Source: an uncultured Tateyamaria sp. (GTDB taxonomy: Bacteria; Pseudomonadota; Alphaproteobacteria; Rhodobacterales; Rhodobacteraceae). From it: 64,000 nucleotides of DNA. The translations under genes were made by a program, and so were the position numbers. Below are positions 1-64,000 of this stretch, one piece after another; positions within the stretch are counted from its first letter, which is position 1, and each line of letters opens with the position of its first letter. The notes beneath the pieces were generated by a model. The model was not told the origin of the DNA. It made no database searches and saw nothing but the letters and a program-made list of their open reading frames with translations. The stretch covers positions 1,302,001 through 1,366,000 of the forward strand of contig NZ_CANNCF010000001.1 of assembly GCF_947503045.1 (NCBI RefSeq). The letters are read 5' to 3'.

Positions 1-1
1 C

Positions 2-1258
2 TGTTCACTGCAGCGCCGCCATCAGAAGGTGATCGAGGAAGCGCCAGCCCCCGGCATGACGCCCGAGATGCGGTCGGCCATGGGCGCGGCGGCGGTCAAG
101 GCGGCGGAGGCTATTGGCTACAAGGGTGCGGGGACGGTCGAGTTTATCGTCGATGGCTCTGGCCCGCTGCGTGCCGATGGTTTCTTTTTCATGGAAATGA
201 ACACGCGTCTGCAGGTCGAACACCCGGTGACCGAGGCGATCACCGGTGTTGATCTGGTGGAATGGCAGTTGCGCGTGGCCGCCGGTGAGCCGTTGCCTGC
301 ATCCCAGGATGACCTCAGCATCAACGGCCATGCGTTCGAGGCGCGCCTCTATGCCGAGGATGTGCCTGCGGGGTTTCTGCCGGCGACCGGCACGCTGACC
401 CATTTGCAGTTTCCCGACACTGCCCGCGCCGACAGCGGCGTACGGGCAGGGGATGCGATCAGCCCGTTTTATGACCCGATGATTGCCAAGGTGATCACCC
501 ATGGGCCGACCCGCGACGTGGCCCTGCGCCGCCTGTCGCAGGCGCTGGCGCAGACCCAGGTTGCGGGCACGGTGACGAACCTTGCCTTTCTGGGAGCACT
601 TGCGGGGCATGCGGGCTTTGGCCGGGGCGAGGTGGATACCGGGCTGATCGCGCGCGATCTGGACGGGCTGACAGCGATGCCAGACCCAAACCCGCGCCAC
701 GCGGTGGCAGCGGCCATGGCGGTGGCGGGCCTTGATGCCGCAAGCGGGACAACCGGGTTTTCCTTGTGGAGCCCGTTGCGCCGCGCGGTGCCGCTGGCGC
801 TTGGCGATACCGTGCTTGACGTTCATGTCGAGGTGCTGGGCCCGGATGCGCAGCGCTGGCATGTGGAAGGGACGACCCTGACCGCAGAACAGCGGCAGGG
901 GCGGTGGAATATCGATGGGCAGCCCAAACCGGATGTCGATGTCGCGGGTGGCATTGCCACGGTATTTGATCACTACGGCGTCGCTTACCGCGCCATCGAC
1001 CTTCTGGATGTGGCTGCAAGTGCCGCAGGTGACGGCAACCTGATCGAGGCGCCGATGCCCGGTCTGGTCAAGATGATGTTCGCAACTCCGGGCGCAAAGG
1101 TTGCAAAGGGCGACAGATTGGCCATTCTGGAAGCCATGAAGATGGAACACGCCCTGCTGGCCCAACGCGACGGGATTGTCGCCGAAGTGCTGGCCGACAC
1201 TGGTGAACAGGTCAGCGCGGGCGCGGCCCTTGTCCGGCTGGAAGATGCGGAGACATGA
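2..1258 (+). CDS. mccA: Methylcrotonyl-CoA carboxylase biotin-containing (alpha) subunit, 5'-truncated
   Basis: Alpha subunit of a biotin-dependent acyl-CoA carboxylase, most likely 3-methylcrotonyl-CoA carboxylase of leucine breakdown; it carboxylates its own biotin with ATP and bicarbonate. The frame is already open at base 2 and reads CSLQRRHQKVIEEAP, an internal biotin-carboxylase motif, so the gene begins before the window and the GTG at 29 is not its start. Further on are EMNTRLQVEHPVTE (biotin-carboxylase active-site region), the biotin-carboxylase C-terminal domain, a linker, and a terminal biotinyl domain with EAMKMEH, whose Lys carries biotin. The stop overlaps the next gene by 4 bp. 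The methylcrotonyl assignment, rather than propionyl- or acetyl-CoA carboxylase, rests on the HMG-CoA lyase and enoyl-CoA hydratase genes downstream. Confidence 0.93.
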   Translation, partial: CSLQRRHQKVIEEAPAPGMTPEMRSAMGAAAVKAAEAIGYKGAGTVEFIVDGSGPLRADGFFFMEMNTRLQVEHPVTEAITGVDLVEWQLRVAAGEPLPASQDDLSINGHAFEARLYAEDVPAGFLPATGTLTHLQFPDTARADSGVRAGDAISPFYDPMIAKVITHGPTRDVALRRLSQALAQTQVAGTVTNLAFLGALAGHAGFGRGEVDTGLIARDLDGLTAMPDPNPRHAVAAAMAVAGLDAASGTTGFSLWSPLRRAVPLALGDTVLDVHVEVLGPDAQRWHVEGTTLTAEQRQGRWNIDGQPKPDVDVAGGIATVFDHYGVAYRAIDLLDVAASAAGDGNLIEAPMPGLVKMMFATPGAKVAKGDRLAILEAMKMEHALLAQRDGIVAEVLADTGEQVSAGAALVRLEDAET

Positions 1259-1920
1259 TCACCCTGCACCATTGCCCGCAGACCCGCTCGATGCGCACGC
1301 TGTGGCTGCTGAACGAGTTGGACGTGCCCTTTCGCCTTGTGGTCCACCCGTTCGACAAATCGCTGCGCCGCCCTGAGTTTTTGTCGGTGAGCCCGGCAGG
1401 GCGTGTGCCCGCCCTTGAAATCGACGGCGAGCGGATGTTCGAGACGGGCGCGATCACCGAATACCTGTGCGAGCGCTACAGCCCCGACCGGCTTGGGCGC
1501 AGTGCCGCCAGCATGGACCGCATGGCATGGCTGGTCTGGGTGCATTTTGCTGAAACCATCAGCCAGCATGTCGCAGCCCTGACCCAGCAACATGTCGCCC
1601 TTTACGAGGATCACATGCGCAGCCCGATTGTCATGAAGATCGAGGCCGCGCGGGTCAAGAAATGCTATGACGCGATCGAGGCGCGCCTGTCCACGCCGCT
1701 GGAAAACCGCGACTATCTGCTGACATCCGGTTTCTCTGCCGCCGACATTTCGGTTGGGCAGGCGGTCTATATGGCGCGCCATTTCGCGACGCTGGAGGAT
1801 CACCCCGAAACTGCGCGCTGGTTCGAACGGATCAGCGAACGTGCTGCGTTTCAGGCCAGCCTGCCCGATGGCGATGGCGGTCTTTATGACAGGGATTTCT
1901 ATCCGGCTTGGGAGGGTTAA
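1255..1920 (+). CDS. Glutathione S-transferase family protein
   Basis: A 221-residue cytosolic GST-like protein. The N-terminal thioredoxin fold starts ITLHHCPQTRSMRTLWLLNE and contains the glutathione-contact pattern GRVPALEIDGERMFETGAITEY (split here as GRVPALEID then ERMFETGAITEY). The all-helical C-terminal domain follows from about residue 90 and includes FSAADISVGQAVY. ATGA overlaps the mccA stop, and the next gene begins at the base after this stop, so it is translated within the leucine-degradation operon. Its substrate is unknown; the placement suggests a role linked to reactive acyl-CoA intermediates, but that is inference. Confidence 0.85.
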   Translation: MITLHHCPQTRSMRTLWLLNELDVPFRLVVHPFDKSLRRPEFLSVSPAGRVPALEIDGERMFETGAITEYLCERYSPDRLGRSAASMDRMAWLVWVHFAETISQHVAALTQQHVALYEDHMRSPIVMKIEAARVKKCYDAIEARLSTPLENRDYLLTSGFSAADISVGQAVYMARHFATLEDHPETARWFERISERAAFQASLPDGDGGLYDRDFYPAWEG

Positions 1921-2772
1921 GTGCTAGGGTCAGTCGAAATTTACGAAGTGGGTCCGCGCGATGGCCTGCAGAACGAAACACGCGAGATTGCGGTGGCCGA
2001 CAAGGTTGCGCTGATTGATCACCTCAGCACCGCGGGCTTTCGCCGTATCGAGGCGGGCAGCTTTGTCAGTCCCAAATGGGTGCCGCAGATGGCGGGCAGC
2101 GCCGATGTGTTTGCCGGGATCAACCGCGCGGCGGACGTGCGCTATTCCGCTCTGACACCCAACATGAAGGGGTTCGATGCCGCTATCGAGGCGGGCGTGG
2201 ATGAAATCGCCGTCTTCGGCTCCGCCAGCGAAGGGTTTTCGAGGGCCAATATCAACGCCTCCATCGACGAATCCCTCGCGCGGTTCGCCCCGGTGATCGA
2301 GGCGGCGCGGATGATTGATCTGCCGGTGCGCGGTTACGTGTCTTGCGTGGTGGATTGCCCCCATGACGGCCCGATTGATCCCGGTGCGGTGGCGCGGGTG
2401 GCGGACCGACTGTTTGGCATGGGCTGTTACGAGATTTCGCTGGGGGACACGCTGGGCCACGGCACGCCGGATGCCATTGCGCGGATGCTGCTGGCGGTGC
2501 GCGATGTGGTACCCGTCGGCCGCTTGGCCGGGCACTATCACGACACCGGAGGGCGGGCGCTGGACAATATCGACGCCTCGCTCAGCCTTGGGGTGCGGGT
2601 GTTTGATGCCGCTGTCGGGGGCCTCGGCGGTTGCCCTTATGCGCCCGGTGCGGCGGGCAATGTGGCGACTGAAGCTGTGGCCGAGCATCTGGAGCGGCTG
2701 GGCTATGACACCGGCCTCGATCTTGACGTGGTCAAGGCCTGTGCGGCGCGCGCGCAGGCCATGCGCGCCTGA
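1921..2772 (+). CDS. mvaB: Hydroxymethylglutaryl-CoA lyase
   Basis: Cleaves HMG-CoA to acetyl-CoA and acetoacetate, the last step of leucine catabolism. The 283-residue protein has the DRE-TIM metallolyase fold: the N-terminal VGPRDGLQNE motif, SFVSPKWVPQMA, the C-proximal metal-ligand segment GHYHDTGGRALDN, and GGLGGCPYAPGAAGNVATE, which carries the catalytic Cys and the glycine loop of this family. The start is a GTG lying directly against the previous TAA, leaving no room for a separate leader, which suggests translational coupling. Length is normal for bacterial HMG-CoA lyases (about 285 to 300 residues). Confidence 0.93.
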   Translation: MLGSVEIYEVGPRDGLQNETREIAVADKVALIDHLSTAGFRRIEAGSFVSPKWVPQMAGSADVFAGINRAADVRYSALTPNMKGFDAAIEAGVDEIAVFGSASEGFSRANINASIDESLARFAPVIEAARMIDLPVRGYVSCVVDCPHDGPIDPGAVARVADRLFGMGCYEISLGDTLGHGTPDAIARMLLAVRDVVPVGRLAGHYHDTGGRALDNIDASLSLGVRVFDAAVGGLGGCPYAPGAAGNVATEAVAEHLERLGYDTGLDLDVVKACAARAQAMRA

Positions 2773-2783
2773 GGGGGGCACCC

Positions 2784-3572
2784 ATGAGCTTTGAGACCTT
2801 ATCCATTGCAACGGACGGGCGCGGCGTTGCGACACTGACCCTGAACCGGCCAGACAAACACAACGCGTTGAGCGCGCAGATGCTGGCCGAGCTGACCCAG
2901 GCCGCTGTGAACCTCGGCGCGGACAGTGCCGTGCGGGTCGTGGTGCTGACCGGCGCGGGCAAGAGTTTCTGCGCGGGTGGCGATCTGGGCTGGATGCGCG
3001 AACAGATGCAGGCGGATGCCGACACCCGCGCCCGCGAGGCCGGAAAGCTGGCCCATATGCTGCAGGCGCTCAACACCATGCCCAAGCCGCTGATCGGGGC
3101 GCTGCAGGGCAATGCCTTTGGCGGCGGGGTCGGCATGGCGTCGGTCTGTGATGTGGCCATCGGCGTGGACAGCCTGCGCATGGGGCTGACGGAGACGCGG
3201 CTGGGCCTGATCCCGGCGACCATCGGGCCTTATGTGCTGGCGCGGATGGGCGAGGGGCGGGCGCGGCGCGTCTTCATGTCCGCGCGCTTGTTTGATGCGC
3301 AAGAGGCGGTGACGCTGGGCCTGCTGGCGCGCGCCGTGCCGCATGCGGATCTGGACGCAGCCATCGAGGCTGAGGTTGTGCCTTACTTGTCCTGCGCGCC
3401 CGGTGCGGTGGCGGAGGCCAAGGCGCTGGCCCGCACCCTTGGCCCGCGCATCGATGCCGAGACAATCGACATGACGATCAACGCCCTCAAGACGCGCTGG
3501 GAAAGCGATGAGGCGGTGGAAGGCATCGGCGCCTTCTTTGACAAGCGCGCCACAGCGTGGGCCAGCGACTAG
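2784..3572 (+). CDS. Enoyl-CoA hydratase/isomerase, probable methylglutaconyl-CoA hydratase
   Basis: Crotonase-fold protein of 262 residues. The signature includes LNRPDKHNALS at the N-terminus, the oxyanion-hole segment AGKSFCAGGDLGWMRE, and LIGALQGNAFGGGVGMASVCD followed by TRLGLIPATIGPY, which has the catalytic-glutamate arrangement of hydratases. In the leucine pathway this enzyme hydrates 3-methylglutaconyl-CoA to HMG-CoA, between the carboxylase and the lyase encoded upstream. It is the last gene of this operon: a 195-bp AT-richer gap follows. The pathway role is inferred from position; the crotonase fold itself is clear. Confidence 0.88.
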   Translation: MSFETLSIATDGRGVATLTLNRPDKHNALSAQMLAELTQAAVNLGADSAVRVVVLTGAGKSFCAGGDLGWMREQMQADADTRAREAGKLAHMLQALNTMPKPLIGALQGNAFGGGVGMASVCDVAIGVDSLRMGLTETRLGLIPATIGPYVLARMGEGRARRVFMSARLFDAQEAVTLGLLARAVPHADLDAAIEAEVVPYLSCAPGAVAEAKALARTLGPRIDAETIDMTINALKTRWESDEAVEGIGAFFDKRATAWASD

Positions 3573-3767
3573 GCATCCGGGATACAGGCGCGCTTTCATT
3601 GTTGCTGCGCGGTGTCAACTATCGGTTGTATTATTGTCGGATTTTAGCGCAATCCCGCCGACTCCGGAAATTTGTTTTGTGAAACTAGAGTTTTAAGCTA
3701 ATTCTGAAACCCACGGGAGAATTCACAATCCTGTGACCTTCCTATCCGCGAGCTGTAAAGAAGACCG

Positions 3768-4547
3768 ATGTCCCACTATTCTAATGATTTCAGCAACTTG
3801 GCCGAGTTCGACGCGCTTGCGCAGTCGATTTCCGCAAAGCTGAGATGCGACATGAGCCTGATCAGCATCGTGAGCGCCGAGGCCCTGATCGCACTGGGTT
3901 ATTCTAATGATACACGTGGTCTCGACAATCGGTCATTCAATCTGCGCGATACTATCTGTGGGCGTACCGTCGCGGCGGGCAAGCCCTTGCGGATCAACAA
4001 CGCCAAAAGCGATCCCAACATCAATTCCCTGCCAGCGGTGCAGAATCTGAACATCGGCGCCTATCTGGGTGTGCCTTTGGTGGTCGAAGGGCGCGGCATC
4101 GTCGGTGCGGTCTGTGCGATCACCACCTCGGCCCGCATCTGGCAGGACGGCGAGGTCGACTATCTTCTGGCCGTGGGCGATCTGGTCGAAAGCAAGATCG
4201 AACGGCACCTGCTGCGCTATGAGCAAAAGGCGCTGAGTGCGGCACTGGCCGAAAACGATGCCATCCTGACCATGCTGTCGCAGATGGAGGGAAAGGCGAT
4301 GACGGTGCACAACGCCGCGGGCGAGCTTGTTTTTGCCAACAACGCGATGCGCAACGATCTCAAGCTGAACACGCAGGAAATGCTGAGCCTGCCGCAGGTT
4401 GCACGTCACCTTCTGCCTGAAATCACCCATCCCGGTGGGGTGGACGTGTCGCTGCCGGTGCCGATGCAGACGGCGCTGAACGTTCAGGTCTCGGCCTGCG
4501 AAAACGGGCTGACCCTTGCGGAATGGTCGCGCAAGCCGGCCGAGTAG
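3768..4547 (+). CDS. GAF domain protein with a PAS-like tail, no output domain
   Basis: A 259-residue, probably soluble sensory protein. Residues about 10 to 145 form a GAF domain of the type found in phytochrome-like sensors (FNLRDTICGRTVAAGKPLRI, AYLGVPLVVEGRGIVGAVCA). A short helical linker containing RYEQKALSAALAEND follows, then a PAS-like stretch (TVHNAAGELVFANNAMRNDL). No histidine kinase, GGDEF, EAL or DNA-binding domain follows, so output must come through a partner or the ligand-bound state itself. It stands alone between the leucine operon and the nuo promoter, on the same strand. Ligand and target are unknown. Confidence 0.75.
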   Translation: MSHYSNDFSNLAEFDALAQSISAKLRCDMSLISIVSAEALIALGYSNDTRGLDNRSFNLRDTICGRTVAAGKPLRINNAKSDPNINSLPAVQNLNIGAYLGVPLVVEGRGIVGAVCAITTSARIWQDGEVDYLLAVGDLVESKIERHLLRYEQKALSAALAENDAILTMLSQMEGKAMTVHNAAGELVFANNAMRNDLKLNTQEMLSLPQVARHLLPEITHPGGVDVSLPVPMQTALNVQVSACENGLTLAEWSRKPAE

Positions 4548-4604
4548 GGCGGGCGCCACATCCGAGCATTGCAATATTTTGGCCCCGATCCCCATGCGGG
4601 TCGA

Positions 4605-4633
4605 TTGACGCTGCGCGGCGGCATGCGTACACA
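4605..4633 (+). promoter_or_regulatory. Candidate sigma-70 promoter of nuoA
   Basis: TTGACG (4605-4610) and TACACA (4628-4633) are separated by exactly 17 bp, a good housekeeping promoter match for alphaproteobacteria. Transcription from about 4640 would leave a leader of roughly 58 nt before the nuoA ATG at 4699. Position and spacing are seen in the sequence; activity is inferred. Confidence 0.6.
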
Positions 4634-4698
4634 GAGACCAACGTCACGCCTGCACCTTGAGACAGGGCAGGCGCACAGGCAGATCGAAGGAGCCGACA

Positions 4699-5064
4699 AT
4701 GGAAGGCATGTTGCGGGAGTACCTCCCCATTCTGGTGTTTCTGGCCGTCGCCATCGGCCTTGGCCTTGTTCTGATGCTGTCGGCCGTGGTCATCGCGGTG
4801 CGCAATCCCGACCCCGAAAAGGTCAGCGCCTATGAATGCGGGTTCAACGCCTTTGACGACGCGCGGATGAAATTCGACGTCCGGTTCTACCTCGTGTCGA
4901 TCCTGTTCATCATTTTCGATCTCGAAATCGCGTTCCTGTTTCCCTGGGCGGTTGCCTTCAAGGATGTGAGCATGATCGGCTTCTGGTCGATGATGGTCTT
5001 CCTTGGCGTGCTGACGATCGGCTTTGCCTATGAATGGAAAAAAGGCGCGCTCGAATGGCAATGA
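4699..5064 (+). CDS. nuoA: NADH-quinone oxidoreductase subunit A
   Basis: Membrane subunit of complex I at the quinone-site junction. The 121 residues hold three transmembrane helices and the conserved loop [14 protein letters not shown] between helices 1 and 2, containing the Cys known to change accessibility between active and deactive complex I. ATG 4699 is chosen because CGAAGGAG lies about 7 bp upstream; an in-frame start at 4657 would add an unconserved basic extension. Unusually, a strong terminator and a 660-bp gap separate this gene from nuoB, which is normally contiguous. Confidence 0.95.
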
Positions 5065-5097
5065 GCGCGCCCTAAGGTACTTAAATCTTCTGATTTG

Positions 5098-5123
5098 GGC
5101 CGTCCCGACCGGGGCGGCCTTTT
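5098..5123 (+). terminator. Rho-independent terminator after nuoA
   Basis: A 9-bp GC-rich stem (5098-5106 pairs with 5111-5119, one T-G wobble) with a GACC loop is followed by TTTT. It lies 34 bp behind the nuoA stop. It would end or attenuate transcription between nuoA and the rest of the nuo operon. Confidence 0.75.
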
Positions 5124-5467
5124 GAATTCAATTGGCACCTATTGTTGCTTCAATCGGGGCGCACTGTGTCAAAAGGCTGGCGTTTGCGTCACCTCGGGGT
5201 GGCGGCGTATGCACGGTATTGAGCATGTTGCGTGTGACCTCCCCAGTCCGTTCAACCAAATCTTCCCCACTTCAAGGTAACGCAGGGGCAGGGGGCCAAT
5301 CAGCAAAAATCTTCCGATTTTTCGTTTCGAAAATTACCTGTGGTTGAATCAGACGGAAATTTCCCTTTACTTCACGTCAACTTTTTTCGAACCGGCGAAG
5401 GGCCGAGACTGCGCATTGGTTCGTATTTGGCAACAATGATAACGGTTCGGCTCAATTGTGCGTCTTT
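5124..5467 (+). other. Non-coding gap between the nuoA terminator and the candidate structured RNA
   Basis: No open frame here looks like a gene: the available frames give short, low-complexity proteins. The stretch is less GC-rich than the flanks. It contains one perfect 7-bp hairpin with a TTCC loop (5305-5311 with 5316-5322) and a TTGAAT at 5344 with a TTACTT-like box 17 bp on, a weak promoter candidate. It probably carries the promoter or promoters for the downstream RNA element and nuoB. Confidence 0.4.
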
Positions 5468-5652
5468 GTGCCCTGCGCGATTCGCTCGTTTCCTCCGGTT
5501 TTGTCTTCCCTGACGCCGCCTAGGTGGGGCGGCAAATGCCGCCCGCGACACGTCCCGTCTGGCGCGGTGCATTCCCACACCGGCGCAGGGGCCAGAACCC
5601 ATGCGACAAGCCGCCCGGATCGGCGCATGGCGCGTTGACCCCCTCAGGGCGC
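5468..5652 (+). ncRNA. Candidate structured RNA of about 185 nt between nuoA and nuoB (possibly 6S-like)
   Basis: The ends pair in an 8-bp closing stem (GTGCCCTG 5468-5475 with CAGGGCGC 5645-5652). Inside are three hairpins: 5527-5533 with 5538-5544 (7 bp, AAAT loop); 5562-5569 with 5578-5586 (8 bp, one bulge); and 5599-5604 with 5625-5630, continued by 5610-5613 with 5621-5624. No plausible protein is encoded. Length and a closed terminal stem resemble 6S RNA, and short segments (TTCG after the closing stem, TCCCTGA, TGCGACAA) recall 6S consensus. The three-hairpin fold is less rod-like than 6S, however. It could instead be a structured nuoB leader. The pairings are seen; the identity is inference. 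Confidence 0.45.
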
Positions 5653-5724
5653 TAGGATACATGGGAAAAGAATACTCAAAGGTGGCGATTTGCCGCCTGC
5701 CTGACTGCAGGAGCCAGAGAACAG

Positions 5725-6258
5725 ATGTCGATTGCCACATCTCCGAACGCCGCAGGCATGGACCGCGACGTGGCCGCCCAGAACCTGAACACGGCCTTGC
5801 AGGACAAGGGGTTTTTGCTGACCTCGACCGATGACCTGATCAACTGGGCGCGGACCGGGTCCTTGCACTGGATGACCTTTGGTCTGGCCTGTTGCGCGGT
5901 TGAAATGATGCACACCTCGATGCCGCGCTATGATCTGGAACGGTTCGGCACCGCCCCGCGTGCCTCCCCGCGCCAGTCCGACCTGATGATTGTGGCAGGC
6001 ACTTTGACCAACAAGATGGCGCCCGCCCTGCGCAAGGTCTATGACCAGATGCCCGAGCCGCGCTACGTGATCTCGATGGGGTCATGCGCCAATGGGGGTG
6101 GGTACTATCACTACAGCTATTCCGTGGTGCGCGGCTGTGACCGCATCGTGCCTGTGGATGTCTACGTGCCCGGCTGCCCACCCACGGCCGAGGCGCTGCT
6201 TTATGGCATCCTGCAACTGCAGCGCAAAATGCGCCGCACCGGGACGATTGTCCGCTAA
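5725..6258 (+). CDS. nuoB: NADH-quinone oxidoreductase subunit B
   Basis: Peripheral-arm subunit that holds iron-sulfur cluster N2, the last electron carrier before quinone. The 177-residue protein has the tandem cysteines in [11 protein letters not shown] (Cys56, Cys57), Cys121 in [10 protein letters not shown] and Cys151 in [12 protein letters not shown], all four N2 ligands. A GCAGGAG motif lies about 14 bp before the ATG. It opens the main run of nuo genes after the nuoA gap, and nuoC follows after 52 bp. Confidence 0.97.
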
Positions 6259-6310
6259 GCCCTGATTACGCGCGCTGTCGCGCACAGACATTCTCCGACG
6301 AGGAGCAAAT

Positions 6311-6919
6311 ATGACCGAAGCCCTGAACGAACTCGGCGCCTATATCGAAGCCAAACGGCCCGATTGCGTGCTGCAATGGGACGTCACCCATGACGAGTTG
6401 AACGTGGACGTGGCCCCGGCCAACATCGCGGGCCTTGTCGAGTTCCTGCAAGGCGACTCGACCTGCAAATTCTCGTCCCTCGTGGACATTACGGCGGTTG
6501 ACTATCCGGGCCGGGCCAAGCGGTTCGACGTGGTCTATCACTTCCTGTCGATGTACCAGAACCACCGCATCCGCCTGCGCGTGTCGATCCGCGAGGATCA
6601 GATGGTGCCCTCGATCACGGATGTGCATCCTTCGGCCAACTGGTTCGAGCGCGAGGTGTTCGACATGTTCGGCATCCTGTTTTCCGGCCACCCGGACCTG
6701 CGCCGGATCCTCACCGACTACGGCTTTCGCGGCTATCCGCTGCGCAAGGATTTCCCAACCACGGGGTATACCGAGGTCCGCTATGACGAGGTGGAAAAAC
6801 GGGTGGTTTACGAGCCTGTGTCCCTCGTTCAGGAATACCGTCAGTTTGATTTCATGAGCCCATGGGAGGGTGCCGAATACATCCTGCCCGGCGACGAGAA
6901 GAAACCTGAAGAGGCGTGA
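6311..6919 (+). CDS. nuoC: NADH-quinone oxidoreductase subunit C
   Basis: Peripheral-arm subunit of complex I without cofactors, packed against NuoD. The 202 residues include the family signature around [15 protein letters not shown] and the C-terminal [19 protein letters not shown]. It is a separate gene, not a NuoCD fusion as in enterobacteria. GAGGAG lies 7 bp before the ATG. Two small accessory genes separate it from nuoD. Confidence 0.96.
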
Positions 6920-6920
6920 C

Positions 6921-7094
6921 GTGGATATGCTGATCTGGATCATTATCGCGGCGCTGACCATCATCCCGATGTTCAAGCTGCTGCCGCATTTCGGCATCAA
7001 CGCCTACTGGGCCTTTGTCTGCGTGATCCCGATCGGGACGATCGCGCTGCTGTGGTTCATGGCGCTGAAGCTGCAAGAGCTGGAGAAGCGGTGA
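6921..7094 (+). CDS. Small two-helix membrane protein between nuoC and the NTF2-like gene
   Basis: About 57 residues with two hydrophobic segments (MLIWIIIAALTIIPMF and WAFVCVIPIGTIALLWF) and a short charged C-terminus (KLQELEKR). A GTG at 6921 is preferred because GAAGAGG is 6 bp upstream; ATG 6927 is the alternative. The start lies 1 bp behind nuoC and the stop overlaps the next ATG by 1 bp, so it is co-translated within nuo. I do not recognise a named family. It could be an accessory membrane subunit of this lineage's complex I. Confidence 0.65.
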   Translation: MDMLIWIIIAALTIIPMFKLLPHFGINAYWAFVCVIPIGTIALLWFMALKLQELEKR

Positions 7095-7483
7095 TGGATG
7101 CACAAACCCCATCTCGTGACGCCATTCAGGTGCTGGCGGAGACGTATTGCGATGCCGTGCATTTCGCCAAGGCGGATGTGTTCGCCGATATGTGCCATGA
7201 CAAGTTCACCATGACAGAGGTAAGCGCTGACGGATTGGCCCAATTCTGGGACAAGGCAGCCTATCTCGAGCGCGTGTCGGGTCGCAGTGCCTTTGAGGGC
7301 GCGCCGGTTTATGAGATTTTCAGCATCGATGTGGCGGGTGACGAAATTGCGCGTGTGCATCTGCGGGTCGACGTGCCCCCGAAACGCTACGAGGACCACC
7401 TTGGGTTCATCCGTGTCGATGGGGCGTGGAAACTGATGACAAAAGTATTCCGGACCATGGGTGGTTCGGCCATGGAAGGGTGA
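7094..7483 (+). CDS. NTF2-like (putative lumazine-binding type) protein
   Basis: A 129-residue soluble protein with the cone-shaped NTF2/SnoaL fold pattern: an N-terminal helix pair ([26 protein letters not shown]), a mid segment (AYLERVSGR), and paired beta strands ending [18 protein letters not shown]. It resembles the putative lumazine-binding family of NTF2-like proteins. ATG 7094 overlaps the previous TGA by one base, fixing the start. Function in the nuo operon is unknown; the fold usually binds a small hydrophobic ligand or dimerises. Confidence 0.7.
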
Positions 7484-7490
7484 GCGTAAC

Positions 7491-8705
7491 ATGATGGACG
7501 GCTCCAAATTCGAAGACGCCCTGACGGGCGAGCAGAAGATCCGCAATTTCAACATCAACTTCGGCCCGCAACACCCTGCCGCACATGGGGTTTTGCGTCT
7601 GGTGTTGGAGCTGGACGGCGAGATCGTGGAACGCTGCGATCCGCATATCGGCCTGCTGCACCGTGGCACCGAAAAGCTGATGGAAAGCCGGACTTATCTG
7701 CAGAACCTGCCCTATTTCGACCGGCTGGATTACGTGGCGCCGATGAACCAGGAACATGCCTGGTGTCTGGCCATCGAAAAGCTGACGGGCGTCGAGGTGC
7801 CCCGCCGTGCCTCGCTGATCCGCGTGCTCTATTGCGAGATCGGGCGGGTGCTGAACCACCTGCTCAACGTCACCACGCAGGCGTTGGATGTGGGTGCGCT
7901 GACGCCGCCGCTCTGGGGTTTTGAAGAGCGTGAAAAGCTGATGGTGTTTTATGAGCGGGCCTGTGGCGCGCGTCTTCACGCAGCCTATTTCCGTCCCGGC
8001 GGTGTGCATCAGGACCTGCCGGATGACCTGATCGACGATATCGAACAATGGGCCCACGAATTCCCCGAATTGCTGGATGATATCGACGGGCTGCTGACCG
8101 AAAACCGCATCTTCAAACAGCGCAACGCTGATATTGGCGTCGTGACCGAGGATGACATCCTGAAATACGGGTTCTCTGGCGTGATGGTGCGCGGCTCTGG
8201 CCTTGCATGGGACCTGCGCCGCAGCCAACCCTATGAATGTTATGACGAATTCGACTTCCAGATCCCTGTGGGCAAGAACGGCGATTGCTTTGATCGCTAT
8301 CTGGTCCGTATGGAAGAAATGCGCCAGTCGGTGTCGATCATCAAACAGGCCGTCGCCAAGCTGCGCGAAGCGACCGGCGACGTGCTGGCGCGGGGCAAGA
8401 TCACACCGCCTTCGCGCACTGACATGAAAACGTCGATGGAGTCGCTGATCCACCACTTCAAGCTTTATACCGAAGGGTTCCACGTGCCCGAAGGCGAGGT
8501 CTATTGCGCGGTCGAGGCGCCAAAGGGCGAGTTCGGCGTATATCTGGTGGCGGACGGGTCGAACAAACCCTACCGCGCCAAGCTGCGCGCGCCGGGTTTC
8601 CTGCATTTGCAGGCGATGGATTACATCTCGAAAGGGCACCAACTGGCCGACGTGGCCGCGATCATCGGCACGATGGACGTGGTGTTCGGGGAGATTGATC
8701 GGTGA
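7491..8705 (+). CDS. nuoD: NADH-quinone oxidoreductase subunit D
   Basis: The 49-kDa-type subunit that forms the quinone pocket with NuoB. The 404 residues contain [17 protein letters not shown], with the His that contacts the quinone head group, then [14 protein letters not shown] and ending [12 protein letters not shown], the standard C-terminus. Two adjacent ATGs (7491, 7494) are possible; the first is listed. An upstream in-frame extension to 7461 overlaps the previous gene and lacks conservation. Its stop overlaps the next start as GTGA. Confidence 0.97.
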
Positions 8706-8971
8706 TCTTGGGTATTTCCCTGGGATTTTTGGTGGTTTTTCTTGCCAGTTTCTGGTTGGCCGCCGAAGTGGGCATGTTGCGCCACTCTCCACTGCAAGGC
8801 ACCCTTGCCGGGTTAGTGGGCTTTGTCATCTTGTCGCTCGTCTACCTTACCGCCCTGACCTTGTGGGCCCGGGCGCTGCTTATTGCCTTTCTGCAAACCG
8901 AGTTGCCACTGATCCTCGAGCGCCTGCGCCTCGCTATTGATCAGCTGCTAGTCTTGAGGGAAACACTCTGA
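8702..8971 (+). CDS. Small membrane protein between nuoD and nuoE
   Basis: An 89-residue protein with an N-terminal hydrophobic helix ([19 protein letters not shown]) and a second long one around residues 35 to 65, then an amphipathic tail ([15 protein letters not shown]). It starts with GTG inside the nuoD stop (GTGA) and its TGA shares a base with the nuoE ATG, so translation is coupled on both sides. No family recognised. GC and codon use look slightly relaxed relative to the nuo subunits. Confidence 0.6.
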
Positions 8972-10131
8972 TGCTCCGCCGCCTCCACCTGGACCAACCC
9001 GATAGCTTTGCCTTTACCGCCGCCAATTTGGCCTGGGCCGAGGCGCAGATCACCAAGTACCCCGAAGGCCGTCAGGCTTCGGCCATCATCCCGCTCTTGT
9101 GGCGTGCGCAGGAACAAGAGGGCTGGTTGACCCGTCCCGCGATTGAAACCGTGGCCGACATGCTCGACATGGCCTATATCCGCGCGCTTGAGGTCGCCTC
9201 GTTCTACTTTATGTTCCAGTTGCAACCGGTTGGTTCTGTTGCGCATATTCAGGTGTGTGGCACCACGTCCTGCATGATCTGTGGGGCCGAGGATCTTGTG
9301 GCTGTCTGCAAGAACAAGATCGCCAAGAAACCGCATCAGCTGAGCGCGGATGGCAAGTTCAGCTGGGAAGAGGTCGAATGCCTCGGCTCTTGCGCCAACG
9401 CGCCCATGGCCCAGATCGGCAAGGATTACTACGAGGATCTGACTGCTGCCCGCATGGGTGAGATCATTGATGAGCTGGCAGAAGGCAAAGTGCCCACGCC
9501 CGGCCCTCAAAATGGGCGCTACGCGGCCGAACCGCTGAGCGGTCTGACCACGCTCAAGGATTTTGACAGCGGGCACACGAAATATAACGCCTCAGTCCAA
9601 CTGGCGACGGATATCGGCGACACGGTCAAGCGCATCGACGGGACCGAAGTGCCCCTGATTGCGCCGTGGCAGGGCAAGGCGGCCAATGCGCCCGCCAAAC
9701 CAAAATCCAAGGCAAACCCAAAGGCCAGTGGCGCAAAGGCGGCCGTGCTCGACAAGGCGCCGGCCCGTCCCAAGGCGCCCGATACGCCCAAGGCAACACC
9801 CGCCGCCCAAAAGGCCGCGAGCCCGGACAGCCCCGGCACCAAACCTGCCGCCCTCGAGGGTGCGCGCGACGGCAAGGCCGATGATCTCAAGATGATCAAG
9901 GGCGTTGGCCCCAAGCTTGAGGCACTGCTGAACCGGCTGGGATTCTACCACTTTGACCAGATCGCTGAATGGAGCGGGGACGAAGTGGCCTGGGTCGATC
10001 AGAACCTCGAAGGGTTCAAGGGCCGTGTCAGCCGTGACAACTGGGTGTCTCAGGCCAAGGCGCTTGCGTCAGGGGCCGAGACCGAGTTTTCCAAACGTGC
10101 CAAAAAAGATGCTATCTATAAAGAGGAATAA
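8971..10131 (+). CDS. nuoE: NADH-quinone oxidoreductase subunit E with a C-terminal helix-hairpin-helix-like extension
   Basis: The 24-kDa-type subunit with a [2Fe-2S] cluster (N1a) next to NuoF. The first about 180 residues are ordinary NuoE, with ligands Cys96, Cys101, Cys137 and Cys141 ([10 protein letters not shown] and CLGSCANAP). The protein is 386 residues, about twice the usual length. A Lys/Ala/Pro-rich linker (about 225-300) leads to a C-terminal domain of about 75 residues containing [20 protein letters not shown] and FDQIAEW, a helix-hairpin-helix-like fold. The same terminal domain recurs in the next gene. The extension looks lineage-specific; its function is unknown. Confidence 0.93.
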
Positions 10132-10158
10132 GAACCTCAGGACGGGAGAGGGAGTATC

Positions 10159-10914
10159 ATGAGTAACGAAAAAGGTATGGTCAGCTGCGCCATCGGATGC
10201 TGGCTGGTTGCGGCCCTGGGCGGTTTGCTGGGCGCGGTATTGCTGGGATTGCTGGGCGGCTGGACGTTTGTTCAGGCCGTGTTTGCAGGGCTGGTGATCG
10301 CCGCTGTTGCCGGTGCGCTGCTGAGTTGGATCATGTGTCGCCCCTTGCCTGCGCTGAACGAGGCGAAGGTCGGTCAGGCGACGCCGGCATCTGCGGCCAA
10401 GCCTGAGGTTGCCGAAAAGGCAGCCGCACCGGCACCGTCCGCCGCTGCGGCCAAGGCGGATACCGCCGCCAAGAGTGACGCGGCCTCGGTCAAGGCGCCT
10501 GCGCCCAAGGCCAAACCTGCCGAAAAGAAACCAGCGGCCAAGCCAGCCGCCGAAAAGAAACCTGCCGCCAAGCCAAAGGCAAAAGCCGATCCCAAGCCTG
10601 TGACCAACCCCGAGCCCGTCAGCGGTGGCTCCAAGCCAGAAACGCTAAGCGCTGCACGTGAGGGTGGGCCGGACAATCTCAAGCAAATCAAGGGTGTTGG
10701 CCCCAAACTTGAAGCGCTTTTGCACTCCATGGGTTTTTACCACTTTGACCAGATCGCAGGCTGGGGTCCCAACGAGATCGCATGGGTTGACGAGAACCTC
10801 GAAGGGTTCAAGGGCCGTGTGAGCCGCGATGAATGGGTGTCGCAGGCCAAGACCCTTGCCGAAGGAGGCACCACCGAGTTTTCCAAGAAGGTCAAGAAGG
10901 GCGGCGTTTACTGA
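10159..10914 (+). CDS. Membrane-anchored protein sharing the NuoE C-terminal domain
   Basis: A 251-residue protein. The N-terminus carries two hydrophobic segments (WLVAALGGLLGAVLLGLLGG and AVFAGLVIAAVAGALLSW), followed by an Ala/Lys/Pro-rich linker of about 90 residues (repeats such as EKKPAAKPA), then a domain starting [20 protein letters not shown]. That last domain, about 75 residues, is nearly identical to the NuoE extension just upstream. It looks like a membrane-tethered copy of the NuoE tail and may contact the peripheral arm near the membrane; this is inference from shared domain and position. Confidence 0.75.
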   Translation: MSNEKGMVSCAIGCWLVAALGGLLGAVLLGLLGGWTFVQAVFAGLVIAAVAGALLSWIMCRPLPALNEAKVGQATPASAAKPEVAEKAAAPAPSAAAAKADTAAKSDAASVKAPAPKAKPAEKKPAAKPAAEKKPAAKPKAKADPKPVTNPEPVSGGSKPETLSAAREGGPDNLKQIKGVGPKLEALLHSMGFYHFDQIAGWGPNEIAWVDENLEGFKGRVSRDEWVSQAKTLAEGGTTEFSKKVKKGGVY

Positions 10915-10917
10915 TCC

Positions 10918-11136
10918 GTGTCTGACCGACTTGATCCCAAACTGGCCCGACAGGGCCGTATCGCGGCCCTCGTCATTGCGGGGGCCGCGATTCTGTCCAT
11001 CTTTGCGCCCGTGATCGTGTCCGCATTGGGCTTGCCTGCCCGGTTCGAGATACTTTTGCTGCTGTTTGCACTGGCTGCGTTCATTTGGGCACTGGTGGTA
11101 GCCCTCAGGATTTGGCAAAACAGCCGGGACACATAA
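10918..11136 (+). CDS. Small membrane protein, DUF5337-like
   Basis: A 72-residue protein starting with GTG four bases after the preceding stop. A charged N-terminus (SDRLDPKLARQGR) is followed by two transmembrane helices (IAALVIAGAAILSIFAPVIV and EILLLLFALAAFIWALVVAL) and a short polar tail. It resembles DUF5337 proteins encoded in nuo loci of Rhodobacteraceae; the match is from memory of the pattern. It is one of several two-helix proteins in this operon. Confidence 0.6.
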   Translation: MSDRLDPKLARQGRIAALVIAGAAILSIFAPVIVSALGLPARFEILLLLFALAAFIWALVVALRIWQNSRDT

Positions 11137-11193
11137 AACGACCCATGCGCGGGGTCAAAAGGCCCAAGGCTGGGTCGACCGAGGAGATTTGGC

Positions 11194-12471
11194 ATGCTTG
11201 CTGACAAGGATCGTATCTTTACCAACCTGTACGGGATGCACGACCGCACGCTGAAAGGCGCGCAGGCCCGTGGGCATTGGGATGGCACGGACAAGCTGAT
11301 CAAGAAGGGCCGCGACTGGGTTGTTCAGGAGATGAAGGATTCCGGTCTGCGCGGTCGCGGCGGTGCGGGTTTTCCGACGGGTCTCAAGTGGTCGTTCATG
11401 CCCAAGGAATCTGACGGGCGCCCCGCCTATCTGGTTGTGAATGCGGATGAATCCGAGCCCGGCACCTGCAAGGACCGCGAGATCATGCGCCATGATCCGC
11501 ACACCCTGATCGAGGGCTGCCTGATCGCGTCTTTCGCGATGAATGCCAATGCCTGCTACATCTACATTCGCGGCGAATATATCCGCGAAAAAGAAGCCCT
11601 GCAGAACGCCATCGACGAGGCCTATGAGGCCGGACTGGTCGGCAAGAACGCCGCCAAATCGGGCTGGGATTTCGACATCTACCTGCATCACGGGGCAGGG
11701 GCCTATATCTGCGGCGAAGAAACCGCTCTGTTGGAATCCCTTGAGGGCAAAAAGGGCATGCCGCGCATGAAGCCGCCGTTTCCGGCCGGCGCGGGCCTCT
11801 ATGGGTGCCCGACCACGGTGAACAACGTGGAATCCATCGCTGTGGTGCCAACCATCCTGCGCCGTGGCGCGTCGTGGTTTTCCTCCTTCGGTCGACCCAA
11901 CAACGCAGGCACCAAGCTGTTTGCGATCTCGGGCCACGTGAACAATCCGTGCGTGGTCGAAGAGGCCATGAGCATCCCGTTCGAGGAGCTGATCGAGAAG
12001 CATTGCGGCGGCATTCGGGGTGGCTGGGACAATCTCAAGGCCGTGATCCCCGGCGGGTCCTCCGTGCCCAATGTGCGCGGCGAGCATATGCGCGACGCGA
12101 TCATGGATTTCGATGCGCTTAAGGAAAAGGGATCGTCGCTCGGGACCGCTGCGGTGATCGTGATGGACCAGAGCACGGATATCATCAAGGCGATCTGGCG
12201 CTTGTCCAAGTTCTACAAGCACGAATCCTGCGGGCAGTGTACGCCCTGTCGCGAAGGCACAGGCTGGATGATGCGCGTGATGGACCGTCTGGTGAAAGGC
12301 GAGGCGGAGGTCGAGGAGATCGACATGCTGCTGGACGTCACCAAACAGGTTGAGGGCCACACGATCTGCGCTTTGGGTGATGCGGCGGCGTGGCCAATCC
12401 AGGGGCTGATCAAGAACTTCCGGGATGAGATCGAGGATCGGATTGCAGCCAAGCGGATCGCGGCGGAGTAG
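11194..12471 (+). CDS. nuoF: NADH-quinone oxidoreductase subunit F
   Basis: The NADH-oxidising subunit carrying FMN and [4Fe-4S] cluster N3. The 425 residues include the glycine-rich nucleotide loop [33 protein letters not shown], the FMN-site segment [19 protein letters not shown], and the cluster motif [16 protein letters not shown] plus a distal Cys in [19 protein letters not shown] lies about 10 bp before the ATG. Accessory genes flank it on both sides. Confidence 0.97.
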
Positions 12472-12476
12472 GTCCG

Positions 12477-12890
12477 GTGAAGCTCTTGCCGGCTAAGCTT
12501 GCCACTTTACTCGCTTTTTTGTTCGCAACCGAAGCAGGTGCTGAGTTGCAGAGAAAACCCATTGGTGAAGCCCTTGATGATGCCTACGTGCTTTTGAAGC
12601 CGACAATCTACGCACAGATGATCGACAAAAACTGCACGACTTTGAAGCTGAATAGGAAGCGTGTGAGGTCAGTAAGGCGGGCGGTTGACAAACAGATGTC
12701 GAAATATCACCTCACGCCGGACGGTGCAAAAATTCTCGCCGCAAGACGAGCTCCCCAAGCACAGAAGGACACCTTGGCTTTCATTGAGGAAAACGAAATC
12801 GTCATAGCGGTGCCCACAACATGGTGCAGAGCAGGGGAAAATCTAATTGGTTCCCAACACGAAGTCGGAAGATTTTTGATCAAGCGCTGA
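12477..12890 (+). CDS. Secreted DUF5333-like protein, low GC
   Basis: A 137-residue protein starting at GTG, with an N-terminal signal peptide ending around EAGAE. The body is helical and basic with two Cys (KNCTTLKL and TTWCRAGENLIG), and it ends GRFLIKR. The layout, signal peptide then KNC near residue 45 and a late Cys before a terminal L-[RIK] tail, matches the DUF5333-type protein at 13868-14272, so I read it as a diverged paralogue. Base composition is clearly more AT-rich than the neighbours, suggesting later acquisition. Function unknown. Confidence 0.6.
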   Translation: MKLLPAKLATLLAFLFATEAGAELQRKPIGEALDDAYVLLKPTIYAQMIDKNCTTLKLNRKRVRSVRRAVDKQMSKYHLTPDGAKILAARRAPQAQKDTLAFIEENEIVIAVPTTWCRAGENLIGSQHEVGRFLIKR

Positions 12891-12904
12891 GTTTGCACTA
12901 AAAA

Positions 12905-13345
12905 ATGCCCCTCGCCGAATTCAACATTGGCACCCTAAAATACGACTGGGACGACCCGCGTGTTGCCGACTTCCAGAACAACCTCGACCGCGTTTATGAC
13001 ATTGCGCGCCGCAGCCCCGGCTACATCTGGCACCTTGAAGGGGACGAGATGGAAGCCGCGCAACTGGACCCGGATGGCCCAATGGGCGGCAATCCCCGCA
13101 CCGCTTCCACCCTGTCGGTCTGGCAGGACGTGCACAGCCTGCATGCTTTCACCTTTCAGACCGTTCACAAGCAGTTTTACGACCGCAAGGGCGAATGGTA
13201 CGACCCGGATCAAGGCCTGCGCTTTGTCATGTGGCACGTGGACGATGGCCACATGCCGACGATCAAAGAGGCTATGGAGCGCTTTCATCATCTTGAAAAC
13301 CATGGCAATACGGATCACGCCTTTGGCTGGAGCCATGTGATCTGA
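12905..13345 (+). CDS. DUF3291 domain protein
   Basis: A 146-residue soluble protein of the DUF3291 family, a dimeric alpha/beta-barrel fold. Recognisable segments are LAEFNIGTLKYDWDDPRVADF at the start (broken here as LAEFNIGTLKY and DDPRVADF), SPGYIWHLEGDE, TASTLSVWQDVHSLHAF and FVMWHVDDGHMPTIKEAMER. Related barrels include antibiotic-biosynthesis-type monooxygenases, but no catalytic activity can be assigned. It lies within the nuo operon, 14 bp after the DUF5333-like gene. Confidence 0.8.
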   Translation: MPLAEFNIGTLKYDWDDPRVADFQNNLDRVYDIARRSPGYIWHLEGDEMEAAQLDPDGPMGGNPRTASTLSVWQDVHSLHAFTFQTVHKQFYDRKGEWYDPDQGLRFVMWHVDDGHMPTIKEAMERFHHLENHGNTDHAFGWSHVI

Positions 13346-13371
13346 GGCGGCACGTGCGGAGACTTTGACGA

Positions 13372-13746
13372 ATGACCAAGACCAAGACGCTTTCCCTGAC
13401 CGACCGCCGCCCGGCGCTGCTGCTGGGCCTGATGCTGATCGCTGTGCTGTTGCTGTCGGCCTGCAATGGAAGAAAGGCGGATCGCATCGCCTTTGACGGG
13501 CAGTTCTTTCGCGCCAGTGCCAAGAAGGTCGACAAGCAGCGCCTTGATTTCGAGGTCACGGTGCGCCCGGTTTCGGCGTCGCTGGAAGGGGCGCGCGCGG
13601 CCGGGGCCTATGAGGCCACGCGCTACTGCGTGGGCAACTTTGGCACGTCCGATATCGACTGGACAGACGGGCCGGATGGAGAGGACGGAACATTGCGTAT
13701 CTCCAACGACCGTTTGCTGCTGACAGGGACCTGCTCGGCCCTGTGA
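13372..13746 (+). CDS. Small lipoprotein
   Basis: A 124-residue protein with a signal sequence and a lipobox (LLLSAC, Cys31), so a predicted lipoprotein. The mature part is about 93 residues with two further Cys (TRYCVGNFG and GTCSAL) that could form a disulfide. No family recognised. It sits between the DUF3291 and DUF5333 genes; a possible weak promoter follows it before the DUF5333 gene. Confidence 0.65.
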   Translation: MTKTKTLSLTDRRPALLLGLMLIAVLLLSACNGRKADRIAFDGQFFRASAKKVDKQRLDFEVTVRPVSASLEGARAAGAYEATRYCVGNFGTSDIDWTDGPDGEDGTLRISNDRLLLTGTCSAL

Positions 13747-13786
13747 ACTTATCCTCCCGATAGGCGACAATTTGTGTGCTAACGGG

Positions 13787-13815
13787 TTGTGAAAGGTCAT
13801 GATATTGCATAGCAC
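13787..13815 (+). promoter_or_regulatory. Weak candidate internal promoter upstream of the DUF5333 gene
   Basis: TTGTGA (13787-13792) and TAGCAC (13810-13815) are 17 bp apart in a 121-bp AT-richer gap. The boxes are imperfect. It could give the DUF5333-nuoG part of the operon some independent transcription. Confidence 0.3.
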
Positions 13816-13867
13816 GGTGGTGCTTTCCCATCTTGCGTCTGCACGACGCGATCAGAGGAGAGAAACG

Positions 13868-14272
13868 ATGCGCGCAATGACGATGACCATGGCCCTGATC
13901 CTTAGCCTGTCCGCCGGAGCGATTTCGGCAAAACCACATCTGCGGGATGTTCCCGAAGTGGACGGCACCTTGCTGGCTGTTGGGATTGCCGATGAAATTC
14001 GCAAGAACTGCCCCGCTATTTCCGCCCGGATGGTCAAGGCCCTTGGCGTTGTTCGCGCGGTTGGTGCGCGGGCCCGCGCCCTTGGCTACAGCGACGCTGA
14101 AATTGATGCCTATCGCAAGTCCGACACCGAAAAGGCCCGTCTGCGAGCCCAACGTGATGCGTATCTGGCCGAGGCCGGGGCGACCCCCGGTGCCAGCGAC
14201 GGCTACTGCCGCTTGGGTCGCGAAGAGATCGAAAAAGGCGGCCAGGTGGGCGCCCTGTTGAGGATGAACTGA
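13868..14272 (+). CDS. DUF5333 family secreted protein
   Basis: A 134-residue protein with a signal peptide cleaved near GAISA. The mature part has the DUF5333 features [36 protein letters not shown], a mid helix with [15 protein letters not shown], and a late [20 protein letters not shown]. The family is found in nuo operons of Rhodobacteraceae. ATG 13868 follows GAGGAGAG closely; an upstream in-frame ATG at 13799 would spoil the signal peptide. Periplasmic location is predicted; function is not known. Confidence 0.75.
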
Positions 14273-14276
14273 ACCT

Positions 14277-16295
14277 ATGAGCACCCTGCGCAAGATCGTG
14301 ATTGATGGCAAAGAGGTTGAGGTGGAGGGTGCATTGACCCTGATCCAGGCCTGCGAAGAGGTCGGGGTCGAGATCCCCCGGTTCTGCTATCACGAACGCC
14401 TGTCCATCGCTGGCAACTGCCGCATGTGTCTTGTCGAGGTTGTCGGCGGCCCGCCCAAGCCCGCCGCGTCCTGCGCAATGCAGGTCAAGGATTTGCGCCC
14501 CGGCCCCGAAGGTGCGCCGCCGGTGATCAAGACGAACTCGCCCATGGTCAAGAAGGCCCGCGAGGGCGTCATGGAATTCCTGCTGATCAACCACCCGCTG
14601 GATTGCCCGATCTGCGATCAGGGTGGCGAGTGCGATCTGCAGGATCAGGCGATGGCCTATGGCGTCGATTTCAGTCGCTTCCGCGAGCCCAAGCGCGCCA
14701 CCGATGATCTGGACCTTGGCCCGCTGGTCGAAACCCACATGACCCGCTGCATTTCCTGCACCCGCTGTGTGCGCTTTACCACCGAAGTTGCTGGCATCAC
14801 CCAGATGGGCCAGACCGGGCGGGGCGAGGATTCCGAGATCACCTCCTATCTGGGCGAGACGCTGGATTCCAACCTGCAGGGCAACATCATTGATCTCTGC
14901 CCCGTGGGGGCGCTGGTGTCCAAACCTTACGCCTTTACAGCGCGGCCCTGGGAACTGACCAAGACCGAAAGTGTCGATGTGATGGATGCGCTTGGGTCCT
15001 CTATCCGCGTGGACACCAAGGGGCGCGAAGTCATGCGCTTTTTGCCGCTGAACCATGACGGCACGAACGAGGAATGGATTTCGGACAAGACCCGCTTTGT
15101 CTGGGACGGGTTGCGCCGCCAGCGGCTGGACACGCCCTATATCCGCGAGGATGGCAAACTGCGCCCGGCCACCTGGCCCGAAGCGCTTGGCAAGGCCGCC
15201 GCCGCCATCAAGGGTGCGTCGAAACTGGCGGGCCTCGTGGGCGATCTGGCTCCGGTCGAGGCTGCCTATGCGCTGAAAACACTGGTCGAAGGGCAGGGCG
15301 GAATTGTCGAGTGCCGCACGGACGGGGCGAAGCTGCCCAGTGACAACCGTGCGGCCTATGTGGGCACAGCGCGCATCGAGGATATCGACACTGCTGAGGC
15401 CATCATGCTGATCGGCACCAACCCGCGCCTTGAGGCGCCGGTGCTGAACGCACGCATCCGAAAGGCGTGGTCGCGTGGGGCCAATGTGGGTGTGATCGGC
15501 GAGATGATCGATCTGACCTTTGAGGCCAATCACATCGGAACAGATGCGACGGTGATCAACGATCTGCTCAAGCGTGATCATTCTGCGGTGCAGGAAAAAC
15601 CGTCCGTGATCATCGTTGGCATGGGTGCACTTACCCGCGGCGATGGGGCCGCGATCCTTGCGGGTGCGCACGCACTGGCCGAAAGCACGCATTCCGGCAT
15701 GTTGATCCTGCACACTGCCGCCGCCCGCGTGGGCGCGATGGATGTGGGCGCGACGAACCCCGATGCGATGGCCGCTGTTGATGGGGCTGACGTGATCTAC
15801 AACCTTGGCGCGGATGAGCTTGACATCGCGGCGGGTGCTTTCGTGATCTACCAGGGCAGTCATGGGGACCGGGGCGCGCACCGTGCCGACGTGATCCTGC
15901 CGGGGGCTGCCTATACCGAGGAACCGGGCCTGTTCGTGAACACCGAAGGACGCCCGCAACTGGCCGCGCGCGCCAGCTTTGCGCCCGGCGAGGCCAAGGA
16001 AAACTGGGCCATCCTGCGCGCGCTGTCCGGTGAGATGGGCAATGCCTTGCCATTTGACAGCATCGCCGCCTTGCGCAACCAGATCGTCAAGGCGCACCCG
16101 CATCTGGGCGCCATCGACGAGGTGGCCGAAAACACCGGCGACGCACTGGCGCAGGGCAAGATCGAAGGCGGCGTTCTGACCTCGACCGTCAGTGATTTCT
16201 ACCTCACCAACCCCATCGCACGCGCAAGCCAGTTGATGGCCGAGTTGAGCGCCAACGCCAAGGCGCGCAACACCGGGGCACTGGCCGCTGAATGA
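14277..16295 (+). CDS. nuoG: NADH-quinone oxidoreductase subunit G
   Basis: The 75-kDa-type subunit that wires electrons from NuoF to NuoI. The 672 residues start with a ferredoxin-like [2Fe-2S] domain ([21 protein letters not shown]), then the His/Cys cluster segment ([21 protein letters not shown]), a [4Fe-4S] motif ([12 protein letters not shown]) and a distal Cys in [10 protein letters not shown]. The rest is a molybdopterin-oxidoreductase-like domain without cofactor. The stop overlaps the next gene by ATGA. Length is typical of alphaproteobacterial NuoG. Confidence 0.97.
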
Positions 16296-16672
16296 AGGCC
16301 GCGTGGCTCATAACCATCGCGCCTTTCGCGGCTTGTGAGCCTGTGCCCACGGCAGAACGGTTCATCCCCGATTATCGCGGGGTCGAGACCATGTTGCTGG
16401 ACGATGATCTGGTGCAGTTCAACGTGTCGATGACCAATGCGCTGAGCGCTAGGGACGTGGAGAACTATGCCGAATGCGCCGCCGCGGGCTATACGCTGAT
16501 CCGGGGCTGGGGTTTTGCGCGTCATTTGCGCACAAATGTTGACGAAGAGGCTGGCGTGTGGACGGCGGATGCTGTTTACACCATCTCGCCAGCCCTGCCA
16601 CGCGGGATCAGGACAATCGACGCCGAAGTCGTGTCCGCCGCCTGCGCGGAAAAGGGGATACCGACGGTGTGA
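16292..16672 (+). CDS. Small putative lipoprotein between nuoG and nuoH
   Basis: A 126-residue protein starting with ATGA overlap on nuoG. The N-terminus ([17 protein letters not shown]) is a very short signal with a possible lipobox at Cys15. The rest contains [20 protein letters not shown] and a beta-rich part with [11 protein letters not shown]; Cys residues near 70 and 119 could pair. No family recognised. Position suggests an envelope accessory factor of complex I. Confidence 0.6.
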
Positions 16673-16678
16673 GGACTG

Positions 16679-17719
16679 ATGGCTGACTTTTTCACAAATA
16701 GCCCGTTGGGCATCGGACTTCTGATCGTGGGGCAAGTGCTGCTTGTGGTGGTGCCACTGCTGGTCGCGTTGGCCTTTCTGATGTATGCGGACCGCAAGAT
16801 CTGGGCCGCCGTGCAGATGCGCCGGGGCCCCAACGTCGTGGGTGTGTTCGGCCTGCTGCAAAGTTTCGCGGATTTCGGCAAGTACATCGTCAAGGAAGTC
16901 GTCGTGCCCGCAGGCGCGGACAAAGGCGTGTTCTTCATGGCGCCGATGGTCAGCCTTGTCATGGCGCTGATCGCCTGGGCGGTGATCCCGTTCAACGATG
17001 GCTGGGTGCTGAGCGACATCAACGTCGCCATTCTTTACGTCTTTGCCGTCTCCTCTTTGGAGGTTTATGGCGTGATCATGGGTGGCTGGGCCAGCAACTC
17101 GAAATACCCCTTCCTCGGCTCGTTGCGGTCTGCCGCGCAGATGATCTCTTATGAAGTCTCCATCGGTCTGATCATCATCGGGGTGATCCTGTCCACGGGT
17201 TCGATGAACTTTGGCTCCATCGTGGCCGCACAGGATGGCGATTGGGGCATCTTCAACTGGTACTGGCTGCCGCATCTGCCGATGTTGTTCCTGTTCCTGA
17301 TTTCGGCGCTGGCTGAAACCAACCGGCCGCCCTTCGATCTGCCTGAGGCGGAATCCGAACTGGTGGCGGGCTATCAGGTCGAATATTCCTCCACCCCGTT
17401 CCTCTTGTTCATGATCGGCGAACTGGTGGCCGTGGTGCTGATGTGTGCGCTGGTGTCGCTGCTGTTCTTCGGCGGCTGGCTGTCGCCGGTGCCGTTCCTG
17501 CCCGATGGCATCTTCTGGATGGTGCTGAAAATGCTGTTTGTCTTCTTCATCTTCTCGATGGTGAAGGCGATCACGCCCCGCTACCGCTATGACCAGTTGA
17601 TGCGTCTGGGCTGGAAAGTGTTCCTGCCGTTCTCGCTGTTCTGGGTCGTGTTCGTGGCCTTTGCCGCCAAGTTTGACTGGTTCTGGGGTTTTTACGCCCG
17701 CTGGACCGTGGGAGGGTAA
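16679..17719 (+). CDS. nuoH: NADH-quinone oxidoreductase subunit H
   Basis: Membrane subunit at the quinone-access channel. The 346 residues form about eight transmembrane helices, with the conserved loops [30 protein letters not shown], and the acidic loop [21 protein letters not shown] followed by EYSS. The ending helix region precedes nuoI by 1 bp. All expected charged loop residues are present. Confidence 0.97.
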
Positions 17720-17720
17720 G

Positions 17721-18215
17721 ATGACTCAGATCGACTATGGCCGCGCCGCGAAATACTTCTTGCTGCAGGACTTTTTTGTCGGCTTCAAGCTGGGCCTGAA
17801 ATACTTCTTTCGCCCCAAGGCAACGGTGAACTACCCCCATGAAAAGGGGCCGTTGTCGCCCCGTTTCCGTGGCGAACACGCGCTGCGCCGCTATCCCAAT
17901 GGCGAGGAACGCTGCATCGCCTGCAAGCTCTGCGAGGCGGTGTGCCCGGCGCAGGCCATCACCATCGATGCCGAACCGCGCGAAGACGGCTCCCGCCGCA
18001 CGACGCGTTACGACATCGACATGACCAAGTGCATCTATTGCGGGTTCTGCCAGGAGGCGTGCCCGGTTGATGCTATTGTCGAAGGGCCAAATTTCGAATT
18101 CTCCACCGAGACCCGCGAAGAGCTGTACTACGACAAGGAAAAACTGCTCGAAAACGGTGACCGCTGGGAGGCGGAGATCGCGCGCAACCTCGAAATCGAC
18201 GCGCCATACAGGTAA
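17721..18215 (+). CDS. nuoI: NADH-quinone oxidoreductase subunit I
   Basis: The 164-residue ferredoxin-type subunit with clusters N6a and N6b. Two motifs are visible: [16 protein letters not shown] and [16 protein letters not shown]. The N-terminus holds an amphipathic membrane-contact region ([19 protein letters not shown]). ATG 17721 is chosen from the GGGAGGG just upstream; an in-frame ATG at 17661 lies inside nuoH. Two non-nuo genes follow before nuoJ. Confidence 0.97.
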
Positions 18216-18232
18216 GGGCAGGGATCAGATCA

Positions 18233-18652
18233 ATGGGCGCGTTCGGCGTTGGCATATTTGAGGATGACACCTCGCTTGACTGGATCGAGGAAGAATACGC
18301 ATCCGGCGGTGTCGAAGCTGTGCGTGCTGCGTTGGACGAGGCCGCCGACACCTCTGCCGCCGATTATCTTGAGGTGGATGCCGGCAGTGCGGCCCGTGCC
18401 GCTGCCGAAGCGGTGGCTGCGAGTTTCGATGCAGGTCCGGCCATTGACGAGGATGACCTCGAACGCCTGCGCGAACATGAAGAAGACATCGCACAGGATG
18501 ACGGCCTGATCGCGCTCGCCCTGCGGGCCGTGCGCCGTATCACGGCCGAAAACTCCGAACTGGCCGAGCTTTGGACCGAAGAAGAGGCCAGTGCCGCGGT
18601 CTGGACGGCGGAAATGGACGGGCTCGAAACCCGATTGAGAGGCCTGTTGTGA
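18233..18652 (+). CDS. DUF4259 domain protein
   Basis: A 139-residue very acidic protein. The start MGAFGVGIFEDDTSLDWIEE is typical of DUF4259. The rest is helical with ALRAVRRI and WTEEEASAAVWTAEMDGLETRL. No transmembrane segment or signal is seen, so it is probably cytoplasmic. The stop overlaps the next GTG (GTGA). Function unknown; the family is widespread in bacteria and not specific to complex I. Confidence 0.75.
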   Translation: MGAFGVGIFEDDTSLDWIEEEYASGGVEAVRAALDEAADTSAADYLEVDAGSAARAAAEAVAASFDAGPAIDEDDLERLREHEEDIAQDDGLIALALRAVRRITAENSELAELWTEEEASAAVWTAEMDGLETRLRGLL

Positions 18653-19071
18653 GCGACAACGACACCAACCCCTTTGCCGCCATGATGGCGCAGATGCAGG
18701 AAATGGCGAAAAGCTTTCCCCAGATGGGCGCGTTTGACCCGGCCAAGGGGTTTGACCCCAAGGCGATGGAAGCGATGTGGCCAACCATGCCCAAGGACGT
18801 GATGGAGGCATGGTTTGGCAATGCCCTCAACGAAAACGGGCTGGACGCCAAGACGCGCCTTTTGATCACCCTTGCGGGCCTCACCATGCAGGGCGCGCAG
18901 GCCGATGTGGCCGTGCGCCAGACCGTGCGCCACGCGCTTGAGGCCGGGGCCACCGACCAACAGATTTCCGAGACTTTGGGCATGATGGCAGTGTTTGCCG
19001 GCGTGCCCGCCATGACCCGCGCCATGGAACTGGCGCAAGAGGTCATGGGTGACAGTGAGGACAAGACATGA
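18649..19071 (+). CDS. Carboxymuconolactone decarboxylase (AhpD-like) family protein
   Basis: A 140-residue all-helical protein of the AhpD/CMD superfamily. The core is [20 protein letters not shown] (split at 20) with [23 protein letters not shown] and [21 protein letters not shown]. The Cys-x-x-Cys pair of true AhpD is absent, so it is not a classical thiol peroxidase. GTG 18649 is taken because it overlaps the previous stop; a longer frame to 18571 lies inside the DUF4259 gene. The stop overlaps nuoJ by ATGA. Confidence 0.8.
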
Positions 19072-19670
19072 GCGTGTTTGCCTTTTACCTCTTTTCCATC
19101 TGCGTGATCTCTGGCGGGCTCTTTACCGTGATCAGCCGCAATCCGGTGCACTCGGTCCTGTGGCTGATCCTCGCCTTTTTGTCCTCGGCCGGTCTGTTCG
19201 TGATGCTGGGCGCTGAATTCGTCGCGATGCTGCTGATCATCGTCTATGTGGGCGCGGTCGCCGTGCTGTTCCTGTTCGTGGTCATGATGCTCGACATCGA
19301 TTTTGCCGAGTTGAAGGCCGAGATGGCCAAATACATGCCGCTGGCCCTGCTGATCGCCGTGGTGATCCTGATGCAATTCGTGATCGCCTTTGGCGCATGG
19401 GAAAGCAATGCCGCCGCTGAAGGGCTGCGCGCGCAGGTGACCCCGGTGGATCGCCACAACACCGAAGCGTTGGGTCTGATCCTCTATGACCAGTATTTCC
19501 TGCTGTTCCAGCTGTCGGGTCTGATCCTGCTGGTCGCGATGATCGGGGCGATTGTGCTGACGCTGCGCCACCGCACGGACGTGAAGCGTCAGGACGTGGT
19601 CGCCCAGATGATGCGCGACCCGAAACTGGCGATGGAGCTCAAGGACGTCAAACCAGGGCAGGGTCTGTGA
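19068..19670 (+). CDS. nuoJ: NADH-quinone oxidoreductase subunit J
   Basis: Membrane subunit with five predicted helices in 200 residues. Conserved parts include [44 protein letters not shown] (the pi-bulge helix), and a C-terminal hydrophobic pair. Both ends overlap neighbours (ATGA with the AhpD-like gene, GTGA with the next). Together with NuoK and NuoA it forms the link between the quinone site and the pump modules. Confidence 0.96.
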
Positions 19671-20263
19671 GCGCAGAGATTTTCATATCTTTGGTTCTGT
19701 CCCTGACGCTGTCCGGGGCGGCGCTGGCCTGCGAAGTGCAGTTCCAAACGCCCGCGGAAAAGCGTCAGATCAACCGTGACGCGCGCGCAAACAGCAAGCC
19801 GGTCGAGATGGGGCGCTACTGCTCTTTCGTGAATGGCGGTCTTTATGATCAGGTGTCGGGCGGCGATGCGCAGCCTCTGGACAAGTCGCGGGTCTATCAT
19901 GTGCTCGACACGGCGGAGGGTGTGGCCTCTGACCTGATGGTGGTCGACTGTGACGCCCTCGCGGTCACACGGGTGATTGCTGGATACATAGATAACGACA
20001 ACTATTCCATCGACAGTTGCGGCCATGAGTTGGGGGATCGCGAGCCGATCATTGCCCCCGCCGGTCCCTTGACGCTGACCGAAGGCGACGGGCTGGCCGC
20101 CTTCGAACAGATTGCTATGCAAACCCGCAAGGTCTGGGTTGACGGTGATCTCGCCGCGTTGCGCCTCGATCTGGAAGGTGGCCCTGTGCCGCGCAAGGAT
20201 CGTGTGGATTTCCTCTGTGGCTGCCGTCTGCACCATCCTCAATCGAAAGGGGCATTGCAATGA
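19667..20263 (+). CDS. Secreted protein of unknown function, nuoJ-nuoK interval
   Basis: A 198-residue protein starting with GTG. A signal peptide ([17 protein letters not shown]) ends in a Cys at position 22; the site could be a plain cleavage site or a weak lipobox. The mature part has several Cys (RYCSF, VVDCDAL, DSCGHEL, LCGC) and ends GCRLHHPQS. It shares with the following gene a Cys-rich, secreted layout and late C-x-C-type pairs, suggesting the two are distant relatives. No known family recognised. Confidence 0.6.
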
Positions 20264-20727
20264 TGCGTGTGGCCCTTTTGACGATGTGTAGCTGCGTGTT
20301 GGCGGGTCAGGCGGTTGCCCTGTCCCTCGCTGATTGCGACCGCGTCACCCATGCCAGCCATGGGGGAGAGGCCGCACATGACGATCTGGGCGAGGGCCGC
20401 GTCATGTGGCAGGACTGGTGGAGCCAGGAGGGCACCGCCACGTCCATCGCCGTTGTGGATTGCGGCCCCGGCACCGCGCTGACCTTCCGCACGCAGGAAG
20501 AGAACATGGGCGACCGCGTGGCCTTCAACCGGACTGAAAAAGCACTGGCGGTGGTGACACGCCACGAGGCGGGCGCGCGCGCCTTTGCCACGTTCGAGCG
20601 CATGGCCACCGATCTCAACGGCATTGCGCGCAATATCGACATCACCACGCTGGCGGCAGAGCCCTGTGCCTGCGCCGCGCTCTACCCCGAACTTCGGGGC
20701 GACAAGACAGAATTTACGCTGGGCTAA
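20260..20727 (+). CDS. Secreted protein of unknown function before nuoK
   Basis: A 155-residue protein with ATGA overlap on the previous gene. A signal peptide ([20 protein letters not shown]) precedes the mature sequence starting LSLADCDRVTH. It contains MWQDWWSQEGTATSIAVVDC and ends with EPCACAALYPELRG. Cys content and arrangement suggest disulfides in the periplasm. No named family recognised. Confidence 0.6.
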   Translation: MMRVALLTMCSCVLAGQAVALSLADCDRVTHASHGGEAAHDDLGEGRVMWQDWWSQEGTATSIAVVDCGPGTALTFRTQEENMGDRVAFNRTEKALAVVTRHEAGARAFATFERMATDLNGIARNIDITTLAAEPCACAALYPELRGDKTEFTLG

Positions 20728-20769
20728 CCGGCAAACGAGAGCAAACGGGGACAGCCCCGGAGGGACGAC

Positions 20770-21075
20770 ATGATAGGACTTGAACATTACCTGACTGTTG
20801 CGGCGACGCTGTTCGTCATCGGCATCTTCGGGCTGTTTCTGAACCGCAAGAACGTGATCATCCTGCTGATGAGCATCGAGTTGATGCTGCTGGCGGTGAA
20901 CATCAACCTTGTGGCGTTCTCCTCCTTTCTGGACGACCTTGTAGGGCAGGTGTTCACGCTGTTTGTGCTGACCGTCGCCGCCGCCGAGGCCGCCATCGGT
21001 CTTGCGATCCTTGTCTGCTTCTTCCGCAACCGTGGCACCATCGCGGTCGAAGACGTCAACGTGATGAAAGGTTAA
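20770..21075 (+). CDS. nuoK: NADH-quinone oxidoreductase subunit K
   Basis: A 101-residue, three-helix membrane subunit homologous to MrpC antiporter subunits. It has [29 protein letters not shown], here noted as [19 protein letters not shown], with the proton-path Glu in the SIELM motif, and a second Glu in the [12 protein letters not shown] helix. GGAGG lies about 7 bp before the ATG. It is followed 7 bp later by nuoL. Confidence 0.97.
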
Positions 21076-21082
21076 GGGCACC

Positions 21083-23182
21083 ATGGAAACCATCCTCCTC
21101 TTCGCCCCCCTTGTTGGCGCGCTGCTGTGTGGCTTTGGCTGGCGCATCTTTGGCGAGGCTGCAGCCTGCTGGATCGCGACGGGGCTGTTGTTCTTGTCCG
21201 CCATCCTGTCATGGATCGTGTTCCTGACTTTTGACGGCACGACCGAGACCATTCAGATCCTGCGCTGGATCGAATCCGGAACGCTGAGCACGGATTGGGC
21301 CATCCGCCTTGATCGCCTGACGGCCATCATGCTGATCGTGATCACAACGGTCTCGTCCCTCGTGCACCTTTATTCCTTTGGCTACATGGCCGATGACCCG
21401 CAGTGGAAAGAGGGCGAAAGCTATAAACCCCGCTTCTTTGCCTATCTGTCCTTCTTCACCTTTGCGATGCTGATGCTGGTGACGGCCGACAACCTCGTGC
21501 AGATGTTCTTTGGCTGGGAAGGGGTGGGCGTCGCCTCGTATCTCTTGATCGGGTTCTACTATCGCAAGCCGAGCGCCAATGCCGCCGCGATCAAGGCCTT
21601 TGTGGTCAACCGGGTGGGTGATTTCGGCTTTGCTCTTGGGATTTTCGCGCTGTTTTTCCTGACGGATTCGATCCGCTTTGACGACATCTTTGCCGCCGCG
21701 CCGATGCTGGCCGAAACGCAATTGACGTTCCTGTGGACCGAGTGGAATGCGGCCAACCTGATTGCCTTCCTGCTGTTCGTGGGGGCCATGGGCAAATCGG
21801 CGCAACTGTTCCTGCACACCTGGCTGCCCGATGCGATGGAGGGGCCGACGCCTGTGTCCGCGCTGATCCACGCCGCGACCATGGTGACGGCGGGGGTCTT
21901 CCTTGTCTGCCGCATGTCGCCGCTGATGGAGTTCGCGCCCGAGGCGATGGCGTTCGTCACCTTCCTTGGCGCTGCGACCGCGTTCTTTGCCGCGACCGTG
22001 GGTCTGGTCCAGACCGACATCAAGCGTGTGATCGCCTATTCGACCTGCTCGCAATTGGGCTACATGTTCGTCGCTGCAGGCGTGGGCATGTATTCGGCGG
22101 CGATGTTCCACCTGCTGACCCACGCCTTCTTCAAGGCGATGCTGTTCCTTGGCGCGGGGTCGGTCATCCACGCGATGCATCATGAACAGGACATGACCAA
22201 CTACGGCGGTCTGCGCAAAAAGATCCCCTACACATTTGCCGCCATGATGATCGGCACGTTGGCCATTACGGGCGTGGGCATTCCGGTCTGGATTTTCACT
22301 TTGGGTGAAATCCCCATCGGGTTCGCGGGCTTCCAGTCCAAGGATGCCATCGTGGAAAGCGCCTATGCGGCGGGCACCGGGTTCAGCTTTTGGGCCTTGG
22401 TCCTCGCCGCGCTGATGACCAGTTTCTACAGCTGGCGTCTGATGTTCCTGACCTTTTATGGCGAGGCGAGGGGTGACAAGCACACCCATGATCACGCCCA
22501 TGAAAGCCCGATGACAATGATCGTCCCGCTGGGTGTTCTCAGCATCGGCGCGATCTTTGCGGGCATGGTCTGGTACGGTTCGTTCTTTGGACACACCGAT
22601 CAGGTCGCCAAATTCTACGGTATCCCTTACGCAGAAGAGGGCGCGGATCATTCCGCAATCGTGACCGCGCGCGACAAGGCCGCCGAGAAGAAAGAGGGCG
22701 AACACCACTATGTCTTCGCCGGGAAACCGGGCGAAGGGGCGATCTATATCGGTGAGGGCAACACGGTTCTCGATGACGCGCACAAGGTGCCTTATTGGGT
22801 CAAGACTTCGCCTTTTGCCGCGATGCTGATCGGGTTCCTGATGGCCTATTGGTTCTACATCAAGAACCCCAGCCTGCCGGGCCGTCTGGCCGAGAACCAG
22901 CGTCCGCTCTACCTGTTTCTCAAGAACAAGTGGTACTTTGACGAGCTTTATCACTACGTCTTCATCCAACCTGCGATGTGGATCGGCAAGCAGTTGTGGA
23001 AGAAGGGTGACGGCAACGTCATCGACGGGTCGATCAACGGCGTATCGATGGGCATCGTGCCCTTCATCACCCGTCTGGCGGGTCGGGCACAGTCGGGCTA
23101 CATCTTCACCTACGCATTCGCGATGGTGATCGGGATCGCGGTTCTGATCACATGGATGAGCCTCAGCGGAGGAGCGAACTGA
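21083..23182 (+). CDS. nuoL: NADH-quinone oxidoreductase subunit L
   Basis: The distal antiporter-like pump subunit. The 699 residues include the standard core with [19 protein letters not shown] (conserved Glu), [20 protein letters not shown], and [18 protein letters not shown]. The C-terminal part holds the long lateral helix and final transmembrane anchor. A His-rich loop ([12 protein letters not shown]) around residue 470 sits between helices and could bind metal, though such loops are common in NuoL. The stop shares a base with the next ATG. Confidence 0.97.
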
Positions 23183-23439
23183 TGCTACAGGCGCTGCCGA
23201 TGGAATTCTGGCTGATGGTCGGTGCGCTGACCCTGTTGATGGCTGTGGCGGCCTTCTTTCTGGGCGCGCCGCAGTGGTGGCAGCGTGGCCTTGCGCGATC
23301 CGCGCTGGTTGTTGCGGGCGCCGGGCTGTTCGTTGGTACGATGACCTATGTGTCGATATTCGCAGCCGTGCTGGTGGTGTTCATACCGATAGCGCTGATC
23401 GTTGCCTTTTTCACCAATATATTCGGAGGATGGTTCTGA
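23182..23439 (+). CDS. Small membrane protein between nuoL and nuoM
   Basis: An 85-residue protein with three hydrophobic stretches ([54 protein letters not shown]). Its ATG overlaps the nuoL stop (TGATG) and its stop overlaps the nuoM ATG, so it is part of the same coupled reading chain. No family recognised. Its site between two pump subunits makes a structural role in the membrane arm plausible. Confidence 0.6.
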
Positions 23440-24980
23440 TGGACAACCTTCTTTCCATCGTGACCTTCATGCCTGCGGTTGCGGCACTTATCCTCGCCGT
23501 GTTCCTGCGCGGCGAAGACGAGGCGGCCAACCGCAATGCCAAGTGGGTGGCTATGGCGACCACGTCGATCACCTTTGTGGTGTCGCTGTTCATCCTGTTC
23601 GGCTTTGATGCGGGCGATACGGGCTTCCAGTTCGTCGAAGAAGGCGCATGGATCATGGGCCTCAGCTACAAGATGGGGGTCGATGGGATTTCCGTTCTGT
23701 TCGTGATGCTGACCACCTTCATGATGCCGCTGGTGATTGCCGCCTCGTGGAATGTGGAAACACGGGTCAAGGAATACATGATCGCGTTCCTGATGCTGGA
23801 AACGCTGATGCTGGGCGTGTTCATGGCGCTGGATCTGGTGCTGTTCTACCTGTTCTTCGAGGCTGGTCTGATCCCGATGTTCCTGATCATCGGCATCTGG
23901 GGCGGGGCGAACCGGATCTATGCGTCGTTCAAGTTCTTCCTCTATACCTTCCTCGGCTCGGTGCTGATGCTGGTGGCGATGGTTGGCATGTATGCCAATG
24001 CGGGCACCACGGATATCGAGCAGCTCTTGGTCCACAATTTCAGCTTTGAAACCTTCGAAGTGCTGGGTGTTCAGGTGATCGGCGGGCTACAGACTTTGCT
24101 GTTCCTCGCCTTCTTTGCCAGCTTTGCAGTCAAGATGCCGATGTGGCCGGTGCACACATGGCTGCCGGATGCGCACGTGCAGGCACCCACGGCGGGGTCG
24201 GTTGTGCTGGCGGCGATCCTTTTGAAGCTGGGCGGCTACGGCTTTATCCGCTTTTCGCTGCCGATGTTCCCGGTGGGGGCAGAGGTGCTGACACCGCTAG
24301 TGCTGTGGATGTCGGCCATAGCAATTGTCTACACCTCGCTTGTCGCGCTGGTGCAGGAGGACATGAAAAAGCTGATCGCCTACAGTTCTGTCGCGCATAT
24401 GGGTTTTGTGACCATGGGCATCTTTGCGGCGAACCAGCAGGGTGTCGATGGCGCGATTTTCCAGATGCTGTCCCATGGCTTTATCTCTGGCGCGCTCTTC
24501 CTCTGTGTGGGCGTGATCTATGATCGGATGCACACGCGCGAGATCGACGCCTACGGTGGCCTTGTGAACCGGATGCCGGCCTATGCGCTGATCTTTATGC
24601 TGTTCACCATGGCCAATGTGGGCCTGCCGGGCACCTCGGGTTTCGTGGGCGAGTTCCTGACGCTGATGGCGGTGTTCCAGGTCAACACATGGGTGGCGCT
24701 GGTGGCAACATCCGGCGTGATCTTTTCCGCCGCATACGCGCTGTGGCTTTATCGCCGTGTCGTGATGGGTGATCTGATCAAGGAAAGCCTCAAATCGATC
24801 ACCGACATGACCCGCCGGGAAAAGGCGATCTTTGCGCCACTGGTGGTGATGACGATCCTGCTGGGCGTGTACCCGGCGCTGATCCTCGACATCACGGGCC
24901 CGTCTGTGGCCGCATTGGTAAGCAATTACGACACGGCGCTGGCCGCGGCAGAGGCCGCCACCCAGCTTGCTGCGAACTGA
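23439..24980 (+). CDS. nuoM: NADH-quinone oxidoreductase subunit M
   Basis: Antiporter-like pump subunit of 513 residues. Key parts are [18 protein letters not shown] (conserved Glu), [20 protein letters not shown], and [18 protein letters not shown] with the central Lys. The start at 23439 is set by the TGATG overlap; the frame extends further upstream only inside the previous gene. It runs into nuoN after 16 bp. Confidence 0.97.
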
Positions 24981-24996
24981 GTAAGGACGAAAGCCC

Positions 24997-26433
24997 ATGG
25001 CTGCTGATCTGACCATCATCCTGCCCGAAATCCTGCTGGCCGTCTTTGCCATGCTGGGACTGATGGCGGCGGTTTACACGTCCAAGGACGGGCTGGCCTC
25101 GGCGCTGCTTTGGGCGACGGCGGCGATCTTTCTGGCCGTGGCCGCATGGATCGGGTTCACCGGAGAAGGCACCAACATCGCCTTTAACGGCATGTTCGTG
25201 GATGACGCGTTTTCCCGCTTTGCCAAGGTGGTGATCCTTGTTTCTGCCGCTGCCGTCTTGCTGATGAGCGAAGCCTACATGTCCTCGCGCGGCATCCTGC
25301 GGTTCGAATATCCGGTGCTGGTTGTGCTGGCGGTCGTCGGCATGATGATGATGGTGAGCGCCGGGGACCTCATGGCGCTTTACATGGGGCTCGAGCTGCA
25401 ATCGCTGGCCCTTTACGTTGTAGCCTCGCTGCGCCGGGATTCCGCCAAATCCACCGAGGCGGGGCTCAAGTATTTTGTCCTCGGCGCGCTGTCCTCTGGT
25501 TTGCTGCTGTATGGCGCTTCGCTGGTCTATGGCTATGCCGGCACCACGCTGTTTTCCGGCATCGTGCAGGTGGCCGAAGAGGGTGTCTCGCTGGGTCTGC
25601 TCTTTGGTCTCGTGTTCCTGATGGCAGGCTTTGCCTTCAAGGTCTCGGCCGTGCCATTCCACATGTGGACGCCGGACGTCTACGAAGGCTCGCCCACCCC
25701 GATTACCGCCTTTTTCGCCACGGCCCCGAAAGTCGCGGCCATGGCGCTGTTTGCCCGCGTGATGCATGACGCATTCGGCGGCGCGGTGGCGGATTGGCAG
25801 CAGATCATGGCGCTGCTTTCTGTGCTGTCGATGTTCCTCGGGGCATTCGCGGCCATCGGGCAGACCAATATCAAACGCCTGATGGCATTCTCGTCCATCG
25901 CCCATATGGGCTATGCGCTGATGGGGCTGGCGGCGGGCACCGTTTTGGGTGTGCAGGCGATGCTGGTCTACATGGCGATCTATGTGACCATGAACGTCGG
26001 GACGTTTGCCTTTATCCTGATGATGGAGAAGGACGGGCAGCCGGTGACAGATATCGGTGCACTCAATATGTATGCCAAGCGTGAGCCCGGCAAAGCGTTG
26101 GCGATGCTGATCCTGTTGTTTTCGCTGGCCGGTGTGCCGCCGATGCTCGGCTTCTTCGGCAAGCTCTACGTGCTGCGCGCAGCCTATGAGGCGGGCCTGA
26201 TCTGGCTGGCGGTGGCAGGTGTGATCGCATCCGTGATCGGGGCCTATTATTACCTGCGCATTGTCTTCTTCATGTATTTCGGCGAAGAGCCCGAAAAAGG
26301 TCTCAACGGCGGCAAGTCGGTGATCCTTGGCGTGATGCTGATGGGCTCGGCCGCGGTCATGGTGTTCGGCATTGTGAACATGTTCGGTGTTGAAGGGGCT
26401 GCTGCGATGGCGGCGCAGACGTTGGTCAACTAG
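24997..26433 (+). CDS. nuoN: NADH-quinone oxidoreductase subunit N
   Basis: Third antiporter-like pump subunit, 478 residues, about 14 helices. It has [20 protein letters not shown] (conserved Glu), [20 protein letters not shown], and [20 protein letters not shown]. It is the last nuo gene; a terminator-like dispersed repeat follows before birA. Confidence 0.97.
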
Positions 26434-26451
26434 GTGCTTTTGTCCGCCCGA

Positions 26452-26485
26452 CCCTCCGGGGGGGATTTTTTGAAAACAGAGAAGC
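26452..26485 (+). repeat. Dispersed terminator-like repeat, copy 1 (after nuoN)
   Basis: A C/G-rich block followed by GGGATTTTTTGAAAACAGAGAAG. The same core in the opposite orientation (ATTTTTTGAAATCAGAGAAG on the minus strand) lies behind dnaB at 63088-63117. Both copies lie 3' of a gene on that gene's strand and carry the T-run, so they may act as terminators or be a mobile-repeat remnant doing so. Confidence 0.5.
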
Positions 26486-26486
26486 C

Positions 26487-27236
26487 ATGAACGCCTGGCC
26501 CCAAGGCTATGGGCGGTCCGTGCTGGAGGAGGTGGACTCCACCCTGAGCGAGGCGGCGCGCATTGCGCCTGATCTGGCTGGCCCTGCGTGGATCCTGGCC
26601 CATCGCCAGACAGCGGCACGCGGGCGGCGCGGGCGGGCGTGGTCGATGCCTGCGGGCAACTTTGCCGCCACTCTGGTCCTGCCGCTGGCCGAGGCGCCGG
26701 GGCAGGCGGCCTTACGCTCTTTCGTCGTTTCATTGGCGCTGCACGAGGCCTTTGTGGCCGCGACAGGCCGCGCGGATGCCTTTGCCCTCAAATGGCCCAA
26801 TGACGTGCTGCTGCGCGGAGGCAAGGTGGCCGGTATTCTGCTGGAGACCATCGCCATTCAGGCCCGGATGAGCCATCTGGCCATTGGCATTGGGGTCAAC
26901 CTGGCCACCGCGCCAGAGGCGCGCGCGGTCGAGGAAGGCGCGCTGCGCCCGGTTGCCTTGCGCAGCGAATTGGGTGTGAGCATCGACCCCGAAGCGTTTC
27001 TGGACCTGCTGGCGGTTGCCTATGCCCGTTACGAGGAACAGTTCACCCGCCTCGGCTTTGCCCCGATCCGCACCGCGTGGCTGGCCCATGCCGCGCGGCT
27101 GGGCGAACCCATCACCGCGCGCACCACGCGCGAGGAATTTCACGGCACCTTCGTGGATGTGGACGCACAGGGGCAACTTGTTCTAGAGACGGCGCAAGGC
27201 CGGGTCAGCATCCCGGCGGGGGACGTCTATTTCTGA
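26487..27236 (+). CDS. birA: Biotin--[acetyl-CoA-carboxylase] ligase
   Basis: Attaches biotin to the lysine of biotinyl domains such as that of MccA at the left of the window. The 249 residues include the biotin-ligase core: HRQTAARGRRGRAWSMPAGNF (AMP/biotin loop), LKWPNDVLLRGGKVAGILLE and IGIGVNLATAPE, followed by a short C-terminal SH3-like domain (TFVDVDAQGQLVLET). There is no N-terminal helix-turn-helix, so it is the non-regulatory group I form. It sits between nuoN and coaX. Confidence 0.93.
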   Translation: MNAWPQGYGRSVLEEVDSTLSEAARIAPDLAGPAWILAHRQTAARGRRGRAWSMPAGNFAATLVLPLAEAPGQAALRSFVVSLALHEAFVAATGRADAFALKWPNDVLLRGGKVAGILLETIAIQARMSHLAIGIGVNLATAPEARAVEEGALRPVALRSELGVSIDPEAFLDLLAVAYARYEEQFTRLGFAPIRTAWLAHAARLGEPITARTTREEFHGTFVDVDAQGQLVLETAQGRVSIPAGDVYF

Positions 27237-27247
27237 AAGGAGCGCCC

Positions 27248-28021
27248 ATGCTCTTGGCCATCGACTGCGGCAACACCAACACGGTGTTTGCGATCTGGGA
27301 CGGTGAGGCGTTCATCGGCACATGGCGCACTTCGACCGAATGGCAGCGCACCGCCGATCAGTACTATGTCTGGCTGTCCACGCTGATGAAATTCCAGAAG
27401 ATCGACGTGGAGATCACGGATGTGATCGTGTCCTCCACCGTGCCACGGGTGGTGTTCAACCTGCGCGTCTTTGCCGATCGCTATTTCAACACGCGGCCCA
27501 TCGTGGTGGGCAAACCCGACTGCCTGCTGCCGGTGGATGTGCGCGTGGATGAGGGCACCCAAGTGGGCCCTGACAGGCTGGTCAACACGGTTGCAGGCTT
27601 TGATCTGTTCGGCGGTGATCTGATCATGGTGGATTTCGGCACCGCCACCACGTTCGATGTGGTCGCCAGTGACGGGGCCTATATCGGCGGCGTTATCGCG
27701 CCCGGCGTGAACCTGTCCCTTGAGGCGCTGCACAACGCCGCCGCCGCCCTGCCGCATGTCGACATCACCAAGCCGCAGTCCGTTGTCGGCACCAACACTG
27801 TGGCCTGCATGCAATCGGGGGTGTTTTGGGGTTACGTCGGCCTCGTGCGTGAGATATGTGCCCGAATTAAAGCGGAACGCGCCCGCGACATGCGCGTCAT
27901 CTCAACCGGGGGTCTGGCACCGCTGTTTCAGCAGACCGAGACCCTTTTTGACCATTACATCGACGATTTGACGATGCATGGCCTGACGGTCATCCATCGC
28001 TATAACAAGGAAAATACCTGA
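27248..28021 (+). CDS. coaX: Type III pantothenate kinase
   Basis: First enzyme of coenzyme A synthesis (pantothenate phosphorylation), type III group of the ASKHA fold. The 257 residues show LLAIDCGNTNTVFAIWDG (phosphate 1), VDEGTQVGPDRLVNTVAGF and MVDFGTATTFDVV (phosphate 2), and a late STGGLAPLFQ. The start at 27248 follows GAAAGGAG; an upstream extension lies in birA. It sits with birA and rnj in the usual order for this group of bacteria. Confidence 0.94.
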   Translation: MLLAIDCGNTNTVFAIWDGEAFIGTWRTSTEWQRTADQYYVWLSTLMKFQKIDVEITDVIVSSTVPRVVFNLRVFADRYFNTRPIVVGKPDCLLPVDVRVDEGTQVGPDRLVNTVAGFDLFGGDLIMVDFGTATTFDVVASDGAYIGGVIAPGVNLSLEALHNAAAALPHVDITKPQSVVGTNTVACMQSGVFWGYVGLVREICARIKAERARDMRVISTGGLAPLFQQTETLFDHYIDDLTMHGLTVIHRYNKENT

Positions 28022-28025
28022 CACA

Positions 28026-29696
28026 ATGAGCAGTGAACGATTGATCTACCTGCCCCTCGGTGGGGCGGGTGAAATTGGCATGAATGCCTATGTCTACGGC
28101 TATGGAGCCCCCGAACAGGAACGCCTGATCGTGGTGGACCTTGGCGTGACTTTCCCCGATATGGATGGAAGCCCGGGTGTGGATCTGATCCTGCCCGATA
28201 TCGCGTGGCTCGCCGAGCGGCGCGACCGCATCGAAGGGGTGTTCATCACCCACGCCCACGAGGACCACGTGGGCGCGGTGGCGCACACCTATGAACAGCT
28301 TGGCGCGCCGATCTTTGCGCGACCCTTTACGGCCAATATCGCGCGGCGCAAGATGGGTGAGCATGGCCACCCGGACGAGGCGGTCACCGTGGTGTCGGCC
28401 TGGCCCGAACAGGTGCAGGCAGGGCCGTTCAAGGTCGGCTTTCTGCCGATGTCCCACTCGATCCCCGAAAGCGCGGCACTGGTCATCGACACACCCGATG
28501 GTCGCGTGATCCACTCGGGCGATTTCAAACTGGACGAGACACCGCTGGTGGGCGAGCCCTTTGATCCGGACCTTTGGGCCGATGTGTCCAAGGACGGCGT
28601 CAAGGCGCTGATCTGTGACAGTACCAACATCTTTTCCCCCCATCCCGGCCGGTCCGAGGCGACACTGGGCCCCGAGATCGAAAAACTGGTGCGGGCCCAT
28701 GACGCGGGCGTTGTCGTGGCGACCACATTTGCGTCCAACGTCGCACGGGTCAAAACGCTGGCCGAAGCGGGCGAGCGGGCGGGCCGCTCGATCGTGCTGT
28801 TGGGCCGGGCGATGCGGCGGATGATCGAGGCGTCCGTCGAGACCGGCGTGCTCAAGGATTTTCCACCCACCGTCAGCCCCGAGGATGCCCGCAACATTCC
28901 GCGCGAGAACCTGATGCTGCTGGTGACAGGCTCGCAAGGCGAACGCCGCGCGGCCTCGGCCCAACTGGCGAACGGCAAGTACATGGGGCTGGAGCTGAAA
29001 GAGGGCGATCTGTTCCTGTTTTCGTCGAAAACCATTCCGGGCAATGAACGCGGCGTGATCCGCATCATGAATCAGCTCTCTGAAAAGGGGGTGGATGTGG
29101 TGGATGATACTTCGGGCCTTTACCACGTATCGGGCCACGCCAACCGGCCCGATCTGGAGCGACTGCAGGACATCGTGAACCCGCAGGTCGTGGTGCCCAT
29201 GCACGGCGAACACCGGCATTTGCGTGAACATGTGAAACTGACCGAGGCGCGCGGGCGGACCGGAGTGCTGGCCGTGAACGGCATGATGATTGATCTGTCG
29301 GGCAATGCCCCGCGCGTGGTCGAATATGTCGAAACCGGGCGGACCTATCTGGATGGGTCGGTGCAGATCGGCGCGCTGGACGGTGTTGTGCGGGATCGTA
29401 TCCGCATGGCGCTGAACGGTCATGTGACCGTGACGCTGATCCTCGATGAAGAGGACGAGCCACTGGGTGAACCTTGGTGCGAGACCACGGGCCTGTCCGA
29501 CATGGGGCGCAGCAAGGCCGCGCTGGTTGATGTGCTTGAGGCGGACCTGGGCCAGTTCTTGGGCCGGGCCGATGCCAAGACATTGCGCGAAGATGACAAA
29601 CTGGAAGAGGCGCTGCGCCGGATCGTGCGCAAGACCGCGCAGGACGAGATCGGCAAGAAGCCAGAAGTGACAGTTGTTATCAGCCGAATGCAGTAA
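28026..29696 (+). CDS. rnj: Ribonuclease J
   Basis: Metallo-beta-lactamase/beta-CASP RNase for RNA decay and maturation, with endo- and 5'-exonuclease activity in the family. The 556 residues contain the zinc motif THAHEDHVGAV, SHSIPESAALVIDT, HSGDFKLDETP, the beta-CASP part (LVTGSQGE), and HVSGHANRPDLERL. The start lies 4 bp behind coaX, so the two are likely co-transcribed. A bidirectional terminator follows. Confidence 0.95.
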   Translation: MSSERLIYLPLGGAGEIGMNAYVYGYGAPEQERLIVVDLGVTFPDMDGSPGVDLILPDIAWLAERRDRIEGVFITHAHEDHVGAVAHTYEQLGAPIFARPFTANIARRKMGEHGHPDEAVTVVSAWPEQVQAGPFKVGFLPMSHSIPESAALVIDTPDGRVIHSGDFKLDETPLVGEPFDPDLWADVSKDGVKALICDSTNIFSPHPGRSEATLGPEIEKLVRAHDAGVVVATTFASNVARVKTLAEAGERAGRSIVLLGRAMRRMIEASVETGVLKDFPPTVSPEDARNIPRENLMLLVTGSQGERRAASAQLANGKYMGLELKEGDLFLFSSKTIPGNERGVIRIMNQLSEKGVDVVDDTSGLYHVSGHANRPDLERLQDIVNPQVVVPMHGEHRHLREHVKLTEARGRTGVLAVNGMMIDLSGNAPRVVEYVETGRTYLDGSVQIGALDGVVRDRIRMALNGHVTVTLILDEEDEPLGEPWCETTGLSDMGRSKAALVDVLEADLGQFLGRADAKTLREDDKLEEALRRIVRKTAQDEIGKKPEVTVVISRMQ

Positions 29697-29719
29697 GCAT
29701 CAGATCACAAACAAAAAAA

Positions 29720-29740
29720 GGCGGGCCAAGGCCCGCCTTT
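29720..29740. terminator. Bidirectional terminator between rnj and the DEAD-box helicase
   Basis: GGCGGGC (29720-29726) pairs with GCCCGCC (29731-29737) around a CAAG loop, with an A-run before and TTT after. It lies 23 bp behind rnj and 25 bp behind the convergent helicase gene, so it can serve both strands. Confidence 0.85.
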
Positions 29741-29762
29741 CTTGTATCTGACGAGGTGCCGA

Positions 29763-31244
29763 CTAGCTTGCGCGGCGTTCCTCAAAGCTGAGTTCGATAA
29801 AGCTCGGCGTGTGATCGCCCAGACCCACAACCTTGTTGCCGCCGCGATCTTCGCGGTTCGACGACCGGCCTCGGCCCCCTGTTGATCCGCGACCACGGCC
29901 AGTGGATTTCTCGGGCTTGGCCTCTTGCGCCTGCTCGGGCGCGGCCTCGACAGGTGTGGGCGCCTCGCTTTGCGGGGCCTCAACCGGCGCCGCTTCGGCC
30001 TCGGGCGCGTCTGCCTTGGGTTTGCGCGGGGCGCGGGTGCGTTTGGGCTTTTCGGCCTTGGGTTCTTCCGTGGCTTCGGCTGCCGGGGCGGGTGTGCCCA
30101 GCGGGTTGTCCAGGCGCGGGATCTCGCGTTGGATCAGCTTTTCGATGGCGTCAAAGTTCTTCTCGTCGCGCGGTGCGCAAATCATCATCGCCTTGCCATC
30201 GCGACCGGCACGGCCCGTGCGGCCAATACGGTGCACATAGTCTTCGGCGTGGCTGGGCACATCAAAGTTGAACACGTGGCTGACCGAGGGCACATCGAGC
30301 CCGCGCGCGGCCACGTCCGAGGCCACAAGGAAGCGCAATTCGCCTGCGCGGAAGCCATCCAGCGTGCGCGTGCGTTGCGACTGGTCCAGATCGCCGTGGA
30401 TTGGCGCCGCATCATATCCGTATTTTTTCAAAGACTTGGCGACAATATCCACATCCGTCTTGCGGTTGCAGAAGATGATCGCGTTTGTGCATTTCTCACC
30501 TTCGGCGTCGATCATCAGGCGCAGCACCTTGCGCTTTTCGCTGGCCTCGCGGTCGCGGCGCGAGCCTTTGAACATGACCACACCCTGTTCGATGGTTTCC
30601 GAGGCCGTTGCCTGACGCGCCACTTCGATCCGTTCCGGGTTGGACAGGAAGGTGTTGGTGATCCGCTCGATTTCCGGCGCCATGGTGGCCGAGAAAAACA
30701 GCGTCTGACGGGTGAACGGCGTGAGGCCGAAGATGCGTTCGATGTCGGGGATGAACCCCATGTCGAGCATCCGGTCCGCTTCGTCCACGACCATCACCTT
30801 GACGTCATTCAGGATCAGCTTGCCGCGCTCGAAATGATCGAGCAGACGGCCCGGTGTCGCGATCAGCACATCCACACCCTTGTCGATCAGGATGTCCTGC
30901 TCTTTGAAGCTCACACCACCGATCAGCAGCGCCTTGCTCAGTTTGACGTGCTTGGCATAGGTGTCGAAGTTCTCGGCCACCTGCGCGGCCAGCTCCCGTG
31001 TGGGGCATAGCACAAGGCTGCGCGGCATACGTGCACGTGCACGGCCCCGGGCCAATTGGGTGATGAGGGGCAGGGTAAAGCTGGCCGTCTTGCCGGTGCC
31101 GGTCTGGGCGATACCCAACACGTCGCGGCCTTCGAGGGCCGGGGGAATCGCACCCGCCTGAATGGGTGTGGGGTTTTCGTATCCCGCCTCTTGAATTGCC
31201 TTGAGGACCTTGGGATTCAGGTTCAGATCAGAAAATTTTGTCAT
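29763..31244 (-). CDS. DEAD-box ATP-dependent RNA helicase, RhlE-like
   Basis: A 493-residue helicase. The Q motif and motif I (TPIQ, AQTGTGKTA), II (VDEADRMLD), III (SAT), V (ASDVAARGLDVP) and VI (HRIGRTGRAG) are all present in order. The C-terminal about 110 residues are low-complexity, rich in Ala, Pro, Lys and Glu, ending in Arg/Gly repeats (TGRGRGSTGGRGRSSNRE), a probable RNA-binding tail. ATG 31244 (MTKFSDLNLN) is the usual start; the open frame upstream is not conserved. RhlE-type helicases act in ribosome assembly and RNA decay. Confidence 0.93.
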   Translation of the reverse strand: MTKFSDLNLNPKVLKAIQEAGYENPTPIQAGAIPPALEGRDVLGIAQTGTGKTASFTLPLITQLARGRARARMPRSLVLCPTRELAAQVAENFDTYAKHVKLSKALLIGGVSFKEQDILIDKGVDVLIATPGRLLDHFERGKLILNDVKVMVVDEADRMLDMGFIPDIERIFGLTPFTRQTLFFSATMAPEIERITNTFLSNPERIEVARQATASETIEQGVVMFKGSRRDREASEKRKVLRLMIDAEGEKCTNAIIFCNRKTDVDIVAKSLKKYGYDAAPIHGDLDQSQRTRTLDGFRAGELRFLVASDVAARGLDVPSVSHVFNFDVPSHAEDYVHRIGRTGRAGRDGKAMMICAPRDEKNFDAIEKLIQREIPRLDNPLGTPAPAAEATEEPKAEKPKRTRAPRKPKADAPEAEAAPVEAPQSEAPTPVEAAPEQAQEAKPEKSTGRGRGSTGGRGRSSNREDRGGNKVVGLGDHTPSFIELSFEERRAS

Positions 31245-31437
31245 GTATGTCCGTGGGTTGCGGACACTGACTTGGCCCGCGGCGTCTGTTGATGTCGGCC
31301 CGCATGGCCCTGAGTGGAGGCCAAAAGCCCCGACATGCTGCGCGTCCATAGCAAAGGCGTCGCCTGCCGTCAAACCGCAGCGCATATCAAAGGGAATGTG
31401 GCGTCAAATGGCATCGGTTTCAAAGGGTTGCGCAGTG

Positions 31438-32373
31438 TCAGAGCGTGACGTCGGGAAAATGGCGGGCCACCGCGCCGTCCAGATCAAGCGCTGCGATGCG
31501 TAACAATCCATGCGCCTCCAGACGTGCGCGCAGATCGGCGCTGTCCCCAACGACCTCGTCATAAAAAGCGCGCAGTCCTGCTGTTCCTGCTTCGGCTTCG
31601 ATGCTGCGGAACAGATCGTGCAGGGACAAACCGCCCTGTTCGGGCTTGGTCGCAGGCTTCAACTCGGACCGATAAGACCCCTTGTCGAGCCGGTAGGCAT
31701 AGGCTGCCTGCCAGTCTTCCCACGACTTTGCATGGCAATGGGCGAGTGCGATGTCAGCAAGCACTGCGGCATCAGGCAGGATATCGTCACCCTGAAAGGC
31801 GTTGTGGATCCGCACCGAGATGTCGTCTAACCCGCTGCGGACAAACAGTTTTCCCGCCACGTGGCTGAGGAAGCCGCCCTTGAGGTGCGTGCCGTATGTC
31901 GGATAGATCTGCTCGACCACTGCGCGGCGTTGTCCATCGGCAGGGATGAACGCCTTGAACGCATCCGCGCTGCCCCCGAGCAGCTCCATCGGGCGCACCC
32001 GGGCAGAGGTCACGTCTGCAGGCACTGTGGCCAGCGCGTCCGTGACCGCGCCGTCTGGCACAAGGAATTCATCGGCATCCATGTGGATCAGCCAATCGAC
32101 CTCGGCCCGCCGGTTATAGGCATGGGTGGCGTTCGCGGTCTGGCGCACCTGATGCTTGTCGGGGCGTTTGCCGCACAGACGTTTCCAGTGTCCCTCATCG
32201 CAGGTCTGCACCCGGATTTTCGGATGCGATTTCAGTGTATTGTAAGCATCGGGCGTGTCCGCATCGAGATAGATATAAAGCCGGTGCGCGCCGAGATCGA
32301 GGTGGTAGGCGGCAAAGCGCAAGGTATCGCGGGGGGGTGCGAGGATGGTGGCGGCAAGGCCCCAGGTGGTCAT
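31438..32373 (-). CDS. Glycosyltransferase family 2-type protein (A)
   Basis: A 311-residue protein related to the adjacent gene. It has AAYHLDLGAHRLYIYLDA (nucleotide-binding strand), DWLIHMDADEFLVP (DxD-type metal site), YPTYGTHLKGGFLSH, and AYAYRLDKGSYRSE. It lies 4 bp after the second glycosyltransferase, in the same operon as prfC. Substrate unknown; related proteins often have surface polysaccharide roles. ATG 32373 is favoured because the upstream extension is not conserved. Confidence 0.8.
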   Translation of the reverse strand: MTTWGLAATILAPPRDTLRFAAYHLDLGAHRLYIYLDADTPDAYNTLKSHPKIRVQTCDEGHWKRLCGKRPDKHQVRQTANATHAYNRRAEVDWLIHMDADEFLVPDGAVTDALATVPADVTSARVRPMELLGGSADAFKAFIPADGQRRAVVEQIYPTYGTHLKGGFLSHVAGKLFVRSGLDDISVRIHNAFQGDDILPDAAVLADIALAHCHAKSWEDWQAAYAYRLDKGSYRSELKPATKPEQGGLSLHDLFRSIEAEAGTAGLRAFYDEVVGDSADLRARLEAHGLLRIAALDLDGAVARHFPDVTL

Positions 32374-32377
32374 GGGC

Positions 32378-33328
32378 TCAGCCCTCCAGCTTGCCGAAAT
32401 ACCGCGCCACCTTGGCATCAAGATCAAGGGTGCGCGTGACCAGCATGCCATGGCGCGCCAGCAGGTCAAGCCGGTCGGGGCTTGTGCCGTTCATTTCACC
32501 ATGGAATGCACGCAGCGCGTCCGGGTCAGGATCGTCGAGCAACGCCCGTATCAGGTGGCCCAACGGGTTCAGGTGGCCCTTGCGGTCATGATAGCTGCCC
32601 TTGTCGAGGCGGTAGGCCATATGTCGTTGAAAAGTCTCGAAATCCGGGGCGTGGGCATGGCCCAGGTCCAGCCCGTCGATCAGTACCCCACCGCGCACGA
32701 TCTTGCCATTTGCCCGCAGCGCATGGATGCCCTGGCGCACCCCATCGAGGCCCGTACGCGCGATCAGCTTGGGGCTTTGCGTGCTGATAAAACCGCCGGG
32801 CACATGGGCGCCAAAAGTGGGGTAGATCGCCCGCTTGGTGGCGCCGTGCACGGGGCGCTTGAAGTGATGCGGATCGCCGACGCTGTCCAGCATCTCGACC
32901 GGGTTCACCTGCACGTAAGGCGCGTACGGATCGACAGCGGCAAGCAACTCGCGCATGGGGGCCGGGGGCAGCAGGAATTCGTCCACGTCGATATGGGCCA
33001 GCCAGTCGAGCTTCGAAATCCGGTAGAGGCGGGTGGCATTGTACGCCTGCCGCATCTGGTGCGTATTGCGTGCGCGGTTCGGTTTGCCCTGCCAATAGGC
33101 ATCATCACATTGGGTAAAGCGGACCTTCGGATGCGCGAGACGCTCGGCAAGTACTTGATCCGGAACGTCTAAATGGATGTGGACCCGGTTGGCGCCAAGA
33201 TCTAGGTGATAAGCGATAAAGCGGGCGATCTGGTGGGGCGAGCCCTTGACCGTCGACACGATCCCCCAACGCGGCAGGTCTGGATTGGTCTGGACCGGTT
33301 GCGGCACGGGGAGGATCAGGTCCGCCAT
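32378..33328 (-). CDS. Glycosyltransferase family 2-type protein (B)
   Basis: A 316-residue paralogue of the downstream gene, with the same order of motifs: AYHLDLGANRVHIHLDV, DWLAHIDVDEFLLPP, YPTFGAHVPGGFIS, and MAYRLDKGSYHDRKG. The pair probably arose by tandem duplication. It starts 4 bp behind the prfC stop, giving a tight prfC-B-A arrangement. No transmembrane helix or signal is seen. Substrate unknown. Confidence 0.8.
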   Translation of the reverse strand: MADLILPVPQPVQTNPDLPRWGIVSTVKGSPHQIARFIAYHLDLGANRVHIHLDVPDQVLAERLAHPKVRFTQCDDAYWQGKPNRARNTHQMRQAYNATRLYRISKLDWLAHIDVDEFLLPPAPMRELLAAVDPYAPYVQVNPVEMLDSVGDPHHFKRPVHGATKRAIYPTFGAHVPGGFISTQSPKLIARTGLDGVRQGIHALRANGKIVRGGVLIDGLDLGHAHAPDFETFQRHMAYRLDKGSYHDRKGHLNPLGHLIRALLDDPDPDALRAFHGEMNGTSPDRLDLLARHGMLVTRTLDLDAKVARYFGKLEG

Positions 33329-33332
33329 GGGA

Positions 33333-34931
33333 TCAGACCATCATTTCCTTGGTCGCCGTCAGTTTCACGTCCGGGTAGTCGCGTGCAATCCGGTCGATAT
33401 CCCATTGCAAACGGGTGAGGTAAACGATGTCGCCGTCGTGGTCATGGGCGATGTGCTGCTTGTTCATATCTTCAAATTTTTCAACGGCTTGCTTGGCACC
33501 GCTCACCCATCTTGCGGATGTGAACTGCGACGCCTCAAAGCGCACCGGCAGGCCATATTCCAGCTCGATCCGGCTGGCCAGAACTTCAAATTGCAGCGCG
33601 CCCACGACGCCGACGATAAAGCCCGACCCGATGGAGGGTTTGAAGACCTTTGCAGCCCCTTCCTCGGCAAATTGCATCAGTGCCTTTTCCAGATGCTTGG
33701 ACTTCAGCGGATCGCCTGCGCGCACGCCCTGCAGCAGCTCCGGCGCGAAGGACGGGATACCCGTAACACGCAAAGCTTCACCTTCGGTTAACGTATCGCC
33801 AATGCGCAGCTGACCGTGGTTCGGGATGCCCATGATGTCGCCTGCCCAGGCTTCCTCGGCCAGTTCGCGGTCCGAGGCGAGGAACATCACCGGGTTGGTG
33901 ATCGCCATCGGCTTTTTGGAGCGCACATGGGTCAGCTTCATCCCCCGTTTGAAGTGGCCGGACGCCATACGCACAAAGGCGACACGGTCGCGGTGCTTGG
34001 GGTCCATATTGGCCTGCACCTTGAAAACAAAGCCGGAAACCTTTGTTTCTTCTGGCAAAATCTGGCGGGGCTCAGCAGATTGGATCTGGGGTTGGGGGCC
34101 GTAATTGGCGATGCCATCCATCAGTTCCTTGACCCCAAAGGAGTTGATGGCAGAGCCGAACCAAATCGGGGTCAATGACCCTTCGAGCATCGCGGCGTGA
34201 TCGAGCGGCGGCAGCAATTCACGAGCCATTTCAAGCTCTTCGCGCAGGGTATTCAACTGGTCTGCGGGCACATGTTCGGCGAGTTTTGGATCATCAAGGC
34301 CGTTGATCTCGATGCTTTCGGCGACCTTGTTGCGGTCGGCGCGGTCCATGAGTTCCAGCCGGTCGCGCAGGATGTCGTAACAGCCGATAAAGTCGCGACC
34401 CACCCCGATGGGCCAACTGGCTGGCGTGACGTCAATGGCGAGATTTTCCTGAATTTCATCAATGATCTCAAAGGTATCGCGGCTTTCGCGGTCCATCTTG
34501 TTGCAAAAGGTCAGGATCGGCAGGTCGCGCATGCGGCAGACCTCGAACAGCTTTTGCGTCTGGCTTTCCACACCTTTGGCCCCGTCAATCACCATGATGG
34601 CCGCGTCCACGGCCGTGAGGGTGCGATAGGTGTCTTCGGAGAAGTCCGAGTGGCCGGGTGTGTCCACGAGGTTAAAGCGGAAGGTCTTGAAATCAAAGGA
34701 CATTGCCGAGGCCGAAACCGAAATGCCCCGGTCTTTCTCCATCGCCATGAAGTCCGAGCGCGTGCGCCGCGCCTCGCCCTTGGCACGCACCTGTCCGGCC
34801 ATCTGAATGGCCCCACCAAAGAGTAGGAACTTCTCGGTCAGCGTGGTCTTGCCAGCGTCAGGGTGCGAGATGATCGCAAAGGTCCGGCGGCGGGCAATTT
34901 CGGGGGGCAGGTCTGGGCGATTATTGGGCAT
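33333..34931 (-). CDS. prfC: Peptide chain release factor 3
   Basis: GTPase that recycles RF1/RF2 from the ribosome after peptide release. The 532 residues contain HPDAGKTTLTEKFLLFG (P-loop), VDTPGHSDFSEDTYR (G3), FCNKMDRESRD (G4), EF-Tu-like domain II, and the RF3 C-terminal domain with GALQFEVLASRIELEYG. No feature of EF-G domain IV is present. The upstream gap holds an 11-bp phased repeat array. Confidence 0.96.
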   Translation of the reverse strand: MPNNRPDLPPEIARRRTFAIISHPDAGKTTLTEKFLLFGGAIQMAGQVRAKGEARRTRSDFMAMEKDRGISVSASAMSFDFKTFRFNLVDTPGHSDFSEDTYRTLTAVDAAIMVIDGAKGVESQTQKLFEVCRMRDLPILTFCNKMDRESRDTFEIIDEIQENLAIDVTPASWPIGVGRDFIGCYDILRDRLELMDRADRNKVAESIEINGLDDPKLAEHVPADQLNTLREELEMARELLPPLDHAAMLEGSLTPIWFGSAINSFGVKELMDGIANYGPQPQIQSAEPRQILPEETKVSGFVFKVQANMDPKHRDRVAFVRMASGHFKRGMKLTHVRSKKPMAITNPVMFLASDRELAEEAWAGDIMGIPNHGQLRIGDTLTEGEALRVTGIPSFAPELLQGVRAGDPLKSKHLEKALMQFAEEGAAKVFKPSIGSGFIVGVVGALQFEVLASRIELEYGLPVRFEASQFTSARWVSGAKQAVEKFEDMNKQHIAHDHDGDIVYLTRLQWDIDRIARDYPDVKLTATKEMMV

Positions 34932-34994
34932 GGCCCCCTATAGCGAGCGCGCCAAACCGGGGCAAGCGGGACCGGATTGGGGGCGAAAACGGCG

Positions 34995-35046
34995 GTACAC
35001 AGCCCGTACACACACTGTGCACAGGTTGTGCACCGAAGTGGTGCAT
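34995..35046. repeat. Phased GTRCAC repeat array upstream of prfC and the NTF2-like gene
   Basis: GTACAC at 34995 and 35006, then GTGCAC at 35017 and 35028, start exactly 11 bp apart. A fifth, degenerate GTGCAT starts at 35041. Helical phasing puts the units on one face of the DNA. It lies 64 bp upstream of prfC and 85 to 131 bp upstream of the divergent gene at 35131. Probably the binding site of a multimeric regulator. Confidence 0.55.
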
Positions 35047-35068
35047 TCTGTCCGGGGTCGCGGGGCTA

Positions 35069-35085
35069 CTGTCAGAAACTGACAG
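35069..35085. promoter_or_regulatory. Perfect inverted repeat upstream of the NTF2-like gene
   Basis: CTGTCAG (35069-35075), AAA spacer, CTGACAG (35079-35085). It is 46 bp before the ATG at 35131, the right distance for an operator over a promoter. The half-site CTGACA/TGTCAG recurs in the WYL-associated site at 42216-42243, in the other orientation. Confidence 0.5.
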
Positions 35086-35130
35086 GGGGTGCGGGTTACA
35101 ACCTCATCACACAGCAAATGGAGAGACACG

Positions 35131-35496
35131 ATGACCTTTGATGAAATTGCAAACAAACTCGTCGACGGATGCCGCACCGGAAAGACCGCCGAAAACCTGG
35201 ATCTGCTCTACGCTGCGGATGCGGTGTCGATCGAGGCGATGGACAACGGGCAGGGACGTCAGGTGCAAGGTCTGGAGGCGATCAAGGGCAAGCACGAATG
35301 GTGGGATTCGACCTTTGAGATGATGGGCGGCGACGTGTCCGACCCGTTTCCCAGCGGTGAAGACCGCTTTGCCGTGATTTTCGAGATCAAGGTCAAGCAC
35401 AAGGAAAGCGGCGAGGTGACCGACATGAAAGAAGTCGCGCTTTATACCGTGGCGGACGGCAAGATCGTGCAAGAAGAGTTCTTTTACGGGGCGTGA
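35131..35496 (+). CDS. SnoaL/NTF2-like protein
   Basis: A 121-residue soluble protein of the NTF2-like fold: helices at the start (FDEIANKLVDGCRTGKTAENLDLLYA), a mid motif HEWWDSTFEMMGG, and a beta sheet ending ALYTVADGKIVQEEFFYG. The ATG follows GGAGAG. It is transcribed divergently from prfC and convergently with a Hint gene. Ligand unknown; the fold is used by enzymes and by binding proteins alike. Expression may be controlled by the repeats just upstream. Confidence 0.75.
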   Translation: MTFDEIANKLVDGCRTGKTAENLDLLYAADAVSIEAMDNGQGRQVQGLEAIKGKHEWWDSTFEMMGGDVSDPFPSGEDRFAVIFEIKVKHKESGEVTDMKEVALYTVADGKIVQEEFFYGA

Positions 35497-35497
35497 G

Positions 35498-36502
35498 CTA
35501 GCGCAAAGACGCGCGGCGCAGCAGTTCTGCTGCGTCGGGCCGGTCCAGCAGGGTTTCGGTGACGTCCAGACCCGAGAGCCCTTCGTTGATGTGCTGTGAC
35601 AGGTCGGCAGTGACCTCGTCGGGCAGGGCCGGGCGGGTGCGGGTGTCGATCAGCATGGATTCCGCTGCGATCCCCTCGGCATAGATGATCTGGTGGCTGT
35701 CAAAGAGCAGCTCGAAATAATCGACGAAGCCGCCATCCTGCACCACGACCGAATCCCCGTTCACGAGGTGGCGCGCCTTGACCAGCAGTTCCGAGCGTCC
35801 CGCGCCCAGCCGGTCCTTGCGCTGGTAGATGAACAGGCGGTGATCGGGCGAGACGATCAGGTCGCGGTCATTGTTGAGCGCGCCTGCGCGGATGCAGATC
35901 GGGGCGAAATCGCCCACGGCCCGCACGGTGCTTTGACCAATCCAGCGCACCTCTTTGGCGCCGTCATTGCGGGTCAGGACCCGGTCGCCGATCTCGAGAT
36001 CCTCGATCGGTTTCTGTGCGCCGGAGGCCAGCGTAATATATGTGCCGCGGGTGAAGCGGGCGCAGGTCATGTGGGCGAACTTGGTCGCCACCTCGTCGCG
36101 GTCGGTGCCAACAAGGGCGTACGGTGTGCGCGCTCTGAGCGGGGCCAGTGGCAACAGGTAGATCTGTGCGATGTCGCCGCTTGCATCCGTCTCGACCAGC
36201 ACAATTGCATCGGTGATCTGCCCGTCGGGCGACATCAACGTCAGCGCACAGTCCAGATGGATGTCAGCGCCCGCGCGGCCCACGTCACTTTCCGTGGCGA
36301 TTGTGAGGTGGGCGGCGTCACTGGCATGCAGGGTCAAACGCCCCGGCGTGGCCGCGCTGCGCAGCGAATAGACATCGTCGAGCATCAGATCATCGAGGCT
36401 CGACAGCGGATCACCCAGATTCGCCCCCTGGCTCACCCGGAAATCCTCGGCCCGGAAAACGGGCAGATTCTGGGCCGGACCGGAATGGGGATCGGGTGTC
36501 AT
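35498..36502 (-). CDS. Hint-domain protein lacking the usual nucleophile Cys (A)
   Basis: A 334-residue protein. Residues about 145 to 300 form a Hint (Hedgehog/intein-type) domain: RFTRGTYITLASGAQKPIED, IGDRVLTRNDGAKEVRWIG, VSPDHRLFIY and the late DSHQIIYAEGIAAESMLID. Where the family usually has Cys before Phe (CFTPGT) this has Arg149-Phe150, with a Cys only at 147. Self-splicing chemistry is therefore unlikely. The N-terminal about 140 residues are unassigned. Two other Hint proteins lie at 54108 and 54939. Confidence 0.75.
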   Translation of the reverse strand: MTPDPHSGPAQNLPVFRAEDFRVSQGANLGDPLSSLDDLMLDDVYSLRSAATPGRLTLHASDAAHLTIATESDVGRAGADIHLDCALTLMSPDGQITDAIVLVETDASGDIAQIYLLPLAPLRARTPYALVGTDRDEVATKFAHMTCARFTRGTYITLASGAQKPIEDLEIGDRVLTRNDGAKEVRWIGQSTVRAVGDFAPICIRAGALNNDRDLIVSPDHRLFIYQRKDRLGAGRSELLVKARHLVNGDSVVVQDGGFVDYFELLFDSHQIIYAEGIAAESMLIDTRTRPALPDEVTADLSQHINEGLSGLDVTETLLDRPDAAELLRRASLR

Positions 36503-36638
36503 ACGCCTCTGACTGCTTGGTTGTTTCCAGCAACCTAGCTTAGAATTGTGGCGCGCCTTGGTCAACGACACGGTGTTTTGCTGGCACATCGCAATCCGTG
36601 CCGCTACCCATGGGGCAATCGGAACAGGAGGGATGATC

Positions 36639-37418
36639 ATGGATTTGGGAATCGCAGGCAAACGGGCGGTGGTATGCGCCTCGTCCAAGGGGTTGGGTCT
36701 GGGCTGTGCCGAGGCGCTGGCAGCGGCGGGGGTGAACCTTGTGATGAACGCGCGCGGCGTGGATGCGCTGGAGGCCGCAGCGGACGCGATCCGCACCGCC
36801 CACGGGGTCGAGGTCGAGACGGTGGCGGCCGACGTGTCGACCCAGAACGGGCAGGCGGCCCTGATCGAGGCGGCGGGCAATATCGACATTCTGGTCAACA
36901 ACGCGGGCGGGCCGCCTCCGGGCATGTGGCACGACTGGGATCGCGATGATTTCATTACAGCGCTGGATTCCAATATGCTGGCCCCCATCGCACTGATCAA
37001 GGCGCTGGTGCCGGGCATGATGGATCGCGGCTGGGGCCGGGTGGTCAACATCACCTCGCAATCGGTCAAGGCCCCCATCGCCGTGCTGGGCCTGTCCAAT
37101 GCGGCGCGCACGGGCCTGACGGGCTATGTCGCAGGCACCTCGCGGCAGGTGGCCGCATCAGGTGTGACCATCAACAACCTGTTGCCGGGCATTCACGCCA
37201 CGGACCGCGCCAATGCGCTGGACGGGCCCGTGGCCGAAAATCAGGGCATCACGTTGGAGGAAGCCCGCGCGCAGCGCGCGGCCACTATTCCGGCGGGCCG
37301 CTATGGCACGCGTGAGGAGTTTGGTGCGGCCTGTGCGTTCCTGTGCTCGACCCATGCAGGGTTCATCGTGGGTCAGAACCTGCTGCTGGATGGCGGGGCG
37401 ACTCTGGCGACGATCTGA
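36639..37418 (+). CDS. Short-chain dehydrogenase/reductase (classical SDR)
   Basis: A 259-residue NAD(P)-dependent oxidoreductase. The cofactor motif is VVCASSKGLGLGCAE (TGxxxGxG-like, with Ala/Ser at its start), NNAG at about 86, then Ser in ITSQSVKAPI. The classical Tyr-x-x-x-Lys is not evident: the corresponding segment reads SNAARTGLTGY, with no Tyr or Lys at those positions. It resembles the FabG-like SDR group with this variant. ATG 36639 is better spaced from AGGAGG than ATG 36633. Substrate unknown. Confidence 0.82.
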   Translation: MDLGIAGKRAVVCASSKGLGLGCAEALAAAGVNLVMNARGVDALEAAADAIRTAHGVEVETVAADVSTQNGQAALIEAAGNIDILVNNAGGPPPGMWHDWDRDDFITALDSNMLAPIALIKALVPGMMDRGWGRVVNITSQSVKAPIAVLGLSNAARTGLTGYVAGTSRQVAASGVTINNLLPGIHATDRANALDGPVAENQGITLEEARAQRAATIPAGRYGTREEFGAACAFLCSTHAGFIVGQNLLLDGGATLATI

Positions 37419-37484
37419 GGTCAATTTGTTGATTGTAGCGCCCTTGCCGGGTGCTGCGCTCTGCGCACAAGGGAAAGGGATGTG

Positions 37485-38609
37485 ATGGCGAAAGCCCCGG
37501 CCACGTTTTCGCTGAAGGATCAGCTGTTTAACGCCCAAAGTTTAGGTGATCTGGCGGACCAGTTTACCACCCTTCCGGGCTTTGAGCGGGACAGGTTTCA
37601 CGCCGCCGCCCTGGGTGGTGTGGCTGAGCGCACGCTGCTTGAGTGCCTTGACTGGTTTGCCGACTGTCTGGAGCCCTATCTGGCCCCGGATTTCCCCACC
37701 ATGGCGGATCAGTTGGAGGCGACGATGACGCCGCCGCTGGACCCGACCCTGCGGGATGACGACTTTGGCCGCTTCGTTCATGCGGTGCCGGGCATTTTGG
37801 CCGTGCGCCACGGGCTTGAGGACCATCGCGACCGGGCGCTTGATCTGCTTTATGCGGCCACGCAGCGCTTTTCGATGGAGTTCTACATCCGCGCCTTTCT
37901 GAACCGCTGGCCCGAAGAAACGCTGGCGCGGCTGGAGGCCTGGGCACGGGACGACAACTACCACGTGCGCCGTCTGGTGAGCGAGGGGACGCGGCCCAAG
38001 CTGCCCTGGGCGCGCAAAATCGACATCACCTCGGCCCAAGCCCTGCCGCTGCTTGATCTGTTGCAGGGCGATCCGACCCGTTTTGTCACTCGCTCGGTTG
38101 CAAACCACCTCAATGATGTGGCCAAGAGCGATGCGGATGCGGTGCTGACCCGTCTGGCGCAATGGGAGGCGGCAGGCACGCAAAAACCGGCTGAGCCGGC
38201 GTGGATGCGTCGCCATGCCCTGCGCACGCTGGTCAAGGACGGTCATCCGGGTGCGATGGAAATGTTGGGCTATGTGCCGGACGCGCCGGTCACGGTGGCC
38301 GTGTCGGTGGCCACGCCAAAAGTAAAACTGGGTGCGGCGCTGGAATTCGAGGTGGTGCTGGGGGCCGACGCTGCGGTGCCGGTTCTGGTTGATTACCGCA
38401 TCCGCTTTGCCCGCCCCGGCGGGCGCAGCGGCGAAAAAGTGTTCAAGCTGAAGGTCGGTGAGGTGCGCGCGGGCAAGCCGCTGGTGTTGAAGAAAGTGCA
38501 CAAGCTCAAGGCCAATGCAACCACGTTTGAGTTGCATCCCGGCGTGCATGGGCTGGTGGTGCAGGTCAACGGGGTGGACCGGGCCGAGACGTCGTTCGAG
38601 ATTTGTTGA
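37485..38609 (+). CDS. HEAT-repeat protein, AlkD-like DNA alkylation repair family
   Basis: A 374-residue protein with an alpha-helical solenoid resembling AlkD/AlkC-type DNA glycosylases: RFSMEFYIRAFLNRWPEETL, WARDDNYHVRRLVSEGTRP, FVTRSVANHLNDVAKSD. A beta-rich C-terminus of about 100 residues follows (VAVSVATPKVKLGAALEFEV), as in longer family members. It has the WARDDNYHVRRLVSEG pattern typical of AlkC-type proteins. GTG 37482 immediately before the ATG is an alternative start. Role in alkylation repair is inferred from the family. Confidence 0.72.
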   Translation: MAKAPATFSLKDQLFNAQSLGDLADQFTTLPGFERDRFHAAALGGVAERTLLECLDWFADCLEPYLAPDFPTMADQLEATMTPPLDPTLRDDDFGRFVHAVPGILAVRHGLEDHRDRALDLLYAATQRFSMEFYIRAFLNRWPEETLARLEAWARDDNYHVRRLVSEGTRPKLPWARKIDITSAQALPLLDLLQGDPTRFVTRSVANHLNDVAKSDADAVLTRLAQWEAAGTQKPAEPAWMRRHALRTLVKDGHPGAMEMLGYVPDAPVTVAVSVATPKVKLGAALEFEVVLGADAAVPVLVDYRIRFARPGGRSGEKVFKLKVGEVRAGKPLVLKKVHKLKANATTFELHPGVHGLVVQVNGVDRAETSFEIC

Positions 38610-38623
38610 GGGCGGCGCGTGCG

Positions 38624-38660
38624 CTGTTTGCCTTTGGCAAAGGCGCCCACCCGCCGACCC
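38624..38660 (+). repeat. Dispersed 37-bp repeat, copy 1
   Basis: Starts CTGTTTGCC, then GGCAAAGGCGCCCACCCG and ends CCGACCC. A near-identical copy (38 bp) is at 59475-59512. TTTGCC and GGCAAA form a small hairpin. It sits in the gap between the HEAT-repeat gene and the ABC ATPase; the second copy also lies in a gap beside an ABC ATPase gene. Confidence 0.6.
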
Positions 38661-38739
38661 CGACCTGCGCACCGGTGCTTGCGGGGGCGGGCCGGGCCTG
38701 ATACCTCCCGACTGTTTTGATCGGGAATGGTGTCTGGAC

Positions 38740-39834
38740 GTGACCCAAGTGACGGCGCCTCGGCTGGAAATCCGCGACATGGTGCGCAGCTTTGGCGGGC
38801 GACGGGTGGTGGATGGTGTGAGCCTGACCATCCAGCCCGGGCAGGTGACCTGTCTGCTGGGCCCCTCGGGCTGTGGCAAGTCCACCACCCTGCGCATGAT
38901 CGCCGGGGTCGAGATGCAGGATTCGGGTGAGATCTATGTGGATGGTGCGCTGATCTGCGACACCAGGTTTCGCGTGCCGCCAGAGCGGCGCGAGATCGGG
39001 TTGATGTTTCAGGACTTTGCCCTGTTTCCTCATCTGAGTGTGGCGGGCAATGTCGCCTATGGCCTGGGCGGATCGAAGGCGGAAAAGCGCGCCCGGGTCG
39101 AGGAAATGCTGGCCCGTGTGCGTATGGAGCGCTTTATCGACATGTTCCCTCATCAGCTCTCGGGCGGCGAACAGCAGCGCATTGCGCTGGCCCGTGCGCT
39201 CGCGCCGCGCCCGCGCATCATGCTGATGGACGAGCCGTTTTCCGGCCTCGACAACCGCCTGCGCGACGGCATTCGGGACGAAACGCTGGCGATCCTCAAG
39301 GAAGAGGATACCGCCGTTCTGCTGGTCACCCATGAACCTGACGAGGCGATGCGCATGGCGGACGAGATTGCGTTGATGCGCGATGGGCGGATCGTGCAGC
39401 GCGGTGCGCCCTACAACGTCTATACCCGCCCCGTGGACCGCGCCGCCGTTGCGTTTTTCAGCGATGCCAACCGCTTGCGTGCCACGGTCGAGGGAGCGCT
39501 TGCGATGACCCCCTTTGGCCGCTTTCTGGCCCCCGGTGTGCCGGATGGCACGCCCGTCGACATCGTGTTTCGCCCCCAGCACGTGAAGATCGACTTTGAT
39601 CGCGCAGGTGTTGGGCCCGGCCCCACGGCGGCCGAAGGCACGGCGGCGCGCGCAGAGGTGATCCGCGCCCGCTTCATGGGCAATGAGAGCCTTGTGGAGT
39701 TTCGCCTTGATCACGACGCATCCGTCATCAAGGTCACCGTGCCTGGGGTCTTTCTGCCAGCGGCTGAGACGTTGATGTGGCTGCGCATCCGGCGCGACAA
39801 GTGTTTTGTATTCCCCGCCAAGGAGGGCATCTGA
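38740..39834 (+). CDS. ABC transporter ATP-binding protein (Fe3+/spermidine type), without a partner permease
   Basis: A 364-residue ABC ATPase. Walker A GPSGCGKST, signature LSGGEQQR, Walker B IMLMDEP and a switch His (VTHEPDEA) are all present. Motifs following Walker A are typical of the Fe3+/polyamine/sulfate uptake group, with a TOBE-like C-terminal domain of about 110 residues. No permease or binding-protein gene lies beside it. GTG 38740 is the first start that keeps the LEIRDMVRSFGG strand intact. Its stop overlaps the first Lin0512 gene (TGATG). Confidence 0.8.
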   Translation: MTQVTAPRLEIRDMVRSFGGRRVVDGVSLTIQPGQVTCLLGPSGCGKSTTLRMIAGVEMQDSGEIYVDGALICDTRFRVPPERREIGLMFQDFALFPHLSVAGNVAYGLGGSKAEKRARVEEMLARVRMERFIDMFPHQLSGGEQQRIALARALAPRPRIMLMDEPFSGLDNRLRDGIRDETLAILKEEDTAVLLVTHEPDEAMRMADEIALMRDGRIVQRGAPYNVYTRPVDRAAVAFFSDANRLRATVEGALAMTPFGRFLAPGVPDGTPVDIVFRPQHVKIDFDRAGVGPGPTAAEGTAARAEVIRARFMGNESLVEFRLDHDASVIKVTVPGVFLPAAETLMWLRIRRDKCFVFPAKEGI

Positions 39835-40169
39835 TGGGACCGATGATTGTGGAATTTGGCCTCGGGACATCCCTGCGCCGGGGTGACTACACCCAGGCCG
39901 CTGAACGGGCCGTGCGCGCCGCGCTGTGGCGCAATTCGATCAATCTGGCGGAGTATATGGGGGTCGCCAAACAGGACATGGTGATCGATGTGCGCATCGG
40001 TTGCGCCCGCCCCGAAGAGGTGGATGTCGACGTGCTGGCGGCAGCCTTTCCTTACGGTCAGACCTCGTTTGTGGTGGAAAAGGGTGGGCTCGATGTCGTT
40101 CGTCCCGAAGGCGTGGGCAACCCCACCGTCATGGCGCAAGCGGCGCTGATCGTGTCGGTGGCATCATGA
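39834..40169 (+). CDS. Lin0512 family protein (first of two)
   Basis: A 111-residue protein of the Lin0512 family, of unknown function. It has IVEFGLGTSLRRGDYTQAAERAVRAALW, here given by parts IVEFGLGTSLRRGD and AAERAVRAALW, then VIDVRIGCARPEEVDVDVLA, FPYGQTSFVVEKGGLDV. It starts within the stop of the ABC ATPase and overlaps the next gene. The family is generally a single gene; here two diverged copies lie in tandem with an ATPase. Confidence 0.8.
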   Translation: MGPMIVEFGLGTSLRRGDYTQAAERAVRAALWRNSINLAEYMGVAKQDMVIDVRIGCARPEEVDVDVLAAAFPYGQTSFVVEKGGLDVVRPEGVGNPTVMAQAALIVSVAS

Positions 40170-40501
40170 GTGAACAACGTCTGATCATAGAGATGGCCCA
40201 GGGCGTTGACCTGCACGGGCGCGATGACACCAAGGCAGCACGCCGCGCGGTCGAGCAGGCCTTGCAGGGCGCGTCCCTGCCGATCTTCGGGACGCTGGGG
40301 CTGGAGCGGGATGTGATGCGCGTGGTGGTTCACATCGGCGTGCCGCGCCCAGAGGCGGTGGATGTCGACGTGATTGCGGGGTTGCTGCCCTACGGGTCGG
40401 TCGAAGTCGTCGTTGAACCCGGCGGGCTCGATGTGCCCGTGGCTGGAGATGTGGCTGTGATGGCGGTGGCGGCATTGGAAGTGTTTCTGCCGGTGCGGTG
40501 A
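40166..40501 (+). CDS. Lin0512 family protein (second of two)
   Basis: A 111-residue paralogue of the preceding protein. It has EMAQGVDLHGRDDTKAARRA, VVVHIGVPRPEAVDVDVIAG, LLPYGSVEVVVEPGGLDVPV. The HGRDDTKAA segment is closer to the typical family sequence (HGQD-TKAA) than the first copy. ATGA overlap with the first copy. Together they probably form a heteromeric complex; the function of the family is not known. Confidence 0.8.
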   Translation: MSEQRLIIEMAQGVDLHGRDDTKAARRAVEQALQGASLPIFGTLGLERDVMRVVVHIGVPRPEAVDVDVIAGLLPYGSVEVVVEPGGLDVPVAGDVAVMAVAALEVFLPVR

Positions 40502-40587
40502 GGGGCGGGTTTGGGCCAAAAGCGGACTACGTCTTGCCATCAGTTATGGCGTTGCATCTGAAATGAGCCTTGACCTAGAAGTAATGA

Positions 40588-40926
40588 ATGAAAAACCCAC
40601 TTTCATTTAACGTTACGAATGATAGCGGCTCTCTGCTCTGCCCTGTTTGTGGCTTTCCAGATTTTGCATCATCTCCGGCGTATTCTAAGAATGGGGGAGA
40701 AATCGGAGTAACGATTTGCCCTTGCTGCCTATGGGAGCCTGGCTTTGACGACTGTCCGGCAGCGTCAGCGCGTGCCAAGGAAACAATCATTGCTTCTGTC
40801 AAAGCGTATCGACGCAGCTGGGCCGTGACAAAACAATGGGGGGGGAAACGCGATCGAATGCCGGAAAACTTCGACAGCGCAGACCAGTTGGCGAAGTTGC
40901 TGGAGATTGCACCCAATCTTAAATGA
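40588..40926 (+). CDS. CPCC family cysteine-rich protein
   Basis: A 112-residue protein with CPVCGFP near residue 18 and ICPCCLWEPGFDD near 43, two Cys pairs able to hold a zinc ion, as in the CPCC cysteine-rich family. The remainder is helical and basic. Base composition is clearly lower in GC than flanking genes, consistent with recent acquisition. It is isolated, followed by a hairpin and a 268-bp gap. Function unknown. Confidence 0.7.
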   Translation: MKNPLSFNVTNDSGSLLCPVCGFPDFASSPAYSKNGGEIGVTICPCCLWEPGFDDCPAASARAKETIIASVKAYRRSWAVTKQWGGKRDRMPENFDSADQLAKLLEIAPNLK

Positions 40927-40987
40927 CTGCGAACGGCAGCTTCATCCGCAGAGCGGACCCCAGTGCGCTTTGTATCTTGACAGGCTT

Positions 40988-41005
40988 GGTGGGCTGAAGC
41001 CCGCC
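40988..41005. repeat. Short GC-rich hairpin element behind the CPCC gene
   Basis: GGTGGGCT and AGCCCGCC pair (one T-G wobble) around a short loop, followed by CTACGG. It resembles dispersed GGTGGGCT...AGCCCACCCTACG elements known in Rhodobacteraceae; only one copy is in this window. It may terminate the CPCC transcript. Confidence 0.4.
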
Positions 41006-41194
41006 CTACGGACGACGTTTTGGGGCCATTGAAGTGCGCTATTGCCCGGCGCCTGCGGCTTGATTCCGGGCGGGTGGTGCGTTGTTCGAACGGTGGTTCT
41101 TTGTGTCCTTCTTGCGTGCCAATCCGACTGTAAACACTCTCGAACACCTTAGTTTTTGGGCAGCACTTCAGGCCAACGGCCCATCCACCATGCC

Positions 41195-41866
41195 TCACAG
41201 GTTCGGGTCGTAGTCCGCGAGGGTTTTGCCCGGTTCGTCCACGAACATCTGCGGCAAAGCCTCGGCCGATTGGATCAGGTCCACGCGGAAAACGCGGAAG
41301 GCGTCGCGCAACTCGCACCACGCTGTCAGCGTCCAGACCCGACCCCAGTATTCCATGTGCAAGGGCCGGATGGTGCGCGTCGTGATCCGGTCGCCCTTGG
41401 AGTGATAGGTCAGTCGCAGTTTTTGTCGGGCGCGGATGGCGGCGCGCAGAGTCGGCATCTGGCCAAAGCCACGCACCGCATCTGCAAACGGGTAGACGGC
41501 GAATTTCCACTTGTCCGCGTCCCTTACGGTGCGTTCGGGCAGCACGGCGTCGATCTTGTCTGCGAGGCTTTGCGCGGCGGATTTGAGGGCGGGGTCGGCG
41601 GCCTCGGCCACAATGGCCATGCCGAGGTTGAGCGCCTCGAGTTCCTCGACGGTCAAGGTGAGGGGGGGCAGGCTGATCGCTTCGGTGATCATGTAGCCGA
41701 CGCCGCGCTCGCCCTGCACCGGCACGCCGGAGGCCACCAGCGTGTCCATGTCGCGGTAGATCGTGCGCACCGACACCTCGAGCGTCTCGGCCATGTCCTG
41801 CGCGCGGTGCAACTGCCCGTCGCGCAGGATCTGGATGATGTCGAAAAGGCGGTCGGTGCGGCGCAT
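41195..41866 (-). CDS. WYL-domain transcriptional regulator (YafY type)
   Basis: A 223-residue regulator. Residues 1 to about 60 are a winged helix-turn-helix (LFDIIQILRDGQLHRAQDMA, VSVRTIYRDMDTL), and a WYL domain covers about 135 to 223 (LTYHSKGDRITTRTIRPLHM, WTLTAWCELRDAFRVFRVDLI). It forms an operon with the small gene behind whose start lies a perfect inverted repeat, the likely operator. Such regulators respond to small ligands via the WYL domain. The C-terminus is normal length. Confidence 0.85.
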   Translation of the reverse strand: MRRTDRLFDIIQILRDGQLHRAQDMAETLEVSVRTIYRDMDTLVASGVPVQGERGVGYMITEAISLPPLTLTVEELEALNLGMAIVAEAADPALKSAAQSLADKIDAVLPERTVRDADKWKFAVYPFADAVRGFGQMPTLRAAIRARQKLRLTYHSKGDRITTRTIRPLHMEYWGRVWTLTAWCELRDAFRVFRVDLIQSAEALPQMFVDEPGKTLADYDPNL

Positions 41867-41867
41867 G

Positions 41868-42170
41868 CTACTCCGGGGTGAGGTGGATGTCGGCGTGGCG
41901 CATGTCCATGCCCTCGGGGTCAATGAGGGCCATGAAGGGTTCGGCCTCGGGACGTTTGAACATGGCCTTGGCCGCGGCCTCGGCGGCTGCTTGGTTCGTC
42001 CAGACGATATGATCGGTCCAGAGCCCATTTGCGTCACAGCTGAGCGTGCGCGCGATCATGTCGCCCGTGCTGTCCAGAAATGGCATCATGGCCTGCGCGG
42101 CCTTGGCAAAGGCGGCAGGATCAGTGCCCGGTTTCAGGCGGAAGGTGACGATTTCGGCGGTCTTTGTCAT
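41868..42170 (-). CDS. Small protein, dimeric alpha/beta-barrel type
   Basis: A 100-residue protein: EIVTFRLKPGTDPAAFAKAA, DHIVWTNQAAAEAAAKAMF and ADIHLTPE. The pattern beta-alpha-beta-beta-alpha-beta suggests a ferredoxin-like dimeric barrel (stress-responsive or monooxygenase type). The ending is 1 bp before the WYL regulator's start, so the two share a transcript. Its promoter overlaps the candidate WYL operator. Function not known. Confidence 0.65.
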   Translation of the reverse strand: MTKTAEIVTFRLKPGTDPAAFAKAAQAMMPFLDSTGDMIARTLSCDANGLWTDHIVWTNQAAAEAAAKAMFKRPEAEPFMALIDPEGMDMRHADIHLTPE

Positions 42171-42215
42171 GATTTTAATCTCCCATCATGTGTTGATGGG
42201 GTGGATATGGCAGGG

Positions 42216-42243
42216 TCCAACTGACACTAACCTGTCAGTTGGA
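42216..42243. promoter_or_regulatory. 28-bp perfect inverted repeat, likely WYL operator
   Basis: TCCAACTGACA (42216-42226), CTAACC spacer, TGTCAGTTGGA (42233-42243). The 11-bp arms match perfectly. It lies 46 to 73 bp upstream of the small barrel-type gene at 42170 and 138 bp before tatA, in the divergent promoter gap. Autoregulation by the co-transcribed WYL regulator is the simplest reading. Confidence 0.65.
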
Positions 42244-42380
42244 TGCGCGCCAGCCGGAAAAATCGCATTAATGTCACCAAACGCACGCCCGGACAGGGCG
42301 CTATGTCTGGTCCCGGCGCATCGCGGTCCGTAAGTAAGTGCGCGACAGGCGGCCCATGCCGCACGGATAGGAGAACTGAT

Positions 42381-42614
42381 ATGTTGAACAATATTGGATT
42401 GCCCGGAATTCTGCTGATTGCAGTTGTGGTCCTGGTTCTGTTTGGCCGCGGCAAGATTTCGAGCCTGATGGGCGAAGTCGGCAAAGGCATCACCAGCTTC
42501 AAGAAGGGCATCAATGATGGCCAGAAGGAGATGGAAGACGATATGGCCGAGGTCAAGGACATCACACCCGAGGCCGAGGACATCGTGACCAAGTCCGAAA
42601 AAGACAAGGTCTGA
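42381..42614 (+). CDS. tatA: Sec-independent translocase protein TatA
   Basis: Pore-forming component of the twin-arginine export system. The 77-residue protein has a short N-terminal helix ([17 protein letters not shown]), an FGRGK hinge, and an amphipathic helix ([18 protein letters not shown]). The acidic tail is typical. ATG 42381 follows TAGGAGAA. It begins the tatABC operon. Confidence 0.94.
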
Positions 42615-42617
42615 TCC

Positions 42618-43097
42618 ATGTTCGACCTCGGCTGGACCGAGATGCTGGTGGTCGGGATCGTCGCGTTGATCGTGATCGGCCCCAAAGACCTGCCCGTGCT
42701 GTTTCGCAATGTCGGCCGCTGGGTCGGCAAGGCCAAGGGCATGGCGCGCGAGTTTTCGTCCGCCATGAACCAGGCCGCAGACGATGCTGGTGTGAAGGAC
42801 ATCCAGAAGACCATCCGCACCGCCACCAACCCGGTGGGCTCGGCCATGGATGGGGTCAAGGATGCGGCCAGGGATGTGACCTCTTCCCTCAGCAACCTCG
42901 ATCCGGACAGCGAGACGGCCAAGATGGCCGCCGACAAGGCTGAGCGCGCTGAAAACGCACGTAAAATCCAGGCCAAGACCGCCCGCGCCCAAGCCGAACG
43001 AAAGGCCAAGGAAGCGGCGGATGCACTGAAGAAGGCCGAGGAACTGGAGGCGGCGGCACCTCCGCCTGCACCGGCGAAAGAGACAAAAGATGGCTGA
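42618..43097 (+). CDS. tatB: Sec-independent translocase protein TatB
   Basis: Substrate-receptor partner of TatC. A 159-residue protein with [26 protein letters not shown] at the start (given as [19 protein letters not shown], then GPKDLP), an amphipathic helix, and an Ala/Lys/Glu-rich coiled tail. Starts 3 bp behind tatA and overlaps tatC by 8 bp. Confidence 0.94.
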
Positions 43098-44007
43098 TAC
43101 GCCCGACATGGATGACAGCACCGCGCCGCTGATCGAGCATCTGGCAGAGCTGCGCACACGGCTGATCCGCTCGGTCATGGCGTTTATCGTCGGGATCGTG
43201 CTGGCCTTTACGGTGGCTGAACCGATCCTGCAGTTCCTGCTGGGCCCGATCGAGGAAACCCTGCGCGATCTGGGCGATCCGTCCCCGACGATGCAATATA
43301 CCAGCCCGCAGGAATACCTGTTCACGCTGTTCCGCATCTCGATGGTGTTCGGCTTTGCGCTCGCCTTTCCGGTGATTGGGTTCCAGATGTGGCGCTTTGT
43401 GGCGCCCGGCCTCTACCGGCAGGAAAAGAACGCCTTTCTGCCCTTTCTGATCGCGTCGCCCCTGATGTTTTTCCTTGGCGCGAGCTTTGCCCATTTCGTG
43501 GTGACCCCGCTGGCGATGGCGTTTTTCCTTGGTTTTGCCGATGTGCCCTCGATCATCGCCGGGCTCATGAGCGGTTTTGTCAGTCCCGAGACGGTGCCGG
43601 ATGTGGCCGTGCCTGCCGCACCCGAGACCAGCGATGGCATCCGCATCACCTTCTTCGGCAAGGTCAACGAAAGCCTTGATATCACGCTGAAATTCATCAT
43701 GGCCTTTGGCCTGTGCTTTCAGCTGCCGGTGCTTTTGACCCTGATGGGCAAGGCCGGGCTGGTGAGCGCCGAGGGCCTCGCCAATGTGCGCAAATACGCG
43801 ATGGTGGGCATTCTGGTGCTGGCCGCCCTTGTGACCCCGCCCGATGTCATCACCCAAGGCATCCTGTTCACGGTGGTCTACGGCCTTTACGAGATTTCGA
43901 TTTTCCTTGTCGCCCGTGTCGAGGAAAAGCGCGAGGCCAAGCTGCGCGCCGAAGGGTATTATGACGACGAAGACGAGGACGATCTGCCCGAGGAAGACGT
44001 GAAGTGA
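43090..44007 (+). CDS. tatC: Sec-independent translocase protein TatC
   Basis: Core receptor for twin-arginine signal peptides. The 305-residue protein has six transmembrane helices and [18 protein letters not shown] near the N-terminus, [38 protein letters not shown] and [14 protein letters not shown] charged acidic tail ([14 protein letters not shown]) ends it. The stop overlaps the DUF815 gene start (GTGA). Confidence 0.96.
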
Positions 44008-44846
44008 TCGACGACCCGATGGATCGCATTGCGGCGGCCCTTGAGCGGATGTCGCCCGCGCCGATGGCGCCCCCCGATTTTGACGCGAGCGGCGCCTTTG
44101 TCTGGCAGACGGGGCCGGACCGGTTGGAGCCGGTGGCCGAGGTGTCGCGCATCCCGCTCGATCTGCTCTTGGGGCTGGATCGTTCGCGCGACACGCTGCT
44201 TGCCAACACCCGTCAGTTTGCCGATGGGCTGCCTGCAAACAACGCCCTGTTGTGGGGTGCGCGTGGTATGGGAAAATCAAGCCTTGTCAAGGCAATACAC
44301 GGCGCACTTGAAGCCGAATACCCACAACTGAAGATTGTGGAACTGCACCGTGAAGACTTACCTTCCGTCGGTCGCTTGCTGTCCGTGTTGCGGCAGGCCG
44401 AGACGGCCCGCTTTGTCCTTTATTGCGACGATCTGAGTTTTTCTCACGACGATCAGCACTACAAATCCCTCAAGGCGGTGCTGGATGGTGGGATCGAGGG
44501 GCGCCCGGATAACGTGATCCTTTATGCCACGTCGAACCGTCGCCACCTGATGCCGCGCGACATGATCGAGAACGAACGGGGGTCAGCGATCAACCCGTCC
44601 GAAGCGGTTGAGGAAAAGGTGTCGCTGTCGGACCGGTTTGGTCTGTGGCTGGGCTTTCACGCCTGCGATCAGGACCAGTATCTGGCGATGATCCGGGCCT
44701 ATTGCGCCGCCTACGGGGTCGAGATCGACGATGACACGCTGTGGGCCGAGGCCATCGAGTGGCAGGCGACGCGCGGGGCGCGGTCGGGCCGAGTGGCATG
44801 GCAGTATTTCTGTGATCTTGCGGGTCGACGCGGTGTGGCCCTGTAG
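44004..44846 (+). CDS. DUF815 family ATP-binding protein
   Basis: A 280-residue P-loop AAA-type ATPase of the DUF815 family. It has LLWGARGMGKSSLVKAIHGA (Walker A), FVLYCDDLSFSHDDQHYKSLK (Walker B-like acidic motif; shown as FVLYCDDLSF), and YATSNRRHLMPRDM (sensor). It starts with GTG in the tatC stop. Function is unknown; coupling to tatABC suggests co-regulation, not necessarily shared function. Confidence 0.82.
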   Translation: MIDDPMDRIAAALERMSPAPMAPPDFDASGAFVWQTGPDRLEPVAEVSRIPLDLLLGLDRSRDTLLANTRQFADGLPANNALLWGARGMGKSSLVKAIHGALEAEYPQLKIVELHREDLPSVGRLLSVLRQAETARFVLYCDDLSFSHDDQHYKSLKAVLDGGIEGRPDNVILYATSNRRHLMPRDMIENERGSAINPSEAVEEKVSLSDRFGLWLGFHACDQDQYLAMIRAYCAAYGVEIDDDTLWAEAIEWQATRGARSGRVAWQYFCDLAGRRGVAL

Positions 44847-44867
44847 CGGACCACACCCAAGCATCGC

Positions 44868-46061
44868 TTAGGGCAGGTAGTTGCCGGGATCGACGCTGTC
44901 AAAGCCGTCCCGCACTTCGAAATGCACAAAGGCCTGATCGTCGTTGCTGCGCAATTGCGCGATGGCCTGACCCTGACGCACGGAATCGCCCTTGGCCACT
45001 TTGACCCCGTCCACATTGGCATAGACCGTGAGCAGATTGTTGGGATGGCGCACAACGATGATCGGGATGCCATCGGCACTTTTGGTGATCGCGGCCACGG
45101 TGCCTGCGGCGGCGGCATTGACTGGTGCGCCGGGCGCGGCCTTGATGTCGATGCCCTCATTGCGGCCCTTGGCGTAGGGACGGATGATACTGCCCTGCAC
45201 GGGCAGGCGCATGACAGCCGCCGGGGTCGCGGTGGTTTCTCCCACATCGGCCACGGGGGCGGTCGGTTTGGGCGCAGTGGCGGTGTCATTGGTCGTGTCA
45301 TCCTGCGGCAACGGTTTGGTCGCGCTGGGGGGTGTCGGTGTGGTGGATCCGGCACCCGGCAGGGTCGTTGGCGCTGCGGTATCGCGCGCCGGTGCTGCGA
45401 CGCGGGCGACGGGGATCAGCAGGAACTGCCCCTCGCGCACGGAGAAGCTGGCATCAAGCCCGTTCCATTCGGCCAGCGATTTGACCGGCACCTGATAAAG
45501 CCGCGCGATGGTGAAGGCGGTTTCGCCCCGTTCGACCTTGTGACGCACCGGTTCCTGACCCGTCGGGGGCAGGGGGGCTGTCGAGACCGAGGGGCTGGCC
45601 GGGGTCGGTTCGGCCCGGTCGATGGCGGAGCCTGCAAGCGTTGTCACATCAACTCCGGTCGGAGCCCCGATGATGCCAGTTGTCGGTTCGGAGACGCGCC
45701 GGGGCAGGGCAATGACCTCGTCCTTGCGCAGGGGCACATCCACGGCGATGCCGTTATAGCGCGCCAATTCGTCCGCAGGCAGGCCAACGCGGGCGGCCAC
45801 ATCGTTGAGGGTGTCGCCGCGCCGTGCGACGGCGACCTGGTAGTTGGGATAGGAGATCACGCCGCGCGCATCCGCCGCCGGCCGGTCCACCGTTGCATTG
45901 CGCGCCGCGGCGCGGGTGTTGAACCCGCCCTCGGGCCCGCGCAGGTCGAAATCAAGCGGTTCGTCGCAGGCCACAAGGGCGGCAAGCGCTGCGGTTGCAA
46001 TCAACAGGCGCGCACGCGGGCGGCGCCCCCCGGAAGGTATGTGGGAAGGTGTCGAAATCAT
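44868..46061 (-). CDS. LysM/LytM-like lipoprotein (NlpD-type) with altered catalytic residues
   Basis: A 397-residue predicted lipoprotein (lipobox ALVAC, Cys32). Two LysM domains (about 72-118 and 171-216, each with YNGI or WNGL-type turns) bind peptidoglycan; a LytM/M23-like domain covers about 290 to 397. The metal sites of active M23 enzymes are changed: the H-x-G of HRGID is NEGID, and HLHFEVR is AFVHFEVR. It is therefore probably a non-catalytic activator like NlpD or EnvC. It ends the pcm-surE operon, as nlpD does in many bacteria. Confidence 0.85.
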   Translation of the reverse strand: MISTPSHIPSGGRRPRARLLIATAALAALVACDEPLDFDLRGPEGGFNTRAAARNATVDRPAADARGVISYPNYQVAVARRGDTLNDVAARVGLPADELARYNGIAVDVPLRKDEVIALPRRVSEPTTGIIGAPTGVDVTTLAGSAIDRAEPTPASPSVSTAPLPPTGQEPVRHKVERGETAFTIARLYQVPVKSLAEWNGLDASFSVREGQFLLIPVARVAAPARDTAAPTTLPGAGSTTPTPPSATKPLPQDDTTNDTATAPKPTAPVADVGETTATPAAVMRLPVQGSIIRPYAKGRNEGIDIKAAPGAPVNAAAAGTVAAITKSADGIPIIVVRHPNNLLTVYANVDGVKVAKGDSVRQGQAIAQLRSNDDQAFVHFEVRDGFDSVDPGNYLP

Positions 46062-46154
46062 CTGCGTCGTCCTCTGCCGGACCCCTCTGAGGTGGGGGTG
46101 TTGCCGGATACCAGCCCGAAACCCGTGCTGATTTGCGCTTGTTTTACACCAAGT

Positions 46155-46802
46155 TCACTCTTTGCCCAAGCCCTCGAGCAGCGGGACAAAGCGCACGTCG
46201 CGCAATTCGTCATACTCAAGACCGGTTTCGGTCTTGTTGACCCGGATCAGGCTTTGCACCGTGTCCGACTGCCCCACGGGCAGCACCATGATCCCGCCCA
46301 CCTTGAGTTGCGCAAGCAGGGGCCCGGGCGGGTCTTCGGCGGCGGCTGTGACGATGATCCGGTCGAAGGGTGCCTGATCAGGCAGCCCGTGCGAGCCGTC
46401 CCCGGTGATCGCCGTGATCGTGTGCAGATCAAGCGCGTCAAAGATCGCGCGCGCCTCGTGCACCAGCCGGCGGTGCCGGTCGATGGTATAGACCCGCCGC
46501 GCCAGTTTCGCGAGGATCGCGGCCTGGTAGCCCGAGCCGGTGCCGATCTCGAGCACCTTGTCGCGCGGGCTGACGTTCAGCGCTTGCGTCATCAGCCCCA
46601 CAACCGAAGGCTGGCTGATCGTCTGACCGCAGGGGATCGGCAGGGGCATATCCTCATAGGCCCGTTCGGCGAAAAGCCCTGTGACAAAGGGGCCGCGGTC
46701 AATCGCTTCCATCGCGCCAAGCACCCGTTTGTCGGTCACCCCGCGCGAGCGCAGAGCATAGAGGAACTGCATCTTGCGTGTGGCGAGGTCGTCCTCTGTC
46801 AT
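46155..46802 (-). CDS. pcm: Protein-L-isoaspartate O-methyltransferase
   Basis: Methylates isoaspartyl residues of damaged proteins for repair. The 215 residues include the SAM motif [16 protein letters not shown], the front region [20 protein letters not shown], and a late [21 protein letters not shown]. It overlaps surE by 4 bp, the classical surE-pcm pair. Length is normal. Confidence 0.94.
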
Positions 46803-47581
46803 GTGGCGATGGCCCCCAGCGTGTCGAGCATGTCATGGGCGGTGAAGTCCGCGCGCATCGGTGTGACGGAGATGTACCCTTCGAGATTGACGGCGGCGTC
46901 CGTGTCCGGCGCGGTGTGCACCTGCTGGTTGCCGCCCTTGATCCAGAGGAATTGTCGCCCCGAGGGGGAGGTCGTCGCCTCGGTGTGAAACCCGACGCCC
47001 GGCCGCAGCCCTTGCGGCACCAGTTTGATCCCCTTGACGTCTGCGGCTGCGACGGGGGGCACGTTCACGTTGTAAAACAGCTGGTAGCCCGGTTGGACCT
47101 GCGGCGTGTTGGCGATAATCCGCTCAATCACCTCTTTGCCATGGGCCAGTGACGCCTCGAACGGGTCGTCGAGGTCGCGATTGGCAGGCCCATAGAACTG
47201 CGAGATGGCGATGGAGAGCACGCCTTGCAGCGCCCCTTCGATGGCACCACCCAGCGTGCCGGAATAGAGCGCGTTTTCGGCCGAGTTGTTGCCCCGGTTC
47301 ACCCCTGACAGGATCAGATCGGGCGGGCCGTCGAGCACTTCGAAGAGGCCTGCCAGCACGCAATCTGCCGGGCTGCCCTCGACCGCGACGCGCCGCTCGG
47401 AAATGGTCTGGATCATGAAGGGGCGCGCGTAGCTGATGCAGTGCCCGACGCCGGATTGCTCAAACGCGGGCGCGACGGTCCAGACCGCCCCATCCGGCCC
47501 TGCAAGGTCGTGGGCGATGGTTTCCAGCACGTGCAGACCGGGTGCGGATATGCCGTCGTCATTGGTGATGAGAATGCGCAT
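46799..47581 (-). CDS. surE: 5'/3'-nucleotidase SurE
   Basis: Metal-dependent nucleoside monophosphate phosphatase. The 260 residues begin [16 protein letters not shown], with the metal-binding [12 protein letters not shown] and [20 protein letters not shown] are the other family motifs. It starts before a gap that carries a dispersed repeat. It forms an operon with pcm and the NlpD-like gene. Confidence 0.96.
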
Positions 47582-47637
47582 GCGTGCCCCTTTGCCTCCT
47601 TACTATGTGCCGTCATGGATCGGGGCAACTGCGGGAA

Positions 47638-47670
47638 CCTCCGGCGGGCATATTTTGCGGAACAATGAAG
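47638..47670. repeat. Dispersed 33-bp repeat, copy 1 (surE upstream gap)
   Basis: Consists of CCTCCGGCGGGCATATTTT plus GCGGAACAATGAAG. A 32-bp copy with a few differences is at 60290-60321. In both cases it lies between two minus-strand genes in the same orientation. Similar elements are common in roseobacter genomes. Confidence 0.65.
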
Positions 47671-47688
47671 GGAAGCGTTGCGCGCTGG

Positions 47689-48339
47689 TTACGGACGGCG
47701 CGCGATGTAGCCGCAGGAGACCCGCGAAGGCGGGCCTGCGCGGAAGGGGTGTGTGGTGATGTCAGTGAACCCGGCCTGTTCCAGCATGGTCCTGGTCTGG
47801 CTTGGTGCGAAGGCTGCATTGCCCCAGCGCCAGCGCACCAGTGCCGTGCACCAGTGTGGTTTGGAGATCGCCATGATCAGCAGTCCGCCGGGCGCGAGCT
47901 GGTCGTGCAGCCAGCGCAGGGCGGCGCGCGGATCGCTCAGATGTTCGATCACATGGGCGCAGAGGACAACGTCTTGCGCTGGCACGTCTGGCAGTGTGGC
48001 CCCAAGGGGCGCGTTGATGGTGCGTGCCTCAGGCATTCGCGATTTGGCGGCCTTCAGCATGGCCGGTGAGATATCGGTGAGGGTGAGCGCTCTGGGATGG
48101 CCATGAGCATTGATCCAGGCCTGCGCAAAGGCCCCGGTGCCGGTGCCCACATCCATGAGTTTCGGATGGGCCGGTTCTGGTGCCGGGCTGTGGGCCATCA
48201 GGTCGGTATAGGCATCGAGAAAGCCGAGTTTGGAAATGCCGTCCTGCCAGCCGGTTTCTGCCGCGTCATAGATGCGCGCAAGCGTGCCGCCCCCACGGGC
48301 GGGGCGGGGCGTGTCGAAACGGGTGAGGCGGTTGAGCAT
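47689..48339 (-). CDS. SAM-dependent methyltransferase (class I)
   Basis: A 216-residue methyltransferase with LMDVGTGTGAFAQAWINAH (motif I), LTLTDISPAMLKAAKSRM, and LCAHVIEHLSDPRAALRWLH (motif IV region), as in UbiE/COQ5-type enzymes. The substrate is unknown. ATG 48339 is favoured; the frame extends upstream only into the SDR gene. It lies behind the SDR gene with a 31-bp gap. Confidence 0.8.
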   Translation of the reverse strand: MLNRLTRFDTPRPARGGGTLARIYDAAETGWQDGISKLGFLDAYTDLMAHSPAPEPAHPKLMDVGTGTGAFAQAWINAHGHPRALTLTDISPAMLKAAKSRMPEARTINAPLGATLPDVPAQDVVLCAHVIEHLSDPRAALRWLHDQLAPGGLLIMAISKPHWCTALVRWRWGNAAFAPSQTRTMLEQAGFTDITTHPFRAGPPSRVSCGYIARRP

Positions 48340-48370
48340 GGCTGTAGTGAGCCACGCGGCGCGCGTCACT

Positions 48371-49012
48371 TCAAGGGGTGAGTTCGGCCAGAATTCGCGT
48401 CGCTTCGGCCATGGGGTCGGCAAGGGGGGTGCGGTCTTCGCCCGGGTGGAAGCGGGCGCGGGTGGCCGTGGGCATCGGGGCGGGGGTTGCGATATGCACC
48501 TTTGGCCCGGTGCGCTGCGTTTCGGCCTGCCAGCTGCGCGCGAGCGCCATTTGGGCTGCCTTGGTCGCGCCGTAGCTGCCGTAAAACGGAGCACCTGCCT
48601 GTGCATCATCAAAGAACAGCGCGGTGCCGTCGCTGCCCAGAAGGGGGGCGATATAGGTGATCAGCGTCGATGTGGCGGTGACGTTGCCTGCCACCGACTT
48701 GGCCATGTCCTTGGCGTCGATCATGGCCGCAGGCGCGAGCGGGGCGGCGTGGATGGCCGTATGTGCCCAGAGACCAAGGCGGCCCCAGCGGTCGTGGATG
48801 CCCCGGCACAGCGTCTGCATCGCGGCCTCGACCGTGATGTCCATCGGGGCCAGCGTGGCCGACCCGCCAAGGGCCTTGATCTGGTCATCCAGCTCTTCAA
48901 GCGCGCCGGTGGTCTTGGCCACGGCGATGATGTGATGGGTGGGTGCAAGGGCGCGGGCCAGAGCGTTGCCAAGGCCGCGGGAGGCGCCGGTGATGAGAGC
49001 TGTTTTGGTCAT
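48371..49012 (-). CDS. Short-chain dehydrogenase/reductase
   Basis: A 213-residue SDR with TALITGASRGLGNALARALA (cofactor motif TGxxxGxG) and YGSYGATKAAQMALARSW holding the catalytic Tyr-x-x-x-Lys (YGATK). The Asn-Asn-Ala-Gly segment is altered (HTAIHAAP). It is shorter than usual SDRs (about 250) because the C-terminal substrate loop is small. Substrate unknown. Confidence 0.82.
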   Translation of the reverse strand: MTKTALITGASRGLGNALARALAPTHHIIAVAKTTGALEELDDQIKALGGSATLAPMDITVEAAMQTLCRGIHDRWGRLGLWAHTAIHAAPLAPAAMIDAKDMAKSVAGNVTATSTLITYIAPLLGSDGTALFFDDAQAGAPFYGSYGATKAAQMALARSWQAETQRTGPKVHIATPAPMPTATRARFHPGEDRTPLADPMAEATRILAELTP

Positions 49013-49043
49013 GTGGGCGTCTTGCCCGCACGGGGCGGGGGCG

Positions 49044-49352
49044 TCAAGCGGCGACGCGCGGGGCCTCTGGCGCCTGAGGCATGCGCAACTGGCGGCTGCC
49101 GGTGGCCGAGGACAGGATCACTGCATCATCGGCGATGGCCACAACGGTGCCTTGTCTGAGGTTGTCACCCACCTGCACGGTCTGGATGGAGCCATTTCCG
49201 GCCCGCAGCAGGGCGCGCCGGTTGTCTTCGGTGCCTGCCACGCCGATCAGTTGCAGGCTGTTCAGCGGCAGCGCCCCGGTCTGAGTGGCCAGTTCGGCCG
49301 TGGTGGCGTTGGTGGCGGTTTCAGGGTTTTCGGTGTCGGGTGTCTCGGACAT
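49044..49352 (-). CDS. PilP/GspC-like periplasmic domain protein
   Basis: A 102-residue protein: an acidic, Thr-rich N-terminus (MSETPDTENPETATNATTAE), then a beta-rich region LNSLQLIGVAGTEDNRRALL, VQVGDNLRQGTVVAIADDAV and a short tail. That region resembles the HR/PilP-type fold of type IV pilus and type II secretion assembly proteins (LxLxGVxxxxxxxxALL, xVxxGDxLxxGxVxxIxxD). No signal peptide is evident, and no pilus genes are nearby. Function uncertain. Confidence 0.55.
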   Translation of the reverse strand: MSETPDTENPETATNATTAELATQTGALPLNSLQLIGVAGTEDNRRALLRAGNGSIQTVQVGDNLRQGTVVAIADDAVILSSATGSRQLRMPQAPEAPRVAA

Positions 49353-49473
49353 GATGCCTCGGCTTATTGTCTTGCAGAGGCGGGCGCTATCACGGGATCC
49401 GGGCATGCTACATGCGCGATTTTGTCCCTGGGCCAAAGGTCGCTCATTTACGTGGCGGCACATCCAGGCTTGG

Positions 49474-49514
49474 GGCGGCGCACATCCCATGAGGATTTGC
49501 GCCGCCTTTGTTTT
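49474..49514. terminator. GC-rich hairpin in the gap before the PilP-like gene
   Basis: GGCGGCGCA (49474-49482) pairs with TGCGCCGCC (49498-49506) around a 15-nt loop, followed by TTTGTTTT on the plus strand. The upstream minus-strand gene ends at 49521, so the hairpin sits 15 bp behind it, but the T-run is on the other strand. It may slow minus-strand polymerase or end plus-strand antisense transcripts. Confidence 0.45.
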
Positions 49515-49520
49515 GGGTCT

Positions 49521-50396
49521 TCAGACGACGTATTTGCGATCCGGGATGGCGCCCTTGGAAATCAGCAACTTGATCATCGCGTCAAATTTCAGCTTTTGAA
49601 TGGGGCTGGTCTTTGGCTCTTTCTTCTTGACCTGTTCAAAGACCTTTGGCGCCTTTTTGCGTGTGTTGTAGTCCATTTGCAGCTCGATCATCTGTTTCAT
49701 CAGCTTGAGCAGCGACGTGTCGTTCACATTCTCAAAACCGCAGATCACCAGCTTTTTGGCATCCATTTTCACAAGGTCGGCCCCGGCGGACAGCCCCTTT
49801 TGTTCGCGGATGGCATCCTTGATCAGGAAGGCTTTCCACTTGATGCCTGACTTTTTGCACGCGTTTGTCGCTTCGACTTCGTCGTCCATGTAAAGCGAGA
49901 TCATGATGTCCTTGACTGCGGCTTTGTTCGTCCCGCCCAGCCGTTCGGTGACGACGCCCACCTTGCCATAGCGGCTTTCGCACTTCTTGTCGGCGATCTT
50001 GCGGCAGATCTTGTTGAGCGGAGAGCCCTTTTCAAAACGCGTGTCGTAGAACGCGCCCAGCAGGCGCTTGTTGAACAGGTCGCGGAATTCCTTGTTCAGG
50101 ACCCGTCCCATCACGTCAAGCTTGGAGGCGGCTTCGCTTTGTGCGCCGGCCATGATCTTGTCGAGTGCCCCTTTCAACTGCCCATCCAGTTGAATGCGCG
50201 TGCTCGCATCGGGCGCGAGGAACTCGGTGTAAATCTTATAGCCCTTGGGGTTTTCGTCGATAAAGCTGAGCTTGGCGGCGGCGTTCGGCCCTGCGGTCTT
50301 GATGACAAATGTGTTGAAGACCACGCTGAGCGCGCGGTTGGCCAGCATTTCGTCGACGTTTCCGGGAAAGTTTTCGCCGAGGAGTTTGATGGGCAT
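49521..50396 (-). CDS. Basic protein with an RGS-like N-terminal region
   Basis: A 291-residue, Lys-rich protein. Residues about 16 to 118 read as an RGS (regulator of G-protein signalling)-like helical bundle: RALSVVFNTFVIKTAG (compare F-x-x-F of RGS), KIYTEFLAPDASTRIQLD (compare KIYxEF...A...-N/Q-L-D), and MGRVLNKEFRDLFNKRLLGAF (compare FLxSxxY). The C-terminal about 170 residues are unassigned but helical and basic. It ends in front of a hairpin and stands between the PilP-like and DUF1801 genes. AAAGGA precedes the ATG. Eukaryotic RGS proteins accelerate GTP hydrolysis by G-alpha, but bacterial RGS-like proteins are rare and their targets unknown. Confidence 0.5.
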   Translation of the reverse strand: MPIKLLGENFPGNVDEMLANRALSVVFNTFVIKTAGPNAAAKLSFIDENPKGYKIYTEFLAPDASTRIQLDGQLKGALDKIMAGAQSEAASKLDVMGRVLNKEFRDLFNKRLLGAFYDTRFEKGSPLNKICRKIADKKCESRYGKVGVVTERLGGTNKAAVKDIMISLYMDDEVEATNACKKSGIKWKAFLIKDAIREQKGLSAGADLVKMDAKKLVICGFENVNDTSLLKLMKQMIELQMDYNTRKKAPKVFEQVKKKEPKTSPIQKLKFDAMIKLLISKGAIPDRKYVV

Positions 50397-50497
50397 TGCA
50401 TCGTCCTTTCGATGTAAATCCTCTGGGCCTGTCCTGGCCCGGTTCAAGGAGGAAACATCTTGGACGGGGGTTTTATTCGCGGGGTCGTGAAAGAAAT

Positions 50498-50899
50498 TTA
50501 CGAGGTGGGCAGAACGCGTTTGTAGCGAAAGGCCATTTTGGCGAGATGGCGCAGGGCGTCTTGGGGCAATTCGGCGTCCGGTTGCAGGAACAGCGCCCGG
50601 GGTGCGGCGTAGCGAAAGGCGGCCGGAAAGTCGGATTGCATGCGTGCGCACAGGTCCGTCTTGCAATCCATGTAGACGCCCAGACCATCTGCATCGCCTC
50701 TCCAGCTCATCCGGAGCGTCGTGCCGCCCTTGCGCGGACGCCAGGCCGGTTCGCCCCATTTCAGGGATTCATCAAGTGGGGGCAGGTCGAGTGCTGTGGC
50801 CGTCTGCCGCCACTCTGCGCGTACCGCAAGCGCCATGTCAGCGGCCCATGCGGGCCAGTTGTAGATGACCTGGAGGACGGGGTTGATCTGATGATCCAT
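50498..50899 (-). CDS. DUF1801 (YdhG-like) domain protein
   Basis: A 133-residue soluble protein: INPVLQVIYNWPAWAADMAL, LDESLKWGEPAWRP, RMSWRGDADGLGVYMDCKTD (together typical of DUF1801), and a C-terminal helix with ALRHLAKMAFRYKR. The family has a double-psi/YdhG-type fold and no known enzymatic role. ATG 50899 is preferred over GTG 50908. It follows purF after 43 bp. Confidence 0.75.
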   Translation of the reverse strand: MDHQINPVLQVIYNWPAWAADMALAVRAEWRQTATALDLPPLDESLKWGEPAWRPRKGGTTLRMSWRGDADGLGVYMDCKTDLCARMQSDFPAAFRYAAPRALFLQPDAELPQDALRHLAKMAFRYKRVLPTS

Positions 50900-50942
50900 G
50901 ACCGACACCTACCCCGCATTGTTGTCAGACGATGGCAGCAGC

Positions 50943-52439
50943 CTATTCCGCCGCCTTCATCTCAAAGCCCTTTTCGATCTGGTCTGCCGGTTCAACGGGG
51001 TATTCACCAGAGAAACAGGCGTCGCAATATTGCGGGCTGTCGTTGTCGCGCCCCTTGGCCTCGCCCACGGCGCGGTAAAGCCCGTCGAGCGAGATGAACT
51101 TGAGGCTGTCTACGCCCAGATGCTCGGTCATTTCCTCTTCGGACATGGTGGCGGCCAGCAGTTTTTCGCGCTGCGGCGTGTCCACCCCGTAAAAGCACGG
51201 CCATGCGGTGGGAGGGGAGGCGATGCGGAAGTGGACCTCGGCGGCACCTGCATCGAGGATCATCTCCTTGATCTTGCGCGAGGTGGTTCCGCGCACCACG
51301 GAATCGTCCACGAGGATCACCCGCTTGCCCTTGATCAGGGCGCGGTTGACGTTGAGTTTCAGGCGCACACCCATGTTGCGGATCTGCTCGGTCGGCTCGA
51401 TGAAGGTGCGGCCCATGTACTGGTTGCGGATGATGCCCATGGCGTAGGGAATGCCCGATTCCAGCGAATAGCCGATGGCCGCAGGGGTGCCGCTGTCGGG
51501 CACAGGGCAGACCAGATCGGCGTCCACCGGGGCTTCCTTGGCCAGCTCCCGCCCGATGGCCTCGCGGGTCTCATAGACGGAACGGCCGCCGAGGATACTG
51601 TCGGGGCGACTGAAATAGACGTGTTCAAAGATGCAAAAGCGGGATTTCTTGGGGCGGAAGGGGGTGTGGCTTTCGATGCCCTTGTCGGTGATCACCACCA
51701 TTTCGCCCGGTTCGATTTCGCGCACGAATTCGGCGCCGATGATGTCGAGCGCGCAGGTTTCCGAGCTGAGCACATAGCCCGTGGGCAATTTGCCCAGCAC
51801 CAGTGGACGCACACCCAAGGGATCGCGCACACCGATCAGCTTGGTGCGGGTCATCGCGACAATGGAAAAGGCCCCTTCGACCCGGCGCAGGGCGTCTTCC
51901 ATACGCTCGGGAATGCTGCGTTGCAGGCTGCGGGCCATCAGGTGAATGATGCATTCGCTGTCTGATGAGGACTGAAAGATCGAGCCACGCTCGATCAGCT
52001 CGCGCCGCAGCGCGTCGGCATTGGTGATGTTGCCATTATGGGCAATCGCGGCCCCGCCCATGGCAAATTCGCCGAAAAACGGCTGGACGTCGCGGATCGC
52101 CGTCTGCCCTTTGGAGCCGGTCGTGGAATAGCGCACGTGGCCAATGGACAGAGCGCCGGGAAGCGTTTCCATCACTTTTTGCGAGGTGAAGTTGTCGCGC
52201 ACATAGCCAAAGCGGCGGGCAGAGTTGAAACCGTGGTTTGGATCGTAGGAGACGATGCCGCCTGCCTCTTGTCCGCGATGTTGCAGCGCATGCAGGCCAA
52301 GGGCCACGAAATTGGCGGCGTCCATGGTGCCCAGAACACCGAATATGCCGCATTCTTCCTTGAGCTTGTCGCTGTCTCCCAACGCGGCGGCGGCATCAAA
52401 ATCGAAAGGGTGGGAAGGCCAGATGTGTGAATCAGTCAA
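50943..52439 (-). CDS. purF: Amidophosphoribosyltransferase
   Basis: First committed enzyme of purine synthesis: makes phosphoribosylamine from PRPP and glutamine. The 498 residues include a propeptide of about 29 residues before the catalytic Cys30 (EECGIFGVLG), ALQHRGQEAGGIVSYD, and the PRPP loop VILVDDSVVRGTTSRKI. Cys residues near GPYCDAC-like positions in the tail (YCDACFSGEYP) fit the Fe-S form. Adjacent cvpA is missing upstream; it lies 3.6 kb away, behind inserted genes. Confidence 0.96.
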   Translation of the reverse strand: MTDSHIWPSHPFDFDAAAALGDSDKLKEECGIFGVLGTMDAANFVALGLHALQHRGQEAGGIVSYDPNHGFNSARRFGYVRDNFTSQKVMETLPGALSIGHVRYSTTGSKGQTAIRDVQPFFGEFAMGGAAIAHNGNITNADALRRELIERGSIFQSSSDSECIIHLMARSLQRSIPERMEDALRRVEGAFSIVAMTRTKLIGVRDPLGVRPLVLGKLPTGYVLSSETCALDIIGAEFVREIEPGEMVVITDKGIESHTPFRPKKSRFCIFEHVYFSRPDSILGGRSVYETREAIGRELAKEAPVDADLVCPVPDSGTPAAIGYSLESGIPYAMGIIRNQYMGRTFIEPTEQIRNMGVRLKLNVNRALIKGKRVILVDDSVVRGTTSRKIKEMILDAGAAEVHFRIASPPTAWPCFYGVDTPQREKLLAATMSEEEMTEHLGVDSLKFISLDGLYRAVGEAKGRDNDSPQYCDACFSGEYPVEPADQIEKGFEMKAAE

Positions 52440-52583
52440 GGGCGGCAGCCTTTCGAACCATCAAACGTACTGCCTGATACTGTGCCAGCCAAAAGGAGTC
52501 ACGCCCGCAGGTCAAAAATAACGGGTTGTGCGGCATCATTGACCCTCGGTTAACTCAAACTGGCCAGAATTGAAGCGACCAAC

Positions 52584-53957
52584 ATGCGGGGCGCACGATT
52601 CGAAATGAGTAATGAACTCTCTGGCACTGACGACGCGGCATTTCGCGACAGGATTCTGGCCCGCATGGTGCGCGCCTCGCAGGCGGTGATTGAATTCAGC
52701 ACGGACGGCACGATTCTGGATGCCAACGATCTGTTTCTGGACTGCATGGGCTATCGTCTGGACGAGATCAAAGGGCAGAAACACGCGATGTTTGCGCCAC
52801 CCGGCGTCGCCGAATCGGCGGACTATGCGGCGTTTTGGGATGATCTGCGGGCCGGGCGCAGTTGTGACAGCGAATATCACCGGATCGGCAAGGGCGGACG
52901 CTCGGTCTGGCTGCAGGCGACCTATGCGCCGGTGCGCTGCAGCGCGGGCAAGGTGAACGGTGTCATCAAGGTAGCGACGGATGTGACAGAGCGCCATCTG
53001 GCAGTTCAGCAACTGATTTCCGGTCTGGAAAGCCTTGCGGCAGGGAACTTGTCCGCGCGCATCAATCTGCCCGCAGGCAGCGCCTTTGGCGGTGTGGCGA
53101 CGCGGTTCAACGGCACGCTCGAAGTGTTGCAGCACCTGATATCGAGTTGCGCGCGGATCGGGCAGGACCTTGATGTGCTGTCGGGTGATCTGGATGTGCG
53201 GGTGCGGCAGATGTCGGACGGAATTCGCACCAACACCGACTCGATCGAGCGGACAAGTGCGGCGGCAGCGGACGTGCTGACCCTGTCCCAGCAAACCACG
53301 CAAGTCAGCGAAGCCAATTCCGCGCAGACCCGTGTCGCCGTTACCCGTACCCAGGAAGGGCGCGCGGCGATGGATGACGTGATTTCCGCGATGAACGATG
53401 TCGAAACAGTCGGCAGGCAACTGGCGGCGATGAACGACACGATCAAGGGTGTGTCGTTTCAGACCAACTTGCTGGCGCTCAATGCCGGAGTCGAGGCGGC
53501 CCGTGCAGGCGATGCGGGGCGCGGATTTGCCGTTGTGGCCAGCGAAATCCGCGATCTCGCCAAACGGTCGGATACAACGGCGAATGCGATCAATGATCTG
53601 ATGTCCAAGAACAGCGCCGGCGTGACGCGGGTGTCCCAAAATGTCAGCCGCTGTGCGAAATTTCTGGGGGATATTCATGACAATATTCACGGGGTTTCGG
53701 ATGATGTGCTCAAGACGTCCGAGCGGTCGGCCCAGCAGGTGACGCGGTTGCAGGATGTCTCGGCCGCCCTTGAAAAGATTGGTGCGACCCTGGGTCAGCA
53801 AAAGACGTCCTTGATGGAAAACGAGCGGATGGCGGAAACCGTTCAGGAAAATGCGCGCCATATTCAACGGTTGATCGGGCAGTTTTCGGCGGGTCAGGGC
53901 GCGGGCATGGATGAGGGGTCTATGTCTGCTCGGGTGTCGCAGCGTCTCGCGTCGTGA
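52584..53957 (+). CDS. Soluble PAS-domain methyl-accepting chemotaxis-like protein
   Basis: A 457-residue cytosolic sensor. A PAS domain covers about 25 to 140 ([36 protein letters not shown]), a HAMP-like stretch follows ([20 protein letters not shown]), then a chemoreceptor signalling region with the hairpin tip [20 protein letters not shown] and [18 protein letters not shown]. There is no transmembrane segment or periplasmic domain. It is divergent from purF and stands alone, without che genes. PAS may sense light, oxygen or redox. Confidence 0.88.
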
Positions 53958-54039
53958 TCCGGGTGGTGGGCCTCGGTGTCCGCCGGGTCGATCCGGCACG
54001 CTGCGTCTGATCCGGTGTCAGTGGTAGGGGTGCGAGGTG

Positions 54040-54076
54040 CAGGATGGGCCGGGGGAAACCCATCCCGGCCATCCTG
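54040..54076. terminator. Long hairpin between the PAS chemoreceptor-like gene and the Hint gene
   Basis: CAGGAT plus GGCCGGG pairs with CCCGGCC plus ATCCTG (13 bp, one bulged G) around a 10-nt loop. It lies in the convergent gap between genes ending at 53957 (plus) and 54108 (minus). No T-run follows on either strand, so it may depend on Rho or just block read-through. Confidence 0.5.
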
Positions 54077-54107
54077 ATCACACGGGCAACCCAACCCGGC
54101 GCTCAGA

Positions 54108-54677
54108 TCACGCCGCGGCGGCGTCGGGTGCGGGCATTGTGCCATCCATAAGTGCGAGAAGTGCGCGCGTGTCACCGTAGTTGAGCGTCTGAAAGAAGCC
54201 CTCGGCGCGGGTGTCAAAGGCGTGGATCAGCAGCCCGCTCTGGGCATAGATCATCTCTTCGTCCTCGAAATGCAGGGTGGCAAGGTCGGGACCCGCAAAC
54301 AGGGTCGGGCGAATGCCGTTCCATCCGCTCAGCGCCTTGATCGGCACAGACACGACGGGGGCTTGCGACCAGCGTGCTGGCGGGGTCAGCGCCACATGGG
54401 CATCCGCAGGCAGGGAAATATCAGAACAGGTCGACAGCACGCCACCGGGCACCTGCACCAGAGGGGCGCGCCGTTTGGGATGGGTGATGGCCGTGATCCG
54501 TGCAAATCCGCCGTCCAACGTGGCCACTGAATCACCGACACAAAGGGCGTCGAGACTGGCCCAGCCGCGCGGCGTTTCCAGCCGGGTCTGGGCACTGAGG
54601 GTCGCGGTGTGATCGGGCTGGTTGGGCTGGATGGCAGGGGTGAACGTGGTGAATGCGGCGTCATGGTTGAGGAACAT
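54108..54677 (-). CDS. Hint-domain protein lacking the nucleophile Cys (B)
   Basis: A 189-residue protein. The Hint fold is seen in TRLETPRGWASLDALCVGDS, VATLDGGFARITAITHPKRR, then LSTCSDISLPADAHVALTPP and a late FEDEEMIYAQSGLLIHAFDT. The position of the splicing Cys in C-F-x-x-G-T is Thr26 (TLSAQT). It is smaller than the family average; the usual N-terminal domain is absent. It is the second of three Hint genes in the window. Confidence 0.7.
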   Translation of the reverse strand: MFLNHDAAFTTFTPAIQPNQPDHTATLSAQTRLETPRGWASLDALCVGDSVATLDGGFARITAITHPKRRAPLVQVPGGVLSTCSDISLPADAHVALTPPARWSQAPVVSVPIKALSGWNGIRPTLFAGPDLATLHFEDEEMIYAQSGLLIHAFDTRAEGFFQTLNYGDTRALLALMDGTMPAPDAAAA

Positions 54678-54869
54678 TGTGTGTCTCCGTTCAGGCTGGG
54701 TTGGTTGTGATCTGCCACCAAGAACGCATCACAAATCCGCCGCTTTTTCGTCACAACGGGGGCCATAGGCAGGCTCTGTTTCGCCATGGTTGCCAGTGGG
54801 TCCGAGGGGGAGCGCACTTTGCACGCAGGGGCCACGCGATTAACCGGGTGTTTACCAAGACGCCGCCAC

Positions 54870-54888
54870 GTACGGACAAAGGCCGTAC
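54870..54888. promoter_or_regulatory. Inverted repeat GTACGG-N7-CCGTAC
   Basis: GTACGG (54870-54875) and CCGTAC (54883-54888) flank a 7-nt spacer in the 261-bp gap between the two Hint genes. It may be an operator or a small hairpin; nothing else supports a role. Confidence 0.35.
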
Positions 54889-54911
54889 CGAGTCGCTCGC
54901 CGCGAATCGTA

Positions 54912-54925
54912 CCTAACGCGTTAGG
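54912..54925. promoter_or_regulatory. 14-bp perfect palindrome CCTAACGCGTTAGG
   Basis: The 14 bases are perfectly self-complementary with no spacer. The site is 14 bp behind the stop of the larger Hint gene at 54939 and 235 bp upstream of the smaller one at 54677. It looks like a dimeric regulator site. Confidence 0.4.
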
Positions 54926-54938
54926 ATTTGCGCGGTTC

Positions 54939-55973
54939 CTAGGCTGCGTGCGCGTATTGACACCACAAGGACGCCTCGTGGCGTTTCAAGGCCGTGGCCG
55001 CAGTCGGGCCAAAGTCGCGCTTGGCCTGGGACAGAGACGGGAACAGCGACAACAGCTCATCCATGGGGCCGGGACTAAGGCCTTTCATGGACAGTTCGGA
55101 CAGAAAGAAGCTTTCGCTCGGGACGCCGTTGGCAAAGACGATCTGATGACGATCAAACATGAAATGAGTGTATTCGATGGCCGGGCAGGGCGCGATGGAC
55201 ACCTCCGGCAAGCCGCACAAATGCTTGGCCGCGATCAGCACGCGGCCCGAGCCAAACAGATATTCGGACAGATCATCGTCGAAATACATGCGGTGTTCCT
55301 GCGACACAGTGAGTTCTGTGTCATTGCCCAAGGCGCCGGGCGCGATCCGCACCGGGGCCAGCGCGCCATAGCCACGCACGGTGGTGCGCCCGATCCAGCG
55401 CACCGGTTGGGGGCCGTGTTCAAGCGTCATGACCGCATCACCCACACGGATGTCGCCGACGCGCCTGTGGCCTGTGGCCATGTCGATCAGGGTGTCGGGG
55501 CCAAAGCAGGGGATGAAATCATTGTAGCCGGTCGAGCCGATATTGCTGCCGCTGACTTTGACATAAGACACCCCGTCCTGAAGGGCGGTGTCGGTGGCAA
55601 AGCCCCAGACATTGCCGGTGACTCCGTTCTGGGAAAACACCGTCAGTTCGATAATCGGGCCGGTTTCGCTGCCGTCGATGTCGAGCGCGCGGATGCGGAT
55701 GATCGATTCCGCCTCGACCCCGTTGCCATTGGACACGAGGCCTGCGCCATCGGTGATGGTGTGCCCGCCCGACTGGTCGTCCTCGAACGTGTCCACGCTG
55801 CCCGAGGTGTCATCCAGCGTCACATTCTGCGCCGCACTGCCGTCAAAGGTGAACACGGTGCCATCTGGGGTGTCGGAGTTGTTGATGATCGGATTGCCGA
55901 CGATTCCAGCGGATGAGCTGGATTGAACGACGAGGCTTTCACTGTCGAAAGCGGCAAAGGTGCGGGCGACCAT
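54939..55973 (-). CDS. Hint-domain protein with the nucleophile Cys (C)
   Basis: A 344-residue protein. The N-terminal about 150 residues are a beta-rich, Asp/Ser/Gly-rich region (TFDGSAAQNVTLDDTSGSVD) of the type found in cadherin- or RTX-like surface proteins. The Hint domain starts at Cys156 (IPCFGPDTLIDMATGHRRVG), with DAVMTLEHGPQPVRWIGRTT and VSQEHRMYFD. It keeps the Cys that would start autoprocessing, unlike the other two Hint proteins in the window. No signal peptide is seen. Confidence 0.78.
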   Translation of the reverse strand: MVARTFAAFDSESLVVQSSSSAGIVGNPIINNSDTPDGTVFTFDGSAAQNVTLDDTSGSVDTFEDDQSGGHTITDGAGLVSNGNGVEAESIIRIRALDIDGSETGPIIELTVFSQNGVTGNVWGFATDTALQDGVSYVKVSGSNIGSTGYNDFIPCFGPDTLIDMATGHRRVGDIRVGDAVMTLEHGPQPVRWIGRTTVRGYGALAPVRIAPGALGNDTELTVSQEHRMYFDDDLSEYLFGSGRVLIAAKHLCGLPEVSIAPCPAIEYTHFMFDRHQIVFANGVPSESFFLSELSMKGLSPGPMDELLSLFPSLSQAKRDFGPTAATALKRHEASLWCQYAHAA

Positions 55974-56070
55974 AGCGGGTCCTCAGACAAATCTCCGAGG
56001 GTCTTCTATGGGTCGCTCATGGTCCCGAAACGGTCAGAACGGGGCGAGTTAGTGGTTTGTTAAGTATGAA

Positions 56071-56625
56071 TTAAGGCGCACAGGCCCCCACGAGGGTTTC
56101 GTATTGTGCGGTGATCCAGCCAAGCGCCTGCTCGGGGTTCTGCTCTTCGATCTGGCCGGAAAAGCGCCCGAATACGGCGGCCGAGCGGCTTTCGTCCACG
56201 ATGGTGTATTCCTGCCCGGTGATCACCGTGTCGTAGACAAAGAAAGCGATCGCCACCAGCAATACGCCGCGCGCCACGCCAAAGAGGAACCCAAGTCCCT
56301 GATCGATGCCCCCAAGGGCAGAGCGTTGCACAAGGGACGAAAACAGCGGTGTGAACAGCGACACGATAATCAGCGCCACGGCAAAGACGAGGGCGAAGGC
56401 CCCGATGATGCTGAGCTCGCAACTGTCCGCAAGGAAATCGCCGATCACCGGGATTTCGCGCACCAGCGGTTCGACCCGCGGCGCAAAGAGAAAGGCGAGG
56501 ATGGCCGCCGCGATCCAGGCCGCGATGGCCATGGCCTCACGCACAATGCCGCGCCCGTAGGCCAAGAGGGCCGACAGGATGATGACCGCGGCCACGATGC
56601 CGTCAATGATGGTGAACCCTTCCAT
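56071..56625 (-). CDS. cvpA: CvpA family membrane protein
   Basis: A 184-residue inner-membrane protein with four helices (IIDGIVAAVIILSALLAYGRG, AIAAWIAAAILAFLF, FALVFAVALIIVSLF, LFGVARGVLLVAIAFFVY). It is the CvpA/colicin V production family, usually found beside purF. Here a block of two Hint genes and a PAS gene separates it from purF. It follows radA by 58 bp. Confidence 0.88.
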   Translation of the reverse strand: MEGFTIIDGIVAAVIILSALLAYGRGIVREAMAIAAWIAAAILAFLFAPRVEPLVREIPVIGDFLADSCELSIIGAFALVFAVALIIVSLFTPLFSSLVQRSALGGIDQGLGFLFGVARGVLLVAIAFFVYDTVITGQEYTIVDESRSAAVFGRFSGQIEEQNPEQALGWITAQYETLVGACAP

Positions 56626-56683
56626 GGTTCTTTTCCTTTATTCTGCCCGTGGCGGGGCCTCCCCCGCGCAATCAAAGACGCCG

Positions 56684-58048
56684 TCAGCCCGCGCCAAATA
56701 CCTCACCCACGAACCCGGTCAGATCGCTCATCAGGTTGAGCGCCATACCTTGCGATCCATAGGCTTTGCCTCCTTTTGGGGCAATGGCAGATGCAAAACC
56801 AAGTTTTTGGGCTTCTTTCAACCTGTTTTCGGTCTGAGGGGCGGGTCGCAGCGCACCAGACAGGCTGATTTCGCCAAAAACCACCGTATCTGCGGGCAGC
56901 GCGCTGTCTTCGCGCGCTGACAAAAGGGCGGCGGCCACGGCCAGATCGGCGGCGGGTTCCGAGATTTTCATCCCCCCCGCAACGTTGAGATAGACATCAA
57001 GCCCGGCAAAAGGGATGCCGCAGCGCGCCTCAAGCACGGCGAGGATCATCGCCAACCGCCCGCCATCCCATCCGACGACGGTGCGCCTTGGTTGGGAATG
57101 CGGTGTCGGGGCGACAAGTGCCTGCAATTCGCACAAGACGGGCCGCGTGCCTTCGATCCCGGCAAAAACAACAGAGCCGGGTGAGGGCGTGCCGCGTTCG
57201 GACAGGAACAGGGCCGAGGGGTTGGTGACCTCGGCGAGGCCTGCGCCGGTCATTTCGAACACGCCGATTTCCTCGGCGGGGCCAAAGCGGTTCTTGACTG
57301 CGCGCAAGATTCGGAACTGGTGGCCGCGTTCCCCTTCGAAATAGAGCACGGTGTCGACCATGTGTTCGACCACGCGCGGGCCTGCGATCTGCCCTTCCTT
57401 GGTGACGTGGCCGACAAGGACGACGCTGACGCCTTTGCGCTTGGCGAAGGTGGTGAGTTCATGGGCCGCTGCGCGCACCTGAGATACGGAGCCGGGCGCG
57501 CTGTCCACCGTGTCGAGCCACATGGTCTGGATCGAGTCGATAATGGCAAGGCCGGGGGCTTCGGTTTCGAGAGTGGTCAGGATATTGCGCAGGTTGGTGT
57601 CGGCGGCCAGTTGCACGGGCGCGTCCCCAAGGCCGAGGCGCTGGGCGCGCATGCGCACCTGTGCGCTCGCCTCTTCGCCGCTGACATAGATGGTTTTGAG
57701 GCCTTGGCGGGCGAATTGCGCGGCGGCCTGTAGGAGGAGCGTGGATTTGCCGATGCCGGGGTCGCCGCCCACCAGAATGGCGGAAGCCGGGACAAGGCCC
57801 CCGCCAAGCACGCGGTCAAGCTCGGCCATGCCTGCCGGGGTGCGCGGCGGCGGCGCCTCTTCGGTGCGCAGATCGGACAGGGTGATGCCTGCGCCACGCT
57901 TTGAGCCCAGAGATTTGCTGCCCGGCCCGACCGACAGGCCGGTGTCTTCGGAAATCGTGTTCCACTCGCCACAGCCATCGCAGCGCCCGGACCACTTGGT
58001 AAAGGAAGACCCGCAGGCGGAGCAGGAAAAGGAGGGTGACTTGGCCAT
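56684..58048 (-). CDS. radA: DNA repair protein RadA
   Basis: RecA-like ATPase for branch migration and repair. The 454-residue protein begins with a zinc finger (FSCSACGSSFTKWSGRCDGC), Walker A GGDPGIGKSTLL, the RadA-specific KNRFGP motif, and a Lon-like C-terminal domain (LDVYLNVAGGMKISEPAADL). It belongs to the block with cvpA. Length is typical. Confidence 0.95.
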   Translation of the reverse strand: MAKSPSFSCSACGSSFTKWSGRCDGCGEWNTISEDTGLSVGPGSKSLGSKRGAGITLSDLRTEEAPPPRTPAGMAELDRVLGGGLVPASAILVGGDPGIGKSTLLLQAAAQFARQGLKTIYVSGEEASAQVRMRAQRLGLGDAPVQLAADTNLRNILTTLETEAPGLAIIDSIQTMWLDTVDSAPGSVSQVRAAAHELTTFAKRKGVSVVLVGHVTKEGQIAGPRVVEHMVDTVLYFEGERGHQFRILRAVKNRFGPAEEIGVFEMTGAGLAEVTNPSALFLSERGTPSPGSVVFAGIEGTRPVLCELQALVAPTPHSQPRRTVVGWDGGRLAMILAVLEARCGIPFAGLDVYLNVAGGMKISEPAADLAVAAALLSAREDSALPADTVVFGEISLSGALRPAPQTENRLKEAQKLGFASAIAPKGGKAYGSQGMALNLMSDLTGFVGEVFGAG

Positions 58049-58087
58049 GAGCCAAGAAGTGCCAGCGCACTGGTGTGGGGTAAAGCC

Positions 58088-58858
58088 CTATTCGGCGCGT
58101 TTGGGCAGCTGTGTGACCTTGGCGGTGCCTTGAATCGCGGCCACGGGGGCGTGCGGCTTGTTCAGTTCGGGCAGCATGGTTTCCAGCTCGTCCAGCAGCC
58201 GTTCGACCTGTGCGCGGGCCACGTTTTCATCCAGCTCGATCCGGGTGATCCATGTGGAGAATTCGGACTGGATTGCCTTGGCATGGGCGAGGCGGTCATT
58301 GAACCGGTCGATCTCGTATTCCCGTTCCTTGAGAAAAGAGCGGGCGCGGCTGATGCGCTCATCCGAATAGGCCTCGGCCAGATCGCGGCTGATAAAGGAC
58401 ATCTTGGCCGCCAGGTCGAGGATTTCAGGCTCGAGCCGCCCCAGATCAGGGTGGTCGCGCATGTAACCGATCCGGTCGCGCATGTCGTCAAAGGCGTCCT
58501 CGGTGCGAAACACGCCGTCGCGGTCGGCGGCATGGGCGGCGTGATAGGCGCGGGTGATGTCATTCACGCCCAATTCGAACCGGCGGTGGGAATCCTCCAG
58601 CCGCATCATCCGCCAGTTGGCAGGCAGGAAAAAGCATAAGGAAAGGGCAAAAAGGGTGAGGCCAACCTGCGCATAGATCCCCGCAGCAGGGATCGCCGCC
58701 CCGTTCCATTCGAGCGGCAGCGTGACCCAGGGCACGGCCCCGAAGGTCGCCAACATTGTCAGAGTGACAAGGCAAAAGGCAAGTGCTGCGAAAAGTACCA
58801 GCGACAGCCGTTGCATCAGAGCGATGCAAACACGCATCATGGACTTGAAATCGTTCAC
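58088..58858 (-). CDS. Membrane protein with a coiled-coil tail
   Basis: A 256-residue protein. Two N-terminal transmembrane helices (about 16-40 and 62-80) are followed by about 170 cytoplasmic residues predicted as long helices (RDRIGYMRDHPDLGRLEPEI, RARSFLKEREYEIDRFNDRL). No family is recognised. Genes of this type next to radA are sometimes labelled DNA repair protein by neighbourhood, with no direct support. It may be an unknown envelope or replication-linked factor. Confidence 0.65.
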   Translation of the reverse strand: MNDFKSMMRVCIALMQRLSLVLFAALAFCLVTLTMLATFGAVPWVTLPLEWNGAAIPAAGIYAQVGLTLFALSLCFFLPANWRMMRLEDSHRRFELGVNDITRAYHAAHAADRDGVFRTEDAFDDMRDRIGYMRDHPDLGRLEPEILDLAAKMSFISRDLAEAYSDERISRARSFLKEREYEIDRFNDRLAHAKAIQSEFSTWITRIELDENVARAQVERLLDELETMLPELNKPHAPVAAIQGTAKVTQLPKRAE

Positions 58859-58964
58859 AGGCCTTCCCCCCAGAAGACATTTACATGAACCTAAAAGTAC
58901 AGCCGCAACCTGTTGATCGGCAATGTAAAATGTCCGCGGAATGCGGGGTGGTGATCAATTTTAG

Positions 58965-59441
58965 TTAATTCGGTTCGATTTTTGTTTCCGTTTCGTCATC
59001 AATGCGGGTCTTTTTGGCCAATTGTTCCGTGCGCCAACTGACCCAGATCGAGGCGAGGATGCAGGCGGTGAACAGGTAGAGCCCCCATGCGGTTTCGAGT
59101 CGCCCCACGCCAACGCCCTTGGCCAGCGTGATGTAGAGCGCGATCAGAAAGATGTCGGCCATGGCCAGTTTGCCAAGCACGCCAAGGATGGGTGTGTAGC
59201 GTGAGTCGAGCCGGTTCCAGTGGATCAGCGCCAGCGCGATGGTCTTGAGAAAGGGGGCGATGAGCGCAAAGAGTGCGACGATAAGCGCAAGGAAGATGTC
59301 GGAGTCCCAGAGCGAGTGCAGCCCGGTCATCACCGAGATTTCGCTGAGCCCAAAGAGGGGCAGAAGCCCGGCGCGCATGAGTGGCGCGACCCAGGACAGC
59401 GGGAAGAGGAGAAGCAGGCTCAGGTTGATCCAGCGGTGCAT
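58965..59441 (-). CDS. Short paraquat-inducible protein A (PqiA) family membrane protein
   Basis: A 158-residue protein with four helices and the PqiA pattern: LLLLFPLSWVAPLMRAGLLP, HSLWDSDIFLALIVALFAL, FLKTIALALIHWNRLDSRYT and LGKLAMADIFLIALYITLAK. Classical PqiA has two such modules and N-terminal zinc-ribbon segments (about 400 residues). This has a single module without zinc ribbon. It is adjacent to mlaF and mlaE, so probably linked to lipid transport. Confidence 0.78.
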   Translation of the reverse strand: MHRWINLSLLLLFPLSWVAPLMRAGLLPLFGLSEISVMTGLHSLWDSDIFLALIVALFALIAPFLKTIALALIHWNRLDSRYTPILGVLGKLAMADIFLIALYITLAKGVGVGRLETAWGLYLFTACILASIWVSWRTEQLAKKTRIDDETETKIEPN

Positions 59442-59474
59442 GTGTCAGGCCCTTGTTCTGGCCGCCGGGTGGCT

Positions 59475-59512
59475 CTGTTTGCCTGACGGCAAAGGCGCCC
59501 ACCCGCCGACCC
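59475..59512 (+). repeat. Dispersed 37-38-bp repeat, copy 2
   Basis: Matches the copy at 38624-38660 closely (CTGTTTGCC then GACGGCAAAGGCGCCCACCC). Located in the gap between pqiA and mlaF. The hairpin TTTGCC-N-GGCAAA is conserved, with an extra base in the loop. Confidence 0.6.
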
Positions 59513-59513
59513 G

Positions 59514-60260
59514 TTAGCGCACCGCCTCGATTGGACCGGTGGCGCGTCCGTGGATGAATTGATCGACATATGGATCGTTCGCATTGTCCATTTTGCTGAC
59601 GGGGCCTGTCCAGCGGATTACGCCGCCATGCAGCATGGACACATGATCGGCAATGGTGCGCACGGAGGACATGTCATGGGTGATCGTCATGGTGGTGGCG
59701 CCCATTTCCGTCACGATCTCGCGGATCAGGTCGTTGATGACGCCCGCCATGATCGGGTCCAGCCCGGTGGTGGGTTCGTCAAAGAAGATGATTTCCGGAT
59801 TGGCGGCGATGGCGCGCGCAAGGCCCACGCGCTTTTGCATACCACCCGACAGTTCGGCAGGCAGGCGGTCGGCCACGTCCGGATTGAGCCCCACCCGGCG
59901 CAGTTTCTCGATGGCGATGTCGCGGGCCTCGGCCTTGGGGCGCGCGAGGCTGCCGCGCAGCAGGCGGAAGGCGACGTTCTGCCAGACGGGCAGGGAATCA
60001 AAAAGTGCTGCCCCTTGAAACAGCATGCCGAAGCGGGCCAGAAATGCGTCACGATCGGCCTTGGTCACGTCTGCGCCGTCCACGGTGATTGTGCCGCTGT
60101 CCGGCGTGACAAGGCCGAGCACCGATTTGATCGCCACCGACTTGCCCGTACCTGAGCCGCCGATGATCACCATCGACGTCCCCTTGGCCACGTGCAGGTT
60201 GACCCCGCGCAGCACGTGGTTGTCGCCGAAGGATTTGTGGACGTTGTCGAGCGTGATCAT
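59514..60260 (-). CDS. mlaF: MlaF-like ABC transporter ATP-binding protein
   Basis: ATPase of a phospholipid-transport (Mla) type ABC system. The 248 residues have GGSGTGKSVAIKSVLGL (Walker A), LSGGMQKRVGLARAI (signature), IIFFDEPTTGLDPIMAGVIN (Walker B), and MTITHDMSSVRTIADHV. The dispersed repeat lies between it and mlaE. No MlaD-type MCE protein is beside it. Confidence 0.9.
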   Translation of the reverse strand: MITLDNVHKSFGDNHVLRGVNLHVAKGTSMVIIGGSGTGKSVAIKSVLGLVTPDSGTITVDGADVTKADRDAFLARFGMLFQGAALFDSLPVWQNVAFRLLRGSLARPKAEARDIAIEKLRRVGLNPDVADRLPAELSGGMQKRVGLARAIAANPEIIFFDEPTTGLDPIMAGVINDLIREIVTEMGATTMTITHDMSSVRTIADHVSMLHGGVIRWTGPVSKMDNANDPYVDQFIHGRATGPIEAVR

Positions 60261-60289
60261 CTGGGCGTGCCTTTTGCCGGGCGCGGGTG

Positions 60290-60321
60290 CCTCCGGCGGG
60301 CATATTTGGGGAACAATGAAA
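60290..60321. repeat. Dispersed 33-bp repeat, copy 2 (mlaE-mlaF gap)
   Basis: CCTCCGGCGGGCATATTTG then GGGAACAATGAAAG, nearly identical to 47638-47670. It occupies half of the 67-bp gap between mlaE and mlaF and could act as a weak terminator or mRNA-stability element. Confidence 0.65.
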
Positions 60322-60327
60322 GGGGTG

Positions 60328-61101
60328 TCATAGTGAAAAGAACACCCCCGTGAGCACGAAATTGGCTGCGAGGATCAGGACGGCGGCGGCCTCGACCGAC
60401 CCTTTGGTGGCGCGCCCCACGCCCTGGGCGCCGCGGCCCGAGTTCATGCCGAAATAGCAGCCCATGAGTGCCGCGATACACCCGAACACGGCCCCTTTGG
60501 CGAGGCTTGAGGTGATGTCGCGCAGTTCGAGGAAATCGACGGTGTTTTGGATATAGGCCGCGGCGTTGAAACCCAGTGTACCGGTGGCGACTGCGTAGCC
60601 GCCGAAGATGCCGATCACGTCGCCCACTGCGACCAGTAGCGGGACAACAAGCGTGGCGGCCAGCACACGCGGGGCGGTGAGGTATTTCATCGGGTGGGTG
60701 GAGAGCGTGACCAACGCGTCGATCTGTTCGGTCACCTTCATCGTCGCGATCTCGGCCGCGATGGAGGAGGTGACGCGCGCCGCAATCATCAGGCCGACAA
60801 GGACAGGGCCAAGTTCGCGCACCATGCCGATGGCGACGATCTGGGGCACGACGGCCTCGGCGTTGAAGCGTGCGCCACCTGCGTAGATTTGCAGCGCCAG
60901 TGCACCGCCCGTGAAGATCGCGGTGAGCCCGACCACGGGCAGCGACAGCCAGCCGATATTGAGCAGGGCGAGGGCGAATTCCCGAGGATAGAAGGGGGGG
61001 CGCAGCATATGTGACAGGGTGCGCCCGCCAAACATGCTCACCCGACCGATGGCCGCAAGCAGGCCCAGGGCGAGCCTCCCGATGGCTGCAAGAAATGTCA
61101 T
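60328..61101 (-). CDS. mlaE: MlaE-like ABC transporter permease
   Basis: Permease of the MlaE type, 257 residues with about five to six helices. Family pieces are [60 protein letters not shown] and the ending [18 protein letters not shown]. The start overlaps the alr stop by 4 bp. Together with MlaF it probably moves lipids between membranes. Confidence 0.92.
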
Positions 61102-62132
61102 GCCAGCAAGGTCCGCCCGTAGCGCTGACCCAGTTGCGTGAGGATTTCATAGCCGATTGTGCCTGCGGCGTCGGCCACGGTGTCCACCGACTGGTGGCGG
61201 CCCATCAATTGAAGGCTGGTCGGGTCCTGCGCCAACGCGCTCACATCCGCAGTGATCAGGTCCATCGACACACGCCCCACCACGGGGCAGCGCGTATCGC
61301 CGGCATAAAGGGCCGCCTTGCCGCCCATGGCGCGGATCAGCCCGTCGGCATAGCCCCCCGAGACGGTGGCGATCCGGCTGTCTTTCTGCGCTGTCCAGCC
61401 GTTGGCATAGCCCACGGTTTCGCCTTGTGGCACCTCGCGCACCTGGATCACCGGCAGATCGAGGGTGACCACCGGTTCGGCATCGACAAATGGCAGTCCG
61501 CCATAGAGGCCCACGCCGGGGCGCGTCATGTCAAAGTGGTATTTGGTGCCCAGCAAAGTCCCTCCAGTCGCGGCCAGCGAGCGGGGGATGTCGATGCCGT
61601 CCGTCATGGCGCGGAAGGCCTCGAGTTGCTGGGTGTTCATCGCATGATCAGGCTCATCCGCGCAGGCCAGGTGCGACATGATCAGGGCCGGGCGCTGGGC
61701 AATGGCGATGTCGCGCACCGCGGACCATTCAGCAGGCTCCATCCCCAGCCGGTTCATGCCGGTGTCAAGCTGGATGCCAAAGGGCGCGCCGGGCAGCGCC
61801 TCGACATGGCGCAGCATCTGGTCGACCGAGTTGAGCAGGGGGGTGAGGCTCGCGGCGCGAATGTCATCCGTGTCGCCCTCCATATGCCCGGAAAACACAT
61901 AGATCCGAAGGCCGTGGCCGATGGCATCGCGCAGGATCATGCCTTCGCCTGCGGTGGCCACGAAAAAGTTGCGCACGCCTGCATCCCGCAAGGCTTGTCC
62001 GACAGGGGCGGCGCCCAAGCCATAGGCGTCAGCCTTGACCACGGCGCCGGTTTCACCCTCGCTCATTGCATCAAGGGCGCGCCAGTTGCGCACGACAGCG
62101 CCGAGGTCGATGGTCAGGGTTGCAGATGTCAT
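61098..62132 (-). CDS. alr: Alanine racemase
   Basis: PLP enzyme making D-alanine for peptidoglycan. The 344-residue protein has [20 protein letters not shown] (PLP Lys), [20 protein letters not shown], the catalytic Tyr region [20 protein letters not shown], and [14 protein letters not shown]. It overlaps mlaE by 4 bp. It lies in the block with dnaB, as in many alphaproteobacteria. Confidence 0.94.
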
Positions 62133-62200
62133 GGCCGTGTTGTTGGCGTCGCGCGGAGCAGCGTCAAGGGGGAATTGATCCGTGTGGGGGGCGGCGCGGT

Positions 62201-63001
62201 TCAGGGAATGGCAAAGAGGTCGCGGTTCCTGTCCCAGATTTTCTCGCCAATCAGGCAGTCATAGGCGCCGGTGCTTTGCGCGTGCCAGACCCGTTCGCGG
62301 GGGTGCGGTACGCTCGCGATTTCCAGCACGAGCTTGCGCCGCACGGCCTTTTCGAACTCGGCCCAATCGGTGACGGGCAGAACAAAGGCGCCGGTGCCGC
62401 CGATCACACAGGCAGTGTAATAGGCGTCCAGATCCTCAATGTTAAAGCGCGAGGTGAAGGAATCGTCCTGCGTCATCAGCGGCAACCCGTTGATCGTCAT
62501 GCCTTGCGCCAGCACGCGGTCGCGGGCGCGAGTGACGGGATCACCCATGTTGTTGGGCCCGTCACCCGATATGTCGATCACCCGGCGCAACCCGTCAAAG
62601 CGGTTGGCCTCAATCGAGGCGGCGGCATAGTCCAGCGCGCCGGAAATCGAGGTGCGGCTGAGGGCGTCGTCAAAATTGGCTGTGATTTGCCCAGCGATCT
62701 GGGTCGCCTGTTCGGGGCTTTCCAGCAGGGTCCAGGGCACGATGACGCGCTGATTGTAGGCCCCGGCCCATTCCACGTAAGTGATCGCAATGCGCCCGAG
62801 CAACCCACCCGCGATCGCGGCCTGCACTTCGTCACTGGTCAGGGCGGCGGCATAGCCCCGGCGTTGAATCTCAAGCTCGAACGGCTGCATGGAGCGACTG
62901 ACATCGACCGCCAGAAACAGCTCGACATCGACCTCGACACGCTCTTGTGCACGCAGGGGCAGGGCGCAGATCAGGATCAACAGGAAAGACAGGCGGAGCA
63001 T
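62201..63001 (-). CDS. DUF1194 (von Willebrand factor A-like) secreted protein
   Basis: A 266-residue protein with a signal peptide ([20 protein letters not shown]). It has the DUF1194/VWA pattern [20 protein letters not shown] with a MIDAS-type DxSxS (DVSRS), [20 protein letters not shown] and [20 protein letters not shown]. It is probably periplasmic and metal-binding. It lies 67 bp from alr and 160 bp from dnaB. Function unknown. Confidence 0.85.
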
Positions 63002-63087
63002 GCAGCCAGTGGGCCAGAGCCAGCGGCACCTGTCCAGTCACAGTTGGGTCAGACCACTCGGGTGCGCCCGAAGTGCGCCCAGTCCCT

Positions 63088-63117
63088 CTTCTCTGATTTC
63101 AAAAAATCCCGGGGGAG
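63088..63117 (-). repeat. Dispersed terminator-like repeat, copy 2 (after dnaB)
   Basis: On the minus strand it reads a C/G block, then GGGATTTTTTGAAATCAGAGAAG, matching 26452-26485 on the plus strand in 20 of about 23 bases. In this copy the T-run directly follows the GC hairpins at 63117-63142. Confidence 0.55.
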
Positions 63118-63142
63118 GCCAAAGGCCGGGGGCAGAGCCCCC
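63101..63142 (-). terminator. Terminator behind dnaB
   Basis: On the minus strand: GGGGGC-TCT-GCCCCC (63142-63128), GGCC-TTT-GGCC, then CCCCCGGG and ATTTTTT (63107-63101). It starts 20 bp behind the dnaB stop. The T-run belongs to the dispersed repeat. Confidence 0.7.
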
Positions 63143-63161
63143 AAAAGACCGCGATGTGACG

Positions 63162-64000
63162 TTAAAACCCGACGTCTTCCTCGCGCCCACCCTGCTGCCA
63201 GGGCTGCACAAGATTGCCAAAGCGGGTAAAGCGGCCCTCAAAGGACAGATCGACCGTGCCGATGGGACCGTGGCGCTGCTTGCCGATGATGACTTCGGCG
63301 CGCTGGTGCAGACGCTCCATCTCTTCCTGCCATTTGGCCATGGCCTCCAGATCGTGATCGCCGGGCTTTTCACGCTCTTTGTAATATTCTTCGCGGAACA
63401 CGAACATGACCACGTCGGCGTCCTGCTCGATGGAGCCCGATTCGCGCAGATCGCTCAGTTGCGGGCGCTTGTCTTCGCGGTTTTCGACCTGACGCGACAG
63501 CTGGGACAGGGCGATGACCGGGATGTTGAGTTCCTTGGCGATGGCTTTGAGGCCCATGGAAATCTCACCGATCTCCTGCACCCGGTTTTCGGCAACGCCG
63601 CGCACCAGCTGCAAATAGTCCACGATCAGCACGTCCAGCCCGTGGGTCCGTTTGAGGCGCCGGGCACGCGCGGCCAGTTGGGCAATGGGGATGGCGGCGG
63701 TGTCGTCGATATAAAGTGGGCAGGCCTCGAGCGCTTTTGCCGCCTCGACAAAGCGTCGGAATTCCACCTCGGTCATATCCCCGCGCCGGATCTGTTCGCT
63801 GGGCACTTCGGCGGCTTCGGACAGGATGCGCGCGGCGAGCTGCTCGGCGCTCATTTCCAGCGAGAAAAAGCCGACAACGCCGCCTTCAATAGCGCCCTCG
63901 GACCCGTCGGGTTTGACCCCGCGCTTGTAGCTTTTGGCGATGTTGAAGGCGATATTGGTGGCCAGCGACGTCTTGCCCATCGAGGGACGCCCGGCGAGGA
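63162..64000 (-). CDS. dnaB: Replicative DNA helicase DnaB, C-terminal part (5' end outside the window)
   Basis: The C-terminal about 278 residues of the hexameric replicative helicase. It has LAGRPSMGKTSLATNIAFNI (Walker A), VGFFSLEMSAEQLAARILSE, VLIVDYLQLVRG (Walker B), IALSQLSRQVENREDKRPQL (with the arginine-finger region), and DADVVMFVFREEYY. The N-terminal domain and start codon are beyond base 64000. No intein is present in the visible part. Confidence 0.95.
   Translation of the reverse strand, partial: LAGRPSMGKTSLATNIAFNIAKSYKRGVKPDGSEGAIEGGVVGFFSLEMSAEQLAARILSEAAEVPSEQIRRGDMTEVEFRRFVEAAKALEACPLYIDDTAAIPIAQLAARARRLKRTHGLDVLIVDYLQLVRGVAENRVQEIGEISMGLKAIAKELNIPVIALSQLSRQVENREDKRPQLSDLRESGSIEQDADVVMFVFREEYYKEREKPGDHDLEAMAKWQEEMERLHQRAEVIIGKQRHGPIGTVDLSFEGRFTRFGNLVQPWQQGGREEDVGF

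What the first reader, a model, noticed from the sequence alone, without database searches (positions are those of the whole stretch)
49521..50396. RGS-like domain in a bacterial protein of unknown function
Seen in sequence: residues about 16-118 follow the RGS helical pattern, with an F-x-x-F near the start, KIYTEFLAPDASTRIQLD in the middle (RGS proteins have KIYxEF...A...NLD there) and an FRDLF/LLGAF segment where RGS has FLxSxxY. The C-terminal about 170 residues match nothing I know. Known: RGS domains are chiefly eukaryotic and act on heterotrimeric G-alpha, which bacteria lack. Inference: a rare bacterial RGS-like protein acting on another GTPase or only sharing the scaffold.
Basis: partly seen in the sequence, partly recalled or inferred. 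Interest (0 to 1): 0.72.

Follow-up and report, generated by a model that had tools for sequence, protein, structure and literature searches.

The report
Mobile bacterial RGS-domain protein family
A marine bacterium carries several copies of a gene whose protein begins with an RGS domain, the module that switches off G proteins in animals and plants, although no such G protein was found in its genome; this copy has lost the usual contact residues and probably does a different job.

Summary
The protein at 49521-50396 (-) begins with an RGS domain. Alone it scores below Pfam's cut-off, but a profile of 21 relatives, none recruited by an RGS model, hits solved RGS proteins at E 1.3e-8 (first non-RGS 0.43). 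Four of 19 full proteins scanned pass Pfam's cut-off. All 50 listed fold matches of the domain model are RGS.

New facts: five full copies and no G-alpha were found in this genome. This copy is an insertion; 17 of 17 relatives have the site empty. Family genes carry one of two ECF-type promoter motifs (12 A, 11 B, 4 neither, of 27), and the class follows the genome: 22 of 22 same-genome pairs agree. In three B-type genomes an ECF sigma gene with the same motif lies beside the RGS gene. The RGS4 N128-like Asn is kept in 14 of 21 members; this copy lacks N88, N128 and D163.

Best reading: a patchy, mobile Roseobacteraceae family forming an ECF-sigma regulon, using the RGS fold to bind a bacterial partner, perhaps a GTPase. 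This copy is probably not a G-alpha GAP. Partner unknown.

The parts
49521..50396 (-). RGS-domain protein gene, 291 aa
   Evidence: ORF; homologues and paralogues; dN/dS 0.15 against the 48%-identical G017 gene, with dS 3.1, near saturation
49995..50396 (-). RGS domain with a short N-terminal beta-hairpin (residues 1-134)
   Evidence: Profile against PDB; AF2 model with strands 3-5, 8-10 and helices 14-19, 21-35, 37-48, 53-60, 72-83, 86-119, 126-133; Foldseek
49524..49994 (-). C-terminal helical part (residues 135-291) of unknown family, with the conserved KKLxxCGFxN motif near residues 214-223; possibly two related modules
   Evidence: Alignment; no Pfam relative and no convincing PDB relative; module 1 against module 2 only weak (hhalign probability 16%, E 0.0016)
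50451..50478 (-). Putative alternative-sigma promoter, class A: GAATAA-N16-GTTTCC, first base 82 nt before the ATG
   Evidence: Only match in the window even with 1 mismatch; 3 strict matches in the genome, all before RGS genes; class A (loose) before 12 of 27 family genes, among them 5 of 5 full copies of this genome
49474..49506 (-). Hairpin just after the stop codon (14-nt arms, 93% complementary); a possible transcript end, without a T-run
   Evidence: pair I2; not listed as a terminator
49393..50497 (-). Approximate extent of the inserted segment, between the stop of the upstream gene and the conserved upstream region of the PilP-like gene
   Evidence: 17 of 17 fetched relatives carry the neighbours side by side

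Best explanation
Shown: the gene encodes a homologous RGS domain fused to a basic helical C-terminal part. It is one copy of a diverged multi-copy family, found here only in Roseobacteraceae. This copy is an insertion, and the family genes of one genome share one class of alternative-sigma-like promoter even when the proteins are only distantly related. In three class-B genomes an ECF sigma gene beside the RGS gene carries the same motif before itself. Inferred: an ECF sigma factor switches on the RGS genes of a cell together under some stress. The proteins then act in the cytosol as binding modules, using the face that in eukaryotic RGS grips the GTPase switch regions. Members that keep the RGS4-N128-like Asn may still grip a P-loop GTPase. 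This copy, with Lys42, Gln69 and Arg111 in place of N88, N128 and D163, more likely binds a partner without speeding GTP hydrolysis. The domain probably came from a eukaryote by horizontal transfer.
For: RGS homology. Copies. No G-alpha over the cut-off: (best 15.6 bits, cut-off 48.8; all 14 control genomes ring below the cut-off too). Insertion. Promoter classes: 12 A, 11 B, 4 neither of 27 genes; 22 of 22 same-genome pairs agree, 0 of 20000 label shuffles as high; after dropping syntenic orthologues 14 of 14, 91 of 20000. Neither class is one clade of the protein tree (which grouped only 18 of its 21 rows). ECF sigma genes in L054, L064, L065 with a class-B motif 61, 61 and 103 nt before them, and a zf-HC2 gene, typical of anti-sigma factors (recalled), next to the sigma gene in L064. 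Contacts: N128-like Asn 14 of 21, N88-like Asn 6 of 21, D163-like Asp 2 of 21 and Asn 7 of 21; their meaning from a passage of PMC8252600.
Against: No partner, expression or activity is known. The neighbouring genes scanned (40 of 54 listed) are mostly unrelated housekeeping genes. The sigma factor for class A, the window's class, was not found. Class B was noticed by eye before it was counted. The L054 zf-HC2 counterpart gave no Pfam hit. A eukaryotic origin was not tested with eukaryotic sequences. The N128-like Asn could be a helix cap rather than a contact. No signal-peptide predictor was run.
Confidence: 0.5

Rival explanations
1. The proteins are effectors delivered into a eukaryotic host (alga, sponge or plankton) to act on host G-alpha.
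For: No G-alpha was found in the bacterium. Two members (L051, L059) keep Asn, Asn and Asp at all three contact positions. A member lies in Tateyamaria sp. Alg231-49; host association of this genus appears only in abstracts of a search listing.
Against: The window copy lost all three contacts. No secretion-system operon was seen among 40 neighbours scanned; the window's downstream neighbour is PilP-like with a sub-cut-off T2SSC match, but it is present in all 17 relatives without the RGS gene. No export signal was seen by eye.
Confidence: 0.13
2. A GTPase-activating protein for a bacterial GTPase, with real catalytic effect, in this copy too.
For: N128-like Asn in 14 of 21 members; a UreG/CobW-type gene beside L010/L012 and an SRP54 GTPase gene beside the L049 group.
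Against: The window copy lacks all three contacts. The two GTPase neighbours are two cases among about 17 sites and may be chance.
Confidence: 0.15
3. A single-gene mobile cassette whose product serves competition or phage defence inside the cell; the RGS fold is incidental.
For: Empty sites in 17 of 17 relatives, a broken tandem copy on C4, a transposase as next predicted gene in L059.
Against: No match for 5 members in PADLOC or 5 in PHROGs; none for the window protein in phages or plasmids, nor for four alignments in viral contigs; no paired immunity-like gene was seen.
Confidence: 0.12
4. The likeness to RGS is convergent or chance: an all-helical fold of separate origin.
For: The single sequence scores below threshold; Foldseek E-values are weak (best 6.3e-3) and query TM-scores 0.31-0.54; only one of five models was confident.
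Against: Profile E 1.3e-8 with only RGS proteins down to E 0.1; four members over Pfam's cut-off; all 50 listed structure hits are RGS.
Confidence: 0.04

Closest known systems
RGS domain, Pfam PF00615 (RGS2, RGS1, RGS4, RGS16, RGS10)
   Same: Same domain by profile and by predicted fold; some members keep the E-N and I/V-N motifs of the G-alpha contact face.
   Different: Bacterial; a beta-hairpin K-I-x-G-x-x-Y-P-D before the domain; unrelated, mostly basic helical C-terminus; the window copy has K, Q, R at the three key contacts.
RGS-fold domains of SNX13/SNX25, axin and PDZ-RhoGEF
   Same: RGS folds, here also among the profile or structure hits. That some do not act as classic GAPs is recalled.
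   Different: Eukaryotic, with other partner domains.
ECF-sigma promoters of Alphaproteobacteria (EcfG type, GGAAC-N16/17-CGTT, recalled)
   Same: Two-part motif of fixed spacing; in class A the distance from the GAA core to GTT is 19 nt, as in the N17 form.
   Different: Class A reads GAATAA-N16-GTTT, class B TGAACC-N16-NNAC; a candidate sigma gene was found for class B only.

Membership tests
RGS domain (PF00615) | Significant profile similarity | tested here: met
   Family level: E 1.3e-8 against PDB RGS2; 16 of 21 domains match PF00615 at E<=1; L013, L051, L052, L058 exceed the cut-off, 4 of 19 full proteins scanned. The window protein alone does not (13.3 bits).
RGS domain (PF00615) | RGS helical fold | tested here: met
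   Predicted model only; all 50 listed Foldseek hits are RGS by title, 45 of 50 at probability 0.80 or more, query TM 0.31-0.54, none at E<=0.001.
Canonical G-alpha GAP (RGS4 type) | Residues N88, N128, D163 contacting the switch regions | tested here: not met
   Window has K42, Q69, R111 (meaning). L051 and L059 have all three.
Canonical G-alpha GAP (RGS4 type) | A G-alpha substrate in the same cell | tested here: not met
   No G-alpha over the cut-off in G000 (97.9% complete).
Canonical G-alpha GAP (RGS4 type) | Speeds GTP hydrolysis | not testable with these tools
   Needs purified protein.
ECF sigma regulon | Shared two-part promoter with fixed spacing before the genes | tested here: met
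   23 of 27 family genes carry class A or B within 200 nt; shuffle means 0.007 (A) and 0.075 (B) for 25 genes with 150 nt.
ECF sigma regulon | A cognate, autoregulated ECF sigma gene | tested here: inconclusive
   Candidate for class B in L054, L064, L065. None found for class A; an ECF sigma gene 3.1 kb from the RGS gene in L011 has no such motif before it.
Secreted effector | Export signal or secretion-system linkage | tested here: inconclusive
   No secretion-system operon among 40 of 54 neighbours, apart from the PilP-like gene that all 17 relatives share; no signal peptide by eye; no predictor and no genome-wide search was run.
Anti-phage defence protein | Match to a known defence family | tested here: not met
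   0 matches for 5 members in PADLOC.

The most novel reading that the evidence does not exclude
Roseobacters took up an RGS domain from a eukaryote, spread it through their genomes, and rewired each copy to the resident ECF sigma factor; they now use it to control bacterial P-loop GTPases: a stress-induced RGS-GTPase system without heterotrimeric G proteins. Diverged copies such as this one serve as non-catalytic binders.
Probability: 0.22. Interest if true: 0.85.

Novelty: new variant of a known kind. Interest (0 to 1): 0.7.

Why it matters
RGS domains are commonly treated as eukaryotic and tied to G-alpha. A bacterial family under purifying selection, some of whose members keep the G-alpha contact residues, offers a way to ask what an RGS domain does in a cell without G-alpha and whether it can govern other GTPases. 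The shared promoters, and an ECF sigma gene beside some copies, make its regulation directly testable.

Tried and rejected
Collection searches: P0001 found nothing in phages, plasmids or the first genome-contig scan.

Wide spread was not found: in 385 class genomes the RGS profile rang in G000 and G705, and G705's match lies in a transketolase, a false match. PF00615 rang in 1 of 249 phylum genomes, G000, and in 2 of 198 family genomes, G000 and G191, none over the cut-off. This model is insensitive: in G000 it found one of six copies. The 14 control genomes did not ring.

Genomic partner: the neighbours scanned give no shared operon. UreG-like and SRP54 neighbours were considered as GTPase targets and left as possible chance. 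How the insert moves: no convincing target duplication or terminal repeat. Internal repeat of the C-terminal part: weak. Tree of 21 domains: 10 of 18 inner branches open, so little history can be read; the window pairs with L011 (95/90); neither promoter class is one clade. phmmer of L052 alone found no PDB match at E<=1; L051 found RGS10 at 0.0023.

Literature: searches listed no report of bacterial RGS domains; the one hit concerns unrelated Rgs growth proteins of Sinorhizobium. They cover open-licence PMC papers only. A possibly relevant comparative-genomics paper (Gene 475:63) is not held, so earlier mention cannot be excluded.

Rows dropped: of 29 ORF hits, 21 were used in A9. Left out: a 51-aa fragment on L017, two pieces on L054, partial L057, L063/L066 (insertion) and L064/L065 (weak). 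Searches used 25 genes, one search used 27. L067 (G191) was fetched; the family model did not match it.

Full report
What was claimed and what is there. Alone it gives a sub-threshold Pfam RGS match (13.3 bits, E 0.11) and no RGS in PDB by phmmer. That would be inconclusive.

Relatives settle the domain. Whole-genome protein searches found a 26%-identical paralogue in the own genome (E 7.7e-17), matches in 4 of 20 genomes of the genus at E<=0.1 and in 5 of 394 of the family at E<=0.001, own genome counted. A profile from nine rows (A1) found 8 of 394 family genomes and 6 of 20 genus genomes. None of these was recruited with an RGS model. From 29 ORF hits in the fetched stretches, 21 RGS-region rows were aligned (A9). 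Against PDB this profile gave RGS2 at E 1.3e-8, then RGS1, 5, 16, 10, 18, 4 and others; the first non-RGS sequence had E 0.43. Scanned singly, 16 of 21 rows match PF00615 at E<=1, best 6.9e-8. Of 19 full proteins scanned, L013 (31.1 bits), L051 (26.0), L052 (27.0) and L058 (27.9) pass the 23.9-bit cut-off and L059 just misses it (23.8); three of the 19 with no RGS match at all are L005/L012, L015 and L016, and L055 and L063 also have none. The window's eight-row subfamily alone still finds RGS2 at 6.2e-5; an engineered protein scores 0.0025 there, above many true RGS chains.

Structure. With a three-row alignment (window, Tateyamaria sp. Alg231-49, Phaeobacter sp. B1627) the full-length model is poor (pLDDT 61.5), yet 6 of its 14 weak Foldseek hits are RGS. 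The domain-only model is good in the best of five (82.7, pTM 0.78; the others 42-52). Its 113 Foldseek hits have E-values no better than 6.3e-3, but all 50 rows listed are RGS domains by title, 45 of 50 at probability 0.80 or more.

Where it lives. G008, of the window's genus, has a contig of the same length as that of Tateyamaria sp. Alg231-49, so the window is probably from that genus (inference). The own genome has five full RGS copies and a broken tandem one with a stop. In a class-wide draw no further genuine genome appeared among 385. PF00615 in 249 phylum genomes rang only in G000, but that model finds only one of the six copies there. So within what was sampled the family is patchy and seen only in Roseobacteraceae. 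No match was found in phages, plasmids or viral contigs at the sensitivities used.

The window copy is an insertion. The gene upstream of it (50498-50899) was searched in the genus: 18 of 20 genomes have it, the own one included. In all 17 other loci purF, this gene, the PilP-like gene and the SDR gene lie in a row with no RGS gene between. G017, which has the closest relative of the window protein (48%), carries it elsewhere (L011) while its own site is empty (L096). No clear repeats mark the ends. Some other sites are shared: L064, L065, L054 and in part L011 have the same surroundings with different family members, as do L014 and L050, so there may be preferred sites or fast divergence in place.

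Promoters. Upstream of the family genes a motif recurs: GAATAA, 16 bases, GTTT(C/T)C (class A). Among 25 family genes 9 have it strictly and 12 loosely (GAATWA-N16-GTT), first base 66-84 nt before the start codon; dinucleotide shuffles gave means of 0.000 and 0.007. Of the 100 loci held at that point 28 matched, all loci with an RGS gene; they are overlapping copies of nine sites. In the window the motif is unique even with one mismatch. In 20 genus genomes the strict motif occurs 17 times, the reversed control 7 times. Seven of the 17 precede RGS genes: 3 of 3 in G000, 2 of 2 in G008, 1 of 1 in G011, 1 of 3 in G017. The other ten do not, among them the 1 in G012 and 2 in G016. In G009 and G010, where no RGS gene was detected, one precedes a YceI-domain protein gene. 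A second motif, TGAACC-N16-NNAC (class B), noticed by eye, stands before 8 of 25 genes within 150 nt (shuffle mean 0.075).

The class follows the genome, not the protein. With 200 nt and 27 genes there are 12 A, 11 B and 4 with neither (L015, L016, L057, L059). Genomes with more than one classed gene are uniform: G000 5 A, G008 2 A, G017 2 A, G311 2 A, G012 3 B, G016 4 B. All 22 same-genome pairs agree; 0 of 20000 label shuffles do as well. With syntenic orthologues dropped, 14 of 14 agree, with 91 of 20000 shuffles as high. On the protein tree neither class is one clade: A-type L017 pairs with B-type L053, and B-type L052 joins the A-type L049 group, though with modest support. So copies seem to be wired to the resident regulator.

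A candidate regulator for class B. In L054, L064 and L065 the RGS gene lies beside an ECF-type sigma gene (Pfam sigma regions 2 and 4). A class-B motif lies 61, 61 and 103 nt before the predicted start of that sigma gene, and 117, 65 and 65 nt before the RGS gene; in L064 and L065 another lies 56 nt before a further gene, whose L064 protein has a HAMP-like stretch (E 8e-5). Next to the L064 sigma gene are a zf-HC2 protein gene and a subtilase gene. Autoregulation of this kind is typical of ECF sigma factors (recalled). For class A, the window's class, no sigma gene was identified: an ECF sigma gene in L011 has no such motif before it. They strengthen the regulation part; the odds of the explanation were left unchanged and interest was raised from 0.68 to 0.7.

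Do the contacts survive? In RGS4, Asn88, Asn128 and Asp163 make three critical contacts with G-alpha switches (passage of PMC8252600). By the HMMER alignment to RGS2, the matching columns hold Asn in 6 of 21 (N88), Asn in 14 of 21 (N128), and Asp in 2 of 21 with Asn in 7 of 21 (D163). L051 and L059 hold Asn, Asn and Asp. The window protein has Lys42, Gln69 and Arg111. So the family includes forms that look able to grip a GTPase, but this copy is not a likely GAP. No G-alpha was found in G000: the best match is 15.6 bits against a cut-off of 48.8, and the same weak signal is seen in all 14 control genomes.

Selection and chemistry. Ten gene pairs give dN/dS 0.08-0.46; several dS values are near saturation. 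21 of 25 proteins are basic (pI 9.3-10.1); L050, L051, L063 and L066 are acidic. The C-terminal part has no Pfam or convincing PDB relative and only a weak hint of two related modules.

Mechanism. Shown: RGS homology, copy number, insertion, shared promoter classes, constraint. Inferred: ECF control in this strain, stress induction, cytosolic location, partner binding, eukaryotic origin. I hold the domain identity at about 0.95 and the function as stated at about 0.5. Literature searches (listings, plus passages of PMC7572916, PMC8252600, PMC9283941 and PMC3718340) showed no description of bacterial RGS domains; most subscription papers are not held.

Noticed in passing
L054, L064, L065 (sigma genes at 5079-5678, 6323-7012, 6349-7062): An ECF sigma gene, in L064 with zf-HC2 and subtilase genes beside it, sits next to the RGS gene and carries the class-B motif before itself.
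   Followed up: partly
L105 and L106 (G009, G010): The class-A motif stands about 80 nt before a YceI-domain protein gene in two relatives where no RGS gene was detected, so the class-A regulator may have other targets.
   Followed up: partly
L049, L055, L058, L060; L010, L012: One orthologous RGS gene lies beside an SRP54 GTPase gene (scanned in L055); another lies beside a UreG/CobW-type gene. Two GTPase neighbours may be chance.
   Followed up: partly
G000:C4:356930-358269 (L017): A full RGS gene is followed by a broken tandem copy with a stop, a sign of duplication and decay.
   Followed up: no
window 49446-49458 and 50496-50508: An 11-of-13 direct repeat lies near either end of the inserted segment, 1050 bases apart; it may be chance.
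   Followed up: no
L063 and L066 (G012, G016): Near-identical 461-aa members with an insertion in the RGS region and, by eye, a further module shared with L059.
   Followed up: no
G191:C2:94300-94527 (L067): A PF00615 match of 21.2 bits in another genus that the family profile does not find; possibly a second bacterial RGS lineage or chance.
   Followed up: no
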